NCBI RefSeq assembly: GCF_001514215.1
Contig: NZ_KQ948852.1
Span: 253,254 to 317,253 of the forward strand
Direction of reading: 5' to 3'
DNA length: 64,000 nucleotides
Source of the DNA: Streptomyces bungoensis
Lineage (GTDB): Bacteria; Actinomycetota; Actinomycetes; Streptomycetales; Streptomycetaceae
Both the position numbers and the translations under genes were made by a program. Below are positions 1 through 64,000 of the stretch, one piece after another. Below the pieces are notes generated by a model. That model searched no databases. It was given only the letters and a program-made list of their open reading frames with translations, and was not told where the DNA came from. How positions within the stretch are numbered: position 1 is the stretch's first letter; each line of letters starts with the position of its first letter.

Positions 1-88
1 GTGCCCCGCCACATGTGCGCCTGACCTGCGTCTTCCTACCGTGTGCCGACACGTACCCGTCCCCACCGCACACGAGGAAGTGGCGCAC

Positions 89-1465
89 ATGGCCTCCGCA
101 GCATCGGCTCCACCGACCCCCGCCAGCCTCCCCCGCATCGTCGCCGCCAGCCTCATCGGCACCACCATCGAGTGGTACGACTTCTTCCTGTACGGCTCCG
201 CCGCCGCCCTGGTGTTCAACAAGCTGTTCTTCCCGGACTCCGACCCCCTCGTCGGGACGCTGCTGTCGTTCCTGACCTACGCCGTCGGGTTCGCGGCGCG
301 ACCGCTCGGTGCGCTGGTGTTCGGGCACTACGGTGACCGGCTGGGGCGCAAGAAGCTGCTGGTGCTGAGTCTGCTGATGATGGGCGGGGCGACCTTCGCC
401 ATCGGCCTGCTGCCCACGCACGCGAGCGTCGGGGCCGCGGCGCCGGTGCTGCTGACCACGCTGCGCCTGATCCAGGGGTTCGCGCTCGGTGGCGAGTGGG
501 GCGGTGCCGTCCTGCTGGTGTCCGAGCACGGGGACGCCCGGCGCCGGGGGTTCTGGGCCGCGTGGCCGCAGACGGGGGCGCCGGCCGGGCAGTTGCTGGC
601 GACCGGTGTGCTGTCGCTGCTCACCGCGCTGCTCTCGGACGACGCCTTCGGCTCCTGGGGCTGGCGCATCCCGTTCCTGCTCTCCGGCGTCCTGGTGGTC
701 ATCGGACTGTGGATTCGTCTCTCCGTCGACGAATCGCCCGTCTTCAAGGAGGCGCTGGAGCGGGCGGAGGCCCGGCAGGCCGACGAACCGGAGAAGCTGC
801 CGATCGTCGCCGTGCTGCGGCACCACTGGCGGGACGTGCTCGTCGCGATGGGCGCCCGCATGGCCGAGAACATCAGTTACTACGTCATCACGGCCTTCAT
901 CCTCGTCTACGCCGTCGCGTCGGCCGGGGTGTCGAAGCAGACCGCGCTCAACGCCGTCCTCATCGGCTCCGCCGTGCACTTCGCGGTGATCCCGGCCTGG
1001 GGCGCGCTGTCCGACCGGATCGGGCGGCGGCCGGTGTACCTGTTCGGGGCCGCCGGGATCGGGCTGTGGATGTTCCCCTTCTTCTCGCTCGTCGACAAGG
1101 CCTCGTTCGGGTACCTGGTGACGGCCGTGACCGTCGGGCTCGTGCTGCACGGCGCCATGTACGCGCCCCAGGCGGCCTTCTTCGCGGAGATGTTCGCCAC
1201 CCGGATGCGGTACTCGGGCGCGTCCATCGGCGCCCAGTTCGCGTCGGTGGCGGCCGGCGCGCCCGCGCCGCTCATCGCCACCGCGCTGCTCGACGCGTAC
1301 GGCGACTCCACGCCGATCGCCCTGTACGTGATCGCGGCCGCCGTCCTGACGCTGATCGCCGTGGCGGTCGCCCGGGAGACACGGCACCGGGACCTGGCGG
1401 ACGTGACGGCCGGGGACGGCGCGCGGGACGCGGCGAGCCCGGCCGCCGAGGCCCGGACCGCCTGA
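89..1465 (+). CDS. MFS transporter, metabolite:H+ symporter (MHS) family
   Basis: A 458-residue, 12-segment membrane transporter of the MHS branch of the major facilitator superfamily, which imports small organic acids with protons. The N-terminus carries the family motif EWYDFFLYG (about residues 28-36), then the loop 2-3 motif GDRLGRK (82-88), and GGEWGG in segment 4. I chose the ATG at 89 because GAGGAAG lies 8 to 15 bases upstream; an ATG at 41 would add 16 non-conserved residues. It faces a PucR regulator and a 3-hydroxybutyrate dehydrogenase, so 3-hydroxybutyrate or a related short acid is the likely substrate. That substrate is inference from context. Confidence 0.9.
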   Translation: MASAASAPPTPASLPRIVAASLIGTTIEWYDFFLYGSAAALVFNKLFFPDSDPLVGTLLSFLTYAVGFAARPLGALVFGHYGDRLGRKKLLVLSLLMMGGATFAIGLLPTHASVGAAAPVLLTTLRLIQGFALGGEWGGAVLLVSEHGDARRRGFWAAWPQTGAPAGQLLATGVLSLLTALLSDDAFGSWGWRIPFLLSGVLVVIGLWIRLSVDESPVFKEALERAEARQADEPEKLPIVAVLRHHWRDVLVAMGARMAENISYYVITAFILVYAVASAGVSKQTALNAVLIGSAVHFAVIPAWGALSDRIGRRPVYLFGAAGIGLWMFPFFSLVDKASFGYLVTAVTVGLVLHGAMYAPQAAFFAEMFATRMRYSGASIGAQFASVAAGAPAPLIATALLDAYGDSTPIALYVIAAAVLTLIAVAVARETRHRDLADVTAGDGARDAASPAAEARTA

Positions 1466-1513
1466 TCCGCGGCACGCCAAGACGGCACCTGGCCGGCGCC
1501 CGTGCGGCGCCGG

Positions 1514-3472
1514 TCAGCACCGCTCCGGGGCCGCCAGCCGATGCAGGCGCAGGGCGAGCTGGATCTCCAGGGCGCGGGCCGGGGTCTGCCAGTCCTCGCC
1601 GAGGAGGCGGCCCACCCGTTCCAGCCGCTGGGCGACCGTGTTCACGTGCACGTGGAGCGCGTCCTTGGTGCGGGCGGGGCTCATCCCCGAGTCGAAGTAG
1701 GCGTCCAGCGTCTGCAGCAGCTCCGTGCCGCGGCGCCGGTCGTAGGTCACGACGGGGCCGATGGTGCGCTCGACGAATCCGCCGACGTCCCGTTCCCCGG
1801 CGAGGAGCAGGCCGAGGAAGCCGAAGTCCTCGGCCGCCGCGCCGTCCCCGTCACGACCCAGCAGGTGCAGTGCCTCCAGGCAGCGGCGGCCCTCGCGGTA
1901 GCCGGCGGCCACTCCGTCGGGGCAGGCGGCTAGATCGGTGACGGGCGCGGAGGCGCCGACGGTGACGGGCTGGTGGACGGCCGTGCCGAGGTGGCGGGCG
2001 GTGCGGCGAGCCACGTCCGTGGCCGTGTCGCCGGCGGTGAGCGGCAGCAGCAGCACGGTGCCGCCGTCGCGGGCCGCGGCCAGGCCCTGCCGGGTGGCGG
2101 CCAGGTGGGAGGCGGCGGACCACAGGCGCCGGCGGGCGGCGGCCTCCTCGTCGGCGTCGGCCGCCGGGCCGTGCAGGCGGGCGGCGAGGACGACGTGGGT
2201 GGCGTCCAGGTCGGCGTGCAGGCGGGCGGCGCGCTCGCGCAGCAGGCGCGGGTCCCGGTCCCGCGCGTCCAGCAGGTCGTCCAGCAGTTCGCCGCGCACC
2301 CGCTGTTCGGCCTCGGCCGCCGAGCGGCGGGCCAGCAGGAGCAGCGAGGTGACCATCGCCGCGCGCTCCAGGGTGCGCTGGTCGACCGGGTCGAAGCGGG
2401 GGTGACCGCGCAGCACCAGCGCGCCGAGGAGTTCACCGCCCGCGGCCACCGCTGCGATCCAGTCGTCCCCGTGCCGTACGGCGTGCCCTTCGGCGCGGGA
2501 CGCCTCCAGCGCCTCGGCCGGGGCCGCACCGGCCTCGGTGAACTCGACCGTGCCGTCCAGCACCTCGGAGACGGCCGCGGCCACGTCGTGCACCCCTCCG
2601 CCGCGCAGCACGAGTTCGGCGAGCCGGTCGTGCACCTCGGAGGCGCGCTCGATGACGGCGCTGCGGTCCCGGATGATCTCGTTGGCCCGCTCCAGCCCGG
2701 CCAGCGCCGAGCGGGTCTCGGCCAGCAGGTTGGCGGTGTCGATCGCCGTGGCGGCGAGGGCGGCGAAGGAGCCGAGCAGGGCGATCTGCTCGCGTTCGAA
2801 GACGCGGGCGCGCCGGTCCGCGGCGAAGAGGACGCCGATCACGTGCGGGCCGAGCATCAGCGGTACGCCGAGGATGGCGACCAGGCCCTCGTCGCGGACT
2901 CCGGCGTCGATGGCGTGGGTGTGCTGGAAGCGGGCGTCCTTGAAGTAGTCGTCGGTGACGTACGGCCGCGCGGTCTGGGCGACCAGTCCGCCGAGCCCCT
3001 CCCCCATGCCGAGGCGCAGCTGCTGGAAGCGGGCCGAGACGGAGCCCTCGGTTACCCGCATGTGGGTGTCGCCGCGTTCGGGGTCGTTGAGGCTGAGGTA
3101 GGCGATGTCCGTGCCGAGCAGTGAGCGGGCGCGCTGGACGATGGCCTGGAGGACGGCGTCCACGTCCCTCAGGCCCGCCAGGTCGTGGGCGGTCTCGAAG
3201 AGTGCCGACAGTTCCGCCTCGCGCCGCCGGCGCCCTTCCAGTTCCGCACGCACGCGCAGGGCGAGGAGCTTGGCGTTCTCCAGAGCGGCGATCCGCTCGG
3301 CGGGCTGCCCCTCGGCGCGGGCCCGCAGCACCGGCTGCTCGTACGCCTCGGCGGAGGCGTCGCGGGCCAGCAGTTCGAGGAACGGGGCCCCCGCACCGGC
3401 GTCGGGCGCGCCGGGGGCGCCCCCGCCGGCGGGGCGCTCGGCCGGCTGGAGGTGATCGCGAGACATGGTCAC
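1514..3472 (-). CDS. PucR family transcriptional regulator with GAF domain
   Basis: A 652-residue cytoplasmic regulator. Residues about 90-235 form a GAF sensor domain, a coiled region follows, and the last 60 residues hold the PucR-type helix-turn-helix (ARTKDALHVHVNTVAQRLER), which places it in the CdaR/PucR group that usually controls neighbouring catabolic genes. The start is a GTG at 3472, with an in-frame ATG two codons later as an alternative. It converges with the MHS transporter and lies just downstream of the dehydrogenase gene on the same strand, so it probably senses an intermediate of that pathway. The ligand cannot be read from the sequence. Confidence 0.88.
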   Translation of the reverse strand: MTMSRDHLQPAERPAGGGAPGAPDAGAGAPFLELLARDASAEAYEQPVLRARAEGQPAERIAALENAKLLALRVRAELEGRRRREAELSALFETAHDLAGLRDVDAVLQAIVQRARSLLGTDIAYLSLNDPERGDTHMRVTEGSVSARFQQLRLGMGEGLGGLVAQTARPYVTDDYFKDARFQHTHAIDAGVRDEGLVAILGVPLMLGPHVIGVLFAADRRARVFEREQIALLGSFAALAATAIDTANLLAETRSALAGLERANEIIRDRSAVIERASEVHDRLAELVLRGGGVHDVAAAVSEVLDGTVEFTEAGAAPAEALEASRAEGHAVRHGDDWIAAVAAGGELLGALVLRGHPRFDPVDQRTLERAAMVTSLLLLARRSAAEAEQRVRGELLDDLLDARDRDPRLLRERAARLHADLDATHVVLAARLHGPAADADEEAAARRRLWSAASHLAATRQGLAAARDGGTVLLLPLTAGDTATDVARRTARHLGTAVHQPVTVGASAPVTDLAACPDGVAAGYREGRRCLEALHLLGRDGDGAAAEDFGFLGLLLAGERDVGGFVERTIGPVVTYDRRRGTELLQTLDAYFDSGMSPARTKDALHVHVNTVAQRLERVGRLLGEDWQTPARALEIQLALRLHRLAAPERC

Positions 3473-3560
3473 AGGATTCCGTATCGGCCGCCCGGCCCGG
3501 CAGGCCTGTGGACAACTCCGGGGCCCGGCGCGGGCCCGCCCGGTGGGCCGCCGGGCCCGG

Positions 3561-4382
3561 TCAGTGCGCCGTCCATCCGCCGTCGAGCACCAGCGAGGTG
3601 CCGGTCACGAAGGACGCCTGGGGGCTGCACAGGTAGGCCACGGCCTCCGCGACCTCCTCCGGTTCGATGAGCCGCTTCAGGGCGCTGTCCTTGAGCAGGA
3701 TCTCGGACAGGACGCGCTCCTCGGGGATGCCGTGGGCCTGGGCCTGGTCGGCGATCTGCTTCTCGACCAGTGGGGTGCGCACATAGGCGGGGTTCACGCA
3801 GTTGGAGGTCACTCCGTGGGCGGCGCCCTCCAGTGCGGCCGTCTTGGAGAGGCCTTCGAGGCCGTGTTTGGCGGCCACGTAGGCAGCCTTGTAGGCCGAG
3901 GCGCGCAGCCCGTGGACGGAGGACACGTTGACGATGCGGCCCCAGCCCTGTGCGTACATGTGCGGGAGGGCGCCGCGGATCAGCCGGAACGGCGCCTCCA
4001 GCATCACGGTCAGCACGGTGTGGAAGACGTCGGGCGGGAACTCCTCGAGGGGCCGTACCAGCTGCAGTCCGGCGTTGTTGACCAGGACGTCGGTGCCGGC
4101 GGCGGCGCGCTCGGCGGCGTCCAGGTCGGTGAGGTCCAGGACCTGGGGGACGACTGCGCCCGCGAGGCCGCCGGCCCGCCGGGCCTCCTCCGCGAGTTCG
4201 GCCAGGCCCGCCGCGTCCCGGTCGACGGCTCTCACCTCGGCCCCGGCGGCGGCGAGCCGCAGGGCGCAGGCGCGGCCGATGCCGCTCGCGGCACCGGTGA
4301 CGAGGGCGGTGCGGCCGCCGAGGTCGAGGGAGGACGGCTGGGCGAGGGCGTGGGACCCGGGCAGGGGGGTGGACGAGGTCAT
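3561..4382 (-). CDS. bdhA: 3-hydroxybutyrate dehydrogenase (SDR family)
   Basis: A 273-residue short-chain dehydrogenase that interconverts 3-hydroxybutyrate and acetoacetate with NAD(H). It has the nucleotide motif TGAASGIG (29-36), NNAG, the Ser of NVSS, and the YxxxK pair in AYVAAKHG; the C-terminal GTSLVLDGGWTAH matches the 3-hydroxybutyrate dehydrogenase subgroup. It has about 15 more N-terminal residues than typical enzymes, so a later start is possible. An inverted repeat lies 26 to 48 bases upstream. With the transporter and PucR gene it makes a compact ketone-body use locus (inference). Confidence 0.85.
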   Translation of the reverse strand: MTSSTPLPGSHALAQPSSLDLGGRTALVTGAASGIGRACALRLAAAGAEVRAVDRDAAGLAELAEEARRAGGLAGAVVPQVLDLTDLDAAERAAAGTDVLVNNAGLQLVRPLEEFPPDVFHTVLTVMLEAPFRLIRGALPHMYAQGWGRIVNVSSVHGLRASAYKAAYVAAKHGLEGLSKTAALEGAAHGVTSNCVNPAYVRTPLVEKQIADQAQAHGIPEERVLSEILLKDSALKRLIEPEEVAEAVAYLCSPQASFVTGTSLVLDGGWTAH

Positions 4383-4407
4383 GGGCCGAGCCTAAGCAGA
4401 TCCCACC

Positions 4408-4430
4408 CACCACTACATGTGGTGATCACC
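4408..4430. promoter_or_regulatory. Inverted repeats upstream of bdhA (candidate operator)
   Basis: CACCAC and GTGGTG (4408-4413 and 4419-4424) form 6-bp arms around TACAT. The perfect palindrome GGTGATCACC overlaps at 4421-4430. Position just upstream of the dehydrogenase start suggests an operator, possibly for the adjacent PucR protein; there is no direct evidence for the binder. Confidence 0.4.
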
Positions 4431-4436
4431 CACACT

Positions 4437-4916
4437 TCAGCCAACACTCGTAGGGTCGAACCATGTGGGTGCCTCGGACATGGCCTGCTTGATCCGGAAC
4501 AGCCCGAAGTCGTTCAGGTCGGGCAGGGCGTCGACCGTGAACCAGCCCACCTCCAGCGACTCGTCGTCGTTGACCCGGGCCTCGCCGCCCACGGCCCGGC
4601 AGCGGAAGGTGATGTCCATGTACTGGCAGACGTCCCCGTTGGCGTAGGTGATCGGGTCCAGGGCCTGGACGAGGACGACCCGCTCGGCGACGCAGTGCAC
4701 CGCCGTCTCCTCGAAGACCTCCCGCACCGCGCACGCCGCGGGCTGCTCGCCCGGCTCCGGGATGCCGCCGATCACGGACCACCTGCGGGTGTCGGAGCGC
4801 CGGCCGAGGAGCACTCGGCCCTCGTCGTCGAAGACGATCGCGGTGACCCCGGGGAGCCAGAGCAGCTGCCGGCCGGCGGAGGCGCGGAGCGTGCGGATGA
4901 AGTCGGGAGTGGCCAT
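4437..4916 (-). CDS. NUDIX hydrolase
   Basis: A 159-residue Nudix enzyme that would cleave a nucleoside diphosphate linked to another group. The Nudix box runs from GGIPEPGE to REVFEETAV; the spacing G-x5-E-x7-REVxEE is intact, but the usual glycine near the end of the box is alanine (EETAV). The family binds Mg2+ through the box glutamates. It is monocistronic by appearance, 54 bases downstream of bdhA on the same strand. The substrate cannot be predicted. Confidence 0.88.
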   Translation of the reverse strand: MATPDFIRTLRASAGRQLLWLPGVTAIVFDDEGRVLLGRRSDTRRWSVIGGIPEPGEQPAACAVREVFEETAVHCVAERVVLVQALDPITYANGDVCQYMDITFRCRAVGGEARVNDDESLEVGWFTVDALPDLNDFGLFRIKQAMSEAPTWFDPTSVG

Positions 4917-4983
4917 GGACCGACCCTAACGGGCCGGTCCGGGGCCCGCGTACGCGTTCGAGGGGCGCACGCCGGGCGTACGG

Positions 4984-6588
4984 CTACGCGACGCCGGCCC
5001 GCCGGCCGCGCACTCCCGCCCCGATCGCCCAGCCGAGTCCGGCCGCGGCGACCACGAGCAGGGCCGCCTCCGGCAGGATGCCCATCCGGGTGGCGGGCGT
5101 CTCGGAGCTGCGCAGCGGGATCTTCTGGACGAGGTAGGCGGGCACGAACATACCGGTCTTCCGGGTGATCCTGCCGTCCGGCATGATCACCGCGCTGACG
5201 CCGCTGGTGACCGGCACGGTCACGGTCCGGCTGTGCTCGACGGCGCGCACGCGGGACATGGCGAGCTGCTGGTAGGTCATCTCGCTGCGGTCGAAGGTGG
5301 CGTTGTTGCTCGGTACGGAGATCATCTGCGCGCCGTGGGTGACGGTGTCGCGCACGGCCCAGTCGAAGGCGGCCTCGTAGCAGGTGGCGAGGCCGACCTT
5401 GGCGCCGTCGATGTCGAAGACGCCCGGTTCGGTGCCCCGGCTGAAGTCCTGGCGGACCATGCTGGTCCAGTTCTTGTTGACGGCGCCCACGAGCCCGCGC
5501 AGCGGGAGGTACTCGCCGAACGGCTGGACCTGCCGCTTGTCGTAGGTCTGCGTGGGGCCCTTGGCCGGGTCCCACAGGATCTGCTCGTTGAGCAGCCTGC
5601 CGCCCTTCTCGACGACCCCGCCGACCGAGATGGGCACCCCGACCGCCTTGGCGGCGCCGTTGATGACGGCGGCGGCGTCGGGGTTGGTGAAGGGGTCGAT
5701 GTCGGAGGAGTTCTCGGGCCACAGCACGTAGTCCGGCCTGGGCGCCTTGCCCGCCTTGATGTCGGCGGCGAGCTTGAGGGTCTCGCGGACGTGGTGGTCG
5801 AGCACGGCCCGCCGCTGGGCGCTGAACTCCAGCCCCGAGCGGGGCACGTTGCCCTGGATGACCGCGACGGTACGGGTGCCGGCCTCGGCCTTGTCGCTGA
5901 CCAGGGGCCGGGCGGCGACCGCTCCGGCCACGGGGACGGCGACGCTCAGCAGTGCGGCGGCCGCGGCCGCGCGCCGGACGGTGCGCCCGCGGCGCCGCTC
6001 GGCGATCAGCCGTCCCGCCTCGTACAGGCCGAAGCCGCACAGCACCACCGCGAAGCCGAGCACCGGGGTGCCGCCCACCGCGGCGAGCGGCAGGAAGACG
6101 CCGTCCGCCTGGCCGAAGGCGATCTTGCCCCAGGGGAAGCCGCGGAAGGGCACGCGCGCGCGTACGGCTTCTCCGGCGATCCAGACGGCGGCCGCCCACA
6201 GCGGCCAGGCCGGCAGTCTGGAGACGGCGGCTGTGCCGACGCCGACCAGGGCGACGAAGACGGCCTCGATGGCGACCAGCGCGAGCCAGGGGCCCGGCCC
6301 CACCTCCACACCGGTCCACACCAGCAGCGGGAGCAGGAAGCCGAGCCCGAAGAGATAGCCGAGGCCGAGGGCCGCCTTCCAGCCGCGGCCGCGCAGCACC
6401 CAGGCGAAGCCGGCGAAGGCGGGCAGGGCCAGCCACCACAGGGTGCGCGGCGGGAAGCTGACGTAGAGCAGCAGGCCGCAGAGCGCGGAGGCGGCGGCCG
6501 GGACCAGGCGCAGCAGCCGGTTGCCACGCGCCGTCGGCGCGGGCTGGAGCTGGCCGGACTGGTCCACGGAAGTTGCGGTGACGGTCAC
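4984..6588 (-). CDS. lnt: Apolipoprotein N-acyltransferase
   Basis: A 534-residue membrane enzyme that adds the third acyl chain to the N-terminal cysteine of lipoproteins. The N-terminal half holds about seven hydrophobic segments; the second half is a carbon-nitrogen hydrolase domain. The family triad is visible as Glu in WPENSS, Lys in YDKRQVQPFGEY and Cys in ATCYEAAF. I took the GTG at 6588 because the next upstream GTG at 6654 adds 22 residues of low-complexity, non-conserved sequence; no strong ribosome site marks either. Streptomycetes often carry two Lnt homologues. Confidence 0.88.
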   Translation of the reverse strand: MTVTATSVDQSGQLQPAPTARGNRLLRLVPAAASALCGLLLYVSFPPRTLWWLALPAFAGFAWVLRGRGWKAALGLGYLFGLGFLLPLLVWTGVEVGPGPWLALVAIEAVFVALVGVGTAAVSRLPAWPLWAAAVWIAGEAVRARVPFRGFPWGKIAFGQADGVFLPLAAVGGTPVLGFAVVLCGFGLYEAGRLIAERRRGRTVRRAAAAAALLSVAVPVAGAVAARPLVSDKAEAGTRTVAVIQGNVPRSGLEFSAQRRAVLDHHVRETLKLAADIKAGKAPRPDYVLWPENSSDIDPFTNPDAAAVINGAAKAVGVPISVGGVVEKGGRLLNEQILWDPAKGPTQTYDKRQVQPFGEYLPLRGLVGAVNKNWTSMVRQDFSRGTEPGVFDIDGAKVGLATCYEAAFDWAVRDTVTHGAQMISVPSNNATFDRSEMTYQQLAMSRVRAVEHSRTVTVPVTSGVSAVIMPDGRITRKTGMFVPAYLVQKIPLRSSETPATRMGILPEAALLVVAAAGLGWAIGAGVRGRRAGVA

Positions 6589-6806
6589 CCGGGGAGTGTA
6601 CGGCGGCCGGCCTCGCCGCTGACAGCGCGGACCGGAACGGTCCGGACAGGCCACCGGGCCGCCGCAACCACCACGTTTGCGCGCAACTCGTACCCAAAAC
6701 GGGCATCAGCCGTTACGGTGTGCCCCAGCCTCGGCGGTGCGGCCGGTGCCGGTGCGCGCGGCGGGGCCTGTCACAAGGTCGGGGGACCGGGGTGCGGGGG
6801 CGGTGG

Positions 6807-7886
6807 ATGGGGACGATCGGGACAGGATCCGTGGCCGGTACGGACGGCGCCCATGGTGCGGGCGGCGCGGCGGGAACGGGCAGGGGCGGCGAGCGGCGAA
6901 ACGTTTCTGACGGGGCGGGCATGATCCTGCTCGGCGGGTGCGCCGCCTGGTCGCTGATCACGGCGGCGGCCCATGACGGGCGGCCGGAGGGCGTGCTGCT
7001 GGCGGTGCTCGCCGTGGCCGCCGGCTGGGCCGCGGGCCGCGTCTCCGGGGCGCTGTTCCCCGTCGCCGCGCCGTGCGCGGGGGCCGTCGGCGCGGTCGGG
7101 CTGGCCGTGTTCTCGCCCGGCCTGTCCCCCGGTCCCCTGGCGGCCGGTCCGGCCGGGCACGCCGGTGCCACCGCCGCGCTGCTGGCGCTGGCCACGGGCG
7201 CGGCGTGCTGCGCCGCCTGGGCCGCGCGCGGGCCGGCGGCCCGGCTCGCTCTGCGGCTGCTCGCCGCCGGGATCGCGCTGACCGGAGCCGCCCTGGGCTC
7301 GGTCACGGGCTGCGCGGCCGGCACCGTCGTGCTGCTGTGCTCCCTCGCCGCCGGCGCGATGCCCCACCGGGGCCTCGGGATCGCGGGCCTGGCCCTGGCG
7401 GCGGCCGTGGTCGCGGGGACGGTCTGGGCGCTCGCCGCGGACGCCCTGCCCCACGGCCTGGGTGAGGCGCTCGCGGGCCGGTTGGGCCCGCACCGGGTCG
7501 AGCTGTGGCGGGAGGCCCTGCGGCTGTCCGGCCGGGACGGCGGACTCGGTGCCGGTCCCGGCCGGTTCGGCGAGCTGAGCGGAACGGCGGCAAAAGCGGT
7601 GCCGCCCGACGGCACCGCACACTCGGCGCCACTGCAGCAGGCGGCCGAAGAGGGCGTCGTCGGCGTGCTCCTGCTGGCCGCCGCGTACGGCTGGGCGCTG
7701 CACGCCCTGTGGCGCGGTCCGCGCGCCACCCCGCTGGTACTGACCGCGGGAGCGGCCCTGACCGCGCTGGCCGCGATCGCCTCGGCGGGCAACGCGCTGA
7801 GCTTCACCCCGGTGACGGCGGGCGCCGGCCTGCTGGCGGGCTGGGCGACGGCACGGCCCTGGGCGGGCGACGGTACGGAGGTGTAG
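6807..7886 (+). CDS. O-antigen ligase-like polytopic membrane protein
   Basis: A 359-residue protein with about nine hydrophobic segments. Near its C-terminus it has the Wzy_C-like pattern: RVELWREALRL, GAGPGRF, and then an HSAPLQQAAEEGVVG segment that resembles the HNxYLQxxxExGxxG motif of O-antigen ligases and polymerases. It may join or polymerise a lipid-linked glycan, but streptomycetes have no O-antigen, so the real substrate is unknown. It is divergent from lnt with about 220 bases between. ATG 6807 is used; an ATG at 6921 nearer the first membrane segment is possible. Confidence 0.7.
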   Translation: MGTIGTGSVAGTDGAHGAGGAAGTGRGGERRNVSDGAGMILLGGCAAWSLITAAAHDGRPEGVLLAVLAVAAGWAAGRVSGALFPVAAPCAGAVGAVGLAVFSPGLSPGPLAAGPAGHAGATAALLALATGAACCAAWAARGPAARLALRLLAAGIALTGAALGSVTGCAAGTVVLLCSLAAGAMPHRGLGIAGLALAAAVVAGTVWALAADALPHGLGEALAGRLGPHRVELWREALRLSGRDGGLGAGPGRFGELSGTAAKAVPPDGTAHSAPLQQAAEEGVVGVLLLAAAYGWALHALWRGPRATPLVLTAGAALTALAAIASAGNALSFTPVTAGAGLLAGWATARPWAGDGTEV

Positions 7887-8138
7887 GGAGTGTCGGCGGC
7901 CTCTGCCCCGGTGCTCACCGCCGGCTCGACCGGCGGGTCGCCGCCGCAGTGACGAGCGCGGCCGCTGCGGACGACACGAGGTGGAGTGTGCCGTCATGCG
8001 GGGCCGCGGGTTCGGCGGGAATCCGCGGGCCCTGGCGGTCGGTCCTCCCGGCTGCTCGACGGCCACGCCGTGGCACAGCGGGCCGGAGGCGGCGACGGCG
8101 GTCATCGCGCCACCGCGGACAGCGGCGGCGGGCCGGCC

Positions 8139-8684
8139 TCAGTGCGCCGGACCCGGCCTGACGCTCCGCAGCCGGGACCTGATCGCGCGGACCGCCGACT
8201 CCGCGTTGTCCACGGTGATGGTGAAGGTGTGGCCGTCCCACAGGCTCAGCACGATGCCCTCGCCCCGGCGGACGACGACCGCGGTGCCCTTCTCGGGGCG
8301 CCAGCGGTAGCCCCAGCCGCCCCAGTGGCGCGGGGTGACGTGCGCGGTGAAGTCGGCGCCGGCGACGTCGGTGAGCGGGATCCGGCGGCGGGGCAGGCCG
8401 ATGTGGCCGCAGCGGACCTCCAGGCACTCCCTGTCGAGCTTGAGGTCGACGTGCACGAAGGCGAGCGTGCCGAAGAGGACCAGCAGGCCGGCCGCGATGC
8501 AGCCCACCACGGACATCAGCAGCGGGGCGCCACCGGAGGTCCACGCCGAGTCCACGGCGAGCTTGATGCCGAGCGCCATGCAGGCCGCGCCCGCCAGGGC
8601 GAGCAGCCACTGCACCCGGTTGGTGGCGCGCCCGGTCCAGACGTCGGAGTGGGAGGCGTCCTCGGCGTGACGGTGGTCCCTCAT
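8139..8684 (-). CDS. Membrane protein with two N-terminal TM segments
   Basis: A 181-residue protein. Two adjacent hydrophobic segments (about residues 24-75) are followed by a 100-residue soluble beta-rich tail with LPRRRIPLTDVAGADF and a GGWGYRWRPEKG stretch, as in bacterial PH-like membrane proteins of Streptomyces. The ATG at 8684 gives a short charged N-terminus. No function is assigned. It converges with the O-antigen-ligase-like gene, with 252 unassigned bases between the two stops. Confidence 0.78.
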   Translation of the reverse strand: MRDHRHAEDASHSDVWTGRATNRVQWLLALAGAACMALGIKLAVDSAWTSGGAPLLMSVVGCIAAGLLVLFGTLAFVHVDLKLDRECLEVRCGHIGLPRRRIPLTDVAGADFTAHVTPRHWGGWGYRWRPEKGTAVVVRRGEGIVLSLWDGHTFTITVDNAESAVRAIRSRLRSVRPGPAH

Positions 8685-8767
8685 GCGTACGAGGTTACCC
8701 AGGTTTCGCCGCGCGGGTACCCGCGCGCGGAGCGTGACCGCCGCGGGAGAACCCGTGCGGGCGCAGG

Positions 8768-9553
8768 TCAGCGGGCGGTGCTGACGGCCGTCAGCAGACG
8801 GCCCTCCGGGTAGGACAGGGCGGTGTCGGGCAGTTCCGCCTCGCGTCCGCTCAGCAGCACGGTGAGACGGGTCTCGCCCCCGGCCTCGGGGGCGGGCTCG
8901 GCGCCGATCCGGCGCAGCGCCTGGGCGGCGACCGCTCCCGCCGAACCGTGCAGGATGAGCGGCGGCCGGCCGGGCCGCTGCACGGCGGCGCGGATCCGGT
9001 CGGCGACCAGTTCGTAGTTGGTGCAGCCCAGGACGACGGTCGTCACGTCGGCGGGGGTACGCGCGGCCGCGGCCGCGACGGCGGCGGTGACGGCCGCCTC
9101 GTCCGCGTGGTGGACGGCGTCCGCCAGGCCCGGGCAGGGCACCTCGGTGACGGTCACGCCGTCGGCGAACCGCTCGATCAGCCCGCGCTGGTAGGCGCTG
9201 CCGGTGGTGGCGGGCGTGGCCCAGATCGCGACGGGTCCGCCGCCCGCCGCGGCCGGCTTGATCGCCGGGACCGTGCCGATGACCGGCAGCTCGGGTTCCA
9301 GGCGCGCCCTGAGCTGCGGCAGGGAGTGCACGGACGCGGTGTTGCAGGCGACGATCAGGACGTCGGGCCGGTGCGCTGCGGCGGCCTCCGCCACGGCGAC
9401 GGCCCGCTGCGTGATGTCCTCCGGGGTGCGCGGCCCCCAGGGCATCCCGTCCGGGTCCCAGGAGAGCACGAGATCCGCGTCGGGCCGCAGCCGGCGTACC
9501 GCGGCAGCGGCGGGAAGGAGGCCGATTCCGGAGTCCATGAGCGCGATCTTCAC
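8768..9553 (-). CDS. Aspartate/glutamate racemase family protein (MurI-like)
   Basis: A 261-residue racemase-fold protein. The first half has DSGIG and the cysteine motif ACNTAS; the second half has GCTNYEL, where MurI enzymes have GCTHYPL. The His to Asn change beside the second catalytic cysteine, and DSGIGLL in place of DSGxGGL, suggest that this is not the housekeeping glutamate racemase; it may be a divergent paralogue with another substrate. Start GTG 9553 gives the family N-terminus KIALMDSG. It is divergent from the glycosyltransferase gene 57 bases away. Confidence 0.75.
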   Translation of the reverse strand: MKIALMDSGIGLLPAAAAVRRLRPDADLVLSWDPDGMPWGPRTPEDITQRAVAVAEAAAAHRPDVLIVACNTASVHSLPQLRARLEPELPVIGTVPAIKPAAAGGGPVAIWATPATTGSAYQRGLIERFADGVTVTEVPCPGLADAVHHADEAAVTAAVAAAAARTPADVTTVVLGCTNYELVADRIRAAVQRPGRPPLILHGSAGAVAAQALRRIGAEPAPEAGGETRLTVLLSGREAELPDTALSYPEGRLLTAVSTAR

Positions 9554-9610
9554 CCGGCCACGATAGACGATGGGCCGTTGCGGGCCGCTCCCGTGGGGCA
9601 GACTGCGGCC

Positions 9611-10786
9611 GTGAGCGCGCTCGTGTGGACAGCCGTCGTATCCCTCGCCGCCTGGTGCTGGCTGCTGCTGTGCCAGGGCTTCTTCTGGCGCACGGACGTC
9701 CGGCTGCCCCCGCTCCGTGAGCCCGCCGAGTGGCCGCCGGTCTGGGTCGTGGTCCCGGCCCGTGACGAGGCCGCCGTGCTGCCGGCGAGCCTGCCGTCGC
9801 TGCTCGCGCAGGACTACCCGGGGCGCGCGGAGATCGTCCTGGTGGACGACGGGAGCACGGACGGCACCGGTGAGCTGGCCCGCGAGCTGGCCCGGCGGCA
9901 CGGGGGGCTGCCGCTGACGGTGGACTCCCCCGGCGAGCCGCCCGCGGGCTGGACCGGCAAGTTGTGGGCGGTGCGGCACGGCATCGGCCTCGCACGCGCG
10001 CGCGACCCCGAGTACCTGCTGCTGACGGACGCGGACATCGCGCACGAGCCGGACAGCCTGCGCGCGCTGGTGGCGGCGGCACGCGGCGGGGGCTTCGACG
10101 TGGTGTCGCAGATGGCGCGGCTGAGGGTGGCGAGCCTGTGGGAGCGGCTCGTGGTCCCGGCGTTCGTCTACTTCTTCGCCCAGCTCTATCCGTTCCGCCG
10201 GATCGGCCGGAAGGGCTCGCGGACGGCGGCAGCGGCGGGCGGCTGCGTCCTGCTGAGCGCCGACATGGCCGGCCGGGCGCGGATCCCGGACGCCATCCGG
10301 CACGCCGTCATCGACGACGTCGCCCTCGCGCGCGCGGTGAAGGGCGCCGGCGGTCACGTCTGGCTGGGCCTGGCGGACCGGGTGCACAGCGTGCGCCCCT
10401 ATCCGCGGCTGCACGACCTGTGGCGGATGGTCTCGCGCAGTGCCTACGCCCAGCTGCGGCACAACCCGCTGCTGCTGTCGGGCACCGTCGTGGGGCTGGC
10501 GCTGGTGTACCTGGTGCCGCCGGCCGCCGTGGTGGCGGGTGCGGTCGCGGGTGACGCGGCGACGGCGGCCGTCGGCGCGGCGGCGTGGGCGGTGATGGCC
10601 GGGACCTACGTGCCGATGCTGCGCCACTACCGGCAGCCGCTGTGGCTCGCTCCCCTGCTGCCGTTCACCGCGTTCCTCTACCTCCTCATGACGGTCGACT
10701 CCGCCGTGCAGCACTACCGGGGGCGCGGGGCGGCCTGGAAGGGGCGTACGTACGCGCGTCCGGGCGCCCTGCCCGACGAGGGCTGA
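9611..10786 (+). CDS. Family 2 glycosyltransferase, HpnB-like
   Basis: A 391-residue membrane-anchored transferase. An N-terminal hydrophobic segment precedes the GT-A domain: VVVPARDEA, VDDGSTDGT and the metal-binding DAD of LLTDADIAHEP. A downstream DDVALARAVK acidic motif follows, and three or four C-terminal membrane segments close the protein. The arrangement, including FVYFFAQLYPFRRI, is that of hopene-associated glycosyltransferase HpnB proteins; no other hopanoid gene is in the window. The GTG start at 9611 places the first membrane segment immediately at the N-terminus. Confidence 0.82.
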   Translation: MSALVWTAVVSLAAWCWLLLCQGFFWRTDVRLPPLREPAEWPPVWVVVPARDEAAVLPASLPSLLAQDYPGRAEIVLVDDGSTDGTGELARELARRHGGLPLTVDSPGEPPAGWTGKLWAVRHGIGLARARDPEYLLLTDADIAHEPDSLRALVAAARGGGFDVVSQMARLRVASLWERLVVPAFVYFFAQLYPFRRIGRKGSRTAAAAGGCVLLSADMAGRARIPDAIRHAVIDDVALARAVKGAGGHVWLGLADRVHSVRPYPRLHDLWRMVSRSAYAQLRHNPLLLSGTVVGLALVYLVPPAAVVAGAVAGDAATAAVGAAAWAVMAGTYVPMLRHYRQPLWLAPLLPFTAFLYLLMTVDSAVQHYRGRGAAWKGRTYARPGALPDEG

Positions 10787-10792
10787 CGCCGG

Positions 10793-12100
10793 TCACTTGC
10801 GTCCCGGCGTCCAGTTCATGCCCCACCCGTAGGCGCGGTCCACGGTCCGCTGCGGGCTCACTCCGCGCTCCGGCACCAGGTAGCGCGCCTCCCGCTGGAC
10901 GACGAGGTCGCCGCCGGTGTGGGTGATGAGGGCCAGGGCGCAGACCGTGGAGGGGACCGTGCACTCGTCCAGGGAGAAGTCGATCGGGGCGCCGTGCTGG
11001 GGCTGGAGGGTGACCGTGGCGTGCAGGTCGGCGAAGGAGGCGGCGCCCTCGTAGATGGTGACGAAGACCAGGATGCGCCGGAAGTCCCGCTTGTGGTCGA
11101 GGTTGACGGTGAGGTTCTCGCCGCTCGCCACCGCGCCCGTGCGGTCGTCGCCGTCGAGGTGGATGTAGGGCGGACGGCGCAGGGAGCCGAAGGCGTTGCC
11201 GAGTGCCTGTACGACGCCCTTGCGGCCGTCGGTGAGTTCGTACAGGGCGCACAGGTCGAGGTCGAGGTCGCCCTGGCCGGCGCCCCGGCGGCCGCCCCAG
11301 CCCGGGAACTGCTTGCGCACCTGCCAGTTGAGGTTGACCCGCAGCGATCCGGAGGTGCCGCCCTGCTTGGCGAGCGAGACGGAGGGGGCCGCCTTGGTGA
11401 GGGTGACCTTGGAGAGGCGGACGGGTGCGGCGGGAGGGGCCGCCGGCGGCGCGGGCGGGAGAGCCGGAGCGGTGGCCGGCGGCGGCGAGTTCACCGTGGG
11501 CGCGGCCGGCGGCGGCATGGTCACGGGCGGTGCGGCGGACACGGGGCGCGCGGTGACGGGTGGTGCGGGGCGCTGCGGTTCGTCGACGGTGATGCCGAAG
11601 TCCGTGGCCAGGCCCTCGAGTCCGCTGCCGTAGCCCTGGCCGACGGCGCGGAACTTCCACACTCCCTGGCGGCGGTAGAACTCGCCGAGCAGGAAGGCCG
11701 TCTCCACGGTGGCGCCGGGGCTGTCGAAGCGGGCGACCACCTGACCGCTCGCCGCATCGGTCACCTCGACGTACAGGCCGGGGACCTGCCCGAAGGTGCC
11801 GCCGTCCGCGGAGGCCGCGAGGACGATCCGCTCGATCCCGCTCTCCACGCGCGCGAGGTCCACGGACAGGGTGTCGGTGACGCTCCCGGCGGCGGTCCGC
11901 TTGCCCTCGTGGCGGACCGCGCCCGAGGAGTGCGCGGGCTGGTTGTAGAAGACGAAGTCCCCGTCGGAGCGGACTTTTCCGGCGGCGAGGAGCAGGGCCG
12001 AGGCGTCCGCGTCGGGCACGCCGGGGCCGGAGCGCCAGCCCAGTTCGACCCGCAGGGCCGTGGCCGGCACCGGCACGTTCGATCCCTTCGGCATTGACAT
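10793..12100 (-). CDS. TerD family protein with two TerD domains
   Basis: A 435-residue cytoplasmic protein of the tellurite-resistance/stress family. TerD-like domain 1 spans about residues 1-175 with the calcium-site-type [20 protein letters not shown] acidic segment; a Pro/Ala-rich linker covers about 175-240; a second, divergent TerD domain ([13 protein letters not shown], about 285 onward) fills the rest. Two-domain forms resemble TerA-type proteins. Role in ion or membrane stress is known only at family level. It converges with the glycosyltransferase (6-base gap) and diverges from the Pro/Tyr-rich gene. Confidence 0.85.
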
Positions 12101-12316
12101 GTCCCGCCCCCATCAGGTGTCGGTGTCACACAGGAACATCGCCGGTCAACCGCCGGTAACCCGGCAGGAACTCGGCATTTACACGATCCAAACGTTGTAC
12201 GGCGTCCATTTTTGCCGAGTTCGCTCGTATTGGGGATCCCGCGTCACGCCCGACACGGAAAACAACCCTCTTATCGGTCTCCCCAACCAGCACATCGTGG
12301 GCTTAACTTATGTGCC

Positions 12317-12757
12317 ATGACCTCCCCCCGCTCCACTTATGGCGGCGGCTACTACTCCGCCTCCTTCCCGGACACCCCGATCTACGACTCGCTCGTGGCC
12401 GAGCGGGGCACCCCGCAGATCGCCCCGATCCGGGTCCCCGCCGCCTACGACTCCGGCAGCAACCTCCCCGCCCTGCCGTCGGCGCTGCCCGCCCTCCCCG
12501 CGGCCCCGTCCGCGCAGGTACCCGGCTACGGCTACCCGCAGGCCCCGCAGCCCTACCCGCTGCAGCAGGCACCCACGGCCTACATCCCGCAGCAGGCGAG
12601 CGCCCCGCGCGGCTACCCCGGCCCGCAGGCCCCGCAGCAGCCCCGGCCGATGACCGCCGGCGCGGGCTACGAGGCCATGCGTCCCGCCGCCCCGCGGCCC
12701 GCTCCGGCGGCGCCGTACCAGGATCCGTACAACAGCCAGCAGTACCGCGGTTACTGA
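12317..12757 (+). CDS. Small Pro/Tyr/Gln-rich protein (DUF6643-like)
   Basis: A 146-residue, low-complexity protein. The N-terminal 45 residues (YGGGYYSASFPDTPIYDSLV and on) look conserved in streptomycetes; the rest is rich in Pro, Ala, Gln and Tyr, with repeats such as GYGYPQAPQPYP. No catalytic motif, signal peptide or membrane segment is visible. I believe it belongs to the Streptomyces family labelled DUF6643, but that is from memory. The ATG at 12317 follows an AT-rich stretch with no clear ribosome site. It is divergent from the TerD gene, which may share its regulation. Confidence 0.7.
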   Translation: MTSPRSTYGGGYYSASFPDTPIYDSLVAERGTPQIAPIRVPAAYDSGSNLPALPSALPALPAAPSAQVPGYGYPQAPQPYPLQQAPTAYIPQQASAPRGYPGPQAPQQPRPMTAGAGYEAMRPAAPRPAPAAPYQDPYNSQQYRGY

Positions 12758-12799
12758 CCGCCCTCCCCGGCTGCCGGTGCCACCTGACACGATGGCCCC

Positions 12800-13624
12800 A
12801 TGGGGAACGCGGAACTGCGGTCGATCCACGTCCATCCGGTCAAGGCGTTCCGTGGCGTCACGCCACGGGAGGCCGCGGTGGAGCCCTGGGGGCTGTCCGG
12901 GGACCGGCGCTGGACGCTGATCGACGACGGGGGAAAGGTCGTCACACAGCGCGAGCGGCCACGTCTCGCGCTCGCCGCCGCCGAGCCGATGCCCGGCGGC
13001 GGCGTTCGTCTGTCCGCGCCCGGACACGAGCCGCTCACGGTCGCCGTCCCCGAGCCGGTGACGACGGTGCCGGTGGACATCTTCGGCACGAAGGTCGACG
13101 CGGTCCCGGCGTCCGGCACCGCTCACGACTGGTGCTCCTCCTACCTGGGCGCCGCCGTGCGCCTGGTCCACATGGACGATCCGGCCGCCCGCCGCCCCGT
13201 CGACCCCGCGTACGCGCTGCCCGGCGAGACGGTGAGTTTCGCCGACGGCTACCCCCTGCTGCTCACCACCACGGCCTCCCTGGACGCCCTGAACTCGCTG
13301 ATGGCACGGGGCGACCACGCGGCCGAGGGCCCGCTGCCGATGAACCGCTTCCGGCCGAGCGTGGTCGTCGCCGGCACCGAGGCCTGGGCCGAGGACCACT
13401 GGTCGCGGATCCGCATCGGCGAGGTCGTCCTGCGGATCACCAAGCCCTGCGTGCGCTGTGTGGTGACGACCACCGACCAGGACACCGGCGAACGCGGCCG
13501 TGAACCGCTGCGGACCCTGGCACAGCACCGGAAGGCGGACGGGAGGCTGCTCTTCGGGCAGAACCTGGTGCCCGTGACGACCGGGACGATACGGGTCGGG
13601 GACCCGGTGCGCGTGCTGCGGTGA
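12800..13624 (+). CDS. MOSC domain-containing protein
   Basis: A 274-residue protein with an N-terminal MOSC beta-barrel domain (HPVKAFRGVTPREA, about residues 10-120) and a C-terminal MOSC domain with the conserved cysteine motif KPCVRCVVTTTD. MOSC proteins carry activated sulfur or reduce N-hydroxylated compounds with molybdenum cofactor, as in mARC and YcbX. It stands alone, 42 bases after the preceding gene, and no partner reductase is nearby. Confidence 0.88.
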   Translation: MGNAELRSIHVHPVKAFRGVTPREAAVEPWGLSGDRRWTLIDDGGKVVTQRERPRLALAAAEPMPGGGVRLSAPGHEPLTVAVPEPVTTVPVDIFGTKVDAVPASGTAHDWCSSYLGAAVRLVHMDDPAARRPVDPAYALPGETVSFADGYPLLLTTTASLDALNSLMARGDHAAEGPLPMNRFRPSVVVAGTEAWAEDHWSRIRIGEVVLRITKPCVRCVVTTTDQDTGERGREPLRTLAQHRKADGRLLFGQNLVPVTTGTIRVGDPVRVLR

Positions 13625-13705
13625 CACGCGAGCGCGGTGGGTGATAGCCCGACGGTGCTCGGGTACTCGGCTCCGGCACGAGACCGACGCAACGGAGGCA
13701 AGCCC

Positions 13706-14188
13706 ATGAGCACGGTCAAGGAAGCAGTGGAAGTCGACGTGCCGGTCCACGCCGCCTACGACCAGTGGACGCAGTTCGAGAGCTTCCCGGAGTTCATGGA
13801 GGGCGTCGAGGAGGTCAGGCAGCTGGACGAGAGCCACAACCACTGGATCACCAAGATCGCCGGTGTGCGGCGGGAGTTCGACACCGAGATCGTCGACCAG
13901 TATCCCGACGAGCGCATCACGTGGCGCACCACCAGCGGCGACACGGACCAGAAGGGCAGCGTCCGCTTCGAGCGCCTGGACGACACGCGCACCAAGGTGG
14001 AACTCGTCATGGAGGTGGAGCCCAGTGGAGCCGCGGAGAAGACCGCGGACATGCTGGGTGTGCTCGACCGGCGGGTCAAGGGCGACATGAAGCGCTTCAA
14101 GCAGTACATCGAGCAGCACGGAGGCGAGTCCAGAGGCTGGCGCGGACGCATCAGGCCGGAGGACAGCGGCAGGCCCGGGTCCCTCTGA
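13706..14188 (+). CDS. SRPBCC (polyketide cyclase/dehydrase fold) protein
   Basis: A 160-residue protein with the START-like fold of cyclase/dehydrase and coenzyme Q-binding proteins: VDVPVHAAYDQWTQFESFPEFM at the N-terminus, ITWRTTSG in the middle, and a long C-terminal helix with a charged tail. Such small Streptomyces proteins are often associated with membranes or cell-surface stress, but the ligand is unknown. The ATG at 13706 is supported by ACGGAGG 9 to 15 bases upstream. Confidence 0.85.
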   Translation: MSTVKEAVEVDVPVHAAYDQWTQFESFPEFMEGVEEVRQLDESHNHWITKIAGVRREFDTEIVDQYPDERITWRTTSGDTDQKGSVRFERLDDTRTKVELVMEVEPSGAAEKTADMLGVLDRRVKGDMKRFKQYIEQHGGESRGWRGRIRPEDSGRPGSL

Positions 14189-14208
14189 CAGGGGTCGGAG
14201 GCGACGAC

Positions 14209-14232
14209 GGGGGCGGCCGCGAGGCTGCCCCC
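14209..14232 (+). terminator. Stem-loop after the SRPBCC gene
   Basis: GGGGGCGGC (14209-14217) pairs with GCTGCCCCC (14224-14232), with one G-U pair and a six-base loop, 20 bases after the stop codon. There is no T-run, as is usual for streptomycete terminators. Confidence 0.5.
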
Positions 14233-14486
14233 GCGGGCTGTGACGGGCCGGGGCATCCCCTGACCGAGGCGGCCGGGACCGGTACCGTGAAGCGCCCTCC
14301 GTCCTTCCACTCGGCGGGATCGGCCGGGCGGGGAACCGGGCGGACGGTCCCGGTCGTTGGGATGACGACGTGGGAAAAGGTGTGGCGTTCCGGCCGGGAG
14401 TGATTCCACTCTCCGTTGACCAGGGCCGGGGGGCGAGCGACTCCGCCGGGGGCTCTTGCGGAGCGGAAAAAAGGGGGGTGGGACAG

Positions 14487-15092
14487 GTGCGAGCGATCAG
14501 CGGCCTGTGGCGCTGGCGGGGCAATCCGCTGCGCCGCGCGACCGATCTGGCCGAGGCCTGGGTGGCCCTGGCGACGCTGGTGCTGATCGCCGCGGCCGCG
14601 CCCGTGGTCGGCGCCCTGACCGGCGCCGCTGCGGAGGACTCCCTGCAGCGGGCCGTGCGGGAGCAGCAGCACTCCCGCCATCTCGTGACGGCGACCGTGC
14701 TGCGCAGGCTCGGCGGCGCCCCGATGGAGAACGACCCGGACACCAGCTCCGCGCGCGACGTCCACAGCCGCGTCCTCGCCGACTGGACGGCGCCCGACGG
14801 CACCCGGCGGCACGGCGCCACCCTGGTGGACCTCAAGTCCCCGCACCACGGCGACCACTTCGGGCTGTGGACGGACACGCACGGCCGCATATCGACCCGC
14901 CCACTGGACTCCCCCACCGCGACGACGCACGCCGTGCTCGCCGGAGTCGGCGCGGCCCTGCTGTCGGCGGGCCTGGTCGACAGCGGCCGGAGGCTGATCG
15001 TCTGGCGCATGGTCCGCCGCAGATACGCGCGGTGGGACCAGGCCTGGGACCGGGCGGGCCCGGACTGGGGCAAGGCGGGCACGGGCAGTTGA
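14487..15092 (+). CDS. Rv1733c family membrane protein
   Basis: A 201-residue protein with one membrane segment near the N-terminus (about 24-46), a roughly 95-residue extracytoplasmic middle, and a second membrane segment (about 147-170). The opening GLWRWRGNPLRRATDLAEAW is the signature of the Rv1733c-like family found throughout actinobacteria. Function is unknown. The GTG at 14487 follows AAGGGGGG at 8-base spacing; a GTG at 14478 is the alternative. It precedes the beta-helix/AAA+ gene by 109 bases on the same strand. Confidence 0.78.
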   Translation: MRAISGLWRWRGNPLRRATDLAEAWVALATLVLIAAAAPVVGALTGAAAEDSLQRAVREQQHSRHLVTATVLRRLGGAPMENDPDTSSARDVHSRVLADWTAPDGTRRHGATLVDLKSPHHGDHFGLWTDTHGRISTRPLDSPTATTHAVLAGVGAALLSAGLVDSGRRLIVWRMVRRRYARWDQAWDRAGPDWGKAGTGS

Positions 15093-15201
15093 CGGCCTTC
15101 CGGCTCTGGTCAACCGTCCCCCCGCGCGCACGCTACGGTGGAGCGGCCGAGCCGAGTTCGGCATCGACCCGCGGGCAACGAGGTGGGGGCACAACAACGC
15201 C

Positions 15202-17640
15202 ATGGCACAGGGCACGGTCCAGGTGACGCACACCGGCACCTCGCGGTGGCGGCGCCGCACGGGTGAGTACGCTTCGCTCGCCGCCGCCCTGGAGGCAGCC
15301 GCCGACGGTGACGTCCTCACCATCGCCCCGGGCACCTACCGGGAGAACCTCGTGCTCCAGCGGGCGGTGACGCTGCGCGGCCCCGAGGGTTCGCCGGGGT
15401 CGGTGCGGATCGCGCCGGTGGACGGGGTGCCGCTGACGGTGCGGGCCTCCGCGGTGGTGCACGACCTGCACGTGGAGGGCCAGGACGCGGCCGCACCGGC
15501 GCTGCTGGTGGAGGAGGGCACGCCCGAGGTGCGGGACGTGCGGATCGTCACGCGGTCCGCCACCGGCATCGAGGTGCGCGGCGGTGCCCGCCCGACCGTG
15601 CGGCGCTGCACGGTCGACAACCCGGCCGGCATCGGCATCGCCGTACTCGACGGCGGCGGTGGGGTGTTCGAGGAGTGCGAGGTCGTCGCGGCCGGGCAGG
15701 CCGCAGTCGCGGTCAGCGGCGGTGCCCATCCGCGCCTGGAGCGCTGCCGGGTGCACCACGCCTCCGGCACCGGACTGTCCGTGACCGGGGAGAACTCCGC
15801 GCTGGAAGCGCTCGGTTGCGAGGTGTACGAGGTCCGCGGCTCGGGGGTGCAGGTCACCCAGCGGGCCACGGCGCACCTCACCGACTGCGATGTGCACCGC
15901 ACCACCGCCGACGGTGTCACGCTCGACACGGACGCGGTGCTCACGCTCGCCGACTGCCGGATCCACGACATCCCCGAGAACGCGGTCGACCTGCGCTCCC
16001 GCTCGGTGCTCACGCTGACCCGGACGACGGTCCGCCGGTTCGGCCGCAACGGCCTGTCGGTGTGGGACCCGGGCACCCGGGTGGACGCCAACCAGTGCGA
16101 GATCTTCGACAGCACCGGCGACTATCCGGCGGTGTGGGTGAGCGACGGCGCCACCGCGGTGCTCGACTCCTGCCGGGTGCACGACGTGCCGGACGCGCTG
16201 TTCGTCCTGGACCGCGGCTCCCGCGCGGACGTGGTGGACAGCGACCTGACCCAGGTGCGCAACACGGCGGTGTCGGTGAGCGACGGGGCGACCGCGCAAC
16301 TGGACGACTGCCGGATCCGGGAGGCCGCCACCGGTGCCTGGTTCCGCGACCACGGCAGCGGCGGCACGCTGAACAACTGCACCGTGGACGGCACCCAGAC
16401 CGGTGTGATCGTCACCAAGGGCGCCGACCCGACCATCGAGCGCTGCACGGTCGACTCCCCCGCCGAGGCCGGGTTCTACGTGTCGGCGGGCGGCCGGGGC
16501 AGCTTCCTGAACTGCCGGGTCAGCAACAGCGGCGGCTACGGCTTCCACGTGATCGACGGCTGCCGCACGACCTTGAGGAAGTGCCGTACGGAGCGCTGCG
16601 CGCGCGGCGGTTACGAGTTCGCGGACGCCGGGCCGGACGCGGGAGCGGGGACGGGCCCGGTGGTGGAGGACTGCTCCAGCGACGAGAGCGGCAGCCTTCA
16701 GCCGCCGGCGGCGCGCGAGACGGTCGTCCAGACGGTGTCCCCCTCGGCCGGACTGCTCGGATCGATTCCCGGGCAGCGCACCACCGAGCAGGAGCCGCTG
16801 GTCGCCGCGGCCGCGCCGGCGGAGCCGGCCCGGCCGTCGCAGGCGGTGCTCGGTGAACTGGACGCGCTGGTGGGCCTGGAGAGCGTCAAGCGCGAGGTGC
16901 GGGCGCTGACGGACATGATCGAGGTGGGCCGCCGCCGGCAGCAGGCGGGCCTGAAGGCGGCCTCGGTCAAACGGCACCTGGTCTTCACCGGTTCCCCGGG
17001 CACGGGCAAGACGACGGTGGCCCGGCTGTACGGCGAGATCCTCGCCTCACTCGGGGTGCTGGAGAAGGGCCATCTCGTGGAGGTGTCCCGGGTCGACCTC
17101 GTCGGCGAGCACATCGGCTCCACCGCGATCCGCACCCAGGAGGCCTTCGAACGGGCGCGCGGCGGTGTGCTGTTCATCGACGAGGCGTACGCGCTCTCCC
17201 CGGAGGACGGCGGACGGGACTTCGGCAAGGAGGCCATCGACACGCTGGTGAAGCTGATGGAGGACCACCGGGACGCGGTGGTGGTCATCGTCGCCGGCTA
17301 CACGGCGGAGATGGAGCGCTTCCTGTCCGTCAACCCCGGTGTCGCCTCCCGCTTCTCACGGACGATCACCTTCGGCGACTACGGTCCCGAGGAGTTGCTC
17401 AGAATCGTGGAGCAGCAGGCCGACGAGCACGAGTACCGGCTGGGTCCGGGCGCGCCGGAGGCGCTGCTGAAGTACTTCACGGTGCTCCCGAAGGGCCCCG
17501 CGTTCGGCAACGGCCGGACGGCCCGGCAGACCTTCGAGGCGATGGTGGAGCGGCACGCCGGCCGGGTCGCCCAGGTCGAGGAACCCAGCACCGACGACCT
17601 GACCCTGCTGTACGCGGAGGACCTGCCGGAGCTGCCCTGA
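15202..17640 (+). CDS. Right-handed beta-helix protein fused to CbxX/CfqX-type AAA+ ATPase
   Basis: An 812-residue fusion. Residues 1 to about 530 form a long parallel beta-helix: repeats of about 22-24 residues, many containing a C-x-V/I or D-C-x-V/I step such as LERCRVHHASGTGLSV. A Pro/Ala linker follows. The AAA+ module has Walker A GSPGTGKT (about 597-604), Walker B GVLFIDEAYAL (about 655-665) and an arginine in RFSRTITF; it belongs to the CbxX/CfqX/SpoVK group that includes EccA of ESX secretion. No signal peptide or membrane segment is seen, so it acts in the cytoplasm, perhaps remodelling a partner recognised by the helix. AGGTGGGG supports ATG 15202. Confidence 0.85.
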   Translation: MAQGTVQVTHTGTSRWRRRTGEYASLAAALEAAADGDVLTIAPGTYRENLVLQRAVTLRGPEGSPGSVRIAPVDGVPLTVRASAVVHDLHVEGQDAAAPALLVEEGTPEVRDVRIVTRSATGIEVRGGARPTVRRCTVDNPAGIGIAVLDGGGGVFEECEVVAAGQAAVAVSGGAHPRLERCRVHHASGTGLSVTGENSALEALGCEVYEVRGSGVQVTQRATAHLTDCDVHRTTADGVTLDTDAVLTLADCRIHDIPENAVDLRSRSVLTLTRTTVRRFGRNGLSVWDPGTRVDANQCEIFDSTGDYPAVWVSDGATAVLDSCRVHDVPDALFVLDRGSRADVVDSDLTQVRNTAVSVSDGATAQLDDCRIREAATGAWFRDHGSGGTLNNCTVDGTQTGVIVTKGADPTIERCTVDSPAEAGFYVSAGGRGSFLNCRVSNSGGYGFHVIDGCRTTLRKCRTERCARGGYEFADAGPDAGAGTGPVVEDCSSDESGSLQPPAARETVVQTVSPSAGLLGSIPGQRTTEQEPLVAAAAPAEPARPSQAVLGELDALVGLESVKREVRALTDMIEVGRRRQQAGLKAASVKRHLVFTGSPGTGKTTVARLYGEILASLGVLEKGHLVEVSRVDLVGEHIGSTAIRTQEAFERARGGVLFIDEAYALSPEDGGRDFGKEAIDTLVKLMEDHRDAVVVIVAGYTAEMERFLSVNPGVASRFSRTITFGDYGPEELLRIVEQQADEHEYRLGPGAPEALLKYFTVLPKGPAFGNGRTARQTFEAMVERHAGRVAQVEEPSTDDLTLLYAEDLPELP

Positions 17641-18905
17641 GGATCGCATGACATCACTCCGCCGAGCGCGCAGGCGAGCAGCGCGACGGCCGGCCCGCCG
17701 AGTCCCCGCATCGCCGTACGCCGGTCCGGGTGCCGGCGGTACAGGTCGTGCGCGACGACGGCGAGGGCGACGACGAGCAGGCCCTGGGCCGCCATGAGGG
17801 CGCCGAAGGCCGCGTCGCCGGGCAGCGGCCCGGCCGACCGCCAGCCCGGCCGCGACCAGCCGGCGTAGAGCAGGGTGAGCAGCAGCAGGCCGAGGGCGCC
17901 GAGCGGCAGGCGGCGCACCAGGTGGCGGTCGACCGTCTGGTCGAGACGGTTCTCGGTGCGCCCCCGGCGGCAGACCACGCCCACCGCGGCGGCCGCCCAG
18001 CCGAGCAGCGCGGCGGCGAGGAGCCGGCCGACGGCGTCGAGGACGGCGGGGCCGCCGGGGCGGTGGTCCAAGCGGGCGGCGGGGGTGGCGACGGCGGCGG
18101 CGGCGGTGAGCAGGCCCGCCGCGGTGTGGGCGGCGCGCAGCCGGGCGACCAGGCGGCGCCCGTACCAGAAGCCGGGCCGGGCCAGCGCGCTGCCGTCGGT
18201 CTCCGGCTCGGGGTCGCGGGCCATCGGCCGGTGCGACTCGTAGGCCCGCCAGGTGCGGTGCGAGAGGTACCAGAGCAGCACGGTGAGTGCGGTCGGGACC
18301 AGCGCGGCGAGGGCGAGCCGGCGGCCGGGCCGGGTCCACCAGTCGTGCCCGGACGCGGCCGGGGCGAGGAAGCCCAGCCAGGAGTGGCGGTGGGCGCAGG
18401 CGGCGACGCCGGCGCACTGCCAGGCCACCAGGTCGAGGGCGACCTCGCAGGCGGCGGCGACCAGCAGCACCGTGAGAGTGAGGGCGGTCAGCCGCACCAG
18501 GAGACCGTAGAGCCGGACGGTGCGGCCGCGGCCGGGGGCGACGGGGCGCATCCAGTGGGCGAGGTTGACCACCATGAAGGGCAGGAGCAGCAGCCACAGC
18601 GCGCGGGTGCCGTCGCCGCTGGTGAGGTTGCACCAGACGTAGGCCTCCCGCACCGGCCCGTCGCGACCGGCGTTCCCGCCGCCCGTGTCCTCGGTGGCGG
18701 TGTCGCCCGTACGACCGGCGCCGCGGAAGACGGCGGCGGTGTCGTCGCCGGTGACGCGGACCGTCCGCGGGTCGCCGAGCATCTTCTCCGGGGTGGTACC
18801 GCCGACCCCGTGGACCGGCAGTTCCAGCTCGGTCTCCGGCGCCGTGCTCCGGTCGGTGCTTCCTCGCGTCTCCCGTCCGGTGCCGCGCCGCTGTGCCCGT
18901 TCCAC
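17379..18905 (-). CDS. Integral membrane protein, apparently C-terminally truncated
   Basis: The reading frame encodes 508 residues. The N-terminus ELPVHGVGGTTPEKMLGDP opens a family of large Streptomyces membrane proteins; about six hydrophobic segments follow, ending with GGPAVALLACALGGVMS. Exactly there the frame leaves its own region: the last 87 codons (17379-17640) lie antisense to the AAA+ gene and encode Ser/Arg-rich sequence with no family character. From memory, relatives continue well past GGVMS, so I read this as a gene that lost its 3' part, with the frame open by chance. Start GTG 18905 follows a GGGAG-like site; function is unknown. Confidence 0.6.
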   Translation of the reverse strand: MERAQRRGTGRETRGSTDRSTAPETELELPVHGVGGTTPEKMLGDPRTVRVTGDDTAAVFRGAGRTGDTATEDTGGGNAGRDGPVREAYVWCNLTSGDGTRALWLLLLPFMVVNLAHWMRPVAPGRGRTVRLYGLLVRLTALTLTVLLVAAACEVALDLVAWQCAGVAACAHRHSWLGFLAPAASGHDWWTRPGRRLALAALVPTALTVLLWYLSHRTWRAYESHRPMARDPEPETDGSALARPGFWYGRRLVARLRAAHTAAGLLTAAAAVATPAARLDHRPGGPAVLDAVGRLLAAALLGWAAAAVGVVCRRGRTENRLDQTVDRHLVRRLPLGALGLLLLTLLYAGWSRPGWRSAGPLPGDAAFGALMAAQGLLVVALAVVAHDLYRRHPDRRTAMRGLGGPAVALLACALGGVMSCDPQGSSGRSSAYSRVRSSVLGSSTWATRPACRSTIASKVCRAVRPLPNAGPFGSTVKYFSSASGAPGPSRYSCSSACCSTILSNSSGP

Positions 18906-19211
18906 CGCTCCCGCACCCCCCGTCACGTGCCGGTGAAGGCCTGTGTCCGTGCGCGTGCTGGATCTCCGTTCCCCGGGCGGTGTACACCTCTCGTCATGGA
19001 ATCTCCCCGATTCGAGGGATGACCGGCGGCGGAGAGGATGCCCGCCGGTGCCCGACGGGCAGGTGTGCTCGTGACGGGTGGTGGCGCAACCGGTCCCCCG
19101 CCGTGAAAAGATGGGGCGCCCGCGCCCGGCGGACGGCTGGAACCTCCAGGTCGGAGCGGACGGGGCGGGCCTGGCGGAGGACGGATTCGCGGCGAAAGGA
19201 CCGGAGCGTAC
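18906..19211. other. Divergent intergenic region with palindrome
   Basis: About 300 bases between a membrane protein gene and a DeoR gene. It contains the perfect palindrome GGTGTACACC (18979-18988), which could be an operator shared by both genes. No convincing coding sequence is present; long open frames here lack conserved features. Confidence 0.4.
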
Positions 19212-20042
19212 GTGAGCGAGAATCAGAACCTCCTCGCGGAGCAGCGCCGCGCCCTGATCCTCGACGAGGTCCGGCGCCGGGGTGGGGTCCGGGTCAACGA
19301 ACTGACGCGCAAGCTCGGCGTGTCGGACATGACCGTGCGCCGCGATCTCGACGCGCTGGCCCGTCAGGGCGTGCTGGAGAAGGTGCACGGCGGGGCGGTC
19401 CCCGTCGTGGAGGCGAGCACGCACGAGCCGGGGTTCGAGGCGAAGTCGGGCCTGGAGCTGACCGCCAAGGAGGACATCGCCCGGGCCGCGGCCCGGCTGG
19501 TGAAGCCGGGCACGGCGATCGCCCTGTCCGGTGGCACGACGACGTACGCGCTCGCGCAGCACCTGCTGGAGGTGCCGGACCTGACCGTGGTGACGAACTC
19601 GGTGCGGGTCGCCGACGTCTTCCACGCGGCGCAGCGCACCTCGGGGCAGCGGCAGGGCGCGGCGACGGTGGTGCTGACCGGCGGTGTGCGCACCCCGTCC
19701 GACTCACTGGTGGGTCCGGTGGCCGACCAGGCGATCGCCGCCCTCCACTTCGACCTGCTCTTCCTCGGCGTGCACGGCATATCGGCCGAGGCGGGCCTGT
19801 CGACGCCGAACCTCGCGGAGGCCGAGACCAACCGGCGTCTGGTGCAGTCGGCGCGCCGCGTCGTGGTGGTGGCCGACCACACCAAGTGGGGCACGGTGGG
19901 CCTGAGTTCGTTCGCCGCGCTGGAGCAGGTGGACACCCTGGTCACGGACGCGGGCCTGCCCGCACAGGCGCGCGCGGAGATCTCCGAGCACCTGCGCCGG
20001 CTGCTGGTGGCGGGCGAGACGGACGACGAGGACGACGTCTGA
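19212..20042 (+). CDS. DeoR/GlpR family transcriptional regulator
   Basis: A 276-residue repressor. The N-terminal DeoR helix-turn-helix (VNELTRKLGVSDMTVRRDLD, about 28-47) is followed by the sugar-phosphate-binding ISOCOT domain with SGGTTTYALA (about 102-111), VTNSVRVAD and VLTGG. The acidic tail DDEDDV is unusual but harmless. Effectors of this family are phosphorylated sugars. No sugar operon is adjacent, so targets are probably elsewhere. GTG 19212 follows AAAGGACCGGAG. Confidence 0.87.
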   Translation: MSENQNLLAEQRRALILDEVRRRGGVRVNELTRKLGVSDMTVRRDLDALARQGVLEKVHGGAVPVVEASTHEPGFEAKSGLELTAKEDIARAAARLVKPGTAIALSGGTTTYALAQHLLEVPDLTVVTNSVRVADVFHAAQRTSGQRQGAATVVLTGGVRTPSDSLVGPVADQAIAALHFDLLFLGVHGISAEAGLSTPNLAEAETNRRLVQSARRVVVVADHTKWGTVGLSSFAALEQVDTLVTDAGLPAQARAEISEHLRRLLVAGETDDEDDV

Positions 20043-20069
20043 CGCGACGTCAGCCAAGGCGCCGCCGCG

Positions 20070-20092
20070 CTGCCGGCCGGGCTCTCCGGCAG
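20070..20092. terminator. Stem-loop between convergent genes
   Basis: CTGCCGG and CCGGCAG (20070-20076, 20086-20092) form a 7-bp stem in the gap between the DeoR gene and the convergent PLP enzyme gene, and could end transcription from both sides. Confidence 0.45.
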
Positions 20093-20142
20093 GCGGTCGC
20101 GGCCCCGGACCGGCGGCTGAGCGGCCGGCCGGGCGGCCGGGC

Positions 20143-21267
20143 TCAGTCCTGCCACACCCCCGTCGCCAGCAGGGACTCGATCGCCGCCGCGCAGGGCGCG
20201 ATGTCCAGGCCCTGCTCCTCGAGCCAGCTGTCCGAGTAGTACTTGTCGAGGTAGCGGTCCCCCGGGTCGCACAGCAGGGTGACCACGCTGCCCGTGCGGC
20301 CCGCGGCCACCATCTCGGAGACGATCTTCAGCGCGCTCCACAGACCGGTGCCGGTCGAGCCGCCCGCCCTGCGGCCGATGGCCCGCTCCAGAGCGCGCAC
20401 GGCGGCCACGCTCGCCGCGTCCGGGACCTTCATCATCCGGTCGATCGCCCCGGGCACGAAGCTCGGTTCCATGCGCGGCCGGCCGATGCCCTCGATACGG
20501 GAGCCGCAGTCGCAGGTGACGTCCGGGTCGCCGGTGGTCCAGCCGTCGAAGAAGCAGGAGTTCTCGGGGTCTGCGACACAGACGCGGGTGTCGTACTGCA
20601 TGTAGTGGATGTAGCGCGCGAGGGTGGCCGAGGTGCCGCCGGTGCCCGCGGTGGCGACGATCCAGGCGGGCTCGGGGAAGCGCTCCAGCTCCAGCTGGCG
20701 GAAGATCGACTCGGCGATGTTGTTGTTGCCGCGCCAGTCCGTGGCCCGTTCGGCGTAGGTGAACTGGTCCATGTAGTGCCCGCCGGTCTCCACCGCCAGG
20801 CGGGCGGACTCCTCGTACATCTTCCGGGAGTCGTCCACGAAGTGGCACCGTCCGCCGTGGAACTCGATCAGGCGGATCTTCTCGGCGCTGGTCGTGCGGG
20901 GCATGACGGCGATGAAGGGCACGCCGATCAGCTTGGCGAAGTACGCCTCCGAGACGGCCGTCGAGCCGCTGGAGGCCTCGATCACCGGGGCGCCCGGCCG
21001 GATCCAGCCGTTGCAGAGGCCGTAGAGGAACAGGGAGCGGGCCAGGCGGTGCTTGAGGCTCCCCGTCGGGTGCGTCGACTCGTCCTTCAGGTACAGGTCG
21101 ATGCCCCACCGCTCGGGCAGCGGGAAGCGCAGCAGGTGGGTGTCCGCCGAGCGGTTGGCGTCGGCCTGGACCTTGCGGACGGCTTCTTTCAGCCAGTCGC
21201 GGTAGGCGGCGTCACTGCGGTCGACGTCGAGGGTGGCGCCGGGCCGGGTCTGTGGGGTGGTGCTCAC
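20143..21267 (-). CDS. PLP-dependent cysteine synthase-family enzyme (Cds1-like cysteine desulfhydrase)
   Basis: A 374-residue fold-type II PLP enzyme. The cofactor lysine is in [10 protein letters not shown] (about residue 72), the substrate loop is SSGSTA, where cysteine synthases have SSGNTG, and the phosphate loop is GTGGTSAT. Length and insertions match the mycobacterial Cds1 (Rv3684) group, which breaks cysteine to pyruvate, H2S and ammonia, more than CysK. ATG-proximal leader ends with GGAGCACC-like sequence; the start GTG 21267 gives the full N-terminus. Physiological direction is not certain from sequence. Confidence 0.83.
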
Positions 21268-21667
21268 GGCGGTGCTCCTTACGCTGGGCGCCGACGGCGG
21301 CGGGCGCGCCCGGCACCTCGATCATAGGCACCTGCGACATCGCTTCCCACCTGCATAAACGCATCTTTGAGCCACTCCAAGGAGCGACTGGGGCACGTGC
21401 GTGCGAGAAGTGCGGGGGCGCGCGCCGGCACGCGTGCTCCGGGTGCCCTCGGCATGCGCCCGTGCGCACTGGTGCTCGCGGCCGCATGGGGGCAGACTGC
21501 ACCGACGGGACGGTGGTCCGCAGGGGCGCACGCACTGGATCACCGCGACCACCGAGGAAACGACCACCAGGCGGTCGTGCGGCCACGGGCGGTACGGCCG
21601 GACACGGGCCGGATCCGGTCCCGGGCGGGCCGGGCTCCGGCGGCGACGCGCAAAGGGGCGGCGAAGA
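21268..21667. other. 400-base intergenic region
   Basis: It separates a divergent pair. AT-richer sequence near 21318-21370 contains TATGAT on the minus strand (about 40-60 bases upstream of the PLP gene), a possible -10 box. Open frames across the stretch on both strands show no conserved features, and I assign no gene. Confidence 0.4.
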
Positions 21668-21991
21668 ATGGCGGAGCCGGAGTTCACGGCCACGGGCGTG
21701 CGGATCGGCAGGCGGCTGCGTTCCCTCACCCGGGCCGGGCAGGTCCGGATCAGCGACGGCAGGCTGGAGTTGCTCACCAGCTACGGCAGTGAGATCGACA
21801 GCGCGCCGGTGCAGGCGGTCCGCGCCTCCAAACCCTGGTTCGCCCCGGAGGACCGGGCACTGGCGGACCTGAACGGCAACCGGTACCTGCTGACCCTGGG
21901 CGAGCACGACCCCGCTCCGGGCCGGCCGGGGCCGCCCGCGGCGCGGCGGTTCATCGAGGCCGTGCGCCGGGCCGCCGGGCGCGGCGGCTGA
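21668..21991 (+). CDS. Hypothetical small protein
   Basis: A 107-residue basic protein starting MAEPEFTATG. It has two beta-rich stretches (RIGRRLRSLTRAGQVRISDG and LELLTSYGSEIDSAPVQAV) and the pattern KPWFAPEDRALADLNGNRYLLTLG, which looks like a PH-like or small beta-barrel domain; a short helix ends the protein. No signal peptide or membrane segment. GCAAAGGGG lies upstream of ATG 21668. I do not recognise the function. Confidence 0.68.
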   Translation: MAEPEFTATGVRIGRRLRSLTRAGQVRISDGRLELLTSYGSEIDSAPVQAVRASKPWFAPEDRALADLNGNRYLLTLGEHDPAPGRPGPPAARRFIEAVRRAAGRGG

Positions 21992-22195
21992 CCGGCCGTC
22001 GTCGCGGCGAGTTGCGCACGCGCTGCCGCTGCGTCACGCTGGTCACACGTCACTCTGGGTTTACCGGCGATAACGCTGCGAACCAGCCCGCCGGCCACGA
22101 CAGCAGGCGCAGGTTTGGACGCAAGCACCCTGCTGGATCCGTTGTTCTCCGTGTTCTTCCGGTCCTCGGGACCTCTACATCGGGGAGTCGCAGCA

Positions 22196-22810
22196 GTGAT
22201 CAGTCATCCGAGCAGGCACTGCACGGTGGAGCTCCAGGCCCTGCCGTCGCGGATCGGCCAGGTCCGCAGAATCGTATCTGCGCAGTTGCGCTACTGGCAT
22301 CTCGACCCGTTGATAGACCGCGCCGCGCTCGGGGTGACCGAGCTGCTCAGCAATGTCCACCGGCACGCCCGGCCCGACAAGTCGTGCACCGTGGAGCTGG
22401 AGTTGCTGCTCGACCGGCTCACGGTCTCGGTGCGCGACCACGATCCGCGCCTTCCGGTGGTCGCCGACGCGGCGCAGCCGGCCCACGCCACCCCGCTGGC
22501 CACCTGCGGGCGGGGGCTGGCGATGGTGGCCGCGATGAGCGAGAGCTGGGGCGCCCGCCCGGACGGCGACGACGGCAAGGTCGTGTGGTTCACGCTGCCG
22601 GCGCCGGGGACGAACCACCGCTCCCAGGCCCGGACGCCCCGCCGGAGCGCCGAGCGGCAGCCCGCGCCCCGGCTCACCGGGGTCCAGCCGGCACCCGCTC
22701 CGGTGGCCGCCCCCGCGCCGGCGGTGGTCCACGCATCGGCCGTCGCCGCGGCAGCCGTTGGGGGCCGTGCCCCGGCTGCGGCCGGGGCACGGCAGGTGGT
22801 GCACGGCTGA
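22196..22810 (+). CDS. ATP-binding anti-sigma regulatory factor (RsbW-like kinase domain)
   Basis: A 204-residue protein. Residues about 10-135 are an HATPase_c domain with the N-box ALGVTELLSNVHRHA, DHDPRLP at the G1 position, and GRGLAMV at G2. The remaining 65 residues are Pro/Ala-rich and disordered. Such proteins in Streptomyces are partner-switching kinases that phosphorylate anti-anti-sigma factors and bind sigma-B-like factors. No sigma or antagonist gene is adjacent. GTG 22196 follows GGGGAG at 9-base spacing; an ATG at 22115 would add 27 residues. Confidence 0.85.
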   Translation: MISHPSRHCTVELQALPSRIGQVRRIVSAQLRYWHLDPLIDRAALGVTELLSNVHRHARPDKSCTVELELLLDRLTVSVRDHDPRLPVVADAAQPAHATPLATCGRGLAMVAAMSESWGARPDGDDGKVVWFTLPAPGTNHRSQARTPRRSAERQPAPRLTGVQPAPAPVAAPAPAVVHASAVAAAAVGGRAPAAAGARQVVHG

Positions 22811-22833
22811 AGCGCGGTGGACGCCACCTCACC

Positions 22834-22872
22834 GCACAGGAGCGGGACGTCGTGGTGACGTCCCGCCTGTGC
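22834..22872. terminator. Strong stem-loop between convergent genes
   Basis: GCACAGGAGCGGGACGTC (22834-22851) pairs with GACGTCCCGCCTGTGC (22857-22872), giving 16 pairs with one bulged A and a five-base loop. It sits 24 bases after the anti-sigma gene and 61 bases after the convergent SHOCT gene, so it can serve both. Confidence 0.75.
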
Positions 22873-22935
22873 CGTGTGCCTGCCGTGCCGTCCTTCGCAC
22901 GTGGGCGGCGGTGCCCGGTGGCGTCGGCGCGGTGC

Positions 22936-23214
22936 TCAGGCCGCACCGGCCTTGCGGCCGAACTGCTCCTCCAGGACGGAGAGCCGGCGCCCGTACTCGT
23001 CCTCGTCGATCTCGCCGGAGGCGAAGCGGCGGCCGAGGACCGCGAGCGGCGGGTCGCCCGCCGGGCGGCCGCCGTCCAGGGCCCGCCAGGGGCCGCCGCG
23101 CCCCGCCCCGCCGTGCGGCAGGGTGACGGCGCCGACCACGACGGCCGCCCGGATCAGCGGGAAGAGGAGGATCCACGGTCCGGGTCCGCCGTAGTGGTTC
23201 GCCGGCGTCTGCGT
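22936..23214 (-). CDS. SHOCT domain membrane protein, probable ACG start
   Basis: The frame gives a short protein with an N-terminal membrane segment (WILLFPLIRAAVVVGAVTL) and a C-terminal SHOCT motif (LGRRFASGEIDEDEYGRRL), 92 residues in all. No ATG, GTG or TTG precedes the membrane segment in frame. An ACG at 23212-23214 lies six bases after a perfect ribosome site GGAGAGGG (23221-23228), just where the start should be. The first GTG inside the frame, at 23139, would destroy the membrane segment. Either translation starts at ACG, the gene is mutated, or a base was misread. SHOCT proteins bind partners or oligomerise. Confidence 0.6.
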   Translation of the reverse strand, partial: TQTPANHYGGPGPWILLFPLIRAAVVVGAVTLPHGGAGRGGPWRALDGGRPAGDPPLAVLGRRFASGEIDEDEYGRRLSVLEEQFGRKAGAA

Positions 23215-23379
23215 CTCGGTCCCTCTCCGTCGGGGGATCGGGTCTGCGGTGATGCCACGAGACCGCCTGCCCGAGGGGCCGGGGTCGTCGTGCGGCGGGC
23301 GGCCCTGCGGGTACCTCCCCGGGAGTACGCCGGCGGGCTCCCGGAGCAGCCTTCCCGGGTTCCTGCCGGACGTGGCCCG

Positions 23380-24525
23380 TCAGCGGCTCCGGCGGGCGTT
23401 GAGCCGGGCGGCCTGGCGGGTCAGGTGATCGCGTTCGGCGAGGTCGGGTGCCCTGTGGGCCGCCTCTGCGTACAGCCGGGCCGCCGTCGTCAGGTCGCCG
23501 TCGCGCTCGTGGAGGTGGGCCGCCACCGCGGTGTGCCGGGGCAGGGCGGGGTCCAGCGCCGCGAGGGCGGCCAGGCCGGCGCGGGGGCCGTCGGCCTCGC
23601 CGACGGCCACGGCGCGGTTGAGCCGGACGACGGGGCTGTCGGTCAGGCGCACGAGTTCGTCGTACCACTCGACGATCTGCACCCAGTCGGTCTCCTCGGC
23701 GGCGGGCGCGTCGGCGTGGAGGGCGGCGACGGCGGCCTGGGCCTGGAACTCGCCCAGCCGGTCGCGGGCGAGGGCCGCCTGCAGGATGCCGACGCCTTCG
23801 GCGATCAGCCCGGTGTCCCACCGGGCGCGGTCCTGCTCGGCGAGCGGGACGAGGCTGCCGTCGGGCGCGGTCCGGGCGGCGCGCCGGGCGTGGTGCAGGA
23901 GCATGAGGGCGAGCAGGCCCGCCACCTCGGGGTGGTCGATCCGGGCCGCGAGCTGCCGGGTGATCCGGATGGCCTCGGCGGCGAGGTCGACGTCACCGGA
24001 GTAGCCCTCGTTGAAGACCAGGTAGAGGACGCGCAGCACGGTGGCGACGTCGCCGGGCCGGTCGAACCGCACGCCGGAGACGGTCCGCTTGGCCCGGCTG
24101 ATGCGCTGCGCCATGGTCGCCTCGGGCACCAGGTAGGCCTGGGCGATCTGCCGGGTGGTGAGTCCGCCGACGGCGCGCAGGGTGAGCGCGACCGCGGACG
24201 ACGGCGTCAGTGACGGGTGCGCGCACAGGAAGTAGAGCTGGAGGGTGTCGTCCACCGCGGGCGTGGCACCGGGCTCCGGCTCCTGGTCGACGAGGTCCTC
24301 ACGCCGGCGGCGGGCCGCGTCGGACCGGGTCGCGTCGAGGAACCGGCGCCAGGCCACCGTGACCAGCCAGCCCTTGGGGTCGCGCGGCGGGTCGGCGGGC
24401 CAGACCCGGACCGCCTCGACGAGCGCGTCCTGCACGGCGTCCTCGGCCGCCGCGAAGTCGGCTCCGCGGCGGACGAGGACGGTGATCACGCTCGGTGTGA
24501 GGCTGCGCAGCAGGGCCTCGTTCAT
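23380..24525 (-). CDS. ECF42-group RNA polymerase sigma factor with C-terminal TPR-like domain
   Basis: A 381-residue sigma factor. Sigma-2 (FAAAEDAVQDALVEAVRVWP) and sigma-4 (LTTRQIAQAYLVPEATMAQR) regions fill the first 170 residues; about 200 residues of helical repeats follow, starting near VFNEGYSG, as in the ECF42 group. That group is always next to a DGPF/YCII protein and has no membrane anti-sigma factor. ATG 24525 lies 7 bases after the stop of the DGPF gene, so the two form an operon. A matching promoter is found upstream of that operon. Confidence 0.9.
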   Translation of the reverse strand: MNEALLRSLTPSVITVLVRRGADFAAAEDAVQDALVEAVRVWPADPPRDPKGWLVTVAWRRFLDATRSDAARRRREDLVDQEPEPGATPAVDDTLQLYFLCAHPSLTPSSAVALTLRAVGGLTTRQIAQAYLVPEATMAQRISRAKRTVSGVRFDRPGDVATVLRVLYLVFNEGYSGDVDLAAEAIRITRQLAARIDHPEVAGLLALMLLHHARRAARTAPDGSLVPLAEQDRARWDTGLIAEGVGILQAALARDRLGEFQAQAAVAALHADAPAAEETDWVQIVEWYDELVRLTDSPVVRLNRAVAVGEADGPRAGLAALAALDPALPRHTAVAAHLHERDGDLTTAARLYAEAAHRAPDLAERDHLTRQAARLNARRSR

Positions 24526-24532
24526 GGACGGG

Positions 24533-24940
24533 TCACTCCGTGACGGTGGGATGCGCGGCCAGGAACGGGCGCACCTCGAGCCACTCGTGGATCGGCTTCC
24601 CACCGGCGCCGGGGGCGGCGGACAGTTCCCCGGCCAGTTCGACGGCGCGCTCCTGGCTGTCGACGTCGATCACCATCCAGCCGGCGATGAGGTCCTTGGT
24701 CTCGGCGAACGGGCCGTCGGTGACCGGCGGGCGGCCCTCGCCGTCGTAGCGGACCCACATCCCGTCGGGGGCGAGCGCCTGGCCGTCGACGAACTCGCCG
24801 CTCTTCTCCAGCCGGGCCGCGAAGTCGTTCATGTACTGGATGTGCGCCGAGATCTCCTGCGGCGTCCACCGGTCCATGGGCACGTCGTTGACCGCGGCCG
24901 GAGCGCCGCGGTAGTGCTTCAGCAGCAGGTACTTCGCCAT
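24533..24940 (-). CDS. YciI/DGPF family protein
   Basis: A 135-residue ferredoxin-like alpha/beta protein with the signature DGPFAETKD, the classic DGPF motif of ECF42-linked proteins. Family members may bind small ligands; their link to sigma activity is unresolved. ATG 24940 is supported by GAGGAGAG six bases upstream; an earlier start at 25021 has no ribosome site. It is the first gene of the operon with the sigma factor. Confidence 0.9.
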   Translation of the reverse strand: MAKYLLLKHYRGAPAAVNDVPMDRWTPQEISAHIQYMNDFAARLEKSGEFVDGQALAPDGMWVRYDGEGRPPVTDGPFAETKDLIAGWMVIDVDSQERAVELAGELSAAPGAGGKPIHEWLEVRPFLAAHPTVTE

Positions 24941-24990
24941 GGGTCTCTCCTCAGTGCTGTGCGATCCGGTGTGGTCGCGTTCGTCCCGGG

Positions 24991-25017
24991 GACGGAGCCG
25001 GTCCGGGGTTCTCGACA
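24991..25017 (-). promoter_or_regulatory. Candidate ECF42-dependent promoter
   Basis: On the minus strand TGTCGA (25017-25012) is followed after 17 bases by CGTC (24994-24991), about 50 bases before the DGPF start codon. This fits the published ECF42 promoter pattern TGTCGA with CG(A/T)C, implying autoregulation of the operon. Confidence 0.65.
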
Positions 25018-25057
25018 TCACCGTCCAAGATTTTTTCCCCGGTTTCTCGCGGGCTCG

Positions 25058-26296
25058 TCACCGCAGGGCCGTCAGCGGGTCGTCCAGCACCGGCTGCCAG
25101 GCCAGCTCCGCGGCGCCGACCAGGCTGTTGTGGTCGAGGGTGCAGGGCAGGATGGGGACGCCGCCGCTCTGGCCCCACAGGCTGCGATCGGCGACCACCG
25201 CGCGCAGCCGGCCGGGGTCGGCGTCCAGGAGGGTGCGGTGCAGTCCGCCGAGGATGATGCGGTCGGGGTTGAGGAGGTTGACCAGGCCGGCGAGACCGAG
25301 ACCCAGGCGGTCGATGAGCGCTTCGGCGGCGGTGCGCACGGCCGGGTCGGCGTACCGGGTGCGCAGCAGGTCGTCGGCCTGCTGGAGCAGGGACACCTCG
25401 GGGCCCGGTTCGCGGCCGGCCTCGACGAGCAGGGCCAGCGGGTCCGCCTCGACGTCCAGGCAGCCGCGGCTGCCGCAGTGGCAGGGCCGGCCCACGGGGT
25501 TGACGGTGAGGTGGCCGACCTCCAGGGCCAGCCCCGAACTGCCGGTGTGCAGACGGCCGTCGATGACCAGGGCGCCGCCGACGCCCCGGTGCCCGGTGGC
25601 CACGCACAGCAGGTCGCGAGCGCCCCGGCCGGCGCCGTGCCGGTGCTCGGCGAGGGCGGCGAGGTTCACGTCGTTGCCCGCGAAGGCGGGGCCGGTGATC
25701 CCGGCGGCGCGGACGCACTCGGCGAAGATCCGGCGGACGGGGGCCCCGACCGGCCAGGCCAGGTGGAGCGGGTTGAGGGCCAGGCCGTCGGGTTCGGCGA
25801 CGGCGGAGGGCACGGCGAGGCCCGCGCCCACGCAGCGCCGCCCGGTCGCGCGGAGCAGTTCCGCGCCCGCCTCGACGACCGTGCCCAGCACCTTCGCCGG
25901 GTCGGCGTCGACGCTCTCGCAGCCCGGCGCGGTCGCCACGATCCGCCCGCCGAGGCCGACCAGAGCGGCCCGGAACCCGTCGGCGTGCACCTGAGCGGCG
26001 AGCGCCACCGGGCCGTCCTCGGCGAGCCGCAGCCGGTGCGAGGGGCGTCCCTGGGAACCGGACGCCGCGCCCGGCCTGGCGTCCACCCGGATCAGGCCCA
26101 GCGCCTCCAGCTCGGCGGCGACCGCCCCGGCCGTCGCCCGGGTGACCCCGAGTTCGGCGGTGAGCACCGCCCGGGTCGGCGCCCGCCCGGTGTGCACGAG
26201 CTCCAGCGCGGGCCCGAGGGCGCCGCGGCCCCGGTCCAGGCGCGCTCTCGAGGTGGTCTCTTCCCCCGCCTTCCGGGGGTCCTCCTTGCCGCTCAT
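25058..26296 (-). CDS. ROK family transcriptional regulator
   Basis: A 412-residue protein with an N-terminal winged helix (RAVLTAELGVTRATAGAVAAEL, about 42-62) and a ROK sugar-kinase-like domain. The zinc motif CHCGSRGCLDVEA is intact and follows the conserved GH of EVGHLTVNP. Such proteins (NagC/Mlc/XylR type) repress sugar genes and sense the free or phosphorylated sugar. It has no sugar operon beside it. GGGAGA upstream supports ATG 26296. Confidence 0.88.
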   Translation of the reverse strand: MSGKEDPRKAGEETTSRARLDRGRGALGPALELVHTGRAPTRAVLTAELGVTRATAGAVAAELEALGLIRVDARPGAASGSQGRPSHRLRLAEDGPVALAAQVHADGFRAALVGLGGRIVATAPGCESVDADPAKVLGTVVEAGAELLRATGRRCVGAGLAVPSAVAEPDGLALNPLHLAWPVGAPVRRIFAECVRAAGITGPAFAGNDVNLAALAEHRHGAGRGARDLLCVATGHRGVGGALVIDGRLHTGSSGLALEVGHLTVNPVGRPCHCGSRGCLDVEADPLALLVEAGREPGPEVSLLQQADDLLRTRYADPAVRTAAEALIDRLGLGLAGLVNLLNPDRIILGGLHRTLLDADPGRLRAVVADRSLWGQSGGVPILPCTLDHNSLVGAAELAWQPVLDDPLTALR

Positions 26297-26349
26297 GAGG
26301 GGGAGTCTCCCATGATCCGCAACCGTCGTGGCCCGGGCCCGTGACCGGC

Positions 26350-27015
26350 TCAGCCGCCGGGCGCGTCCAGTCCGCCGACCCGCAGGGTGATGTTCAGCCG
26401 CCCGGCGAGCCCCAGCTCCGGCGGGGCGGTCCCGGGCCGCACCCGCGGCACGCCGTGGTGGGCGAGCCGGGAGGGGCCGCCGAAGACGAACAGGTCACCG
26501 CTGCACAGCTCCACGTCCGTGTACGGCTTCGCCCGGGTCTCGGTGTTGCCGAAGCGGAAGACGCAGCGGTCGCCCAGGCTCAGCGACACCACCGGCGCGT
26601 CCGAGCGTTCGTCGCTGTCGCGGTGCATGCCCATGCGGGCGTCCCCGTCGTAGAAGTTGATCAGCGCGATGTCGTACGGCTCGGCGGGGACCGCCGCCGG
26701 GCCGAGCGCGTCGGCCACCGCGGCGCGGGCCAGCTCGTCCAGCCAGGCCGGGAAGGGCTTCACGGGGGCGCCGTCGCCGTCGACGACCGTGCGGGCGTAG
26801 CCGTACGGGTACCAGTGCCGGCCCAGGCAGACCTGCCGGGCGGACATCGTGCCGCCGCCCGGGGTGCGCACCGTGCGCAGCCCGGCGGGGGGCCGCGCCC
26901 AGTCGCGGCAGGCGGCGAGCAGCGCGCGCTGCCGCTCGGCGGGGAGCCATCGTGGGACGTGCACGGCGCCCGGCGCGACCCGCGTCCGCCCCCTGGGGAA
27001 CAGCTCGGCATCCAT
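26350..27015 (-). CDS. alkB: Alpha-ketoglutarate-dependent dioxygenase, AlkB family
   Basis: A 221-residue Fe(II)/2-oxoglutarate dioxygenase of the AlkB type, which removes alkyl groups from DNA or RNA bases. The iron ligands are His131 and Asp133 (MHRDSDE) and a histidine at 186 or 187 (LAHHGVP); Arg206 in RLNITLR binds 2-oxoglutarate. NFYDGDARMGMH is the usual AlkB segment. It diverges from the RlmG-like methyltransferase gene with 55 bases between, a pairing that suggests nucleic-acid modification roles. Confidence 0.87.
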   Translation of the reverse strand: MDAELFPRGRTRVAPGAVHVPRWLPAERQRALLAACRDWARPPAGLRTVRTPGGGTMSARQVCLGRHWYPYGYARTVVDGDGAPVKPFPAWLDELARAAVADALGPAAVPAEPYDIALINFYDGDARMGMHRDSDERSDAPVVSLSLGDRCVFRFGNTETRAKPYTDVELCSGDLFVFGGPSRLAHHGVPRVRPGTAPPELGLAGRLNITLRVGGLDAPGG

Positions 27016-27070
27016 GCCCCCATCCTGCCCGACCGGTGGTGAGCTGCGGCTCGGTTAGCCTGAGGGCACG

Positions 27071-28219
27071 ATGAACGACCGCATGACGACTCCGTGGGGC
27101 GAGCTCGAGCTGTCCCGCTTCCCCGACGATCCCCGCGACCGGCTGCGTGCCTGGGACGCCTCCGACGCGTACCTGCTGCGGCACCTGGCCGAGGAGGGGG
27201 TCGCGCTCGACGGCGCGGTCGTGGTGGTCGGCGACCGGTGGGGGGCGCTGGTCACGGCGCTGGCCCCGCACGGGCCGACGCAGATCACCGACTCCTTCCT
27301 GAGCCAGGAGGCGACCCGGGCGAACCTGGCGCGGGCCGGGGTCGCGCCCGGTGCCGTCCAGCTGCTCACCACCCAGGACCCGCCGCCGGCGCGGGTGGAC
27401 GTGCTGCTGGTGCGCGTGCCGAAGAGCCTGGCGCTGCTGGAGGACCAGCTGCTGCGGCTGGCGCCGGCCGTGCACGCCGGCACGGTGGTCGTCGGCACGG
27501 GGATGGTGAAGGAGATCCACACCTCCACGCTCCGGCTGTTCGAGCGGATCCTCGGTCCGACCCGCACCTCACTGGCGCGGCAGAAGGCCCGGCTGATTTT
27601 CTGCACGCCGGACCCGTCGCCGGAGCGGCCCGTGAACCCGTGGCCGTACGAGTACACGCTTCCCGACGGCATCGGCGCGGTCTCGGGGCGCACGGTCGTC
27701 AATCACGCGGGCGTCTTCTGCGCCGACCGGCTGGACGTCGGTACCCGGTTCTTCCTGCGGCACCTGCCGGCCGCACCGGGCGCGGGGCGCGTGGTGGACC
27801 TCGGCTGCGGCAACGGGGTCGTCGGTACGGCGGTGGCGCTGGCCGACCCGGAGGCCGAAGTGCTGTTCGTGGACGAGTCGTTCCAGGCGGTGGCCTCGGC
27901 GGAGGCCACGTACAAGGCCAACGGGGTGCCGGGGCACGCCGAGTTCCGGGTCGGGGACGGGCTCGCCGGGGTGGCGCCCGGCAGCGTGGACCTCGTCCTG
28001 AGCAACCCGCCGTTCCACTCACACCAGGCGACGACGGACGCGACGGCCCGGCGGATGTTCACCGGGGCGAAGCGCGCGCTGCGGCCGGGCGGCGAGCTGT
28101 GGGTGGTCGGCAACCGGCACCTGGGCTACCACGTCCTGCTGAAGCGGCTGTTCGGCAACAGCCGGCTGGTGGCGAGCGACCCGAAGTTCGTGGTGCTGAA
28201 GGCGGTCAAGCGGGGGTAG
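27071..28219 (+). CDS. RlmG-like class I SAM methyltransferase
   Basis: A 382-residue two-domain methyltransferase. The N-terminal half resembles a methyltransferase fold without the SAM loop (VVVVGDRWGALV), and the C-terminal half has the SAM motif VVDLGCGNGVVG and the catalytic motif LSNPPFH of guanine N2-methyltransferases. This is the architecture of RlmG/RsmC, which methylate 23S or 16S rRNA. The assignment to RlmG rather than RsmC rests on length and the paired domains. Its last 14 bases overlap the convergent aldolase gene. Confidence 0.85.
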   Translation: MNDRMTTPWGELELSRFPDDPRDRLRAWDASDAYLLRHLAEEGVALDGAVVVVGDRWGALVTALAPHGPTQITDSFLSQEATRANLARAGVAPGAVQLLTTQDPPPARVDVLLVRVPKSLALLEDQLLRLAPAVHAGTVVVGTGMVKEIHTSTLRLFERILGPTRTSLARQKARLIFCTPDPSPERPVNPWPYEYTLPDGIGAVSGRTVVNHAGVFCADRLDVGTRFFLRHLPAAPGAGRVVDLGCGNGVVGTAVALADPEAEVLFVDESFQAVASAEATYKANGVPGHAEFRVGDGLAGVAPGSVDLVLSNPPFHSHQATTDATARRMFTGAKRALRPGGELWVVGNRHLGYHVLLKRLFGNSRLVASDPKFVVLKAVKRG

Positions 28220-29090
28220 GGGCCGGGGCCCGGGTTCCGCCGGGGGTGAGGACGCCGATGAGGCGGGCCACCTCGCGGGCCATCGCCTCCCGGCCGACGC
28301 CGAGGTAGGTGCGGGTGTCGACGGCCTCGGGATGGGCCTCGAGGAACTCCCGGACGGCGCCGGTCATCGCCGCGTTCAGGGCGGTGCCGACGTTGACCTT
28401 GCTGATGCCGCCGGCGACCGCCGCGACCAGGCCCTCGTCCGGGACGCCCGAGGAGCCGTGCAGGACCAGCGGGACGGGCAACGCGGCGGCCAGCCGCCTC
28501 AGCAGGCCGTGGTCGAGGGTGGCGGTGCGGGTGGTCATGGCGTGCGCGCTGCCGATGGCCACGGCGAGGGCGTCGACCCCGGTGGCGGCGACGAAGTCCC
28601 GCGCCTGGGCCGGGTCGGTGCGCGCCCCGGGCGCGTGGGCGTCCAGCGGCGGCCGCCCGTCCTTGCCGCCGATCTGCCCCAGCTCGGCCTCGATCCAGAG
28701 CCCGTGCGCGTGGGCCCAGCCGGCCGCGGCCCGGGTCGCGGCGAGGTTCTCGGCGTACGGCAGCCGGGCGGCGTCGTACATCACCGAGCTGAACCCGGCG
28801 TCGGGCGCCTGGCGCAGCAGGTCGTCGCTCTGCACGTGGTCGAGGTGCAACGCGACGGGTACGGCGGCGCGTTCGGCCGCGGCCGCGGCGGCGCGGGCGA
28901 GCGGGAGGAGCCGTCCGTAGCGGAACCTGACGGCGTTCTCGCTGACCTGGAGGACCACGGGGGTGCCGGTGGTCTCGGCGCCCGCGACGACGGCCTCGAC
29001 GTGTTCCAGGGTGATGATGTTGAAGGCGGCGACGGCGGAGCGGGTCGCGGCGGCGCGTGTGATCAGCTCGCCGGTGGTCACGAGGGGCAC
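28206..29090 (-). CDS. Class II fructose/tagatose-bisphosphate aldolase family protein
   Basis: A 294-residue zinc-dependent aldolase of the GatY/KbaY type. Zinc-site residues appear in LHLDHVQ, in EAELGQIGG, and in LHGSSGV; the phosphate loop GGISKVNVGTAL is present. It lies 24 bases after the SIS isomerase gene on the same strand, and a DeoR gene faces the pair. The set resembles an N-acetylgalactosamine/tagatose breakdown locus, without the kinase and transporter. Confidence 0.85.
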   Translation of the reverse strand: MPLVTTGELITRAAATRSAVAAFNIITLEHVEAVVAGAETTGTPVVLQVSENAVRFRYGRLLPLARAAAAAAERAAVPVALHLDHVQSDDLLRQAPDAGFSSVMYDAARLPYAENLAATRAAAGWAHAHGLWIEAELGQIGGKDGRPPLDAHAPGARTDPAQARDFVAATGVDALAVAIGSAHAMTTRTATLDHGLLRRLAAALPVPLVLHGSSGVPDEGLVAAVAGGISKVNVGTALNAAMTGAVREFLEAHPEAVDTRTYLGVGREAMAREVARLIGVLTPGGTRAPAPTPA

Positions 29091-29114
29091 GGCGGGTCTC
29101 CGTTCCGGGTGCGG

Positions 29115-29996
29115 TCAGGGGGTGAGGATCACCGAGCGGGTGAGGTGGCGCGGCCGGTCGGGGTCGAGGCCGTGCCGGTCGGCGACGGCGACCGCGAGGC
29201 GCTGGACGCGGACCAGTTCGGCGAGCGGGTCGAGGGTGCCCTGGATCCACGATCCGCCCGTGGTGCCGACCTGTTCGGCGAGTCCCGCGGGCGCCTCGCC
29301 GAGCATCCAGGTCGCGGTGCCCTCGGTGGTGACGCTGATCGGGCCGTGCCGGTACTCCATGGCGGGGTAGGCCTCAGTCCAGGCCAGCGCGGCCTCGCGC
29401 ATCTTCAGCCCGGCCTCGTGTGCGAGCCCGACGGTCCAGCCGCGGCCCAGGAAGGTGAACTGGCGGCAGGCGGCGAGCCCTTCGGGCAGCGGGGTGGCGA
29501 GGGCCGTGCGGGCGTCGGCGACGACGGCGTCGCTGTGCAGGCCGAGATGGGCGCGCAGGAGGGTGAGCGCGGTGGTGGCGAACCGGGTCTGGACGACGGA
29601 GCGTTCGTCGGCGAAGCCGAGCACGGCCAGGTCGTCGGCGGCGGCCGCCACGGGGGTGGCGGGGTCGGCGGTGACCGCCGTCGTCCTCGTCGAGCCCTTC
29701 AACGCGCCGAGCAGGTCGAGGACTTCGGTGGTGGTGCCGGAGCGGGTGAGCGCGACGATCCGGTCGTAGGTGCGCCCGCGCGGGAACTCGGAGGCGGCGA
29801 AGGCGTCCGTCTCCCCCTGCCCGGCCCCCTCCCGCAGGACGGCCGCCGCCTGCGCCATGAAGTACGACGTCCCGCAGCCGACGATCGCGACCCGCTCCCC
29901 CGGCTCCGGCAGCACGGCCCGGTGCCGTCCCGCCTCCTCGGCCGCGCGCGCCCAGCACTCGGGCTGGCTGGTCAGCTCGTCCTCGACATGGCTCAT
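29115..29996 (-). CDS. SIS domain sugar isomerase/deaminase (AgaS-like)
   Basis: A 293-residue protein with two SIS domains. Domain 1 has GCGTSYFMAQAAA and LTRSGTTTEVLDLL; domain 2 has LGRGWTVGLAHEAGLKMREA and MEYRHGPIS. It matches the AgaS/GlmS-isomerase group that deaminates or isomerises amino-sugar 6-phosphates. First gene of an operon with the class II aldolase; ATG 29996 follows GGGAGGGCGG. The divergent DeoR gene at 30120 is the probable repressor. Confidence 0.84.
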   Translation of the reverse strand: MSHVEDELTSQPECWARAAEEAGRHRAVLPEPGERVAIVGCGTSYFMAQAAAVLREGAGQGETDAFAASEFPRGRTYDRIVALTRSGTTTEVLDLLGALKGSTRTTAVTADPATPVAAAADDLAVLGFADERSVVQTRFATTALTLLRAHLGLHSDAVVADARTALATPLPEGLAACRQFTFLGRGWTVGLAHEAGLKMREAALAWTEAYPAMEYRHGPISVTTEGTATWMLGEAPAGLAEQVGTTGGSWIQGTLDPLAELVRVQRLAVAVADRHGLDPDRPRHLTRSVILTP

Positions 29997-30014
29997 GCCG
30001 CGCCCTCCCGTTGT

Positions 30015-30060
30015 TGCTTGTTCTTGCAAGATATAGCGCTCTTTCGAGCACAATCAAGCA
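30015..30060. promoter_or_regulatory. Operator region between AgaS-like operon and DeoR gene
   Basis: An AT-rich divergent promoter region. TGCTTG (30015-30020) and CAAGCA (30055-30060) mirror each other at its edges; CTTGCAAG (30023-30030) is a perfect palindrome; GCTC-TTTC-GAGC lies between. Minus-strand TATATC could be the -10 of the AgaS-like operon. Likely target of the divergent DeoR protein. Confidence 0.5.
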
Positions 30061-30119
30061 TTCGGCGGCCGATCGGGGTGGGTTAGGGTCGCCGGGAGAC
30101 GAAGGAACGGAGGCCGCGG

Positions 30120-30899
30120 ATGTCCCGGGACGCCCGCTGGAAGGCGCTGCTGGACCTGCTCGTGGAGCGCGGACGGCTGGAGGTCGAGGAGGCGGCGGCC
30201 CGGCTGGAGGTGTCGGCGGCGACTATCCGCCGCGACCTCGACCAGCTCGCCGAGCAGCAGATGCTGGTGCGCACCCGGGGCGGGGCGGTGGTGCACGGGG
30301 TCTCGTACGAGCTGCCCCTGCGCTACAAGACGGCCCGTCACGCCTCCGAGAAGCAGCGGATCGCCAAGGCGGTGGCGGATCTCGTCGCGCCGGGCGAGGC
30401 GGTCGGCCTGACCGGCGGCACGACCACCACGGAGGTGGCCCGCGCCCTGGCGGTACGCGGCGACCTGAGCACCGGCGCGCCCGCGCTGACCGTCGTCACC
30501 AACGCGCTGAACATCGCCAACGAGCTCGCCGTACGCCCGCAGTTCAAGATCGTGGTGACCGGTGGGGTCGCGCGCCCGCAGTCGTACGAGCTCATCGGGC
30601 CGCTGGCGGACGGCGTGCTCGGTCAGATCACGCTGGACGTCGCGGTGCTAGGCGTGGTCGCGTTCGACGTCGCGCACGGGGCGGCGGCGCACGACGAGGC
30701 GGAGGCCGCGATCAACCGCCTGCTGTGCGAGCGGGCGGCGCGGGTGGTCGTGGCGGCCGACTCCAGCAAGCTGGGCCGGCGGGCGTTCGCCCGGATCTGC
30801 TCGGCCGAGCTGGTGGACACGCTCGTCACGGACACCGCGGTGGAGCCGGACACCGTACGGCGGTTCGAGGAGGCGGGGATCCGGGTCCTCGCCGTGTGA
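30120..30899 (+). CDS. DeoR family transcriptional regulator (AgaR-like)
   Basis: A 259-residue DeoR repressor. Winged helix: VEEAAARLEVSAATIRRDLD (about 22-41); ligand domain with LTGGTTTTEVA, VVTNALNIAN and VVTGGVARP. It is divergent from an AgaS-like isomerase/aldolase operon and probably represses it, with a sugar phosphate as inducer. AACGGAGG supports ATG 30120. Confidence 0.87.
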   Translation: MSRDARWKALLDLLVERGRLEVEEAAARLEVSAATIRRDLDQLAEQQMLVRTRGGAVVHGVSYELPLRYKTARHASEKQRIAKAVADLVAPGEAVGLTGGTTTTEVARALAVRGDLSTGAPALTVVTNALNIANELAVRPQFKIVVTGGVARPQSYELIGPLADGVLGQITLDVAVLGVVAFDVAHGAAAHDEAEAAINRLLCERAARVVVAADSSKLGRRAFARICSAELVDTLVTDTAVEPDTVRRFEEAGIRVLAV

Positions 30900-30950
30900 G
30901 CCGGGCCCGGGTGCCGCTCGGGGCCGGGCCGGCGGCCGGCCGCGGCGCCC

Positions 30951-31346
30951 TCAGGTGCCGCTGTGGTCCGCCTTCACGAAGCCCGCGCCGCGCTGGTCGT
31001 TGCATCCGGCCGCCGCCCGGTCGTCCGGGTCGCGCCAGGTCTGCTGGGCCTGCAGCGCCACGCTGACCAGGGTCAGCAGCAGGTCCACGTCGCTGCCGGC
31101 GTCGAGCCGGAGGGTCACCCACGGCGAACCGGGCACGACGCGGATCGCGTCCGAGCTCTTCAGGTCCTTGGCGAACCGCCGGACGGCGCGGTCGGTCAGC
31201 CGCAGGTCGACATCACGGTCCGAGTGGAAGTGGACGATCTCCCCGTGGGCCGAACTGACCGCCTGTCCAAGGCCGCAGCTCGGCACGGCCTGTATCAGGT
31301 CCGGCCAGGTCGCCAGTTGCGCGAGTGCGCGCGAGGCCAACGTCAT
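30951..31346 (-). CDS. DUF5519 family (luciferase-domain) protein
   Basis: A 131-residue protein of the small actinobacterial family annotated as luciferase domain or DUF5519. Visible are ELVHFH-like GEIVHFHSDRDVDLRLTD, then VPGSPWVTLRLDAGSDVDLLLTLV. Despite the name, no luciferase active site is seen. The conserved His of VHFHS and acidic positions are notable. Stand-alone, converging with the DeoR gene; function unknown. Confidence 0.8.
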   Translation of the reverse strand: MTLASRALAQLATWPDLIQAVPSCGLGQAVSSAHGEIVHFHSDRDVDLRLTDRAVRRFAKDLKSSDAIRVVPGSPWVTLRLDAGSDVDLLLTLVSVALQAQQTWRDPDDRAAAGCNDQRGAGFVKADHSGT

Positions 31347-31503
31347 GGGCTCATCATGACGCGCTCACCGGCTCGCAACCAGCACGTGCGCAAGCATTAA
31401 CCGACCTGTATCCGCGGGGGCTTGGGCGGGTCGCACGGGTTCGCGCACGTCGAACAGGTGCCTGATGGGCGGGAACCTCCGCCTCCGGGCGGCCTCAGCC
31501 CCC

Positions 31504-31539
31504 TTGTCCGGATCGGCGGAACACTTCTAACCTCAATTG
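31504..31539 (+). promoter_or_regulatory. Promoter of a likely leaderless mRNA (MFS gene)
   Basis: TTGTCC (31504-31509) and TAACCT (31528-31533) are separated by 18 bases. The -10 box ends five bases before the GTG start at 31539, and no ribosome site is present, so the transcript probably starts at or next to the start codon. Confidence 0.5.
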
Positions 31540-32735
31540 TGCCGCAAATAAACAAAACCCGAACGCACAGCGCCGTGCCGGGCAACGAGCTCACCCGTCT
31601 GCGCGTCGCCATCACCGCCTTCTTCGCCCTGGACGGCTTCGTCTTCGCCGGCTGGGTCGTGCGCATCCCCGACATCAAGGAGCAGACGCAGTCGTCCGCG
31701 AGCGCGCTCGGGCTCGCGCTGCTCGGAATCTCCGCGGGTGCCGTACTCACCATGACGGCGACGGGCCGGCTGTGCCGCCGCTACGGGAGCCACCCGGTGA
31801 GCGTCGCGTGGACAGCGGTACTGGCCCTGAGTGTCGCGCTGCCCCCGCTCACCCGCTCCGCGGCGGCCCTGGGCGCCGTTCTGCTGCTGTTCGGAGCGGC
31901 CTACGGCGGGGTCAACGTGGCCTACAACAGCGCGGCCGTCGATCTGGTGGCCGCCCTGCGCAAGCCGGTCATGCCCGGCTTCCACGCCGCCTTCAGTCTC
32001 GGCGGCATGGTCGGCGCGGGCCTCGGCGGGGTGGTGGCGGGCAGCCTCTCCCCCGTGCGGCACCTGCTCGGTCTCACGCTCGTCGGGCTGCTGGTCACGG
32101 CGGTCGCCGGGCGCACGCTGCTGCGGCACCGGACCCCGGCCCCGCCGGACCGCCGGCGACAGCCGCACCAGGGGGACCGGCGACCGGACGGCCGGGGGCG
32201 CGGGCTGGTCGTCGTCCTCGGGCTGATCGCCCTGTGCACGGCCTACGGGGAGGGTGCCATGGCCGACTGGGGCGCCCTGCACCTCCAGCAGGACCTGGCG
32301 GCCTCGTCGGGCACGGCTGCCGCCGGGTACGCCTGCTTCGCGCTCGCCATGACCGTCGGCCGCCTGACCGGGACGACCCTGCTGCAGCGGCTCGGACGGG
32401 GCCGGACCGTGATCGCCGGTGGCGGCACGGCCGCGGCGGGCATGCTCCTCGGCGCGCTCGCGCCGTCCGTGTGGGCGGCGCTGCTCGGCTTCGCCGTCAC
32501 CGGGCTCGGACTCGCCAACCTCTTCCCGGTCGCCGTCGAGCGGGCCGGCGCGCTGGCCGGTCCGTCCGGGGTGGCCGTGGCCTCGACGTTCGGTTACGGC
32601 GGCATGCTCCTCGGGCCGCCGGCGATCGGCTTCCTGGCCGACCGGCTGTCGCTGCCCGCGGCACTCACCAGCGTGGCCGTGCTGGCCGCGATCGCCTCCC
32701 TGGTCGGGGTGGCGACGCGGGGGGCGATGCGGTGA
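31539..32735 (+). CDS. MFS transporter (YbjJ-like)
   Basis: A 398-residue, 12-segment major facilitator protein. The start ALDGFVFAGWVVRIPDIKE and NVAYNSAAVDL are features of the YbjJ/FucP-like branch, which includes sugar and drug carriers. A charged loop rich in Arg and Asp (about 200-230) separates the two halves. GTG 31539 was chosen for fit to the first membrane segment and the promoter spacing; GTG 31575 is an alternative. Substrate unknown. Confidence 0.82.
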   Translation: MPQINKTRTHSAVPGNELTRLRVAITAFFALDGFVFAGWVVRIPDIKEQTQSSASALGLALLGISAGAVLTMTATGRLCRRYGSHPVSVAWTAVLALSVALPPLTRSAAALGAVLLLFGAAYGGVNVAYNSAAVDLVAALRKPVMPGFHAAFSLGGMVGAGLGGVVAGSLSPVRHLLGLTLVGLLVTAVAGRTLLRHRTPAPPDRRRQPHQGDRRPDGRGRGLVVVLGLIALCTAYGEGAMADWGALHLQQDLAASSGTAAAGYACFALAMTVGRLTGTTLLQRLGRGRTVIAGGGTAAAGMLLGALAPSVWAALLGFAVTGLGLANLFPVAVERAGALAGPSGVAVASTFGYGGMLLGPPAIGFLADRLSLPAALTSVAVLAAIASLVGVATRGAMR

Positions 32736-32809
32736 CCGCGCGGCGCCCGGCTCCCGGGCGGCGGAAAACGGCACCTTCCCGGCCCCGGGGGTCGGGCACA
32801 CTCTGCCCC

Positions 32810-33559
32810 ATGGAGATCACGGAGTATCTGCGGACGCTGGACCGGGAGGGCCGGCTGCTGGCCGGGGCCGCCGAGGAGGCGGGGACGGGCGCCGAGGTGC
32901 CGGCCTGCCCGGAGTGGCGGGTGAGGGACCTGCTGCGGCACACGGGGGCGGTCCACCGGTGGGCCGCCGCGTTCGTGGCCGAGCAGCACACCGCCGCACG
33001 GCCCGTCGGCGACGGGCCGGACCTGGACGGGGCCGAGCTGGTGGCCTGGTACCGGGACAGCCACCGCCTGCTCGTCGACACGCTGGCCGACGCGCCGGCC
33101 GACGCGCGGTGCTGGACCTTCCATCCGGCACCCTGCCCCTCGCCGCTGGTGTTCTGGGCGCGGCGGCAGGCGCACGAGACGACCGTCCACCGGCACGACG
33201 CCGAGGCGGCACGGGGCGGCACCGTGTCGCCGATCGCCCCGGACTTCGCCGTCGACGGTATGGACGAGTTGCTGCGCGGCTTCCACGCCCGGCCCCGGAG
33301 CCGGGTGCGCACGGAGGAGCCGCGGGTGCTGCGGATACGGGCGGTGGACGGGGGGACGGACGCCGTGTGGACCGTACGGCTGTCCGATCAGCCGCCCGTC
33401 ACCTCGCGGGGCGAATCGGGGGACCCGGAAGACGCGGAGGCCGAACTGGCCGGACCCGCAGGGGAGTTGTATCTCGCGCTGTGGAACAGGGGGCCGGTGC
33501 CGAGCGTGACGGGCGACCGGTCGCTCGCGGCGCTCTGGCGGGAGCGGTCGGGGATCTGA
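32810..33559 (+). CDS. Maleylpyruvate isomerase-family mycothiol-dependent enzyme
   Basis: A 249-residue DinB-fold protein. The N-terminal domain has the pattern PACPEWRVRDLLRHTGAVHRW, with His of LRHTGAVH, and the later FWARRQAHETTVHRHDAE; these give the three metal-binding histidines. The C-terminal 90 residues form the MDMPI_C domain. Relatives use mycothiol to isomerise maleylpyruvate or modify other electrophiles. It follows the MFS gene by 74 bases on the same strand. Exact reaction unknown. Confidence 0.85.
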   Translation: MEITEYLRTLDREGRLLAGAAEEAGTGAEVPACPEWRVRDLLRHTGAVHRWAAAFVAEQHTAARPVGDGPDLDGAELVAWYRDSHRLLVDTLADAPADARCWTFHPAPCPSPLVFWARRQAHETTVHRHDAEAARGGTVSPIAPDFAVDGMDELLRGFHARPRSRVRTEEPRVLRIRAVDGGTDAVWTVRLSDQPPVTSRGESGDPEDAEAELAGPAGELYLALWNRGPVPSVTGDRSLAALWRERSGI

Positions 33560-33584
33560 GCCACCCGCGCCACCCTCGGAGTGC

Positions 33585-33977
33585 TCACTCCTCCAGCATG
33601 CGGGCCAGCACCGCGCGTTGCACGGGCCGTACCTCGTCGTGCAGCGCGCGGCCCTTGGCCGTCAGGGCCACGCGGACCCCGCGCCGGTCCTCGGGACACA
33701 TGGCCCGCTCGACCAGGCCGTCCTTCTCCAGCCGGCCGATCAGCCGGGACAGCGCGCTCTGGCTGAGGTGGACCCGCTCGGAGATCTCCTGCACGCGGTA
33801 GACGCAGCCGCCGTCCGCCGCGGAGCCCTCGGCCAGCACGTCGAGGACCTCGAAGTCGCTGGCGCACAGGCCGTGTCCGTGCAGGGCCCGGTCCAGCTCG
33901 CACTGGGTGCGGGCGTGCAGGCACAGGATGTCCCGCCACTGCTCCACGAGCGCCTGCTCGGCCTTCTTCGCCGCCAT
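33585..33977 (-). CDS. MarR family transcriptional regulator
   Basis: A 130-residue winged-helix regulator: QEISERVHLSQSALSRLIGRLEKDGLVERAMCPEDRRG covers recognition helix and wing (written here in part: SQSALSRLIGRLEKDGL and PEDRRG). Two cysteines in the first helix region (ILCLHARTQCEL) could sense oxidants or electrophiles, which is inference. It faces a DHA2-type efflux pump with 85 bases between, the usual repressor-pump pairing. Confidence 0.85.
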   Translation of the reverse strand: MAAKKAEQALVEQWRDILCLHARTQCELDRALHGHGLCASDFEVLDVLAEGSAADGGCVYRVQEISERVHLSQSALSRLIGRLEKDGLVERAMCPEDRRGVRVALTAKGRALHDEVRPVQRAVLARMLEE

Positions 33978-34021
33978 GAGCGCACCGTAGCAGAGGAGCC
34001 GTCTTGTTGCACCGTAATTAA

Positions 34022-34055
34022 ATGCGCTTGCATCTCATGCATGTGCATGTAGTCT
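34022..34055. promoter_or_regulatory. MarR operator and leaderless promoter of the efflux pump gene
   Basis: Two related inverted repeats: ATGC-GCTT-GCAT (34022-34033) and ATGCA-TG-TGCAT (34037-34048). TTGCAT (34028-34033) and TAGTCT (34050-34055) form a promoter with a 16-base spacer that is covered by both repeats; transcription would start at about the ATG at 34063, which has no ribosome site. Confidence 0.6.
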
Positions 34056-34062
34056 CGTCGCC

Positions 34063-35553
34063 ATGACCTCTCCGCTCACCACCCCTGCGTCCGAGGGACG
34101 CTGGACCCCCCGGCTGTGGGGCACCCTCCTGGTGCTGTGCGCCGCGATGTTCCTCGACGCGCTCGACGTGTCGATGGTCGGCGTAGCGCTGCCGTCCATC
34201 GGCTCCGATTTGCACCTGTCCACGTCGACGCTGCAATGGATCGTCAGCGGCTACATCCTGGGCTACGGCGGGCTGCTCCTGCTCGGCGGCCGTACCGCCG
34301 ACCTGCTCGGCCGGCGCCGGGTGTTCCTGGCCGCGCTCGGCGTCTTCGCGCTCGCCTCCCTGCTCGGCGGGCTGGTGGACTCGGGTCCGCTGCTGATCGC
34401 CAGCCGCTTCGTCAAGGGCCTGAGCGCGGCCTTCACGGCGCCCGCCGGCCTGTCGATCATCACCACGACGTTCCCGGAGGGCCCGCTGCGCAACCGCGCG
34501 CTCTCCATCTACACCACCTGCGCCGCCACCGGTTTCTCGATGGGGCTGGTCCTCTCCGGCCTGCTGACCGAGGCGAGCTGGCGCCTCACCATGCTGCTGC
34601 CCGCGCCGATCGCGCTGATCGCCCTGCTGGCCGGGACGAGGCTGCTGCCGCGCGGTGCCCGCGAGGAGAACCACGACGGCTACGACGTCCCCGGCGCCGT
34701 CCTCGGCACCGCGTCGATGCTGCTGCTCGTCTTCACCGTCGTCCAGGCGCCCGGCGCCGGCTGGTCCTCGGCCCGCACGCTGCTGTCCTTCCTGGCCGTG
34801 GCCGTCCTGCTGACCTCCTTCGTGCTGGTCGAGCGGCGCTCGCCGAGCCCGCTGATCCGGCTCGGAGTGCTGCGCTCGGGCAGCCAGGTCCGCGCCCAGC
34901 TCGGCGCGCTGGCCTTCTTCGGGTCGTACGTCGGCTTCCAGTTCCTGACCACGCTGTACATGCAGTCCCTGCTCGGCTGGTCGGCACTGCACACGGCGCT
35001 GGCCTTCCTGCCGGCGGGCGCCCTGGTGGCGATCTCCTCGACGAAGGTCGGCGCGATCGTCGACCGGTTCGGCACCCCGCGGCTGATCGCCACCGGCTTC
35101 GCGCTCATGGTCCTCGGCTACGCCCTGTTCCTGCGCGTCGACCTCGACCCGGTGTACGCGGCCGTCGTCCTGCCGTCGATGCTGCTGATCGGCGCGGCCT
35201 GCGCGCTGGTCTTCCCCTCGCTCAACATCCAGGCCACCAACGGGGTCGAGGACCACGAGCAGGGCATGGTCTCCGGGCTGCTCAACACCTCGGTGCAGGT
35301 CGGCGGCGCGATCTTCCTGGCCGTCGTGACGGCCGTGGTCACCGCCGCCGCGCCCGCGCACGCCACCGCGCAGGCCGTCCTCGACAGCTACCGACCGGGC
35401 TTCCTGGTGGTCACCGGCATCGCCGTGGCCGGCCTGCTGATCACCCTCCCGGGGCTGCGCGGCCACCGCGGCGGGCCGTCGCTCGTCGTCGCCGGATCCA
35501 CCGTGAAGGAGGCGGAAGCGGAGCGCCCGGCGGTCCGCGAACAGGTCCTGTGA
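34063..35553 (+). CDS. MFS drug efflux transporter, DHA2 (EmrB/QacA) family
   Basis: A 496-residue transporter with 14 predicted membrane segments. LDALDVSMVGVALPSI in segment 1 is the DHA2 signature; GGRTADLLGRRRVF is motif A, and a GLSIITTTFPEGPLRNRAL stretch follows. Such pumps export cationic drugs, dyes or antibiotics using the proton gradient. Controlled presumably by the divergent MarR gene through the overlapping operators. The mRNA appears leaderless. Confidence 0.9.
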   Translation: MTSPLTTPASEGRWTPRLWGTLLVLCAAMFLDALDVSMVGVALPSIGSDLHLSTSTLQWIVSGYILGYGGLLLLGGRTADLLGRRRVFLAALGVFALASLLGGLVDSGPLLIASRFVKGLSAAFTAPAGLSIITTTFPEGPLRNRALSIYTTCAATGFSMGLVLSGLLTEASWRLTMLLPAPIALIALLAGTRLLPRGAREENHDGYDVPGAVLGTASMLLLVFTVVQAPGAGWSSARTLLSFLAVAVLLTSFVLVERRSPSPLIRLGVLRSGSQVRAQLGALAFFGSYVGFQFLTTLYMQSLLGWSALHTALAFLPAGALVAISSTKVGAIVDRFGTPRLIATGFALMVLGYALFLRVDLDPVYAAVVLPSMLLIGAACALVFPSLNIQATNGVEDHEQGMVSGLLNTSVQVGGAIFLAVVTAVVTAAAPAHATAQAVLDSYRPGFLVVTGIAVAGLLITLPGLRGHRGGPSLVVAGSTVKEAEAERPAVREQVL

Positions 35554-35639
35554 GAACAGGGCCCGGGGGAACGCCTCCGGTGCGCGCCCGGCGGGACGAT
35601 CGGCTCCCGCCGGGCGCGCGCGTCTGTGAGACTGGGCGG

Positions 35640-35921
35640 GTGGACGTACAGGGGGGACGGCGCTCTCCGGCCGAACGGGACGCCGCGACGGTGGAGATCG
35701 GGTACGCGCTGGCCAGTGGCGCCTTCGCGGCGGCCGTGGTGTTCGGGGCCCTGGCCGGGCCGGTGTGGCTCTTCGCCCTGCCGCACCCGCTGGAGGCGGC
35801 GCTGCTGCGCGGGAGCGTCGCCGTCGCGTCGGTGCTCTTCGTCGTACGGGTGGTGAGTGTGCTGGTCCGCTTCCGGCGGGCTCAGCCCGGCCAGCCCGGC
35901 GGGACCAGTCCCGACTCGTAG
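35640..35921 (+). CDS. Small two-TM membrane protein (DUF6332-like)
   Basis: A 93-residue protein starting at GTG 35640, MDVQGGRRSPAERDAATVEI, with two hydrophobic segments (about 22-45 and 55-75) and a Pro/Gly-rich tail. The opening resembles the small Streptomyces membrane family I know as DUF6332. No function known. Its last 40 bases overlap the 3' end of a convergent response regulator remnant. Confidence 0.72.
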   Translation: MDVQGGRRSPAERDAATVEIGYALASGAFAAAVVFGALAGPVWLFALPHPLEAALLRGSVAVASVLFVVRVVSVLVRFRRAQPGQPGGTSPDS

Positions 35922-36402
35922 GCGAGGACGACGTGTTGGGCGCGGTCGCGGGCGCCCAGCTTCACCATGGTGCGGCTCACGTGGGTCTTGGCCGTGAGGG
36001 GGCTGACCACCAGGCGGCGGGCGATCTCGTCGTGGGACAGACCGATGCCGACCAGCGCCATCACCTCCCGTTCCCGCTCGGTGAGCCGGGCGAGCGCGCC
36101 GGCGGCCGCGGGCTCCTTGGAGCGGGCCGCGAACTCGGCGATCAGGCGGCGGTGACGCCCGGGGACAGCAGGGCGTCACCGCCGACCACGGCCCTGACCG
36201 CGCGCACCGGTTCCGCCGGCTCGGTGTCCTTCACCAGGAACCCGGAGGCTCCCGAGCGGATCGCCTCGAAGACGTACTCGTCGGGTTCGAAGGTGGTGAG
36301 CACGACCACCTTCACGTCCGCCGGCTCCGCGTCCCCGGTGATGCGGCGGGTCGCGGCGAGGCCGTCCAGCGCGGGCATGCGGATGTCCATCAGGACGACG
36401 TC
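35882..36402 (-). pseudogene. LuxR-type response regulator remnant (5' truncated and frameshifted)
   Basis: Two frames together encode most of a NarL-type response regulator. The receiver part begins abruptly at ADVVLMDIRMPALDG and runs to SPGVTAA followed by a stop at 36142; the output part (LIAEFA to the HTH IARRLVVSPLTAKTHVSRTM) continues in another frame to 35882. At about 36150-36152 one C is missing: GTCACC-GCC-GCC-TGA would read GTC-ACC-CGC-CGC-CTG (VTRRL) with it. The first 50 or so receiver residues, including the acidic pocket, are absent upstream. Truncation plus frameshift mark a dead gene; a sequencing slip could explain only the frameshift. No histidine kinase remains. Confidence 0.75.
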
Positions 36403-36424
36403 AGCCGGTCGGGGTGGGCGCGGA

Positions 36425-36440
36425 TACTCCCCGGGGAGTA
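36425..36440. repeat. 16-bp perfect palindrome next to the regulator remnant
   Basis: TACTCCCCGGGGAGTA, 23 bases beyond the point where homology to the response regulator stops. It may be the operator of a lost two-component system. A related sequence, GTACCTCCCCGGGAGTAC, is at 23311-23328. Confidence 0.55.
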
Positions 36441-36491
36441 CGACGGAGACGGCCCGCGCAGCCGGTGCCGCGTCCGCCGCCCCCGATGGCC

Positions 36492-37187
36492 TCAGGAGGC
36501 GTGGACCAGTCCCACCCCCTCGGCGAGCCGTGCCGCCGCGTGCCGGAAGAACGGCTCCCTGTCCTCCACCAGGCGGTTGAACTGGCCGAACACCTCGAAG
36601 CCGACCAGCCCGTACAGCTGGGCCCACGCGGCGACGAGCGCGACGGTCACCTCCGGGGGCAGATCGGGGGCGAGGTCGGCCGCTATGCGGCGGGACTCGG
36701 GCTCCAGTTCGGCCGGTACGGGGGTACGGGCCACACCACGCCCCTGGTAGGCGTCACGGACGATGGCGATGAGCAGGTTGCCGACCCGGGCGGCGGCCGG
36801 AACGGTGGTCTGGGGGGCCGAGTAGCCGGGGACCGGGGAGCCGTAGATCAGGGCGTACTCGTGCGGATGCGACAGCGCCCAGCCGCGCACCGCCTCGCAC
36901 ACCGCGACCCAGCGGTCGGGTGGGACGATGCCGCCGGCCCGGGCGTGGGCGGCCTCGGCCGCCTCACCCAGGGAGTCGTAGGCGTCGACGATGAGGGCGG
37001 TCAGCAGGTCGTCCCGGCTGGGGAAGTAGCGGTAGAGCGCGGAGGACACCATGCCGAGCGCGCGGGCGACGGCACGGAGCGAGAGCTTGGCGGCGCCCTC
37101 GGACGCCAACTGCCGGCGGGCCTCGTCCTTGATGGCGGCCGTGATCTCGGCGCGGGCTCGGGCGCGGGCTCCTTGTGGGGTGCTCAT
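36492..37187 (-). CDS. TetR/AcrR family transcriptional regulator
   Basis: A 231-residue repressor. The N-terminal helix-turn-helix is LSLRAVARALGMVSSALYRY (about 36-55), followed by FPSRDDLLTALI, and a C-terminal ligand domain with WVAVCEAVRGWALSHPHEYAL of the WHG type. ATG 37187 gives the usual short arm. It is divergent from a deazaflavin-dependent nitroreductase gene with 188 bases between, carrying strong inverted repeats; the pair is probably autoregulated. Confidence 0.87.
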   Translation of the reverse strand: MSTPQGARARARAEITAAIKDEARRQLASEGAAKLSLRAVARALGMVSSALYRYFPSRDDLLTALIVDAYDSLGEAAEAAHARAGGIVPPDRWVAVCEAVRGWALSHPHEYALIYGSPVPGYSAPQTTVPAAARVGNLLIAIVRDAYQGRGVARTPVPAELEPESRRIAADLAPDLPPEVTVALVAAWAQLYGLVGFEVFGQFNRLVEDREPFFRHAAARLAEGVGLVHAS

Positions 37188-37275
37188 GGGGTGCAGTGTT
37201 CCATGAAACCGGAGCACTGCACCCAATGGAGAGCGGTGATCCGAGAGGTGAGCGGGCGCGCCGCACGAGATCGAC

Positions 37276-37353
37276 GCTCCAAAGAGAGAGCAATGCTCTT
37301 GCTTTGGAGCAGCGATCGCGTCCATACTGTTCGCAAGCGAGAGCACCGCTCTC
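37276..37353. promoter_or_regulatory. Two TetR operators, one inside a 35-bp palindrome
   Basis: AGAGCAATGCTCT (37287-37299) is centred in a larger palindrome whose arms GCTCCAAAG (37276-37284) and CTTTGGAGC (37302-37310) are perfect. A second site, AGAGCACCGCTCT (37340-37352), shares AGAGC-n3-GCTCT. Both lie between the TetR gene and the nitroreductase gene. Confidence 0.7.
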
Positions 37354-37375
37354 ACTTCCGTCCAGGAGGCCCAGC

Positions 37376-37831
37376 ATGTCCACGACCGCCCACGTCAAGA
37401 AGCCCGGCTGGGTCACCGTCCACGTCGTCAACCGGGCCGTGGCGTGGCTGACCCGCCGCGGCCTCAGCGTCTGGGGCTCCCGGGTCCTCGCGGTCCGCGG
37501 CCGCAAGAGCGGCCAGTGGCGCACCACCCCGGTGAACCTCATGACCTTCGACGGGCAGCAGTACCTCGTCGCGCCGCGCGGCCACGTCCAGTGGACCCAC
37601 AACATGCGGGCGGCCGGCGGCGGCGAACTGCACCTCGGCAAGAAGGTGGACGTGTTCACCGCGACCGAGGTCACCGACGACGACAAGGTCCCGCTGCTGC
37701 GTGCCTACCTCGAGCGCTGGAAGGCCGAGGTCGGGGTGTTCTTCGACGGAGTCGGCCCCGACTCCCCCGAAGCGGAGCTGCGCCGCATCGCCCCCGACCA
37801 CCCGGTCTTCCGCGTCACCGTCACGAACTGA
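37376..37831 (+). CDS. Deazaflavin (F420)-dependent nitroreductase family protein
   Basis: A 151-residue split-barrel protein of the DDN family. VLAVRGRKSGQWRTTPVNLM and YLVAPRGHVQWTHNMRAAG are the F420-binding strands and loop. Members reduce quinones, nitro compounds or other electrophiles with F420H2 at the membrane. AGGAGG lies 6 bases before ATG 37376. Likely controlled by the divergent TetR. Its final 11 bases overlap the convergent flavoprotein gene. Confidence 0.86.
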   Translation: MSTTAHVKKPGWVTVHVVNRAVAWLTRRGLSVWGSRVLAVRGRKSGQWRTTPVNLMTFDGQQYLVAPRGHVQWTHNMRAAGGGELHLGKKVDVFTATEVTDDDKVPLLRAYLERWKAEVGVFFDGVGPDSPEAELRRIAPDHPVFRVTVTN

Positions 37832-39077
37832 CCGGATCCTCCGCGGGGTCCTGCGCCGTGGCGGCGGCCGGCGTCCGGTCCAGCGCCGTCAGGGCCCGCT
37901 GGGCGAACGGGTGCGACCGGACCAGCTCCCCCAGGGACGTGGAGCCCTGGGTGATGTCCTTGAACGCCCGCCAGGCGGGCCGGAAGCCGGTGAGTACGGC
38001 GTGGAAGATGCCCGGACGGCGCTCGAACGCGGCCAGCATGCGCTTGCCGACGCTCATCTCCACACCGAGCCCCGCCTTGATCGCGAACGCGTAGTTCAGG
38101 GCCTGGCGGCGGGCGTCGACCGCGTCGTGCGCCTCGGCGATGCGGACCGCCCACTCGCCGGCCAGCCGGCCCGAGCGCAGCGCGAAGGAGATGCCCTCAC
38201 GGGTCCACGGCTCCAGCAGCCCGGCCGCGTCACCGCAGACCAGCACCCGGCCGCGGGAGAGCGGCGAGTCGTCGGCGCGGCAGCGGGTCAGGTGCCCGGA
38301 GGAGACGCTCGGCTCGAAGCCGGCCAGCCCGAGCCGGGCGACGAAGTCCTCCAAGTACCGCTTGGTGGCGGCCCCTTCGCCGCGCGCGGAGATCACACCG
38401 ACCGTCAGCGTGTCGCCCTTGGGGAAGACCCAGCCGTAGCTGCCCGGCAGCGGCCCCCAGTCGATCAGGATCCGGCCCTGCCAGTCCTCCGCGACCGTCT
38501 CCGGCACCGGGATCTCCGCCTCCAGGCCCAGGTCGACCTGGTCCAGCTTCACCCCGACGTGGGCCCCTATGCGGCTGGCGCTGCCGTCGGCGCCGACGAC
38601 CGCCCGCGCCAGCACCGTCTCGCCGCCCTGCAGAACCACGGCGACGGTGCGCCGGTCCGGCACGGACGAGCCGTGCTGCTCGACGCGCTGCACCGTGACG
38701 CCCGTGCGCAACTCGGCGCCCGCCTTCTGGGCCTGCTCGACCAGTTGCTGGTCGAATTCGGGCCGGTTGACCAGCCCGAACATCATCTGCCTGGAGCGGC
38801 GGGTGCGGGCGAAGCGGCCGTTGTGGGAGAACGTGACCGCGTGCACGCGGTCACGGAAGGGAAGTTCGAAGCCGGGCGGCAGCGCGTCGCGCGAGGGGCC
38901 GATGATGCCGCCGCCGCACGTTTTGTAGCGGGGCAGCTCCGCCTTCTCCAGCAGCAGGACGCGCCGCCCCGCGACCGCCGCCGCGTAGGCGGCCGACGCC
39001 CCCGCGGGTCCCGCGCCCACCACGACGACGTCCCACACCCGCTGCACGCCGTCCGCCGAAGAGTTCTCGCCGCTCAC
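37821..39077 (-). CDS. Geranylgeranyl reductase family FAD-dependent oxidoreductase
   Basis: A 418-residue flavoprotein. The FAD motif is VVVVGAGPAGASAAYAAA (about 17-34), the GGR motif appears as YKTCGGGI, and the second FAD motif is VLVCGDAAGLLEPWTREGI. This subgroup reduces isoprenoid double bonds, for example in menaquinone side chains or lipids. The GTG at 39077 overlaps no other gene. It diverges from the M20 dipeptidase 132 bases away. Substrate is inference from family. Confidence 0.87.
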   Translation of the reverse strand: MSGENSSADGVQRVWDVVVVGAGPAGASAAYAAAVAGRRVLLLEKAELPRYKTCGGGIIGPSRDALPPGFELPFRDRVHAVTFSHNGRFARTRRSRQMMFGLVNRPEFDQQLVEQAQKAGAELRTGVTVQRVEQHGSSVPDRRTVAVVLQGGETVLARAVVGADGSASRIGAHVGVKLDQVDLGLEAEIPVPETVAEDWQGRILIDWGPLPGSYGWVFPKGDTLTVGVISARGEGAATKRYLEDFVARLGLAGFEPSVSSGHLTRCRADDSPLSRGRVLVCGDAAGLLEPWTREGISFALRSGRLAGEWAVRIAEAHDAVDARRQALNYAFAIKAGLGVEMSVGKRMLAAFERRPGIFHAVLTGFRPAWRAFKDITQGSTSLGELVRSHPFAQRALTALDRTPAAATAQDPAEDPVSS

Positions 39078-39209
39078 GTTGGTCCAGTGCTCCGATCAAG
39101 CCGCTGCCGCACCTGTCCCCCGCATCCTACGGCGGCCGTCGCCGCAGGCCGCTGTGGGAGGATCGGTGTACTCACGCAGTTCAACGTCGCACCCACGAGG
39201 AGCGTGCCC

Positions 39210-40565
39210 ATGTCGTCGAATCCGGTCGCCGAGACCGTCGCCTCGCTGCTGCCCCGGGCGAGGGAGGAGCTGACCGAACTGGTCGCCTTCAAGTCGGTCG
39301 CGGACTTCGCGCAGTTCCCGAAGAGCGAGAGCGAGGGAGCCGCGCACTGGATCGCCGACGCGCTGCGTGCCGAGGGCTTCGTGGACGTGGCGTTGCTCGA
39401 CACGCCGGACGGCACCCAGTCGGTGTACGGCTGCCTGCCGGGCCCGGACGGTGCCAAAACGGTTCTGCTGTACGCGCACTACGACGTGCAGCCGCCCCTG
39501 GACGAGGCCGGCTGGACCACTCCGCCGTTCGAGCTGACCGAGCGGGACGGGCGCTGGTACGGCCGCGGGGCCGCCGACTGCAAGGGCGGCGTGGTGATGC
39601 ACCTGCTCGCGCTGCGCGCGCTCAAGGCGAACGGCGGCGTCCCGGTGACGGTCAAGGTGATCGTCGAGGGCTCGGAGGAGCAGGGCACGGGCGGCCTCGA
39701 GCGGTACGCCGAGGAGCACCCCGAGCTGCTGACGGCCGACGCGATCGTGATCGGCGACGCGGGCAACTTCCGGGTGGGCCTGCCGACGGTGACCACCACG
39801 CTGCGCGGCATGACCATGGTCCGCGTCCGGATGGACACCCTCGCCGGCAACCTGCACTCCGGCCAGTTCGGCGGCGCCGCCCCGGACGCGCTGGCCGCGC
39901 TGATCCGGGTGCTGGACTCGCTGCGCGCCGAGGACGGCTCGACCACCGTCGACGGGCTCGACGCCACGGCCGGGTGGGACGGACTGGAGTACACCGAGGA
40001 GCAGTTCCGCAAGGACGCCAAGGTGCTGGACGGGGTCGGGCTGATCGGTTCCGGCTCGGTCGCCGACCGAATCTGGGCCCGGCCGGCCGTCACCGTGCTC
40101 GGCATCGACTGCCCGCCGGTCGTCGGTGCCACCCCGTCGGTGCAGTCGAGCGCCCGCGCGCTGATCAGCCTGCGGGTGCCGCCGGGCGTGGACGCTGCCG
40201 AGGCGACCAAGCTGCTCCAGGCCCACGTGGAGGCCCACACCCCGTGGGGGGCCCGGGTGACGACCGAGCAGATCGGCCAGGGCCAGGCCTTCCGCGCCGA
40301 CACCTCCAGCCCCGCCTACCGGGCGATGGCCGACGCGATGGCGGTCGCCTACCCGGGCGAGGCCATGAGCTACGCCGGCCAGGGCGGCTCCATCCCGCTG
40401 TGCAACACCCTCGCCGGCCTCTACCCGAAGGCGGAGATCCTGCTGATCGGCCTGAGCGAGCCGGAGGCCCAGATCCACGCCGTCAACGAGAGCGTGTCGC
40501 CGGAGGAGCTGGAGCGGCTGTCGGTCGCCGAGGCGCTCTTCCTGCGCAACTACGCCGCCGGCTAG
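39210..40565 (+). CDS. M20 family dipeptidase
   Basis: A 451-residue zinc peptidase. Metal ligands: His in YAHYDVQP (about residue 87), Asp in RGAADCKG (bridging), Glu pair in VEGSEEQGT, the later GDAGNF Asp, and His near the end (AQIHAVNES). The lid domain lies between GLPTVTTTLRG and about residue 360. Members release amino acids from dipeptides. GAGGAG upstream supports ATG 39210. Confidence 0.9.
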   Translation: MSSNPVAETVASLLPRAREELTELVAFKSVADFAQFPKSESEGAAHWIADALRAEGFVDVALLDTPDGTQSVYGCLPGPDGAKTVLLYAHYDVQPPLDEAGWTTPPFELTERDGRWYGRGAADCKGGVVMHLLALRALKANGGVPVTVKVIVEGSEEQGTGGLERYAEEHPELLTADAIVIGDAGNFRVGLPTVTTTLRGMTMVRVRMDTLAGNLHSGQFGGAAPDALAALIRVLDSLRAEDGSTTVDGLDATAGWDGLEYTEEQFRKDAKVLDGVGLIGSGSVADRIWARPAVTVLGIDCPPVVGATPSVQSSARALISLRVPPGVDAAEATKLLQAHVEAHTPWGARVTTEQIGQGQAFRADTSSPAYRAMADAMAVAYPGEAMSYAGQGGSIPLCNTLAGLYPKAEILLIGLSEPEAQIHAVNESVSPEELERLSVAEALFLRNYAAG

Positions 40566-40674
40566 GGCTGTCGGACGTCGCGCGGCGGGCGGGACCGGCG
40601 GGCAGGCCCCAAGGCCTTCTGCCCTCGGCAGAGCGCCCTCGCCGCCGGGCGGGGGCGCCGCCTACGGTCGGCGC

Positions 40675-41427
40675 ATGGACGTCATCGAGCTGCTCCCCCG
40701 CCTGCACCTGCTGCGCTTCCCCGTCGGGCAGGCCTATCTCTGGCGGGACGGGGAGGAGCTGACGCTGGTCGACGCGGGGACGGCCGGCTCGGGCCGGCCG
40801 ATCGCGGAGGCGGTCAGGGCGCTGGGCCGCGCACCCGGGGACGTACGACGGGTCGTGCTGACCCACTTCCACGAGGACCACGCGGGCGGGGCGGGCGAGT
40901 TCGCCGAGCTGAGCGGCGCGCAGGTGCTGGCGCACCGGCTGGACGCGCCGTTCGTCCGCGGTGAACTCCCGGGCCCGCCGCCGCGGTTCGAGGACTGGGA
41001 ACTGCCGATCCACGCGGAGGCGGCGAAGCACCTGCCCGCCGGGGAGCCGGCGCGGCCGCGGAACGTCACGCCCCTGTCCGACGGTGAGGTGCTGGACTTC
41101 GGCGGCGGCGCCCGGGTGGTCCACGTCCCCGGGCACACGGACGGCAGCATCGCGCTGTTCGTCCCCGACGAGGGGGTGCTGTTCACCGGCGACACGGTGG
41201 CGGCGTCGCCGGTCGACGGGGCCGTGATGCCGGGCGTGTTCAACCTCGACCGGCCGCGCCTGCTGGACTCCCTGCACCGGTTGGCGGCCCTCGACGCCGA
41301 CGTGGCCTGTTTCGGGCACGGCGCGCCGGTGGTCGGCGGGGCCGCGGGAGTCCTGCGGGAGGCGGCGGACCGGCACCCGGTCACCTCGGCGGAGAGCACA
41401 TCGGCCGTCAGGCCGCCTGGCCGGTGA
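40675..41427 (+). CDS. MBL fold metallo-hydrolase
   Basis: A 250-residue metallo-beta-lactamase-fold hydrolase with the zinc motif THFHEDHAGG (about 63-72), HVPGHTDGS (third His) and FTGDTVAAS (bridging Asp). Stand-alone glyoxalase-II-like type. Its last 20 bases overlap the convergent kinase-Nudix gene. Substrate unknown. Confidence 0.88.
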   Translation: MDVIELLPRLHLLRFPVGQAYLWRDGEELTLVDAGTAGSGRPIAEAVRALGRAPGDVRRVVLTHFHEDHAGGAGEFAELSGAQVLAHRLDAPFVRGELPGPPPRFEDWELPIHAEAAKHLPAGEPARPRNVTPLSDGEVLDFGGGARVVHVPGHTDGSIALFVPDEGVLFTGDTVAASPVDGAVMPGVFNLDRPRLLDSLHRLAALDADVACFGHGAPVVGGAAGVLREAADRHPVTSAESTSAVRPPGR

Positions 41428-42463
41428 CCGGCACCCCGGCCTCCAGGTAGAGCGCCGCCCCGCGCTCGCGGGCCCGCAGCGCCCAGCGCAGCCGCTCGTA
41501 GCGGACGGGGGGCAGCATGCCGGCGGCCTCCTGTTCGGTCGCGAAGCGCCAGCCGCGCAGCTCCGGGCCGGGCAGCAGCACCCGGGAGGCCTCGGCGGAG
41601 TCCAGCCGGCCCCCGTCGAAGAGCAGGCGCAGTCCGCCGTAACCGGGGGGCGCGGGCCGCTCCCAGTCCACGACGAGCAGCCGGGGCACCTCCCGGAGCC
41701 TGATGCCGGTCTCCTCGGCGACCTCGCGCATCCCGGCGCGGGCCGGGGCCTCACCGCGTTCGACGACCCCGCCGGGGAACTCCCAGCCGGGCTTGTAGGT
41801 GGGGTCCACGAGCAGCACCCGGTCCTGTTCGTCGAAGAGGAGCACCCCGGCGGCGAGCGTCTCGGCGGTGGGCTCGGGGGTCTGCACGATGTCGCACGGG
41901 GGTACGGCACCGCTGCCGACGGCGTCGGCGATGCGGACGGCGCTCTCGTACGGGGTGAGGGTGCTGGTGTCGACGAGGTGGGCGTCGGCGGTGAGCCAAG
42001 CGGCCAGGGCGGCCCGGTAGGGCTCGAGGTGGTCGTAGGACCACTGCCGTATGCGCAGCTCGCCGTCGGGCAGGTCCGGGGAGACGGCCCGCCCGGCGAT
42101 CCGCTCGCGCAGGATCGTTTCGGCCGGGGCGAGGAGCAGATGCCGGACGGCTATCCGTCGGGCGGCGAGGCCGCCGAATATCTCGTCCCGGTACTCCTGG
42201 CGCAGCAGGGTCATCGGGACGACGAGGGTCCCGCCCAGTTCGGCGAGCATCGCGGCGGCCGTGTCGATCACGAGCCGACGCCAGATGGGCAGGTCCTGGA
42301 AGTCGCCGACCTCGGCGAGGTGCTTGGGCGGCAGCAGGTGCGGGAGCGCCGCGCCGATGACCTCCGGGTCGAAGAGCGTGCTGTTCGGGATCAGTTCGAT
42401 CAGCTCCCGTGCGGTGGTGGTCTTCCCCGCACCGAACGCGCCGTTGATCCAGACGACGGTCAC
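41408..42463 (-). CDS. P-loop kinase-like domain fused to NUDIX hydrolase
   Basis: A 351-residue fusion. The N-terminal half is a P-loop protein: NGAFGAGKTTTARELIELIP (about 7-26) is the Walker A, with a following MTLLRQEYRDEIFGGL region as in AAA/shikimate-kinase-like small kinases. The second half is a Nudix domain with box GGVVERGEAPARAG-MREVAEETGI, complete. GGGGGAG immediately upstream supports GTG 42463. Linking a phosphotransferase to a Nudix domain suggests one nucleotide-related substrate handled by both, but which is unknown. Confidence 0.85.
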   Translation of the reverse strand: MTVVWINGAFGAGKTTTARELIELIPNSTLFDPEVIGAALPHLLPPKHLAEVGDFQDLPIWRRLVIDTAAAMLAELGGTLVVPMTLLRQEYRDEIFGGLAARRIAVRHLLLAPAETILRERIAGRAVSPDLPDGELRIRQWSYDHLEPYRAALAAWLTADAHLVDTSTLTPYESAVRIADAVGSGAVPPCDIVQTPEPTAETLAAGVLLFDEQDRVLLVDPTYKPGWEFPGGVVERGEAPARAGMREVAEETGIRLREVPRLLVVDWERPAPPGYGGLRLLFDGGRLDSAEASRVLLPGPELRGWRFATEQEAAGMLPPVRYERLRWALRARERGAALYLEAGVPVTGQAA

Positions 42464-42598
42464 GGACTCCCCCTCTTCTGTTGGCCCCCTGTGGCTTGCC
42501 CGCTTCACCCTGCCACGGAAACCACGTCCAGTTGAGGGCGCACAGCAGAGTGCCGGCGCCCCCGCGGCCAGGGACACCGGCACCTGCCTCCGGCAGTG

Positions 42599-42787
42599 TT
42601 ACTCCTGGCCGGAGGCGTGGCCGTCGGCGGCCGGACCCTCCTCGACGGCGTGGTGTCCGGCGGTGTCGGGCGCGCCGGAGACGTTGCGGTCGTGGTGTGC
42701 GTGGTCCTCGGCGTGGGACGGGCTGACGGCGGCCACGACGAACCCGGTGGCCAGACTGGCGAGGGCGAGCATGCTGCGCTTCTTCAT
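42599..42787 (-). CDS. Small secreted His-rich protein
   Basis: A 62-residue protein. MKKRSMLALASLATGFVVAA and SPSHA form a classical signal peptide with likely cleavage after AHA-like SHA; the mature part of about 36 residues contains six histidines in three clusters (DHAHHD, GHHAV, DGHAS) and many acidic residues. That could bind metal ions. No family is recognised and no metal transporter is adjacent. Confidence 0.68.
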   Translation of the reverse strand: MKKRSMLALASLATGFVVAAVSPSHAEDHAHHDRNVSGAPDTAGHHAVEEGPAADGHASGQE

Positions 42788-42912
42788 GCGCTGCTCAACT
42801 GCGCGGACGCCCGGGAGTCACGCACGACGGCCGGGAAACCCGTGGCCGCGGGGATCACCGGACGGCTATGGTCCGGGCTCCGGCCGGTCGAACACGAGCA
42901 GGAGCGAGCGCG

Positions 42913-43263
42913 ATGACCAGGTCCCGCCCCACCACCCTCTGGCGCCCCACCGGCCCCGGGGAGCTGGAGCTGGTGCGCGAGCTGGACTGGCGGGCGTGGC
43001 CGCCGCGGCTGCCGGAGCAGCCGATCTTCCATCCGGTGCTCAACGAGGACTACGCGATCAGGATCGCCCGGGACTGGAACGTCAGGCACGACGGCGCCGG
43101 GTTCGTGACGCGGTTCGAGGTCGACGCGGACTTCGCCCGCCGGTATCCCGTCCGGCAGGCCGGCGGCGAGACGATCCTGGAGCTGTGGGTCCCGGCGGAG
43201 GAACTGCCGGAGTTCAACGCGCACCTCGTCGGGCGGATCGAGGTCGTGCACGAGTTCCGGTGA
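42913..43263 (+). CDS. Hypothetical protein (family labelled ADP-ribosylation/crystallin J1)
   Basis: A 116-residue protein conserved in streptomycetes: LWRPTGPGELELVRELDWRA, LPEQPIFHPVLNEDYA, FVTRFEVDADF and a C-terminal ELPEFNAHLVGRIEVVHEF. Databases often label it ADP-ribosylation/crystallin J1, but the catalytic pattern of ADP-ribosylglycohydrolases is not visible. The compact beta-rich pattern suggests an enzyme partner or toxin-like domain only weakly. ATG 42913. Confidence 0.75.
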   Translation: MTRSRPTTLWRPTGPGELELVRELDWRAWPPRLPEQPIFHPVLNEDYAIRIARDWNVRHDGAGFVTRFEVDADFARRYPVRQAGGETILELWVPAEELPEFNAHLVGRIEVVHEFR

Positions 43264-43401
43264 GGCACGCGCCGGCCGGGCGGAACGGCCGAGGCGCAGC
43301 CCGCCAGGGCCGCCGGCGCCGATGCCCCCACCCGGTCCGGACGGCGGACGCGCGGTCTTCGCTGCCGGAACGATTCCGTGGACTGCCGGCCCGCGCCGCG
43401 C

Positions 43402-44355
43402 TCAGACCTTCGCCACGGTCGCGTCCGGCTCGCGGGCCAGCGCGGCCGCCGCGGCGCCGACGAGGCCCGCGTCCGTGCCCATCCGGGCGGGCGCGACCGT
43501 CAGCCGCCGGACGAAGGAGAGGGTCGCGTAGTCGGCGAGGGCCTCACGCAGGGGCGTGAAGAGGATGTCGCCGGCCTTGCCGACGCCCCCGCCGATCACC
43601 GCGATGTCGATCTCCACCAGGGTCGCGGTGGCCGCGATGCCGGCCGCCAGGGCCCGCGCGGCCCGCTCGAAGGAGGCCAGGGCCGCCGGGTCGCCCTCCC
43701 GGGCGGCGGCGGCCACCGCCGCGGCGGAGGTGTCGCCGTCGGGCCCCGGCCGCCAGCCCTGCTCCAGGGCGCGGCGGGCGATGTTCGGCCCGCTGGCGAG
43801 GCGCTCCACACAGCCGCGCGAGCCGCACGGGCACGGGTCGCCGTCGAGGTCGACGCTGATGTGCCCGATGTGGCCGGCGTTGCCCGTCGGCCCGGGGTGC
43901 ACCTGCCCGTTCAGCACCAGGCCGCCGCCGACGCCCGTCGAGACCACCATGCACAGCGCGTTGTCGTGGCCGCGGGCGGCGCCCTGCCAGTGCTCGGCCG
44001 CGGTGATCGCCACGCCGTCGCCGATCAGTTCGACCGGCAGGCCCCCGGTGGCCGCGCGCACCCGCTCGACCAGCGGGAAGTCCCGCCAGCCGGGGACGTT
44101 CACGGGGCTGACGGTGCCCGCGGAGGCGTCCACCGGGCCCGCGCTGCCGATGCCGATCGAACGGGCGCGTCCCCACAGGGGGGACCCGGCGAGGTCGCCG
44201 AGCACCCCCTCGACGGCCCGCATGACCGTTTCGCCATCCTGCTGGGCGGGCGTCGGGCGCTGGGCGCGGGCCTGGATCCGTCCGTCACCGTCCACCAGTG
44301 CTCCGGCGATCTTGGTACCGCCGATGTCCAGGGCCGCCACGAGGTCGGTGCGCAT
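43402..44355 (-). CDS. ROK family sugar kinase
   Basis: A 317-residue kinase without helix-turn-helix, so an enzyme rather than a regulator. ATP motif ALDIGGTKIAGAL at the N-terminus, sugar motif GDGVAITAAEH (aspartate base), zinc motif GHISVDLDGDPCPCGSRGC in the middle. Members phosphorylate glucose, N-acetylglucosamine or other hexoses. GGGGAGAA supports ATG 44355. Divergent LacI regulator and the operator between them imply that the sugar induces both. Confidence 0.87.
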   Translation of the reverse strand: MRTDLVAALDIGGTKIAGALVDGDGRIQARAQRPTPAQQDGETVMRAVEGVLGDLAGSPLWGRARSIGIGSAGPVDASAGTVSPVNVPGWRDFPLVERVRAATGGLPVELIGDGVAITAAEHWQGAARGHDNALCMVVSTGVGGGLVLNGQVHPGPTGNAGHIGHISVDLDGDPCPCGSRGCVERLASGPNIARRALEQGWRPGPDGDTSAAAVAAAAREGDPAALASFERAARALAAGIAATATLVEIDIAVIGGGVGKAGDILFTPLREALADYATLSFVRRLTVAPARMGTDAGLVGAAAAALAREPDATVAKV

Positions 44356-44461
44356 CAGAGTCAGTTCTCCCCGTCGAAAGCTCGAAAACCAAAGAGAGGC
44401 AGACCGGTCAGGCGGTGGGGGCGCGTGCCGGGGACAGCGGTGGACAGTCTCTCGTGCATCT

Positions 44462-44473
44462 GACAACGTTGTC
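44462..44473. promoter_or_regulatory. LacI-type operator GACAACGTTGTC
   Basis: A perfect 12-bp palindrome, extended to TGACAACGTTGTCCA, in the gap between the ROK kinase (start 44355) and the LacI gene. The AACGTT core is the standard centre of LacI-family operators in actinomycetes. Confidence 0.75.
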
Positions 44474-44565
44474 CAGGCTCTATGCTCGACGCCACATCCT
44501 CATACAAGCGATGGATCGCCGCATCCCCCGTGGACGGCACGGACGACAGGACAGGACACCGCATC

Positions 44566-45627
44566 GTGCCCGAGACCACCCGCCGCGCAGATCGCCCCGC
44601 TGACCGCCTCCCGGGGGCTCGGTACGGCAACCGGCCGACGATGAAGGACGTGGCGGCGCGTGCCGGGGTCGGCCTGAAGACGGTGTCGCGGGTGGTCAAC
44701 GGCGAGCCGGGGGTCACCCCGGACACCGAGCGCCGGGTCCAGGAGGCGATCGACGCGCTCGGCTTCCGCCGCAACGACAGCGCGCGGGTGCTGCGCAAGG
44801 GCCGTACGGCGAGCATCGGGCTGGTCCTGGAGGATCTCGCGGACCCGTTCTACGGCCCCCTCAGCCGCGCGGTCGAGGAGGTGGCCCGCGCGCACGGCGC
44901 CCTGCTGATCAACGGTTCCAGCGCCGAGGATCCCGACCGTGAGCAGGAACTGGCGCTGGCGCTGTGCGCGCGCCGCGTGGACGGGCTGGTGGTGATCCCG
45001 GCCGGGGACGACCACCGGTACCTGGAACCGGAGATCAGGGCGGGCGTGGCCACGGTGTTCGTGGACCGTCCGGCCGGTCGGATCGACGCCGACGTGGTCC
45101 TCTCCGACAACTTCGGCGGCGCCCGCGACGGGGTCGCCCACCTGATCGCGCACGGCCACCGCCGGATCGGGTTCATCGGCGACATGCCCGGCATCCACAC
45201 CGCGGCCGAGCGGCTGCGCGGTTACCGGGCGGCCATGGAGGACGCCGGGATACCGGTGGAGGACGCGTGGACGTCCCTCGGCGCGACCGATCCGGAGCGG
45301 GTGCGCCGGGCGGCCGAGGAGATGCTGTCGGGCTCCTCCCCCGTCACCGCCGTCTTCACGGGCAACAACCGGGTGACGGTCACCGTGATCCGCGTGCTCG
45401 CCGAACAGGCACGTCCGGTCGCGCTCGTCGGCTTCGACGACTTCGAGCTGGCCGACCTGCTCCAGCCGGGCATCACGGTCGTCGCCCAGGACGCGGCCGC
45501 CCTCGGCCGCACGGCCGCCGAGCGCCTCTTCCGCCAGCTGGACGGCACCCTCGTCGCACCGGAGCGCATCGAACTGCCGGCCCGCCTGATCACCCGCGGC
45601 TCCGGGGAGCTGCCGCCGGCGGCCTGA
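44566..45627 (+). CDS. LacI family transcriptional regulator
   Basis: A 353-residue repressor. The helix-turn-helix MKDVAARAGVGLKTVSRVVN begins at 44641, preceded in my choice by a 25-residue arm starting at GTG 44566; no start is well supported and 44641 is possible. The hinge GVTPDTERRVQEAIDALGF and periplasmic-binding-protein-like core follow, with LVGFDDFELADLL. It regulates itself and the divergent ROK kinase through the palindrome at 44462. Confidence 0.86.
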   Translation: MPETTRRADRPADRLPGARYGNRPTMKDVAARAGVGLKTVSRVVNGEPGVTPDTERRVQEAIDALGFRRNDSARVLRKGRTASIGLVLEDLADPFYGPLSRAVEEVARAHGALLINGSSAEDPDREQELALALCARRVDGLVVIPAGDDHRYLEPEIRAGVATVFVDRPAGRIDADVVLSDNFGGARDGVAHLIAHGHRRIGFIGDMPGIHTAAERLRGYRAAMEDAGIPVEDAWTSLGATDPERVRRAAEEMLSGSSPVTAVFTGNNRVTVTVIRVLAEQARPVALVGFDDFELADLLQPGITVVAQDAAALGRTAAERLFRQLDGTLVAPERIELPARLITRGSGELPPAA

Positions 45628-45929
45628 GACGGCGGTACGGCGGCCTCGGGGGCCGGAGGGCGTCCCGCGTCCCGCCCTTCCCCGATCCGGCGCCCGGTGC
45701 TCACCGGGGCCACCGCCCGCCGTCCGGCGATCCCGCGGCGCGGGGCGCGCCGCCGAAGACCCGGCCCCGCCGGCCCCGCCCCCGGCGAAACCCGGCAGCG
45801 GACGGCCGGCCACCGCGCGGCGGCGCCGCGCCCCGGTCGCCGGCACCTCGGACAGGCCCGCGGCCGCCGGGCCGGCTCCAGGCGCGAGCCGTACGCCGCT
45901 GACGGCGGTCAACCCCCCGCCGGCGAAGG
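45628..45929. other. Convergent intergenic region, no gene seen
   Basis: Some 300 GC-rich bases between two convergent genes. Several short GC stems are possible, but none stands out as the terminator. Open frames here are GC artefacts without conserved motifs. Confidence 0.35.
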
Positions 45930-47228
45930 CTACTTGGCGGACGCCGTCAGGTCACCGCGGCGCGGTGCCGCGAGGGACCGCAGGTCGGCCCGGGTCAGGC
46001 CGGTGAGGCGGGCCACCTCGGCGATGTCGAGGGCGCCGCAGTCCAGGCCGCGCAGCAGGTAGCCGCTGAGGGCCTTGGCGGTGGCGGGCTCGTCCATCAC
46101 GTCGCCGCCGAGACGGCCCACGTAGCGAGCGAGGCGGGCCGCGGCCTGCTCGAAGCCCTCCCGGTAGAAGGCGAACACGGCGGCGTACCGGGTCGGGAGG
46201 TGGCCGGGGTGCATGTCCCAGCCCTGGTAGTAGGCGCGGGCGAGCGCACGGCGGGTGAGGCCGTAGTGCAGGCGCCAGGCGTCGTGGACCTTCTCGGCCG
46301 GGCCGACGGGCAGGACGTTGGTGGAGCCGTCCGAGACGCGGACGCCGGTGCCCGCCGCCGCGACCTGCATGACCGCCTTGGCGTGGTCGGCCGCCGGGTG
46401 GTCGCTGGCCTGGTGGGCGGCGGAGACGCCGAGGCAGGCGCTGTAGTCGAAGGTGCCGTAGTGCAGCCCGGTGGCGCGGCCCCCGGCGGCCTGGATCATG
46501 CGGGCGACGGTGGCGGTGCCGTCGGTGGCCAGGATGGCCTGGCTGGTCTCGATCTGGATCTCGAAGCCGAGCCGGCCCGCCTCCAGGCCGTGCGCCTTCT
46601 CGAAGGCCTCCAGGAGCCGGGCGAAGGCGCTCACCTGCTCGGCGTACGTCACCTTCGGCAGGGTCAGCACCAGCCCCTCGGGCAGGCCGCCGGCCTCCAT
46701 CAGGCCGGTGAGGAAGACGTCGAGGGTGCGGATGCCCCGGTCGCGGACGGCGGCCTCCATGCACTTCATGCGGATGCCCATGTACGGTGCCGCGGTGCCG
46801 TCGCGGTACGCCTCGGCGATCAGCCGGGCGGCGCGGGCGGCCGTCTCGTCCTCCTCGGCGTCGGGGCGGGGGCCGTACCCGTCCTCGAAGTCGACGCGCA
46901 GGTCCTCCACGGGCTCGCGCTCCAGCTTGGCGCGGACGCGGGAGTACACCGGCTCGGCCAGCTCCGGGCCGAGGCCGAGGACGGCGGCGAAGGAGGCCGC
47001 GTCGGGGGCGTGGGCGTCGAGGGCGGCCAGGGCCCGGTCGCCCCAGGACCGGACGGTGTCCGCGTCGAAGGCGTCACCGGGGACGTACACGGTGTGGACG
47101 GGCTGGCGGGTGCCGGGGTCACCCGGGTAGCGGCGCTCCAGCTCCGCGTCGACCGGTGCGAGGGAGGCGCTGATCTCCTCGCCGACCGCACCCGCGAGGC
47201 TCGTGGCCACCTTCTCCTGCTGACCCAT
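45930..47228 (-). CDS. DUF6986 family HpcH/HpaI-type aldolase or citrate-lyase-like protein
   Basis: A 432-residue TIM-barrel protein of the citrate-lyase beta/malate-synthase-like superfamily. Visible: VDFEDGYGPRPDAEEDE (metal-binding acidic segment), LPKVTYAEQVSAFARLLEAF and IQIETSQAIL with the conserved Glu. It is distant from HpcH. In streptomycetes relatives sit near purine/allantoin breakdown genes. GGAGGGTGTGGG supports ATG 47228. The IclR-like operator upstream fits AllR-type control. Confidence 0.8.
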   Translation of the reverse strand: MGQQEKVATSLAGAVGEEISASLAPVDAELERRYPGDPGTRQPVHTVYVPGDAFDADTVRSWGDRALAALDAHAPDAASFAAVLGLGPELAEPVYSRVRAKLEREPVEDLRVDFEDGYGPRPDAEEDETAARAARLIAEAYRDGTAAPYMGIRMKCMEAAVRDRGIRTLDVFLTGLMEAGGLPEGLVLTLPKVTYAEQVSAFARLLEAFEKAHGLEAGRLGFEIQIETSQAILATDGTATVARMIQAAGGRATGLHYGTFDYSACLGVSAAHQASDHPAADHAKAVMQVAAAGTGVRVSDGSTNVLPVGPAEKVHDAWRLHYGLTRRALARAYYQGWDMHPGHLPTRYAAVFAFYREGFEQAAARLARYVGRLGGDVMDEPATAKALSGYLLRGLDCGALDIAEVARLTGLTRADLRSLAAPRRGDLTASAK

Positions 47229-47243
47229 CCCACACCCTCCATT

Positions 47244-47272
47244 TTCCGCTCTACGGAATCAACAATCCGTAG
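47244..47272. promoter_or_regulatory. IclR-type operator upstream of DUF6986 gene
   Basis: TTCCG-CTCTA-CGGAA (47244-47258) is a perfect 5-5-5 inverted repeat, the form of IclR-family operators. A second symmetric pair, CTACGGA and TCCGTAG (47251-47257 and 47266-47272), overlaps it. They begin 15 bases upstream of the start codon. Confidence 0.6.
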
Positions 47273-47356
47273 AATGAAGTTATCCGGCGTGATTCCCCGT
47301 GGTCAACACCCGTCCGCCCCCGGGCGGACACCGCCGGGCCGTCTTCAGGATGCACC

Positions 47357-47391
47357 GAGGCCCCGGCGACCGCTGCGGTCGCCGGGGCCTC
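47357..47391 (-). terminator. Perfect 15-bp stem-loop after the electron transfer flavoprotein genes
   Basis: GAGGCCCCGGCGACC (47357-47371) and GGTCGCCGGGGCCTC (47377-47391) pair completely around a five-base loop, 19 bases beyond the etfA stop codon. Very likely the operon terminator. Confidence 0.85.
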
Positions 47392-47410
47392 GTACGGCGC
47401 CGGGTGAGGC

Positions 47411-48373
47411 TCAGCCCTTGCGGGTCTTGATCTCCTCGGTCAGCTGCGGGACGACGTCGAAGAGGTCGCCGACCACGCCGTAGTCGACCAGGTCGAAGAT
47501 CGGGGCCTCGGCGTCCTTGTTGACGGCCACGATGGTCTTCGAGGTCTGCATGCCGGCGCGGTGCTGGATCGCGCCGGAGATGCCGTTGGCGATGTACAGC
47601 TGCGGCGAGACCGACTTGCCGGTCTGGCCGACCTGGTTGGTGTGCGGGTACCAGCCGGCGTCGACGGCGGCACGCGAGGCACCGACGGCCGCGCCGAGGG
47701 AGTCGGCGAGCGCCTCGATGATCGAGAAGTTCTCCGCGCCGTTGACGCCACGGCCGCCGGAGACCACGATCGCGGCCTCGGTCAGCTCCGGGCGGCCGGT
47801 GGACTCGCGCGGCGTACGGCCGGTGATCTTCGTGCCGGTGGCCTGGGCGGAGAAGGACACGTCCAGGGCCTCGACGCTGCCCGCGGCCGGGGCGGCCTCG
47901 ACGGCGGCCGAGTTCGGCTTGACCGTGATGACCGGGGTGCCCTTGCTGACGCGGGACTTGGTGGTGAAGGACGCGGCGAACACCGACTGGGTGGCCACCG
48001 GGCCCTCGTCGCCGGCCTCGAGGTCGACGGCGTCGGTGATGATGCCGGAGCCGATGCGCAGCGCCAGGCGGGCGGCGATCTCCTTGCCCTCGGCGGAGGA
48101 CGGGACCAGCACGGCGGCCGGGGAGACGGCCTCGACGGCGGCCTGCAGGGCGTCGACCTTCGGCACGACCAGGTACTCGGCGTACTCGGACGCCTCGTGG
48201 GTGAGGACCTTCACCGCGCCGTGCTCGGCGAGGGTGGCGGCGGTGTCGGCGGCGCCGTTGCCGAGCGCGACGGCGACCGGCTCGCCGATGCGGCGGGCCA
48301 GGGTCAGCAGCTCCAGCGTGGGCTTGCGGACGGCACCGTCCACGTGGTCGACGTAGACGAGAACTTCAGCCAT
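47411..48373 (-). CDS. etfA: Electron transfer flavoprotein alpha subunit
   Basis: A 320-residue ETF alpha subunit (FixB). The C-terminal FAD-binding domain shows [40 protein letters not shown] and [33 protein letters not shown] (cited in parts). It carries electrons from acyl-CoA and other dehydrogenases to ETF-quinone oxidoreductase. It lies 55 bases after etfB in the same operon; a strong terminator follows. Confidence 0.96.
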
Positions 48374-48428
48374 GGGATTGCTCTCCTGCGGAATGCGAAG
48401 GCTTAAGGGGCGGTAAGGGTGTCGGGCC

Positions 48429-49214
48429 TCAGATGAACTTCTGGCCCGCGAGGAACTCAGCGAGCTGCTTGCCGCCCTCGCCCTCGTCCTTGACGATCGT
48501 GCCGGCCGTGCGGGCCGGGCGCTGGTTCGCGGCCTCGACCTTGGTCCAGGCGCCGTCCAGGCCGACCTCCTCGGCCTCGATGTCCAGGTCGGACAGGTCC
48601 CAGGACTCCACCGGCTTCTTCTTGGCCGCCATGATGCCCTTGAAGGACGGGTAACGCGCCTCGCCCGACTGGTCGGTGACGGAGACGACGGCCGGGAGCT
48701 GCGCCTCGAGCTGCTCGCTGGCGGCGTCGCCGTCGCGGCGGCCCTTCACCGTGCCGTCCTCGACGGAGACCTCGGACAGCAGGGTGACCTGCGGGACGCC
48801 CAGGCGCTCGGCGACCAGCGCCGGAACGACGCCCATGGTTCCGTCGGTGGAGGCCATGCCCGAGACGACCAGGTCGTAGCCGGCCTTCTCGATCGCCTTG
48901 GCCAGCACCAGGGAGGTGCCGATGGCGTCGGTGCCGTGCAGGTCGTCGTCCTCGACGTGGATGGCCTTGTCGGCACCCATCGACAGGGCCTTGCGCAGCG
49001 CGTCCTTGGCGTCCTCGGGGCCGATGGTCAGCACGGTGACCTCGGCGTCGTCCGCGTTCTCGGCGATCTGCAGGGCCTGCTCGACCGCGTACTCGTCCAG
49101 CTCGGAGAGCAGACCGTCCACGTCGTCGCGGTCGACGGTCAGGTCATCGGCGAAGTGCCGGTCGCCAGTGGCGTCGGGCACGTACTTCACGGTGACAACG
49201 ATCCTCAAGCTCAC
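48429..49214 (-). CDS. etfB: Electron transfer flavoprotein beta subunit
   Basis: A 261-residue ETF beta subunit (FixA), partner of EtfA in a heterodimer with FAD and AMP. N-terminus RIVVTVKYVPDATGDR, DEYAVEQALQIAE, then VSGMASTDGTMGVVPALVAERLG and the signature region VTDQSGEARYPSFKGIMAAKKKP. GAGAGCCGGCGTG precedes the start. A TetR-type palindrome lies in the promoter region at about 49323-49334. Confidence 0.96.
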   Translation of the reverse strand: MSLRIVVTVKYVPDATGDRHFADDLTVDRDDVDGLLSELDEYAVEQALQIAENADDAEVTVLTIGPEDAKDALRKALSMGADKAIHVEDDDLHGTDAIGTSLVLAKAIEKAGYDLVVSGMASTDGTMGVVPALVAERLGVPQVTLLSEVSVEDGTVKGRRDGDAASEQLEAQLPAVVSVTDQSGEARYPSFKGIMAAKKKPVESWDLSDLDIEAEEVGLDGAWTKVEAANQRPARTAGTIVKDEGEGGKQLAEFLAGQKFI

Positions 49215-49318
49215 GCCGGCTCTCCTACTGCATCGTCATTTCCTGGCTGCCTCTTGGAGGCAGCATAGGCGCCTCAAGCGGCCGATTCCGGTCGGGGCGT
49301 CCGCGCGCTCCGAACGAA

Positions 49319-49334
49319 ATATTACTCGTCAGTA
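49319..49334. promoter_or_regulatory. Palindrome TACT-CGTC-AGTA overlapping the etf promoter
   Basis: TACT (49323-49326) and AGTA (49331-49334) flank CGTC. On the minus strand TAATAT (49324-49319) follows directly and fits a -10 box for etfB. The shape matches operators of TetR regulators that control acyl-CoA oxidation in actinobacteria; the binder is unknown. Confidence 0.45.
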
Positions 49335-49432
49335 CACCCAGTTCCTGCCCGCTAAGCAAGCGCTTTGAACTGTGACCTTCGCAACGCAGCGTAACCGGAA
49401 CTCGACGTCCGCGCAGGGCGGGAAAGGCGTGA

Positions 49433-49942
49433 TCAATCCCGCAGGGCGGTGAAGCTGCCCTGGTGGTAGAGCAGGGGACGGCCGGTGCCCGTGGGGTCGC
49501 CGAGGACCACCTCGGCGAGCACGATCCGGTGATCACCGGCCGGGACCCGCCCGACGATCCGGCAGACCAGCCAGGCCAGCACGCCGTCCAGGACGGGGAC
49601 ACCCTCCGGGCCCGGCGACCAGGCCGTGGGCGCGCCGAAGCGGTCGGCGCCGCTGCGGGCGAAGGTCGCGGCCAGGTCGCCCTGGTGCTCGCCGAGTATG
49701 TGGACGCCGACGTACTCGGCCTCGGCCACGACCGGCCAGCTGGAGGCCCCCGTGCCGATCCCGAAGGAGACCATCGGGGGGTCGGCGGAGACGGAGGTGA
49801 GGGAGGTGGCGGTGAAGCCCACCGGGCCCCGGTCGCCGCTCGCGGTGATGACCGCGACGCCGGCGGCGTGCCGGCGGAAGGTGGAGCGGAGCAGGTCGGG
49901 CGAGGCGAGCTGGAAGGTGCCGGGGGCGGCGGAGACCGTCAT
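49433..49942 (-). CDS. Flavin reductase family protein
   Basis: A 169-residue FMN-binding split-barrel reductase. FRRHAAGVAVITA, VGFTATSLTSVSADPPMVSFGI and GDHRIVLAEVV are the characteristic strands and FMN-binding turn. Such enzymes supply reduced flavin to two-component monooxygenases such as alkanesulfonate or nitrilotriacetate types. AAGGACAACTCC precedes ATG 49942. A small leader gene ends 48 bases upstream. Confidence 0.87.
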   Translation of the reverse strand: MTVSAAPGTFQLASPDLLRSTFRRHAAGVAVITASGDRGPVGFTATSLTSVSADPPMVSFGIGTGASSWPVVAEAEYVGVHILGEHQGDLAATFARSGADRFGAPTAWSPGPEGVPVLDGVLAWLVCRIVGRVPAGDHRIVLAEVVLGDPTGTGRPLLYHQGSFTALRD

Positions 49943-49989
49943 GGAGTTGTCCTTCTTCTTCGGGCCGTGAGGAGCGGGTTCGTGACGGC

Positions 49990-50073
49990 TCAACAGCCCG
50001 GACAGCGCGCGCTCGCGGTGCGGGACGCACCGAAGTGGGCCCGCCCGGAAGGAAGAAGGGGTTCCGTAGGCAT
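49990..50073 (-). CDS. Putative cysteine-containing leader peptide
   Basis: A 27-residue frame on the same strand as the flavin reductase, MPTEPLLPSG then RAHFGASRTASARCPGC. The end resembles the streptomycete leader pattern RxHVDLxRxxSAxC: histidine, arginine six positions on, Ser-Ala, and cysteine at the equivalent place, plus a terminal Cys. TTGACG (50104-50109) starts 36 bases before the ATG, so transcription would begin at the start codon and the mRNA be leaderless, as reported for cysteine-responsive leaders in mycobacteria. Function would be translational control of the reductase. This is a short, unproven gene. Confidence 0.55.
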   Translation of the reverse strand: MPTEPLLPSGRAHFGASRTASARCPGC

Positions 50074-50144
50074 ATGGTCAGGCTGACGACATCCGGCGGG
50101 CGCCGTCAAGTTCGTCCCGCGATCCGGGAGATACGTCACGCCGC

Positions 50145-50504
50145 TCACAGGGCCTCCCCCAGTGCGGCGATGACGTCGGCCTTGCGCGGCTGTCCGGCGG
50201 CGCGCCGCACCACCCGGCCGTCCGCGTCGAGGACCAGCACGGTGGGCGTCCTGAGGACGCCGAGTTCGCGGACGAGGTCCAGGCGGGCCTCCGCGTCGAT
50301 CTCGACGTGGGCGACGCCCGGCACCAGGGCGGCCACCTCTTTGAGCACGCGCCGGGTGGCCCGGCAGGGTGCGCAGAAGGCGCTGGAGAACTGCACGAGC
50401 GTGGCGCGCTCGCCCAGTTCGCCGCCCAGCCGGCCGGCGTCCAGCCGCTCGCCGTCGTCCCGCCCGCGCACCCGCACGCTCCTCACCACCAGTCCGGTCG
50501 TCAT
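50145..50504 (-). CDS. Thioredoxin family protein
   Basis: A 119-residue thioredoxin-fold protein with the active-site CAPC in FSSAFCAPCRATRRVL (about 43-46), where standard thioredoxin has CGPC. The cis-proline loop TPTVLVLDADGRVVRRAAG is present. It is likely cytoplasmic, as there is no signal peptide. The gene sits upstream of the leader/flavin reductase unit, same strand, perhaps part of one thiol-redox set (inference). Confidence 0.87.
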   Translation of the reverse strand: MTTGLVVRSVRVRGRDDGERLDAGRLGGELGERATLVQFSSAFCAPCRATRRVLKEVAALVPGVAHVEIDAEARLDLVRELGVLRTPTVLVLDADGRVVRRAAGQPRKADVIAALGEAL

Positions 50505-50743
50505 CCGCCCCAGCGTTCACGAGACTGCAAAGATTCCCGCCGCCCGCATGAGTCTCCGTCGCGGAACGCTTGACTCGTGAGGGAATCCGACGTGACGAGG
50601 ATCTCGCCGCCACGGGGCACCAGGACTGGCTACCCGTCCGTTCTTCGGGCACGATCTGCGAGACGCCGTAACCTACGGCTGCGTAACTTTCCCCGCCGGG
50701 AGCCCGCCTTTCCCGAGCAGAGCAGAAAGGGCTCACCCCGCCC

Positions 50744-51472
50744 ATGGCAGAGCTGGTCTACCGTCCCGTCATCGGTCTCGCCAGGACGCTCTTCAAGGCA
50801 TGGGACCTGAAGATCGACTGCCAGGGGTCGGAGAACATTCCGCGTTCGGGCGGCGCGGTCCTGGTGAGCAATCACATCAGCTACCTGGACTTCATCTTCA
50901 ACGGCCTGGCGGCGCTGCCGCAGAAGCGCCTGGTGCGCTTCATGGCGAAGGAGTCCGTCTTCCGGCACAAGGTGTCGGGGCCGCTGATGCGCGGGATGAA
51001 GCACATCCCGGTGGACCGCGGGCAGGGCGAGGCCGCCTACGAGCACGCGCTGGACTCGCTGCGCTCCGGGGAGGTCGTCGGGGTGTTCCCGGAGGCCACG
51101 ATCTCGCAGTCGTTCACGCTCAAGAGCTTCAAGTCGGGCGCGGCGCGCCTGGCCCAGGAGGCGGGCGTGCCGCTGGTCCCGATGGCGCTGTGGGGCACCC
51201 AGCGGCTGTGGACCAAGGGCCACCCGCGCAACTTCGGCCGCAGCCACACTCCCGTCACCATCCGGGTCGGCGAGCCCGTGGAGGCCCCGCGCGACCAGTA
51301 CGCCGGCGCCATCACCCGCCGCCTGCGCGAGCGCGTCCAGGAACTGCTGGAGGCGGCCCAGCGCGCCTATCCCGCGCGCCCCCGGGGCACGGAGGACACC
51401 TGGTGGATGCCGGCCCACCTCGGGGGTACGGCGCCGACGGTGGAGCAGTTGCGCGCGGCCGAGGCGCTCTGA
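50744..51472 (+). CDS. plsC: 1-acyl-sn-glycerol-3-phosphate acyltransferase
   Basis: A 242-residue PlsC-type acyltransferase making phosphatidic acid from lysophosphatidic acid at the membrane. Block I NHISYLDFI (HxxxxD), block III FPEATISQ (usually FPEGTRS) and a block IV-like VPLVPMALWG are seen. CAGAAAGGGCTCACCCC precedes ATG 50744. The C-terminal ~30 residues, ending in a Trp-rich TEDTWWMPAHLGG, are shared by streptomycete homologues. Confidence 0.9.
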   Translation: MAELVYRPVIGLARTLFKAWDLKIDCQGSENIPRSGGAVLVSNHISYLDFIFNGLAALPQKRLVRFMAKESVFRHKVSGPLMRGMKHIPVDRGQGEAAYEHALDSLRSGEVVGVFPEATISQSFTLKSFKSGAARLAQEAGVPLVPMALWGTQRLWTKGHPRNFGRSHTPVTIRVGEPVEAPRDQYAGAITRRLRERVQELLEAAQRAYPARPRGTEDTWWMPAHLGGTAPTVEQLRAAEAL

Positions 51473-51497
51473 CACCCGCGGGAGCGCGCACCCGGCC

Positions 51498-52091
51498 TCA
51501 CAGGGCACTGGGGAGCGTCTTCCACAGACAGGGGCGGTCCGGGGCCGCTTTGAGCGCGTCGAGGACCGCCGGGTGCGGTGCGGCGTACAGCACCGGGTGG
51601 TCCAGCTCACCGGACGCGAGGTCCGGGATCCAGGCGAGCCGCTCGCCGTCCAGGGAGAACCGCGCGTCGACACCCGGTCTGTTGCCCCGGGGGTCCTGCC
51701 GGTGCCAGGCCCCGTGGAAGCGCACGGCGACCAGTCCGTGCAGCACATGGCCGCTGCCGTCGTCGCGCGTCAGCCGCTGGTAGCACAGCGCCGTGGGGAT
51801 GTCCTCGGCGCGCAGCAGGGCGGTGAGCGCGTGCGCCTTGGCGTGGCAGATGCCGGTGCGCAGCCGCAGCACGTCCGAGGCGCGCCAGGTGACGCGGGGA
51901 TCGCCGGCATCGGCGGAGTGCGGGATCGTGTCGCGCACGAACTCATAGGCGGCCCGCGCATATTCATACGAGTCGGCTACACCCTCGGCCAGCCGGGCGG
52001 CGGTCTCCCGCACCACGGGGTGCTCGTGATCGATGGCCTCGTCGGCGGTCAGGTACGCGGAGAGGTCGTCGGTGTCCTGGATCGGCTCCAT
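51498..52091 (-). CDS. Transglutaminase-like cysteine peptidase fold protein
   Basis: A 197-residue protein with the transglutaminase core: Cys in GICHAKAHALTALLR (about residue 81), His in VLHGLVAVRFHGAWHR, Asp in RQDPRGN. YEFVRDTIPHSAD is the usual segment before the core. It may act as a peptidase or amidase on small substrates. ATG 52091 is chosen; an upstream GTG at 52118 adds nine residues. Confidence 0.84.
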   Translation of the reverse strand: MEPIQDTDDLSAYLTADEAIDHEHPVVRETAARLAEGVADSYEYARAAYEFVRDTIPHSADAGDPRVTWRASDVLRLRTGICHAKAHALTALLRAEDIPTALCYQRLTRDDGSGHVLHGLVAVRFHGAWHRQDPRGNRPGVDARFSLDGERLAWIPDLASGELDHPVLYAAPHPAVLDALKAAPDRPCLWKTLPSAL

Positions 52092-52168
52092 GCCCGCAGA
52101 GCATAGGAATGCGATCACCCGACAGTCAATGACTTTTCAGGTGACCGCATACCTATGCAGCATGGGGG

Positions 52169-53239
52169 CTAGCGCGCCATCTCCTCCTTGAGCGCGGCCA
52201 CGAACAGGTCGACGTCCTCCTCCGTGGTGTCGAAGGAGCACATCCAGCGGACCACTCCGGCGGTCTCGTCCCAGAAGTAGAAGCGGAACCGCTTCTGCAG
52301 GCGCTCGCTCACGTCGTGCGGCAGCTTCGCGAAGACGCCGTTGGCCTGCACCGGGTAGAGGATCTCCACCCCGTGCACGGCCCGCACGCCCTCCGCCAGC
52401 CGCTGGGCCATCCCGTTGGCGTGGCGGGCGTTGCGCAGCCACAGGTCCTTGGCGAGCAGCGCCTCCAGCTGCACCGATACGAAGCGCATCTTGGAGGCGA
52501 GCTGCATGGACATCTTGCGCAGGTGCTTCATCCGCCGCACCGCGTCCTGCTCGATGACCACCACCGCCTCGCCGAACAGCGCGCCGTTCTTGGTGCCGCC
52601 CAGGGAGAGGATGTCGACGCCGACCGCGTTGGTGAACGTGCGCATCGGCACGTCCAGGGAGGCGGCCGCGTTGGCGATCCGGGAGCCGTCCAGGTGCACC
52701 TTCATGCCGTGCGCGTGGGCGTGCTCGCAGATCGCGCGTATCTCGTCGGGCGTGTAGAGGGTGCCCAGCTCGGTGCTCTGGGTGATCGAGACCACCTGCG
52801 GCATGGCCCGGTGCTCGTCCTCCCAGCCCCACGCCTGCCGGTCGATCAGCTCGGGGGTGAGCTTGCCGTCCGGCGTGGGCACGGTGAGCAGCTTCAGGCC
52901 GCCCATGCGCTCCGGCGCGCCGCCCTCGTCGACGTTGATGTGCGCGCTCTCCGCGCAGATCACCGCGCCCCAGCGGTCGGTGACCGCCTGGAGCGCGACG
53001 ACGTTGGCGCCGGTGCCGTTGAAGACCGGGAACGCCTCCGCGGTGGCGCCGAAGTGGCTGCGGATGATCCGCTGCAGGTTCCCGGTGTAGTCGTCCTCGC
53101 CGTACGCCACCTGGTGCCCGCCGTTGGCGAGGGCGACGGCGGCGAGCACCTCGGGGTGGGCACCCGCGTAGTTGTCACTGGCGAAACCGCGGACCTCGGG
53201 GTCGTGATGACGACGCGCGTCGGTCCTGGGAGGGTTCAC
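52169..53239 (-). CDS. Low-specificity threonine aldolase
   Basis: A 356-residue PLP enzyme of the threonine aldolase group. The cofactor lysine is in LSLGGTKNGALFGEAVV; other marks are FNGTGANVVALQAV, AHINVDEGGA and the phosphate-site HLDGSRIANA. It splits threonine or other beta-hydroxy amino acids to glycine and an aldehyde. The start GTG 53239 overlaps the stop of the upstream SDR gene by four bases (GTGA), so translation is coupled. Last gene of a DUF6421-SDR-aldolase operon. Confidence 0.85.
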   Translation of the reverse strand: MNPPRTDARRHHDPEVRGFASDNYAGAHPEVLAAVALANGGHQVAYGEDDYTGNLQRIIRSHFGATAEAFPVFNGTGANVVALQAVTDRWGAVICAESAHINVDEGGAPERMGGLKLLTVPTPDGKLTPELIDRQAWGWEDEHRAMPQVVSITQSTELGTLYTPDEIRAICEHAHAHGMKVHLDGSRIANAAASLDVPMRTFTNAVGVDILSLGGTKNGALFGEAVVVIEQDAVRRMKHLRKMSMQLASKMRFVSVQLEALLAKDLWLRNARHANGMAQRLAEGVRAVHGVEILYPVQANGVFAKLPHDVSERLQKRFRFYFWDETAGVVRWMCSFDTTEEDVDLFVAALKEEMAR

Positions 53240-54033
53240 GGCTTCTCGGTCAGCCACAGACGGTTTCCGTTCACTTCGGCGGCGGGCTTGCTCCAGACGC
53301 CCTCGACGGCCTCGGCCAGGTCCTTGACGTCCGTGAAGCCCGCGAACTTCGCGTTGGGGCGTTCGGCGCGCATCGCGTCGTGCACCAGCGCCTTCACCAC
53401 CAGGATCGTAGCCGCCGACGTCGGCCCCTCGGGGCCCCCGGCCTTGCGGAAGTAGTCGGCCAGGGCCAGCGTCCACGCCTCGGCGGCGGCCTTGGCCGCG
53501 GAGTACGCGGCGTTGCCCGCGGTCGGCCTGCTCGCGCCGGCCGCGCTGATCAGGACGTACCGGCCCCGGTCACTGCGCTGCAGCGCCTCGTGGAAGGCCA
53601 GCGAGGTGTGCTGCACGGTCTTGACCAGCAGCAGCTCCAGGAAGTCCCAGTCGTCCAGGCTGGTCTTGGTGAAGGTCTCGCTGCCGCGCCAGCCGCCGAC
53701 CAGGTGCACGAGCCCGTCCACCCGGCCGAAGTCCTTCTCGATGTGGGCGGCCCAGTCCCGGGTGGACTGCAGGTCGAGCAGGTCCACCGTGTCACCGATG
53801 ACGCTGGCGCCGCCGGACGCGTAGCGGGCCGCGTCCACGGCCTCCGACAGCCGCTGCGGGTCGTTGTCCGCCCCCACGACGGTCGCGCCGGCCTCGGCCA
53901 GCCGCAGCAGCGCCGCGCGCCCGGCGGGCCCGCCCGCACCGGCGACCGCGATCACCGCACCGCTGAGCGCCCCGTTGGCCCCGTTCCCCATGGTCTTCCC
54001 CTTCAGCGCAGTGTTCTGGACGCGGTCGCTCAC
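53236..54033 (-). CDS. SDR family NAD(P)-dependent oxidoreductase
   Basis: A 265-residue short-chain dehydrogenase. The nucleotide motif is atypical: AVAGAGGPAGRAALLRLAEAG in place of TGxxxGxG, with Asp in GADND; the catalytic Ser-Tyr-Lys appear in LISAAGAS and NAAYSAAKAAAEAW. It lies between DUF6421 and threonine aldolase, overlapping each by four bases. The substrate may be an aldehyde or hydroxy compound linked to the aldolase reaction, which is inference. Confidence 0.84.
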   Translation of the reverse strand: MSDRVQNTALKGKTMGNGANGALSGAVIAVAGAGGPAGRAALLRLAEAGATVVGADNDPQRLSEAVDAARYASGGASVIGDTVDLLDLQSTRDWAAHIEKDFGRVDGLVHLVGGWRGSETFTKTSLDDWDFLELLLVKTVQHTSLAFHEALQRSDRGRYVLISAAGASRPTAGNAAYSAAKAAAEAWTLALADYFRKAGGPEGPTSAATILVVKALVHDAMRAERPNAKFAGFTDVKDLAEAVEGVWSKPAAEVNGNRLWLTEKP

Positions 54034-55427
54034 GCGGCGATCCGCTCGGCACCGTCCGCCGTGATGCCCTTGGTGGAGGCGATCACGTTCTTCAGCTTCT
54101 TGGACAGGGCCTCATAGAACATGCTGAGCGGAAACTCGTCCGGAAGCACGTCGTCCACGAGCTTGCGCGGCGGCTGCGTCAGGTCCAGGGCGTCCGGGCC
54201 CTTCGCCCACTTCGAGCCGGGGTGCGGGGCGAGGTAGGCCGACACCAGCTCGTAGCCGGCGAACCAGTGCACGAGCTTGGGGCGGTCGATGCCGTCGCGG
54301 TACAGCTTCTCGATCTCGGCGCACAGCTGGTTGGTGACCTGCGGGGCGCGCTCCCAGTCGATGGCGAGCTTGTTGTCGGTCCAGCGGACGACGTCGTGCT
54401 TGTGCAGGTAGGCGAAGAGCAGCTGGCCGCCGAGGCCGTCGTAGTTGCGGTTGCGGTCGCCCGTCACCGGGAAGCGGAACATCCGGTCGAAGAGCACCGC
54501 GTACTGCACGTCACGGGCCTGCGGGACGCCGTCCGCCTGGAGCTTCACCGCCTCCTTGAAGGCGGTGAGGTCGCAGCGCAGCTCCTCCAGGCCGTACATC
54601 CAGAACGGCTGGCGCTGCTTGATCATGAACGGGTCGAACGGCAGGTCGCCGTGGCTGTGGGTGCGGTCGTGGACCATGTCCCACAGCACGAAGGCCTCTT
54701 CGCAGCGCTTCTGGTCGTGGACCATCGCGGCGATGTCCTCGGGCAGCTGGAGGCCCAGGAGCTCGACGGCCGCCTCGGTGACGCGGCGGAAGCGGGCGGC
54801 TTCGCGGTCGCAGAAGATGCCACCCCAGGAGAAACGTTCCGGCGCCTCGCGCACGGCGATGGTCTCCGGGAAGAGCACCGCGGAGTTGGTGTCGTAGCCG
54901 GACGTGAAGTCCTCGAACGTGATGCCGCAGAAGAGCGGGTTGTCGTACCGGGTGCGCTCCAGCTCGGCCAGCCACTCGGGCCAGACCATCCGCAGCACGA
55001 CCGCCTCGAGGTTGCGGTCCGGGTTGCCGTTCTGCGTGTACATCGGGAAGACGACCAGGTGCTGCAGGCCGTCCGCGCGGTTCGCGGCGGGCTGGAAGGC
55101 CAGCAGGGAGTCCAGGAAGTCCGGCACCGCGAAGCCGCCCTCGGCCCAGCGGCGCAGGTCCCGCAGCAGGGCCTCGTGGTAGGCGGCGTCGTGCGGGAGC
55201 AGCGGGGAGAGCCGCTCGACCGCGTCGACGACACGCTCCACGGCCGCCACGGCGTCGGCCTGCCGCGGGGCGCCCTCGGCGTCGAAGTCGATCGATCCGT
55301 CCTTCGACTGCCATGGCCGGATCTGCTCCACGGCATCCTTGAGCACGGCCCAGGCCGGGTGCTCAACCACCCTGGTCAGCGAAGGAACCTGCTCCTCCGT
55401 AGCCGCCTGCACAAGAATTTCCGTCAT
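54030..55427 (-). CDS. DUF6421 family protein
   Basis: A 465-residue cytoplasmic protein of a conserved actinobacterial family of unknown function. Notable are a His/Asp-rich segment MVHDRTHSHGDLPFDPF, a cysteine in IFCDREAARFRRV, and KQRQPFWMYGLEELRCDL, which look like a metal or substrate site. The sequence has no signal peptide or membrane segment. GGAGGATGGGAC supports the start at 55427. First gene of a three-gene operon with an SDR and threonine aldolase, joined by GTGA overlaps. Confidence 0.85.
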   Translation of the reverse strand: MTEILVQAATEEQVPSLTRVVEHPAWAVLKDAVEQIRPWQSKDGSIDFDAEGAPRQADAVAAVERVVDAVERLSPLLPHDAAYHEALLRDLRRWAEGGFAVPDFLDSLLAFQPAANRADGLQHLVVFPMYTQNGNPDRNLEAVVLRMVWPEWLAELERTRYDNPLFCGITFEDFTSGYDTNSAVLFPETIAVREAPERFSWGGIFCDREAARFRRVTEAAVELLGLQLPEDIAAMVHDQKRCEEAFVLWDMVHDRTHSHGDLPFDPFMIKQRQPFWMYGLEELRCDLTAFKEAVKLQADGVPQARDVQYAVLFDRMFRFPVTGDRNRNYDGLGGQLLFAYLHKHDVVRWTDNKLAIDWERAPQVTNQLCAEIEKLYRDGIDRPKLVHWFAGYELVSAYLAPHPGSKWAKGPDALDLTQPPRKLVDDVLPDEFPLSMFYEALSKKLKNVIASTKGITADGAERIAA

Positions 55428-55832
55428 GTCCCATCCTCCACAGGAGAACCTCGCGTATGGACACCGTATGCATACCCCGTTTCTCCCAGCAAGAGGCAGC
55501 GCGGGAAATTATTCTGCCCACCCCCTTGGTCACCGCTGTTTTTCCTGTGTGAAACCGTGACGACGGTCACTTTCGCCGCAGCGAGGGGGAGCGCGGGGCC
55601 GGACCGGACACCGATCGGATCCGGCCGGTCAACGACGCGGGGACTCGCCCACGCCCGGGTGACCGAGGTGGTGACGCGGGCCAGGCACCGCACGCCCGTG
55701 CGCCGATCCCCTCCCGCAGGTGCGGGTTCATCGCGGGACCCGGCCATTAGGCTGCGAGCCTGCCGCGCGGACGACGACGTACCGCCGTCGTCCGCCGGCG
55801 CCGAGCCGCCGTCGACGGAAGCGAGTTGAACC
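55428..55832. other. Divergent intergenic region with short repeats
   Basis: About 400 bases between the DUF6421 operon and the glycerophosphodiesterase gene. CGTATG occurs at 55454-55459 and 55465-55470 (11-bp period), the second inside the palindrome GTATGCATAC (55466-55475), 27 to 50 bases upstream of the DUF6421 start. The rest is GC-rich with an AT-rich patch near 55505. No convincing gene is seen; open frames lack conserved motifs. Confidence 0.45.
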
Positions 55833-56516
55833 TTGAACTTCCTTACCATCGGTCACCGCGGGGTCATGGGTGTCGAGCCCGAGAACACCCTTCGTTCCTT
55901 CGTCGCCGCGCAAGCGGCCGGCCTCGACCTGATCGAACTCGACCTGCACCTGAGCAAGGACGGCGCCCTGGTCGTCATGCACGACACGGAGGTGGACCGC
56001 ACGACCGACGGCACCGGCCCGATCGCCGAGAAGACGCTCGCGGAGCTGCGTGCCCTGGACGCGGGCCGCGGCGAGCGGGTGCCGGTGTTCGAGGAGGTCC
56101 TGGACGCGGTGCGGTCGCCGCTGCAGGCGGAGATCAAGGACGTGGCGGCGGCCCGGGCGCTGGCCGAGGTCATGCACCGGCGGGACCTGGTCTCCCGGGT
56201 GGAGGTGTCCTCCTTCCACGACGAGGCGGTCGCCGAGATCGCCCGGCTGGTGCCGGGCGTGCGCACCGCGCTGGTCGCGAGCCGCTACGGCACCGACGTG
56301 GTGGAGCGGGCCAGGGCGGTGGGCGCCGCGACCGTCTGCCTCAACATCCGGCGGCTGACCCTGGAGGTCGTCGAGCACGCGCGCGCGGCCGACCTGAAGA
56401 TCATCGGCTGGGTGGTGAACACGCAGGACCACCTGCGGCTGGTCCGCGCGCTGGGGCTGGACGGGGCGACGACCGACTTCCCCGAGATCAAGCGCACGGG
56501 CCGCTTCACGGCCTGA
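55833..56516 (+). CDS. Glycerophosphodiester phosphodiesterase
   Basis: A 227-residue TIM-barrel phosphodiesterase that releases glycerol 3-phosphate from deacylated phospholipids. Motifs: GHRGVMGVEPENT (catalytic His and the metal Glu), ELDLHLSKDGALVVMHDTEV (Glu, Asp and second His). The start is TTG at 55833; no ATG or GTG gives the complete N-terminus. It faces a GNAT gene convergently, with four bases between stops. Confidence 0.9.
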   Translation: MNFLTIGHRGVMGVEPENTLRSFVAAQAAGLDLIELDLHLSKDGALVVMHDTEVDRTTDGTGPIAEKTLAELRALDAGRGERVPVFEEVLDAVRSPLQAEIKDVAAARALAEVMHRRDLVSRVEVSSFHDEAVAEIARLVPGVRTALVASRYGTDVVERARAVGAATVCLNIRRLTLEVVEHARAADLKIIGWVVNTQDHLRLVRALGLDGATTDFPEIKRTGRFTA

Positions 56517-56520
56517 GCCG

Positions 56521-57060
56521 TCAGGCCAGTTCCTTGACCAGCAGCTCGAACCGCAGGTCGTCGCGGCGCGGAACGCCGAAGCGCTCGTCGCCGTACGGGA
56601 ACGGCGTCGTCCGTCCCGTACGGCGGTAGCCGCGGCGCTCGTACCAGGCGATGAGGTCGTCGCGCACCGAGATCACGGTCATGTGCATCTCGGTGACGCC
56701 CCACGCCGCACGGGCCTGCCGCTCCGCCTCCGCGATGACCGTCCTGCCCAGGCCCGCGCCCTGCAGGGTGGGGCTGACCGCGAACATCCCGAAGTAGGCG
56801 TGGTCGCCGCGGTGCTCGAGCTGGCAGCAGGCGACGATGCCACCGTCCTGCTCGACGACCAGCAGCCGGCTGTCGGACGACCTGATGACCTCCAGCACAC
56901 CCTCCGGGTCGGTCCGCTGCCCCTCCAGGATGTCCGCCTCGGTGGTCCAACCGGCCCGGCTGCTCTCGCCCCGGTACGCCGACTCGACCAGCGCGACGAG
57001 TGCGTCCACGTCGGCCTCGGTGGCATCACGGAAGGTCAGTCGGGTGGCGGTGGTGTCCAT
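56521..57060 (-). CDS. GNAT family N-acetyltransferase
   Basis: A 179-residue acetyltransferase. The acetyl-CoA motif is GMFAVSPTLQGAGLGRTVIA (Q-x-x-G-x-G form) and the C-terminal WYERRGYRRTG is typical. Acceptor unknown. ATG 57060; the upstream 69 bases before the divergent VOC gene hold the promoters. Confidence 0.88.
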   Translation of the reverse strand: MDTTATRLTFRDATEADVDALVALVESAYRGESSRAGWTTEADILEGQRTDPEGVLEVIRSSDSRLLVVEQDGGIVACCQLEHRGDHAYFGMFAVSPTLQGAGLGRTVIAEAERQARAAWGVTEMHMTVISVRDDLIAWYERRGYRRTGRTTPFPYGDERFGVPRRDDLRFELLVKELA

Positions 57061-57129
57061 GGAGCGGTCTCCGATCTCGTGCGCGGCTGAGCGTGGTCGA
57101 GGGTAACCCTGCCACTAGAGTCCGGATGC

Positions 57130-57522
57130 ATGGTGCACGTACTCAGCAGCCGGACACTTCTCCACCCCACCGACCCGGAACGCTCCCGCGCCTTCTACGG
57201 GGAGCAGCTCGGCCTCGCCGTCTACCGCGAGTTCGGCACGGGCCCCGAGCGCGGGACCGTCTACTTCCTCGGCGGAGGCTTCCTGGAGGTCTCCGGCCGT
57301 TCCGACACCCCGCCCTCACCGGCGCTGCAGCTCTGGCTCCAGGTCGAGGACGTGACCGGCGCCCACGAGGAACTGCGCGCCAAGGACGTCGCGATCGCCC
57401 GGCCACCGGTGCGGGAGCCCTGGGGCCTGATCGAGATGTGGATCACCGACCCGGACGGCACCCGCATCGTCCTGGTGGAGGTGCCCGCCGACCATCCGAT
57501 GCGGTACCGGCCGGGGATCTGA
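57130..57522 (+). CDS. VOC superfamily protein (glyoxalase-like)
   Basis: A 130-residue protein of two beta-alpha-beta-beta-beta modules. LSSRTLLHPTDPERSRAFYGEQLG and the C-terminal WGLIEMWITDPDGTRIVLVE are diagnostic. His 12-like and Glu residues may bind a divalent metal; related to glyoxalase I, dioxygenases and bleomycin resistance proteins. Function unassigned. ATG 57130. Confidence 0.86.
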   Translation: MVHVLSSRTLLHPTDPERSRAFYGEQLGLAVYREFGTGPERGTVYFLGGGFLEVSGRSDTPPSPALQLWLQVEDVTGAHEELRAKDVAIARPPVREPWGLIEMWITDPDGTRIVLVEVPADHPMRYRPGI

Positions 57523-57553
57523 ACGCCGGTACGCGGGCCGTTCGCCACGCCGC

Positions 57554-58219
57554 TCAGGCGCGCAGCGCGCCCATGCGGCCTTCCAGGCGGCCGAGGAGGT
57601 CGGCCAGGAGGGTGGCCAGTTCGGTCTGGCCGTCGGTGGAGAGGACGGAGAGCACCGCGGTCTCGTAGGCGAGTTGCTCGGGCAGGATGCCGTCCACGAG
57701 GTCGCGGCCGGAGTCGGTGAGGCGGACGTGGGCGACGCGGCGGTCGCGGGTGTCCCCGCGCCGCTCGACCAGTCCGCGTTCGGTCAGCTGCTTGAGCCGC
57801 TTGGTGACCGCCGCCCCGGAGGAGAAGGTCTCCCGGGCCAGTTCGCCGGGAGTGAGTTCGTGGCCGGTGCGGCGCAGGGCGCCGAGGAGGTCGAACTCGG
57901 CGCGGCTGAGCCCGGCCCGGCGCAGCGGGGCGTCCTCGGCCTGCTGGAGGAGGGCGGCGCAGCGGTTGATCCGGCCGATGACCTCCATGGGCCCGGTGTT
58001 CAGTTCGGGGTGCACGGCCCGCCACTGCGTGACGACCGCGGCGACGGTGTCGTCGGGGGCGGCGGGGGCCCGGCCCTCGCGCGCGGGACCCGGCCCGGCC
58101 TCGGCGCCACCGGCCCCGGAGCGGGTCTCGGATGGGCCGTTCGGTGCCGTTCCCGCCGGGGCCGGGCGGACGCCGGGCTGGGCGTCCTCGGCTGTCGGTC
58201 GTCCGTTCGTCGGCGTCAT
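57554..58219 (-). CDS. MarR family transcriptional regulator
   Basis: A 221-residue MarR regulator with an unusually long disordered N-terminal 75 residues rich in Pro/Gly. Winged helix: LTPGELARETFSSGAAVTKRLKQL, wing RRGDTRDRRVAHVRLT. Its ATG overlaps the upstream FUSC gene stop by four bases (ATGA), so it is translationally coupled to it. It probably represses the operon through the palindrome at 59901. Confidence 0.86.
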   Translation of the reverse strand: MTPTNGRPTAEDAQPGVRPAPAGTAPNGPSETRSGAGGAEAGPGPAREGRAPAAPDDTVAAVVTQWRAVHPELNTGPMEVIGRINRCAALLQQAEDAPLRRAGLSRAEFDLLGALRRTGHELTPGELARETFSSGAAVTKRLKQLTERGLVERRGDTRDRRVAHVRLTDSGRDLVDGILPEQLAYETAVLSVLSTDGQTELATLLADLLGRLEGRMGALRA

Positions 58220-59880
58220 GGCCGTGCGTCCTCCGTCGTCCTGCCCGTGTCCCGCCGAAGCGGCGCGAGCCCCTGGCGTCGTACCGTCGCGGCGAGCGTA
58301 CGGTGTCCGGACTGCTCGGTGAGAACGACCCGCTCCTCGGGCAGCGCGCGCTGCCACCACTCCCCCGCCGCCGCGTCGGCCGTGGCGCGCAGATCGACCA
58401 GGGCCGCGGCGAGAGCGCGGCGCGCGGTCTCCAGGGCGCGGGGTGCCGGGTGGGGTTCGGCGAGCAGGCGGGCGGCGTCCTCCCGGGCGCGGTCCGCCGC
58501 GGCGAGCGTCCGCTCGAGACGGTCGCCGCTGCGCCGGTTGGTGACGGCGACGGCGGCGACGAAGCCGACCACGGCCCCTACGAGGGTGTCCAGGACGCGC
58601 TCGGTGATCAGCGAACCGGGGTCCTGGACGCGGCCGAACTCGGTGATGAGCAGGGCCATCGGCGTGACGCAGACGGTGCCCAGCCAGTAGTTGCGGCCGA
58701 TGAGCGCCTCGGCGCCGAAGTTGAAGGCCACGCAGCTCAGCACCAGGACCGCGGGGTGGAGATGGACGAGCGGGACGACGGCGGCGAAGACGAGGACGCC
58801 GGCCAGGTTGCCGACGACGCGCTGGATGCTCCTCCTCCAGGTGAGGGTGAGGTTGGCCTGGTAGAGGGAGGCGGCGGTGACCAGGGCCCAGTAGGGGCGG
58901 CCGACACCGAGGGCCAGGGTGGCGTAGCCGGCGAGGGCGCTGCCGAGCGCGGTACGGGCGGCGAGGGGGGCGAGCGGTGCGAGCCGGTGCCGCAGCGAAC
59001 GGCGCGGGACGGCGAGCTCGGTGTCCACGCCGAGCAGCTCGTCGGCCGACTCGCGCGGGGCCTCCACCTCGGGGATCCGGCCGGTGCCGCGCAGGCCGCG
59101 GGCCCAGCCGCGCAGCCGCTCCGGGTCGGTGTCGGCGGGCGCGGCGAGGGCCACCTCGGCGCGGACCAGGAGCTGTTCGAGGGCGCGCCGGGTGCGGTCG
59201 GGGCGGGTACCCGGGGTGAGCAGGGACTGCCAGGCGGTGTGCACGGCGGCGGCCGTCGCGGCACGGGCCTTGCCGTGGCCCTCCCCGGTGCCGCCCGTGG
59301 CGGCGTACGCGGCGGCGGCGTCCAGGGCCTGCGCGGTGGCGCGGCGCTCCGGGCCGTGCGGGCGCAGCAGTCCGGGCGCCATGCCGACCAGCCAGGCCCA
59401 GGCGCCCGCCAGCAGGGCGAGACCGACGTGGCCGGGCACCTGGCCCAGGTGCTGCGGCGCGAACAGGGAGGCCGAGCTGATGAAGGTGAGCACCACGTTC
59501 CCGGGCGGCCCGATACGGGTGGCGTCGCACAAGGCCTTCTGCGCGGCCGCCATGAGGGCGCCGACGGTGACCAGGACGACGGCGTCGCCGGTGAGCGAGG
59601 CGGCCAGCAGGGAGACGGCGAGACCGCCGACCATGCCGAGCACCACCCAGGCGAGGGCGCGGGCCCGGGCGGCGTACGGCCGGTTGTGGGCGTAGAGCGC
59701 GCACAGCGAGCCCGCCATCGTGTACATGGCCAGATCGAGCCGGCCGAGCGCCAGCAGGAGCAGGTTGGGCGGGGCGACGGAGGCGACCACGCTCAGCGCG
59801 GGCTTGAACCAGATGTCGGCGGGCCGCCCGAGGCGGAGCACCCCGGCCAGGGGAAGACGGAGTCGGGTCGCAGGGATCAT
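58216..59880 (-). CDS. FUSC family (aromatic acid exporter-like) membrane protein
   Basis: A 554-residue membrane protein with two blocks of about six hydrophobic segments separated by a soluble stretch (about 190-290), and a second FUSC_2-type block RRSIQRVVGNLAGVLVFAAV. It is the AaeB/YccS-like efflux architecture, exporting aromatic carboxylates or similar compounds. The C-terminal 90 residues are soluble. Operon with the MarR gene by ATGA overlap, with an operator at the start. Confidence 0.85.
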   Translation of the reverse strand: MIPATRLRLPLAGVLRLGRPADIWFKPALSVVASVAPPNLLLLALGRLDLAMYTMAGSLCALYAHNRPYAARARALAWVVLGMVGGLAVSLLAASLTGDAVVLVTVGALMAAAQKALCDATRIGPPGNVVLTFISSASLFAPQHLGQVPGHVGLALLAGAWAWLVGMAPGLLRPHGPERRATAQALDAAAAYAATGGTGEGHGKARAATAAAVHTAWQSLLTPGTRPDRTRRALEQLLVRAEVALAAPADTDPERLRGWARGLRGTGRIPEVEAPRESADELLGVDTELAVPRRSLRHRLAPLAPLAARTALGSALAGYATLALGVGRPYWALVTAASLYQANLTLTWRRSIQRVVGNLAGVLVFAAVVPLVHLHPAVLVLSCVAFNFGAEALIGRNYWLGTVCVTPMALLITEFGRVQDPGSLITERVLDTLVGAVVGFVAAVAVTNRRSGDRLERTLAAADRAREDAARLLAEPHPAPRALETARRALAAALVDLRATADAAAGEWWQRALPEERVVLTEQSGHRTLAATVRRQGLAPLRRDTGRTTEDARP

Positions 59881-59900
59881 AGGACTAATTTAGCATGTGT

Positions 59901-59912
59901 TTTACAAGTAAA
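59901..59912. promoter_or_regulatory. MarR operator upstream of FUSC gene
   Basis: TTTAC-AA-GTAAA with a wider symmetric context (TGTTT on the left, AAACA on the right), 21 to 32 bases upstream of the start codon at 59880. The AT-rich palindrome is like MarR-type operators. Confidence 0.6.
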
Positions 59913-60051
59913 CATTCCGGCGGTCCTGTCGCTCACCTGCTGTGCTCCGCCGAGTGCTCCCCGTGTACACCCTTGCGCTCGCGTGCGCACCGCGGGCCCT
60001 GGGCATCGCATCCCTCGACCGACCGACCGACCGTCGGAGGGGGTGGCACGC

Positions 60052-60612
60052 GTGCACGGACCGGCTTGGCCGGCCTGGCTGCTGGTCGCGCTGTGCGCGG
60101 CGACCGGCGCCTACTGCCTGCTGCGGATGCGCAGTGGTGTCGAGGAGCAGCGCCGCTCGGCGGGCGGGGAGGCGCTGATGGGGTTCGGCATGGCCGCGAT
60201 GGCCGTGCCCGCCGCGGCGTTCACTCCGCCGGGCTGGGCGTGGCCGCTGTACGCGGCCGTGTTCGGGGCGGCGGCTCTGCGCACCCTGCGGGCGGCCCGC
60301 GACAGCCTTCACCATCTGCACCACCTGGTGGGGACGGCGGCGATGGTCTACATGTCCCTCGCCATGGCCGCCTCGCCCGCCACCCACCACCACACGCACC
60401 CCGGCACCGGTGTGCCACTGGTGACGGGCGCGCTCCTGGCCTACTTCACCGGGTACGTCCTGCTGTCCGGAGCCCGCCTGGTGCCCGCCGCCGTCACGTC
60501 GGGCGGGGGGCGTCCGCCGGGCGCGGTGCGCTGGGGGGACCGTCCGGAACTGGCCAGGGCCTGCCGGCTCTCGATGGGGATCGGCATGGTCGCCATGCTG
60601 CTGACGATGTGA
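60052..60612 (+). CDS. DUF5134 domain membrane protein
   Basis: A 186-residue protein with about five membrane segments. His-rich turns LHHLHHLVG and ASPATHHHTH suggest a metal-binding site between segments. This matches the actinobacterial DUF5134 family, which is often near copper or cytochrome genes, though none is here. GGAGGGG supports GTG 60052 at a 9-base gap; GTG 60043 is too near the ribosome site. Function unknown. Confidence 0.8.
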   Translation: MHGPAWPAWLLVALCAATGAYCLLRMRSGVEEQRRSAGGEALMGFGMAAMAVPAAAFTPPGWAWPLYAAVFGAAALRTLRAARDSLHHLHHLVGTAAMVYMSLAMAASPATHHHTHPGTGVPLVTGALLAYFTGYVLLSGARLVPAAVTSGGGRPPGAVRWGDRPELARACRLSMGIGMVAMLLTM

Positions 60613-60720
60613 ACCCCAGCAGCGCCACGGCAGTGGCACGGCGAGGCACCGGCGTTGCCTGGGTCACTTCGGCACCGCGCACCGGCCCATGAGCCGCCCC
60701 GCGCTCATAGGGTGCTGCCC

Positions 60721-61659
60721 ATGATGGTCCCCGTGGCACTGCTGCTGCTGCTCGGCATCCTGACGGCCGTGGCCGGCCCGCGGTTGCTCGCGCGGGCCGA
60801 CTGGCCGGACCGTGAGCCGGTGGTCGCCCTGTGGGCGTGGCAGTGCGTGGTGGCGGGCGTGCTGCTGTGCTGTGCGCTGTCGATGACGCTCAGCGCGGCG
60901 GCGGCCTGGCAGGCGGTGCGCGGGCCCGTGTTCGGCCCGGCCCCACGGGCCGTGACGGACGCCTACGCCCTCGGAGCGGCCGGCCCCTGGGCGGCGGCGG
61001 TCGCGGTGGTGCTCGCCTGCGGCGGCCTGTGGACCCTGCTGATGCTGGTGCGCGAGATCGTGCGGGCCCGTGCGCGGCGACGGCGACGCCGGACCGAACT
61101 GCTCGTCCGCGCGCCCCTGTTGCCCGGCGAGGAGCCGGCGGACGGGCGGCTGGTGGTGCTGGAGGGCGAGCGGCCCGACGCCTGGTGGCTGCCCGGTACG
61201 GCGCCCCGACTCGTCGTCACCACGGCTGCGCTCCGTCGGCTGAAAGGCCGTCAGCTGGACGCGCTGCTCGCCCACGAGCAGGGTCACGACCGGGCGCGGC
61301 ACGACTGGCTGCTGCACTGCTCGGCCGCGCTGGCGGGCGGGTTCCCGCAGGTGCCGGTGTTCGCCGCGTTCCGCGACGAGATGCACCGGCTGGTCGAGCT
61401 GGCCGCCGACGACATGGCCTCCCGGCGCTTCGGCCGGCTGACGACGGCCCTGGCGCTGGTCGAACTCAACGAGGACCGGGGCGTGTTCGGGCCCGGCCCC
61501 ACCCCGCAGGCCCATGTCCCGCACCGCGTGCACCGGCTGCTCACACCGCCCGACCGCCTGCCCGCCCTGCACCGCCTGCGCCTGACGGCGACGGCCGCAC
61601 TGGTCCCCGTCGTACCGGTCGTGGTGGCCCTCGTCCCCGGGCTGCGGGCACTGGGTTAG
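60721..61659 (+). CDS. M56 family membrane metallopeptidase
   Basis: A 312-residue BlaR1/MecR1-type peptidase. Three N-terminal membrane segments, then the zinc motif HEQGHDRARHDW (HExxH, about 193-197) preceded by LLAHEQG, a third metal ligand Glu or Asp in ELAADDMASRRFG, and a C-terminal membrane segment. No penicillin-binding sensor domain. These proteins in Streptomyces are usually paired with BlaI-type repressors; none is adjacent. ATG 60721 (ATGATG) is used. Confidence 0.84.
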   Translation: MMVPVALLLLLGILTAVAGPRLLARADWPDREPVVALWAWQCVVAGVLLCCALSMTLSAAAAWQAVRGPVFGPAPRAVTDAYALGAAGPWAAAVAVVLACGGLWTLLMLVREIVRARARRRRRRTELLVRAPLLPGEEPADGRLVVLEGERPDAWWLPGTAPRLVVTTAALRRLKGRQLDALLAHEQGHDRARHDWLLHCSAALAGGFPQVPVFAAFRDEMHRLVELAADDMASRRFGRLTTALALVELNEDRGVFGPGPTPQAHVPHRVHRLLTPPDRLPALHRLRLTATAALVPVVPVVVALVPGLRALG

Positions 61660-61732
61660 GGCCGCTCGTCCCGGTCACCGGCCGGGGCACGGGCCGCGCG
61701 GTACGGCGTACGCCGCCGGTAGAGTCCGGCAC

Positions 61733-62422
61733 ATGACCGCCGTGCTCTTCGACTTCTCGGGGACCCTGTTCCGCATCGAGTCCGCCGAGTCCTGGCTGCG
61801 TGCCGTACTGCAGGAGACGGGTCTGGCCCTGCCGGAAGGCGAACTGGCAGAAGCCGCCCGGGCGTTGGAGGAGGCCGGGGCGCTGCCCGGCGGGGCGGCG
61901 CCGGTGGCGCTGCCGGAGGAGTTCGCCGGGGTGTGGGCCGTCCGGGACGAGAGCGCCGCGCTGCACCGGGCCGCCTACACCGGGCTGTCCCGGCGGGTCG
62001 CGCTGCCCGACCCCGCTCTGCACGACGCGCTGTACGACCGGCACATGACGCCGGCGGCCTGGTCGCCGTACCCCGACGCGGCCCAGGTGCTGCGCACGCT
62101 GCGCGAGCGCGGGATCGGCGTCGGCGTGGTGAGCAACATCGGCTGGGACCTGCGCCCGGTCTTCCGCGAGCACGGGCTGGACGAGTTCGTGGACGCCTAC
62201 GTGCTCTCGTACGAGCACGGTGTGCAGAAGCCCGACCCCCGGCTCTTCTCGGTGGCCTGCGCGGAACTGGACGTCGATCCGCGGCGGGTGCTGATGGTCG
62301 GCGACAGCCGCCCGGCGGACGGCGGCGCGGCCGCCCTGGGCTGCCGCGTGCACTTCGTGGACCATCTGCCGGTGACACAGCGCCCCGACGCGCTGCTGCC
62401 GGTGCTGGACCTGGTGGGCTGA
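61733..62422 (+). CDS. HAD family hydrolase
   Basis: A 229-residue phosphatase or dehalogenase of the haloacid dehalogenase superfamily. Motif I LFDFSGTLF (nucleophile Asp7), motif II VVSNIGW, motif III Lys in VQKPDPRLFS, motif IV VGDSRPAD. The cap is alpha-helical. In motif I the second Asp is Ser (DFSGT, not DFDGT), as in some HAD dehalogenases and phosphatases. The substrate is unknown. Confidence 0.87.
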   Translation: MTAVLFDFSGTLFRIESAESWLRAVLQETGLALPEGELAEAARALEEAGALPGGAAPVALPEEFAGVWAVRDESAALHRAAYTGLSRRVALPDPALHDALYDRHMTPAAWSPYPDAAQVLRTLRERGIGVGVVSNIGWDLRPVFREHGLDEFVDAYVLSYEHGVQKPDPRLFSVACAELDVDPRRVLMVGDSRPADGGAAALGCRVHFVDHLPVTQRPDALLPVLDLVG

Positions 62423-62545
62423 CGCGCGCCGCTGAGACGACGGAACCCGGAGCCGTCCGTCTGAGACGATCCCCCGTGTCGCCCCAGACGGACGGCAGCT
62501 CCGAGCGGGCCCCGCGCAGAGCGGTGCCACCCGCGCTGAGTATAG

Positions 62546-62564
62546 TTGGCTGGCAGCCAGTCAA
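62546..62564. promoter_or_regulatory. TetR operator overlapping a -10 box
   Basis: TTGGCTGGCAGCCAGTCAA is a 19-bp near-perfect palindrome, 16 bases upstream of the TetR start; TATAGT (62541-62546) adjoins it and could be the -10 box. Autorepression is the likely role. Confidence 0.7.
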
Positions 62565-62579
62565 CGCAGGAGTTACAGG

Positions 62580-63245
62580 ATGTCCCCGCGCAGCGCCTCG
62601 GTCAATGAAGAGTTGCGGCGGCGTTCCCGGGAACGGCTCCTGCAGGCCGCGGTCGAACTGGTCGACGAGCGCGGGTTCGAGGCGACGACGCTGGCCGACA
62701 TCGCCGACCGGGCCGGCTCCGCGCGCGGGCTGGTGTCGTACTACTTCCCCGGCAAGCGCCAGTTGGTGCAGTCCGCGGTGCACCGCCTGATGCACCGCAC
62801 GCTGGAGGAGGCACTGGAACGCGATCCCCGGACCGAGGACGGCCGGGAGCGGCTGGCGCGCGCCGTCGACGCGATCCTGGGGCTCGCCCACGACCGTCCG
62901 GTGCTCATGCGCCAGCACATGGCGGGGCTGCTCCAGGCGGAGGGCTTCCTGCAGTGCCCGGAGCAGCGGCGGCTCTCGGAGCTGCTGAGCGACACGGTCG
63001 CCCGGTACGGCTCCGCGGACGTGACGGCGGACTACCCGCTGCTGCGGGCCCTGCTGATGGGCGCGGTGTTCGCGGCGCTCGTGCCGGGAGTGCCGATGCC
63101 CGTCCCGGCCCTGCGGGCCGAGCTGTTCGCGCGGTACGGGCTCGACTGGGAGATGGGCGTGCCCCCCGGCAGCGACACGGACACCGCGGCGGGGCCGGGC
63201 GAGGACCTGTCCCGGTTCTTCGCGACCGGGGAGCGGACGGACTAG
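62580..63245 (+). CDS. TetR/AcrR family transcriptional regulator
   Basis: A 221-residue repressor with HTH TLADIADRAGSARGLVSYYF (about 37-56), and a C-terminal ligand domain. GCAGGAGTTACAGG supports ATG 62580. A palindrome directly upstream indicates autoregulation. It has no obvious target next to it except the ferredoxin reductase gene, 142 bases downstream on the same strand. Confidence 0.86.
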   Translation: MSPRSASVNEELRRRSRERLLQAAVELVDERGFEATTLADIADRAGSARGLVSYYFPGKRQLVQSAVHRLMHRTLEEALERDPRTEDGRERLARAVDAILGLAHDRPVLMRQHMAGLLQAEGFLQCPEQRRLSELLSDTVARYGSADVTADYPLLRALLMGAVFAALVPGVPMPVPALRAELFARYGLDWEMGVPPGSDTDTAAGPGEDLSRFFATGERTD

Positions 63246-63387
63246 CCGGCCGGCCCCGGCGCCGATGCGCCCGCCCGCGCCCCGCGGCGATCACGGGATC
63301 ACTCCGTCGGCCCCTGCCGTCCCGGGCGGGGCGGTGCCATGCTGGAGCCGTCCGCACACTCTCCTGCTTGGGGCAAGGAGTACCGCC

Positions 63388-64000
63388 GTGCTGCGTGTCG
63401 CCGTCGTCGGCTCCGGGCCGAGCGGGTGCTACACCGCCCAGAGCCTGGTCCAGCTGGATCCCGGGGTGCGGGTGGACGTGCTCGACCGGCTGCCGTGCCC
63501 CTACGGGCTGGTGCGCTACGGCGTCGCCCCGGACCACGAGAAGATCAAGTCCCTGCAGGGCAGCCTGCGCACCGTGCTGGAGCACGAGCGGGTGCGGTTC
63601 CTCGGCGGGGTCCGGGTGGGCGGGCCCGGGGGGCTGCCCGTGGAGCGGCTGCGGGAGCTGTACCACGCGGTGGTGTACTGCGTGGGCGCCGCCGCCGACC
63701 GCCGCCTCGGCATCCCCGGCGAGGAGCTGCCGGGCAGCTGGTCGGCGACCGAGTTCGTGTCCTGGTACAGCGCGCATCCGGACGCGGCCGACGCGGGGTT
63801 CGTGCGCGGGGTCCGCTCGGCGGTGGTCATCGGTGTGGGCAACGTGGCCGTGGACGTCACGCGGATGCTGGTGCGGGGCCCCGGTGAGCTGCGCCCGACG
63901 GACATGCCGCAGGGGGCCCTGGACGCGCTGGCGGCGAGCGGGATCACCGAGGTCCACATGACCGGCCGGCGCGGCCCCTCGCAGGCCCGTTTCACCACCA
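63388..64000 (+). CDS. Ferredoxin-NADP+ reductase (FprA-like), 3' end outside window
   Basis: The first 204 codons of an adrenodoxin-reductase-type flavoenzyme. FAD motif VAVVGSGPSGCYTAQ (residues 4-18), GLVRYGVAPDHEK, and the NADP site VVIGVGNVAVDVTRML with TGRRGPSQARFT at the cut. It passes electrons from NADPH to ferredoxins for P450s and similar enzymes. GCAAGGAG supports GTG 63388. About 250 codons are missing beyond the window. Confidence 0.9.
   Translation, partial: MLRVAVVGSGPSGCYTAQSLVQLDPGVRVDVLDRLPCPYGLVRYGVAPDHEKIKSLQGSLRTVLEHERVRFLGGVRVGGPGGLPVERLRELYHAVVYCVGAAADRRLGIPGEELPGSWSATEFVSWYSAHPDAADAGFVRGVRSAVVIGVGNVAVDVTRMLVRGPGELRPTDMPQGALDALAASGITEVHMTGRRGPSQARFTT

What the first reader, a model, noticed from the sequence alone, without database searches (positions are those of the whole stretch)
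49990..50109. Putative leaderless cysteine leader peptide ahead of a flavin reductase
A 27-codon frame on the reductase strand ends in a pattern (H..R.ASA.C) that mirrors the actinobacterial leader motif H-V-D-L-x-R-x-x-S-A-x-C, with another Cys before the stop. A TTGACG box starts 36 bases before the ATG, which predicts a transcript beginning at the start codon. The frame ends 48 bases before the reductase start. Published work on mycobacteria describes cysteine-responsive attenuation by leaderless small proteins with Cys codons; here the output would be a reduced-flavin supplier.
Basis: partly seen in the sequence, partly recalled or inferred. Interest (0 to 1): 0.75.

Follow-up and report, generated by a model that had tools for sequence, protein, structure and literature searches.

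The report
Cysteine-sensing leader before flavin reductase
In Streptomyces and related bacteria a flavin-reductase gene is preceded by a tiny conserved reading frame that has a cysteine codon near its end and a stretch complementary to the reductase's ribosome-binding site; it is predicted to act as a switch that would let the enzyme be made when cysteine runs short, which would tie reduced-flavin supply to sulfur status.

Summary
A 27-codon frame (50073-49990, minus strand) with TTGACG 36 bases upstream ends 48 bases before a flavin reductase start. It is no accident: of 205 distinct orthologous loci, 187 have TTGAC plus a start codon 35-37 nt on, and 172 have a closed frame with Cys near its end. 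Relatives carry MPxELLLxGRxHVDLxRxASARCPGC, at or near the cut-off of NCBIfam NF042934 ('putative leader peptide'); the window's copy has lost HVDL and does not match. Best reading: a cysteine-responsive translational attenuator, a new variant of a known kind. Cysteine response, leaderless start and starvation-ON polarity are inferred; one stalled ribosome does not free the SD in the folding model.

The parts
50104..50109 (-). -35 box TTGACG, 36 nt before the leader start codon
   Evidence: TTGAC exactly 36 nt before the start in 171 of 175 distinct leader loci, 37 in 3, 35 in 1 (loci were picked with 36-37 nt allowed in the first set and 34-38 in the second)
50080..50085 (-). -10 box CAGCCT; a start about 7 nt further on would fall on the leader ATG (leaderless transcript, inferred)
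   Evidence: CAGCCT or CAGTCT in 119 of 175
49990..50073 (-). leader ORF, 27 codons, MPTEPLLPSGRAHFGASRTASARCPGC*
   Evidence: conservation
50052..50059 (-). anti-Shine-Dalgarno arm CCTTCTTC inside leader codons 5-8
   Evidence: recoded-leader control
50002..50004 (-). sensor Cys codon TGT (codon 24)
   Evidence: TGT 165, TGC 1 at position -4; TGT 71 of 73 in sister leaders
49993..49995 (-). second Cys codon TGT (codon 27), variable among relatives
   Evidence: at position -1: TGT 50, TGC 26 of 175 leaders
49951..49958 (-). GAAGAAGG, reductase SD and flank, 8 Watson-Crick pairs with the leader arm
49433..49942 (-). flavin reductase (PF01613), the gene predicted to be controlled
50145..50504 (-). 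thioredoxin-like gene upstream of the promoter (neighbour, not shown to be part of the switch)

Best explanation
The frame at 50073-49990 is a conserved leader ORF that is predicted to be translated from a leaderless mRNA and to act as a cysteine-responsive translational attenuator of the flavin reductase behind it. Shown from sequence: the promoter-start geometry, the frame, the TGT codon near the end, and an anti-SD in codons 5-8 that is complementary to the reductase SD. Predicted from folding: with no ribosome on the leader, the anti-SD pairs with the SD. Inferred: with cysteine plentiful, ribosomes clear the leader and the SD stays closed; with little Cys-tRNA, ribosomes stall at TGT and, by bulk or by queuing back over codons 3-8, keep the anti-SD off the SD, so the reductase would be made. 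The reduced flavin would likely serve FMNH2-dependent sulfur-scavenging monooxygenases.
For: Promoter spacing, frame and Cys conserved. Leaders that lost HVDL (e.g. L022, L025, L062, L078, L204) keep the frame and the CPGC end, which favours codon reading over a nascent-peptide arrest. Leu codon 6 is CTT in 159 of 167 against 0 of 189 in eight window genes. Predicted SD:anti-SD pairing: median 0.89 over 161 distinct loci (of 175; those with a 25-60 nt spacer and a recognised SD), over 0.5 in 127. In a sample of 60 loci the median is 0.93 against 0.007 for 480 synonymously recoded leaders (the codon usage for recoding was typed from recall). A Watson-Crick helix of 7 or more occurs in 126 of 173 loci against 204 of 8650 shuffles. 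Cys end and anti-SD are kept or lost together: both 149, Cys only 23, anti-SD only 3, neither 12 of 187; Fisher p = 1e-7, not corrected for kinship. Sister leaders precede a ThiS-like protein, sulfite/nitrite reductase, rhodanese, cysteine dioxygenase, a sulfatase, a luciferase-like monooxygenase and an NMT1-type binding protein. No terminator-like site in 49100-50700.
Against: Treating one stalled-ribosome footprint as unpaired does not open the SD (0.13 to 0.11 unpaired); covering the whole upstream leader does (0.45), so the step from stall to opening is unproven. The pairing columns are nearly invariant, so there is almost no covariation. In a duplex-energy test against mononucleotide shuffles the mean is better (-13.2 against -8.0) but only 51% of loci beat the best 5% of shuffles. 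The window's peptide misses NF042934. 23 of 172 Cys-bearing leaders lack CCTTCT. No expression data. The link to SsuD-like genes is weak (Fisher p = 0.026), and this genome has no close SsuD (best E 6.7e-13).
Confidence: 0.62

Rival explanations
1. Leucine sensing, as in the LEU element of leuA: ribosomes stalled on the Leu codons 5-7, which are themselves the anti-SD, open the reductase SD; the Cys end is secondary.
For: Same layout as described for leuA, where the Leu-codon run pairs with the SD (PMC1262725, section 7 read). A stall there would cover the anti-SD directly.
Against: Codon 5 is often not Leu while CTTCT stays (CCC, ATC, ACC, CAC); the window itself has Pro there. The near-invariant TGT is unexplained by this reading. 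Sister leaders are sulfur-linked.
Confidence: 0.12
2. Reverse or flux polarity: steady translation of the leader when cysteine is plentiful covers the anti-SD and opens the SD, so starvation lowers the reductase.
For: In the fold, only occupancy of the 5' leader opens the SD. One sister context is cysteine dioxygenase, a cysteine-degrading family, for which ON at high cysteine would make sense.
Against: The other Pfam-identified sister genes look like sulfur assimilation or scavenging (function inferred from family names). Starvation-induced output is the usual direction for amino-acid attenuators (general knowledge).
Confidence: 0.15
3. Ordinary translational coupling or a small functional protein; cysteine plays no regulatory part.
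For: L081 has a shortened leader whose TGA overlaps the reductase ATG, which looks like plain coupling.
Against: The middle of the peptide can be replaced while the Cys end is kept; the TGT preference is position-specific; leader stop and reductase start lie 41-56 nt apart in at least 152 of 175 loci.
Confidence: 0.08
4. Remnant: in this strain the leader is decaying and no longer regulates, although it does in relatives (overlaps with the other readings, which concern the family).
For: HVDL is lost here. In some relatives the leader is deleted or broken (L024, L147, L178).
Against: Frame, TGT and promoter are intact here, and the anti-SD:SD helix is 8 bp, longer than the common 7.
Confidence: 0.1

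Closest known systems
NCBIfam NF042934 'cis_reg_atten', putative leader peptide
   Same: Two of three typed relatives' peptides (one a consensus) score 28.8 and 28.6 against the cut-off of 27; orthologous leaders are over the cut-off in 5 of 17 genomes searched (G001, G003, G007, G014, G016).
   Different: The window's copy has no match; the third typed peptide scored 24.6. Here the gene behind is a flavin reductase and the anti-SD lies in codons 5-8.
Mycobacterial cysteine-rich leaderless uORFs (Shell et al. 2015, PMC4633059; Canestrari et al. 2020, Mol. Microbiol.)
   Same: Leaderless short ORFs with Cys codons near the end ahead of cysteine-related genes (passages of PMC4633059); attenuation by cysteine-dependent elongation (only from citing passages in PMC9031893, PMC13236596, PMC9094748; the 2020 paper is not held).
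   Different: One or two separated Cys codons instead of a contiguous run, and a TGT-specific sensor position.
LEU element of actinobacterial leuA (Seliverstov et al. 2005, PMC1262725)
   Same: A Leu-codon run in a leader ORF pairs with the SD of the gene behind (passages, section 7).
   Different: The LEU element lies ahead of leuA and has a candidate pseudoknot. Here the pairing run sits 46 nt before a conserved TGT Cys codon ahead of a reductase.

Membership tests
NF042934 cis_reg_atten | profile score at or over 27 bits, window's own peptide | tested here: not met
   no match at E up to 10; not among the 17 places listed in the own genome
NF042934 cis_reg_atten | profile score at or over 27 bits, orthologous leaders | tested here: inconclusive
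   two of three typed peptides; at the reductase locus 5 of 17 genomes over the cut-off (G001, G003, G007, G014, G016), 5 listed below it (G004, G005, G011, G013, G015), 7 not listed
Mycobacterial cysteine-rich leaderless attenuators | transcript starts at the leader start codon | tested here: inconclusive
   promoter spacing fits; no 5'-end data
Mycobacterial cysteine-rich leaderless attenuators | contiguous Cys codons | tested here: not met
   Cys at codons 24 and 27
Mycobacterial cysteine-rich leaderless attenuators | response to cysteine | not testable with these tools
   needs an experiment
LEU element | leader codon run pairs with the SD of the gene behind | tested here: met
   complementarity and predicted pairing only
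LEU element | lies upstream of leuA | tested here: not met
   gene behind is PF01613; the own leuA has its own leader frame, MRFGLLLLSCRGEGL, read by eye
LEU element | pseudoknot | not tested
   no pseudoknot search was run
Transcription attenuator | intrinsic terminator between leader and gene | tested here: not met
   0 terminator-like sites in 49100-50700 by a simple consensus scan

The most novel reading that the evidence does not exclude
The switch counts a ribosome queue rather than a single stall. The anti-SD sits 46 nt before the sensor TGT, and start-to-TGT is 66 nt in 112 of the 123 loci where the core was found (69 in the window). With footprints of about 28 nt (general knowledge), a stalled ribosome plus two backed up behind it would just cover codons 3-8. 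The SD would open only once a queue has formed, giving a threshold response to Cys-tRNA shortage, with TGT chosen as the codon read by wobble.
Probability: 0.2. Interest if true: 0.75.

Novelty: new variant of a known kind. Interest (0 to 1): 0.6.

Why it matters
It would put reduced-flavin supply under cysteine control across a major antibiotic-producing family. It offers two sequence rules that I did not see in the titles and abstract starts listed by eight paper searches (several lists were cut): a TGT-specific sensor position across the leader family, and an anti-SD written into the leader ORF of a cysteine leader. Both make the stall-to-output step of actinobacterial cysteine leaders directly testable with single-codon changes.

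Tried and rejected
Rfam: two weak matches, both below gathering scores and on the plus strand; rejected. Simple sigma-70 scan: 0 promoter-like sites; the -35/-10 rests on conservation instead. Column covariation: nearly absent for the SD helix P1 (98.1% of cells paired in 61 equal-length loci). P3, a hairpin around the leader stop, is 79.9% paired (slid versions 20-43%). P2, in the HVDL region, is 65.9%, and sliding it by -1 gives 74.7%, so that register is not supported. P3 against dinucleotide shuffles: mean z -0.74 over 100 sequences, 36% below -1, not convincing. Freeing the SD by one stalled footprint: not seen in the model. SsuD-like co-occurrence: weak (sets typed by hand, cut near E 1e-99; five reductase-absent genomes deduced as the unlisted handles). 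Papers: eight searches listed nothing on this leader; lists were capped. PMC8079986: passages only; it names eight S. lividans leader peptides, none cysteine-dependent. Caveats: background codon counts come from eight genes of this window (Leu CTT 0 of 189; Cys TGT 1 of 11); of the 175 leaders, those from L133 up were filtered for a Cys in the last 8 residues, the others and one search were not; kinship is uncorrected in every count; the confidences given to the rivals overlap.

Full report
What is there. On the minus strand, TTGACG (50109-50104) and CAGCCT (50085-50080) precede an ATG at 50073 that opens a 27-codon frame ending at 49990; the flavin reductase starts at 49942. The genome is 8.4 Mb in 73 contigs; 79 of 80 named relatives of the locus are labelled Streptomyces.

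Is it more than chance? The reductase ortholog (E <= 1e-40) is in 174 of 199 genomes of the genus, the own included, and in 80 of 150 of a family draw, 12 of 17 genera. In an order-level draw of 60, none of the 15 genomes from other families has it at E <= 1e-45. I read the upstream DNA of 110 loci. After removing duplicates, 205 loci remain. 187 have TTGAC with a start codon 35-37 nt on and a -10-like hexamer; 172 of these have a closed 18-60-codon frame with Cys in the last eight residues. The other 18 fail: some lost the leader, some had a misassigned reductase start, and three (L087, L170, L239) have a leader that starts 37 nt on and misses my -10 test. The consensus of the 153 leaders with 26 codons is MPPELLLYGRVHVDLARTASARCPGC.

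Is it translated? Where a core around TGT is found without regard to frame (123 of 187 loci), it is in frame with the leader start in 122; the distance is 66 nt in 112, ten more are other multiples of three, one is not. In codons 8-21 third positions vary most (mean entropy 0.95 against 0.51 and 0.62). Several leaders have lost HVDL, yet keep the frame and the Cys end. That points to codon reading rather than a specific arrest peptide. It also describes the window's own copy, HFGASRTASARCPGC.

The anti-SD. Codons 5-7 most often read CTC CTT CTC, giving TCCTTCT in 131 of 175 and CCTTCT in 21 more; the commonest reductase SD is AGAAGGA. Codon 6 is CTT in 159 of 167 Leu cases, while eight genes of the window use CTT for 0 of 189 Leu codons; a protein constraint cannot explain that. 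RNAalifold on 89 sequences gives this helix at about 0.8. Predicted pairing of the SD with leader nt 10-26 has median 0.89 in 161 loci. In 60 sampled loci the median is 0.93 against 0.007 with recoded leaders (usage table from recall). A helix of 7 or more Watson-Crick pairs is present in 126 of 173 loci against 204 of 8650 shuffles. A cruder energy test is weaker: 51% of loci beat the best 5% of shuffles. In the window the arms are CCTTCTTC (50059-50052) and GAAGAAGG (49958-49951), 8 bp; the SD flank differs from the common GCAGAAGGA in a way that lengthens the helix. Exceptions: 23 Cys-bearing leaders lack CCTTCT; some still pair through G-U or shifted arms (L073, L171, L188), others do not.

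The sensor codon. At position -4 from the stop the Cys codon is TGT 165 times and TGC once among 175 leaders; the other nine have no Cys there. I also read 76 NF042934-type leaders from 17 genomes. In 73 the motif Cys, nine residues after the D, is present; it is TGT in 71, while the other Cys codons of the same leaders are TGT in 16 of 78. Many of these are orthologs of each other; at least seven gene contexts are among them.

The family. Four places in the own genome pass the NF042934 cut-off and three more look alike below it. Genes behind these and behind counterparts in relatives include, by Pfam on seven representatives, a ThiS-like protein (CysO by recall, followed by a cysteine-synthase-like ORF read by eye), sulfite/nitrite reductase, rhodanese, cysteine dioxygenase, sulfatase, luciferase-like monooxygenase and an NMT1-type binding protein; for the rest the match was by eye. 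Sulfur is the common thread. A reductase that supplies FMNH2 fits the luciferase-like monooxygenases, but this is inference: SsuD-like co-occurrence is weak (113 of 174 against 10 of 25, p = 0.026) and the own genome lacks a close SsuD.

How it would work. There is no terminator-like site, so the output is likely translational: the SD closed by the leader's own codons, opened when ribosomes hold those codons. The weak step is how a stall at TGT, 46 nt downstream of the anti-SD, opens it. One footprint alone does nothing in the model; a leader covered back to its start raises SD accessibility from 0.13 to 0.45. That favours a queue, or a steric block the model cannot see. I put starvation-ON at about 0.6, flux-ON at 0.15 and leucine sensing at 0.12.

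What is known. Shell et al. proposed cysteine-rich leaderless uORFs in mycobacteria (passages). [quoted passage not shown] Seliverstov et al. describe Cys leaders without conserved terminators in mycobacteria, and the leuA LEU element in which Leu codons pair with the SD. The present case joins the two designs ahead of a flavin reductase. I rate it a new variant of a known kind.

A sister design. In leaders of the cysteine-dioxygenase type the anti-SD CCGTCCTG begins three nt after the sensor TGT and pairs with CAGGACGG in 12 of 15 loci although the distance varies from +71 to +129. There a stalled ribosome would cover the anti-SD directly. So the family seems to place its anti-SD either before or behind the sensor codon. 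Other sister leaders, such as those of the ThiS-like gene, show no such pairing in the leader.

Noticed in passing
L116, L257-L259, L267-L271, L275, L278, L282: Leaders of the cysteine-dioxygenase type carry an anti-SD (CCGTCCTG) three nt behind the sensor TGT, complementary to CAGGACGG in 12 of 15 loci (exceptions L274, L276, L280); a cysteine-degrading gene under such a leader raises the question of polarity (dioxygenase shown by Pfam for L267 only).
   Followed up: partly
NF042934-type leaders in L116-L122 and L244-L312: The motif Cys is TGT in 71 of 73 leaders, other Cys codons in the same leaders TGT in 16 of 78.
   Followed up: yes
L081, bases just before the reductase: Leader shortened to nine codons; its TGA overlaps the reductase ATG and no separate SD was found.
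   Followed up: no
L140 and L207, upstream of the reductase: The leader frame seems to lack its stop at the usual place and to run on towards the reductase start.
   Followed up: no
L024 and L066 (same site); L147, L150, L178, L179, L220, L224: Leader deleted or broken while a promoter-like box and the reductase remain; apparent loss of the switch.
   Followed up: partly
window 50145-50504, minus strand: Thioredoxin-like gene with a CAPC motif next to the switch; similar coding sequence is seen by eye upstream in relatives.
   Followed up: no
L313, upstream of leuA in the own genome: A 15-codon frame MRFGLLLLSCRGEGL (read by eye), the same peptide as LeuL1 of S. lividans in PMC8079986.
   Followed up: no
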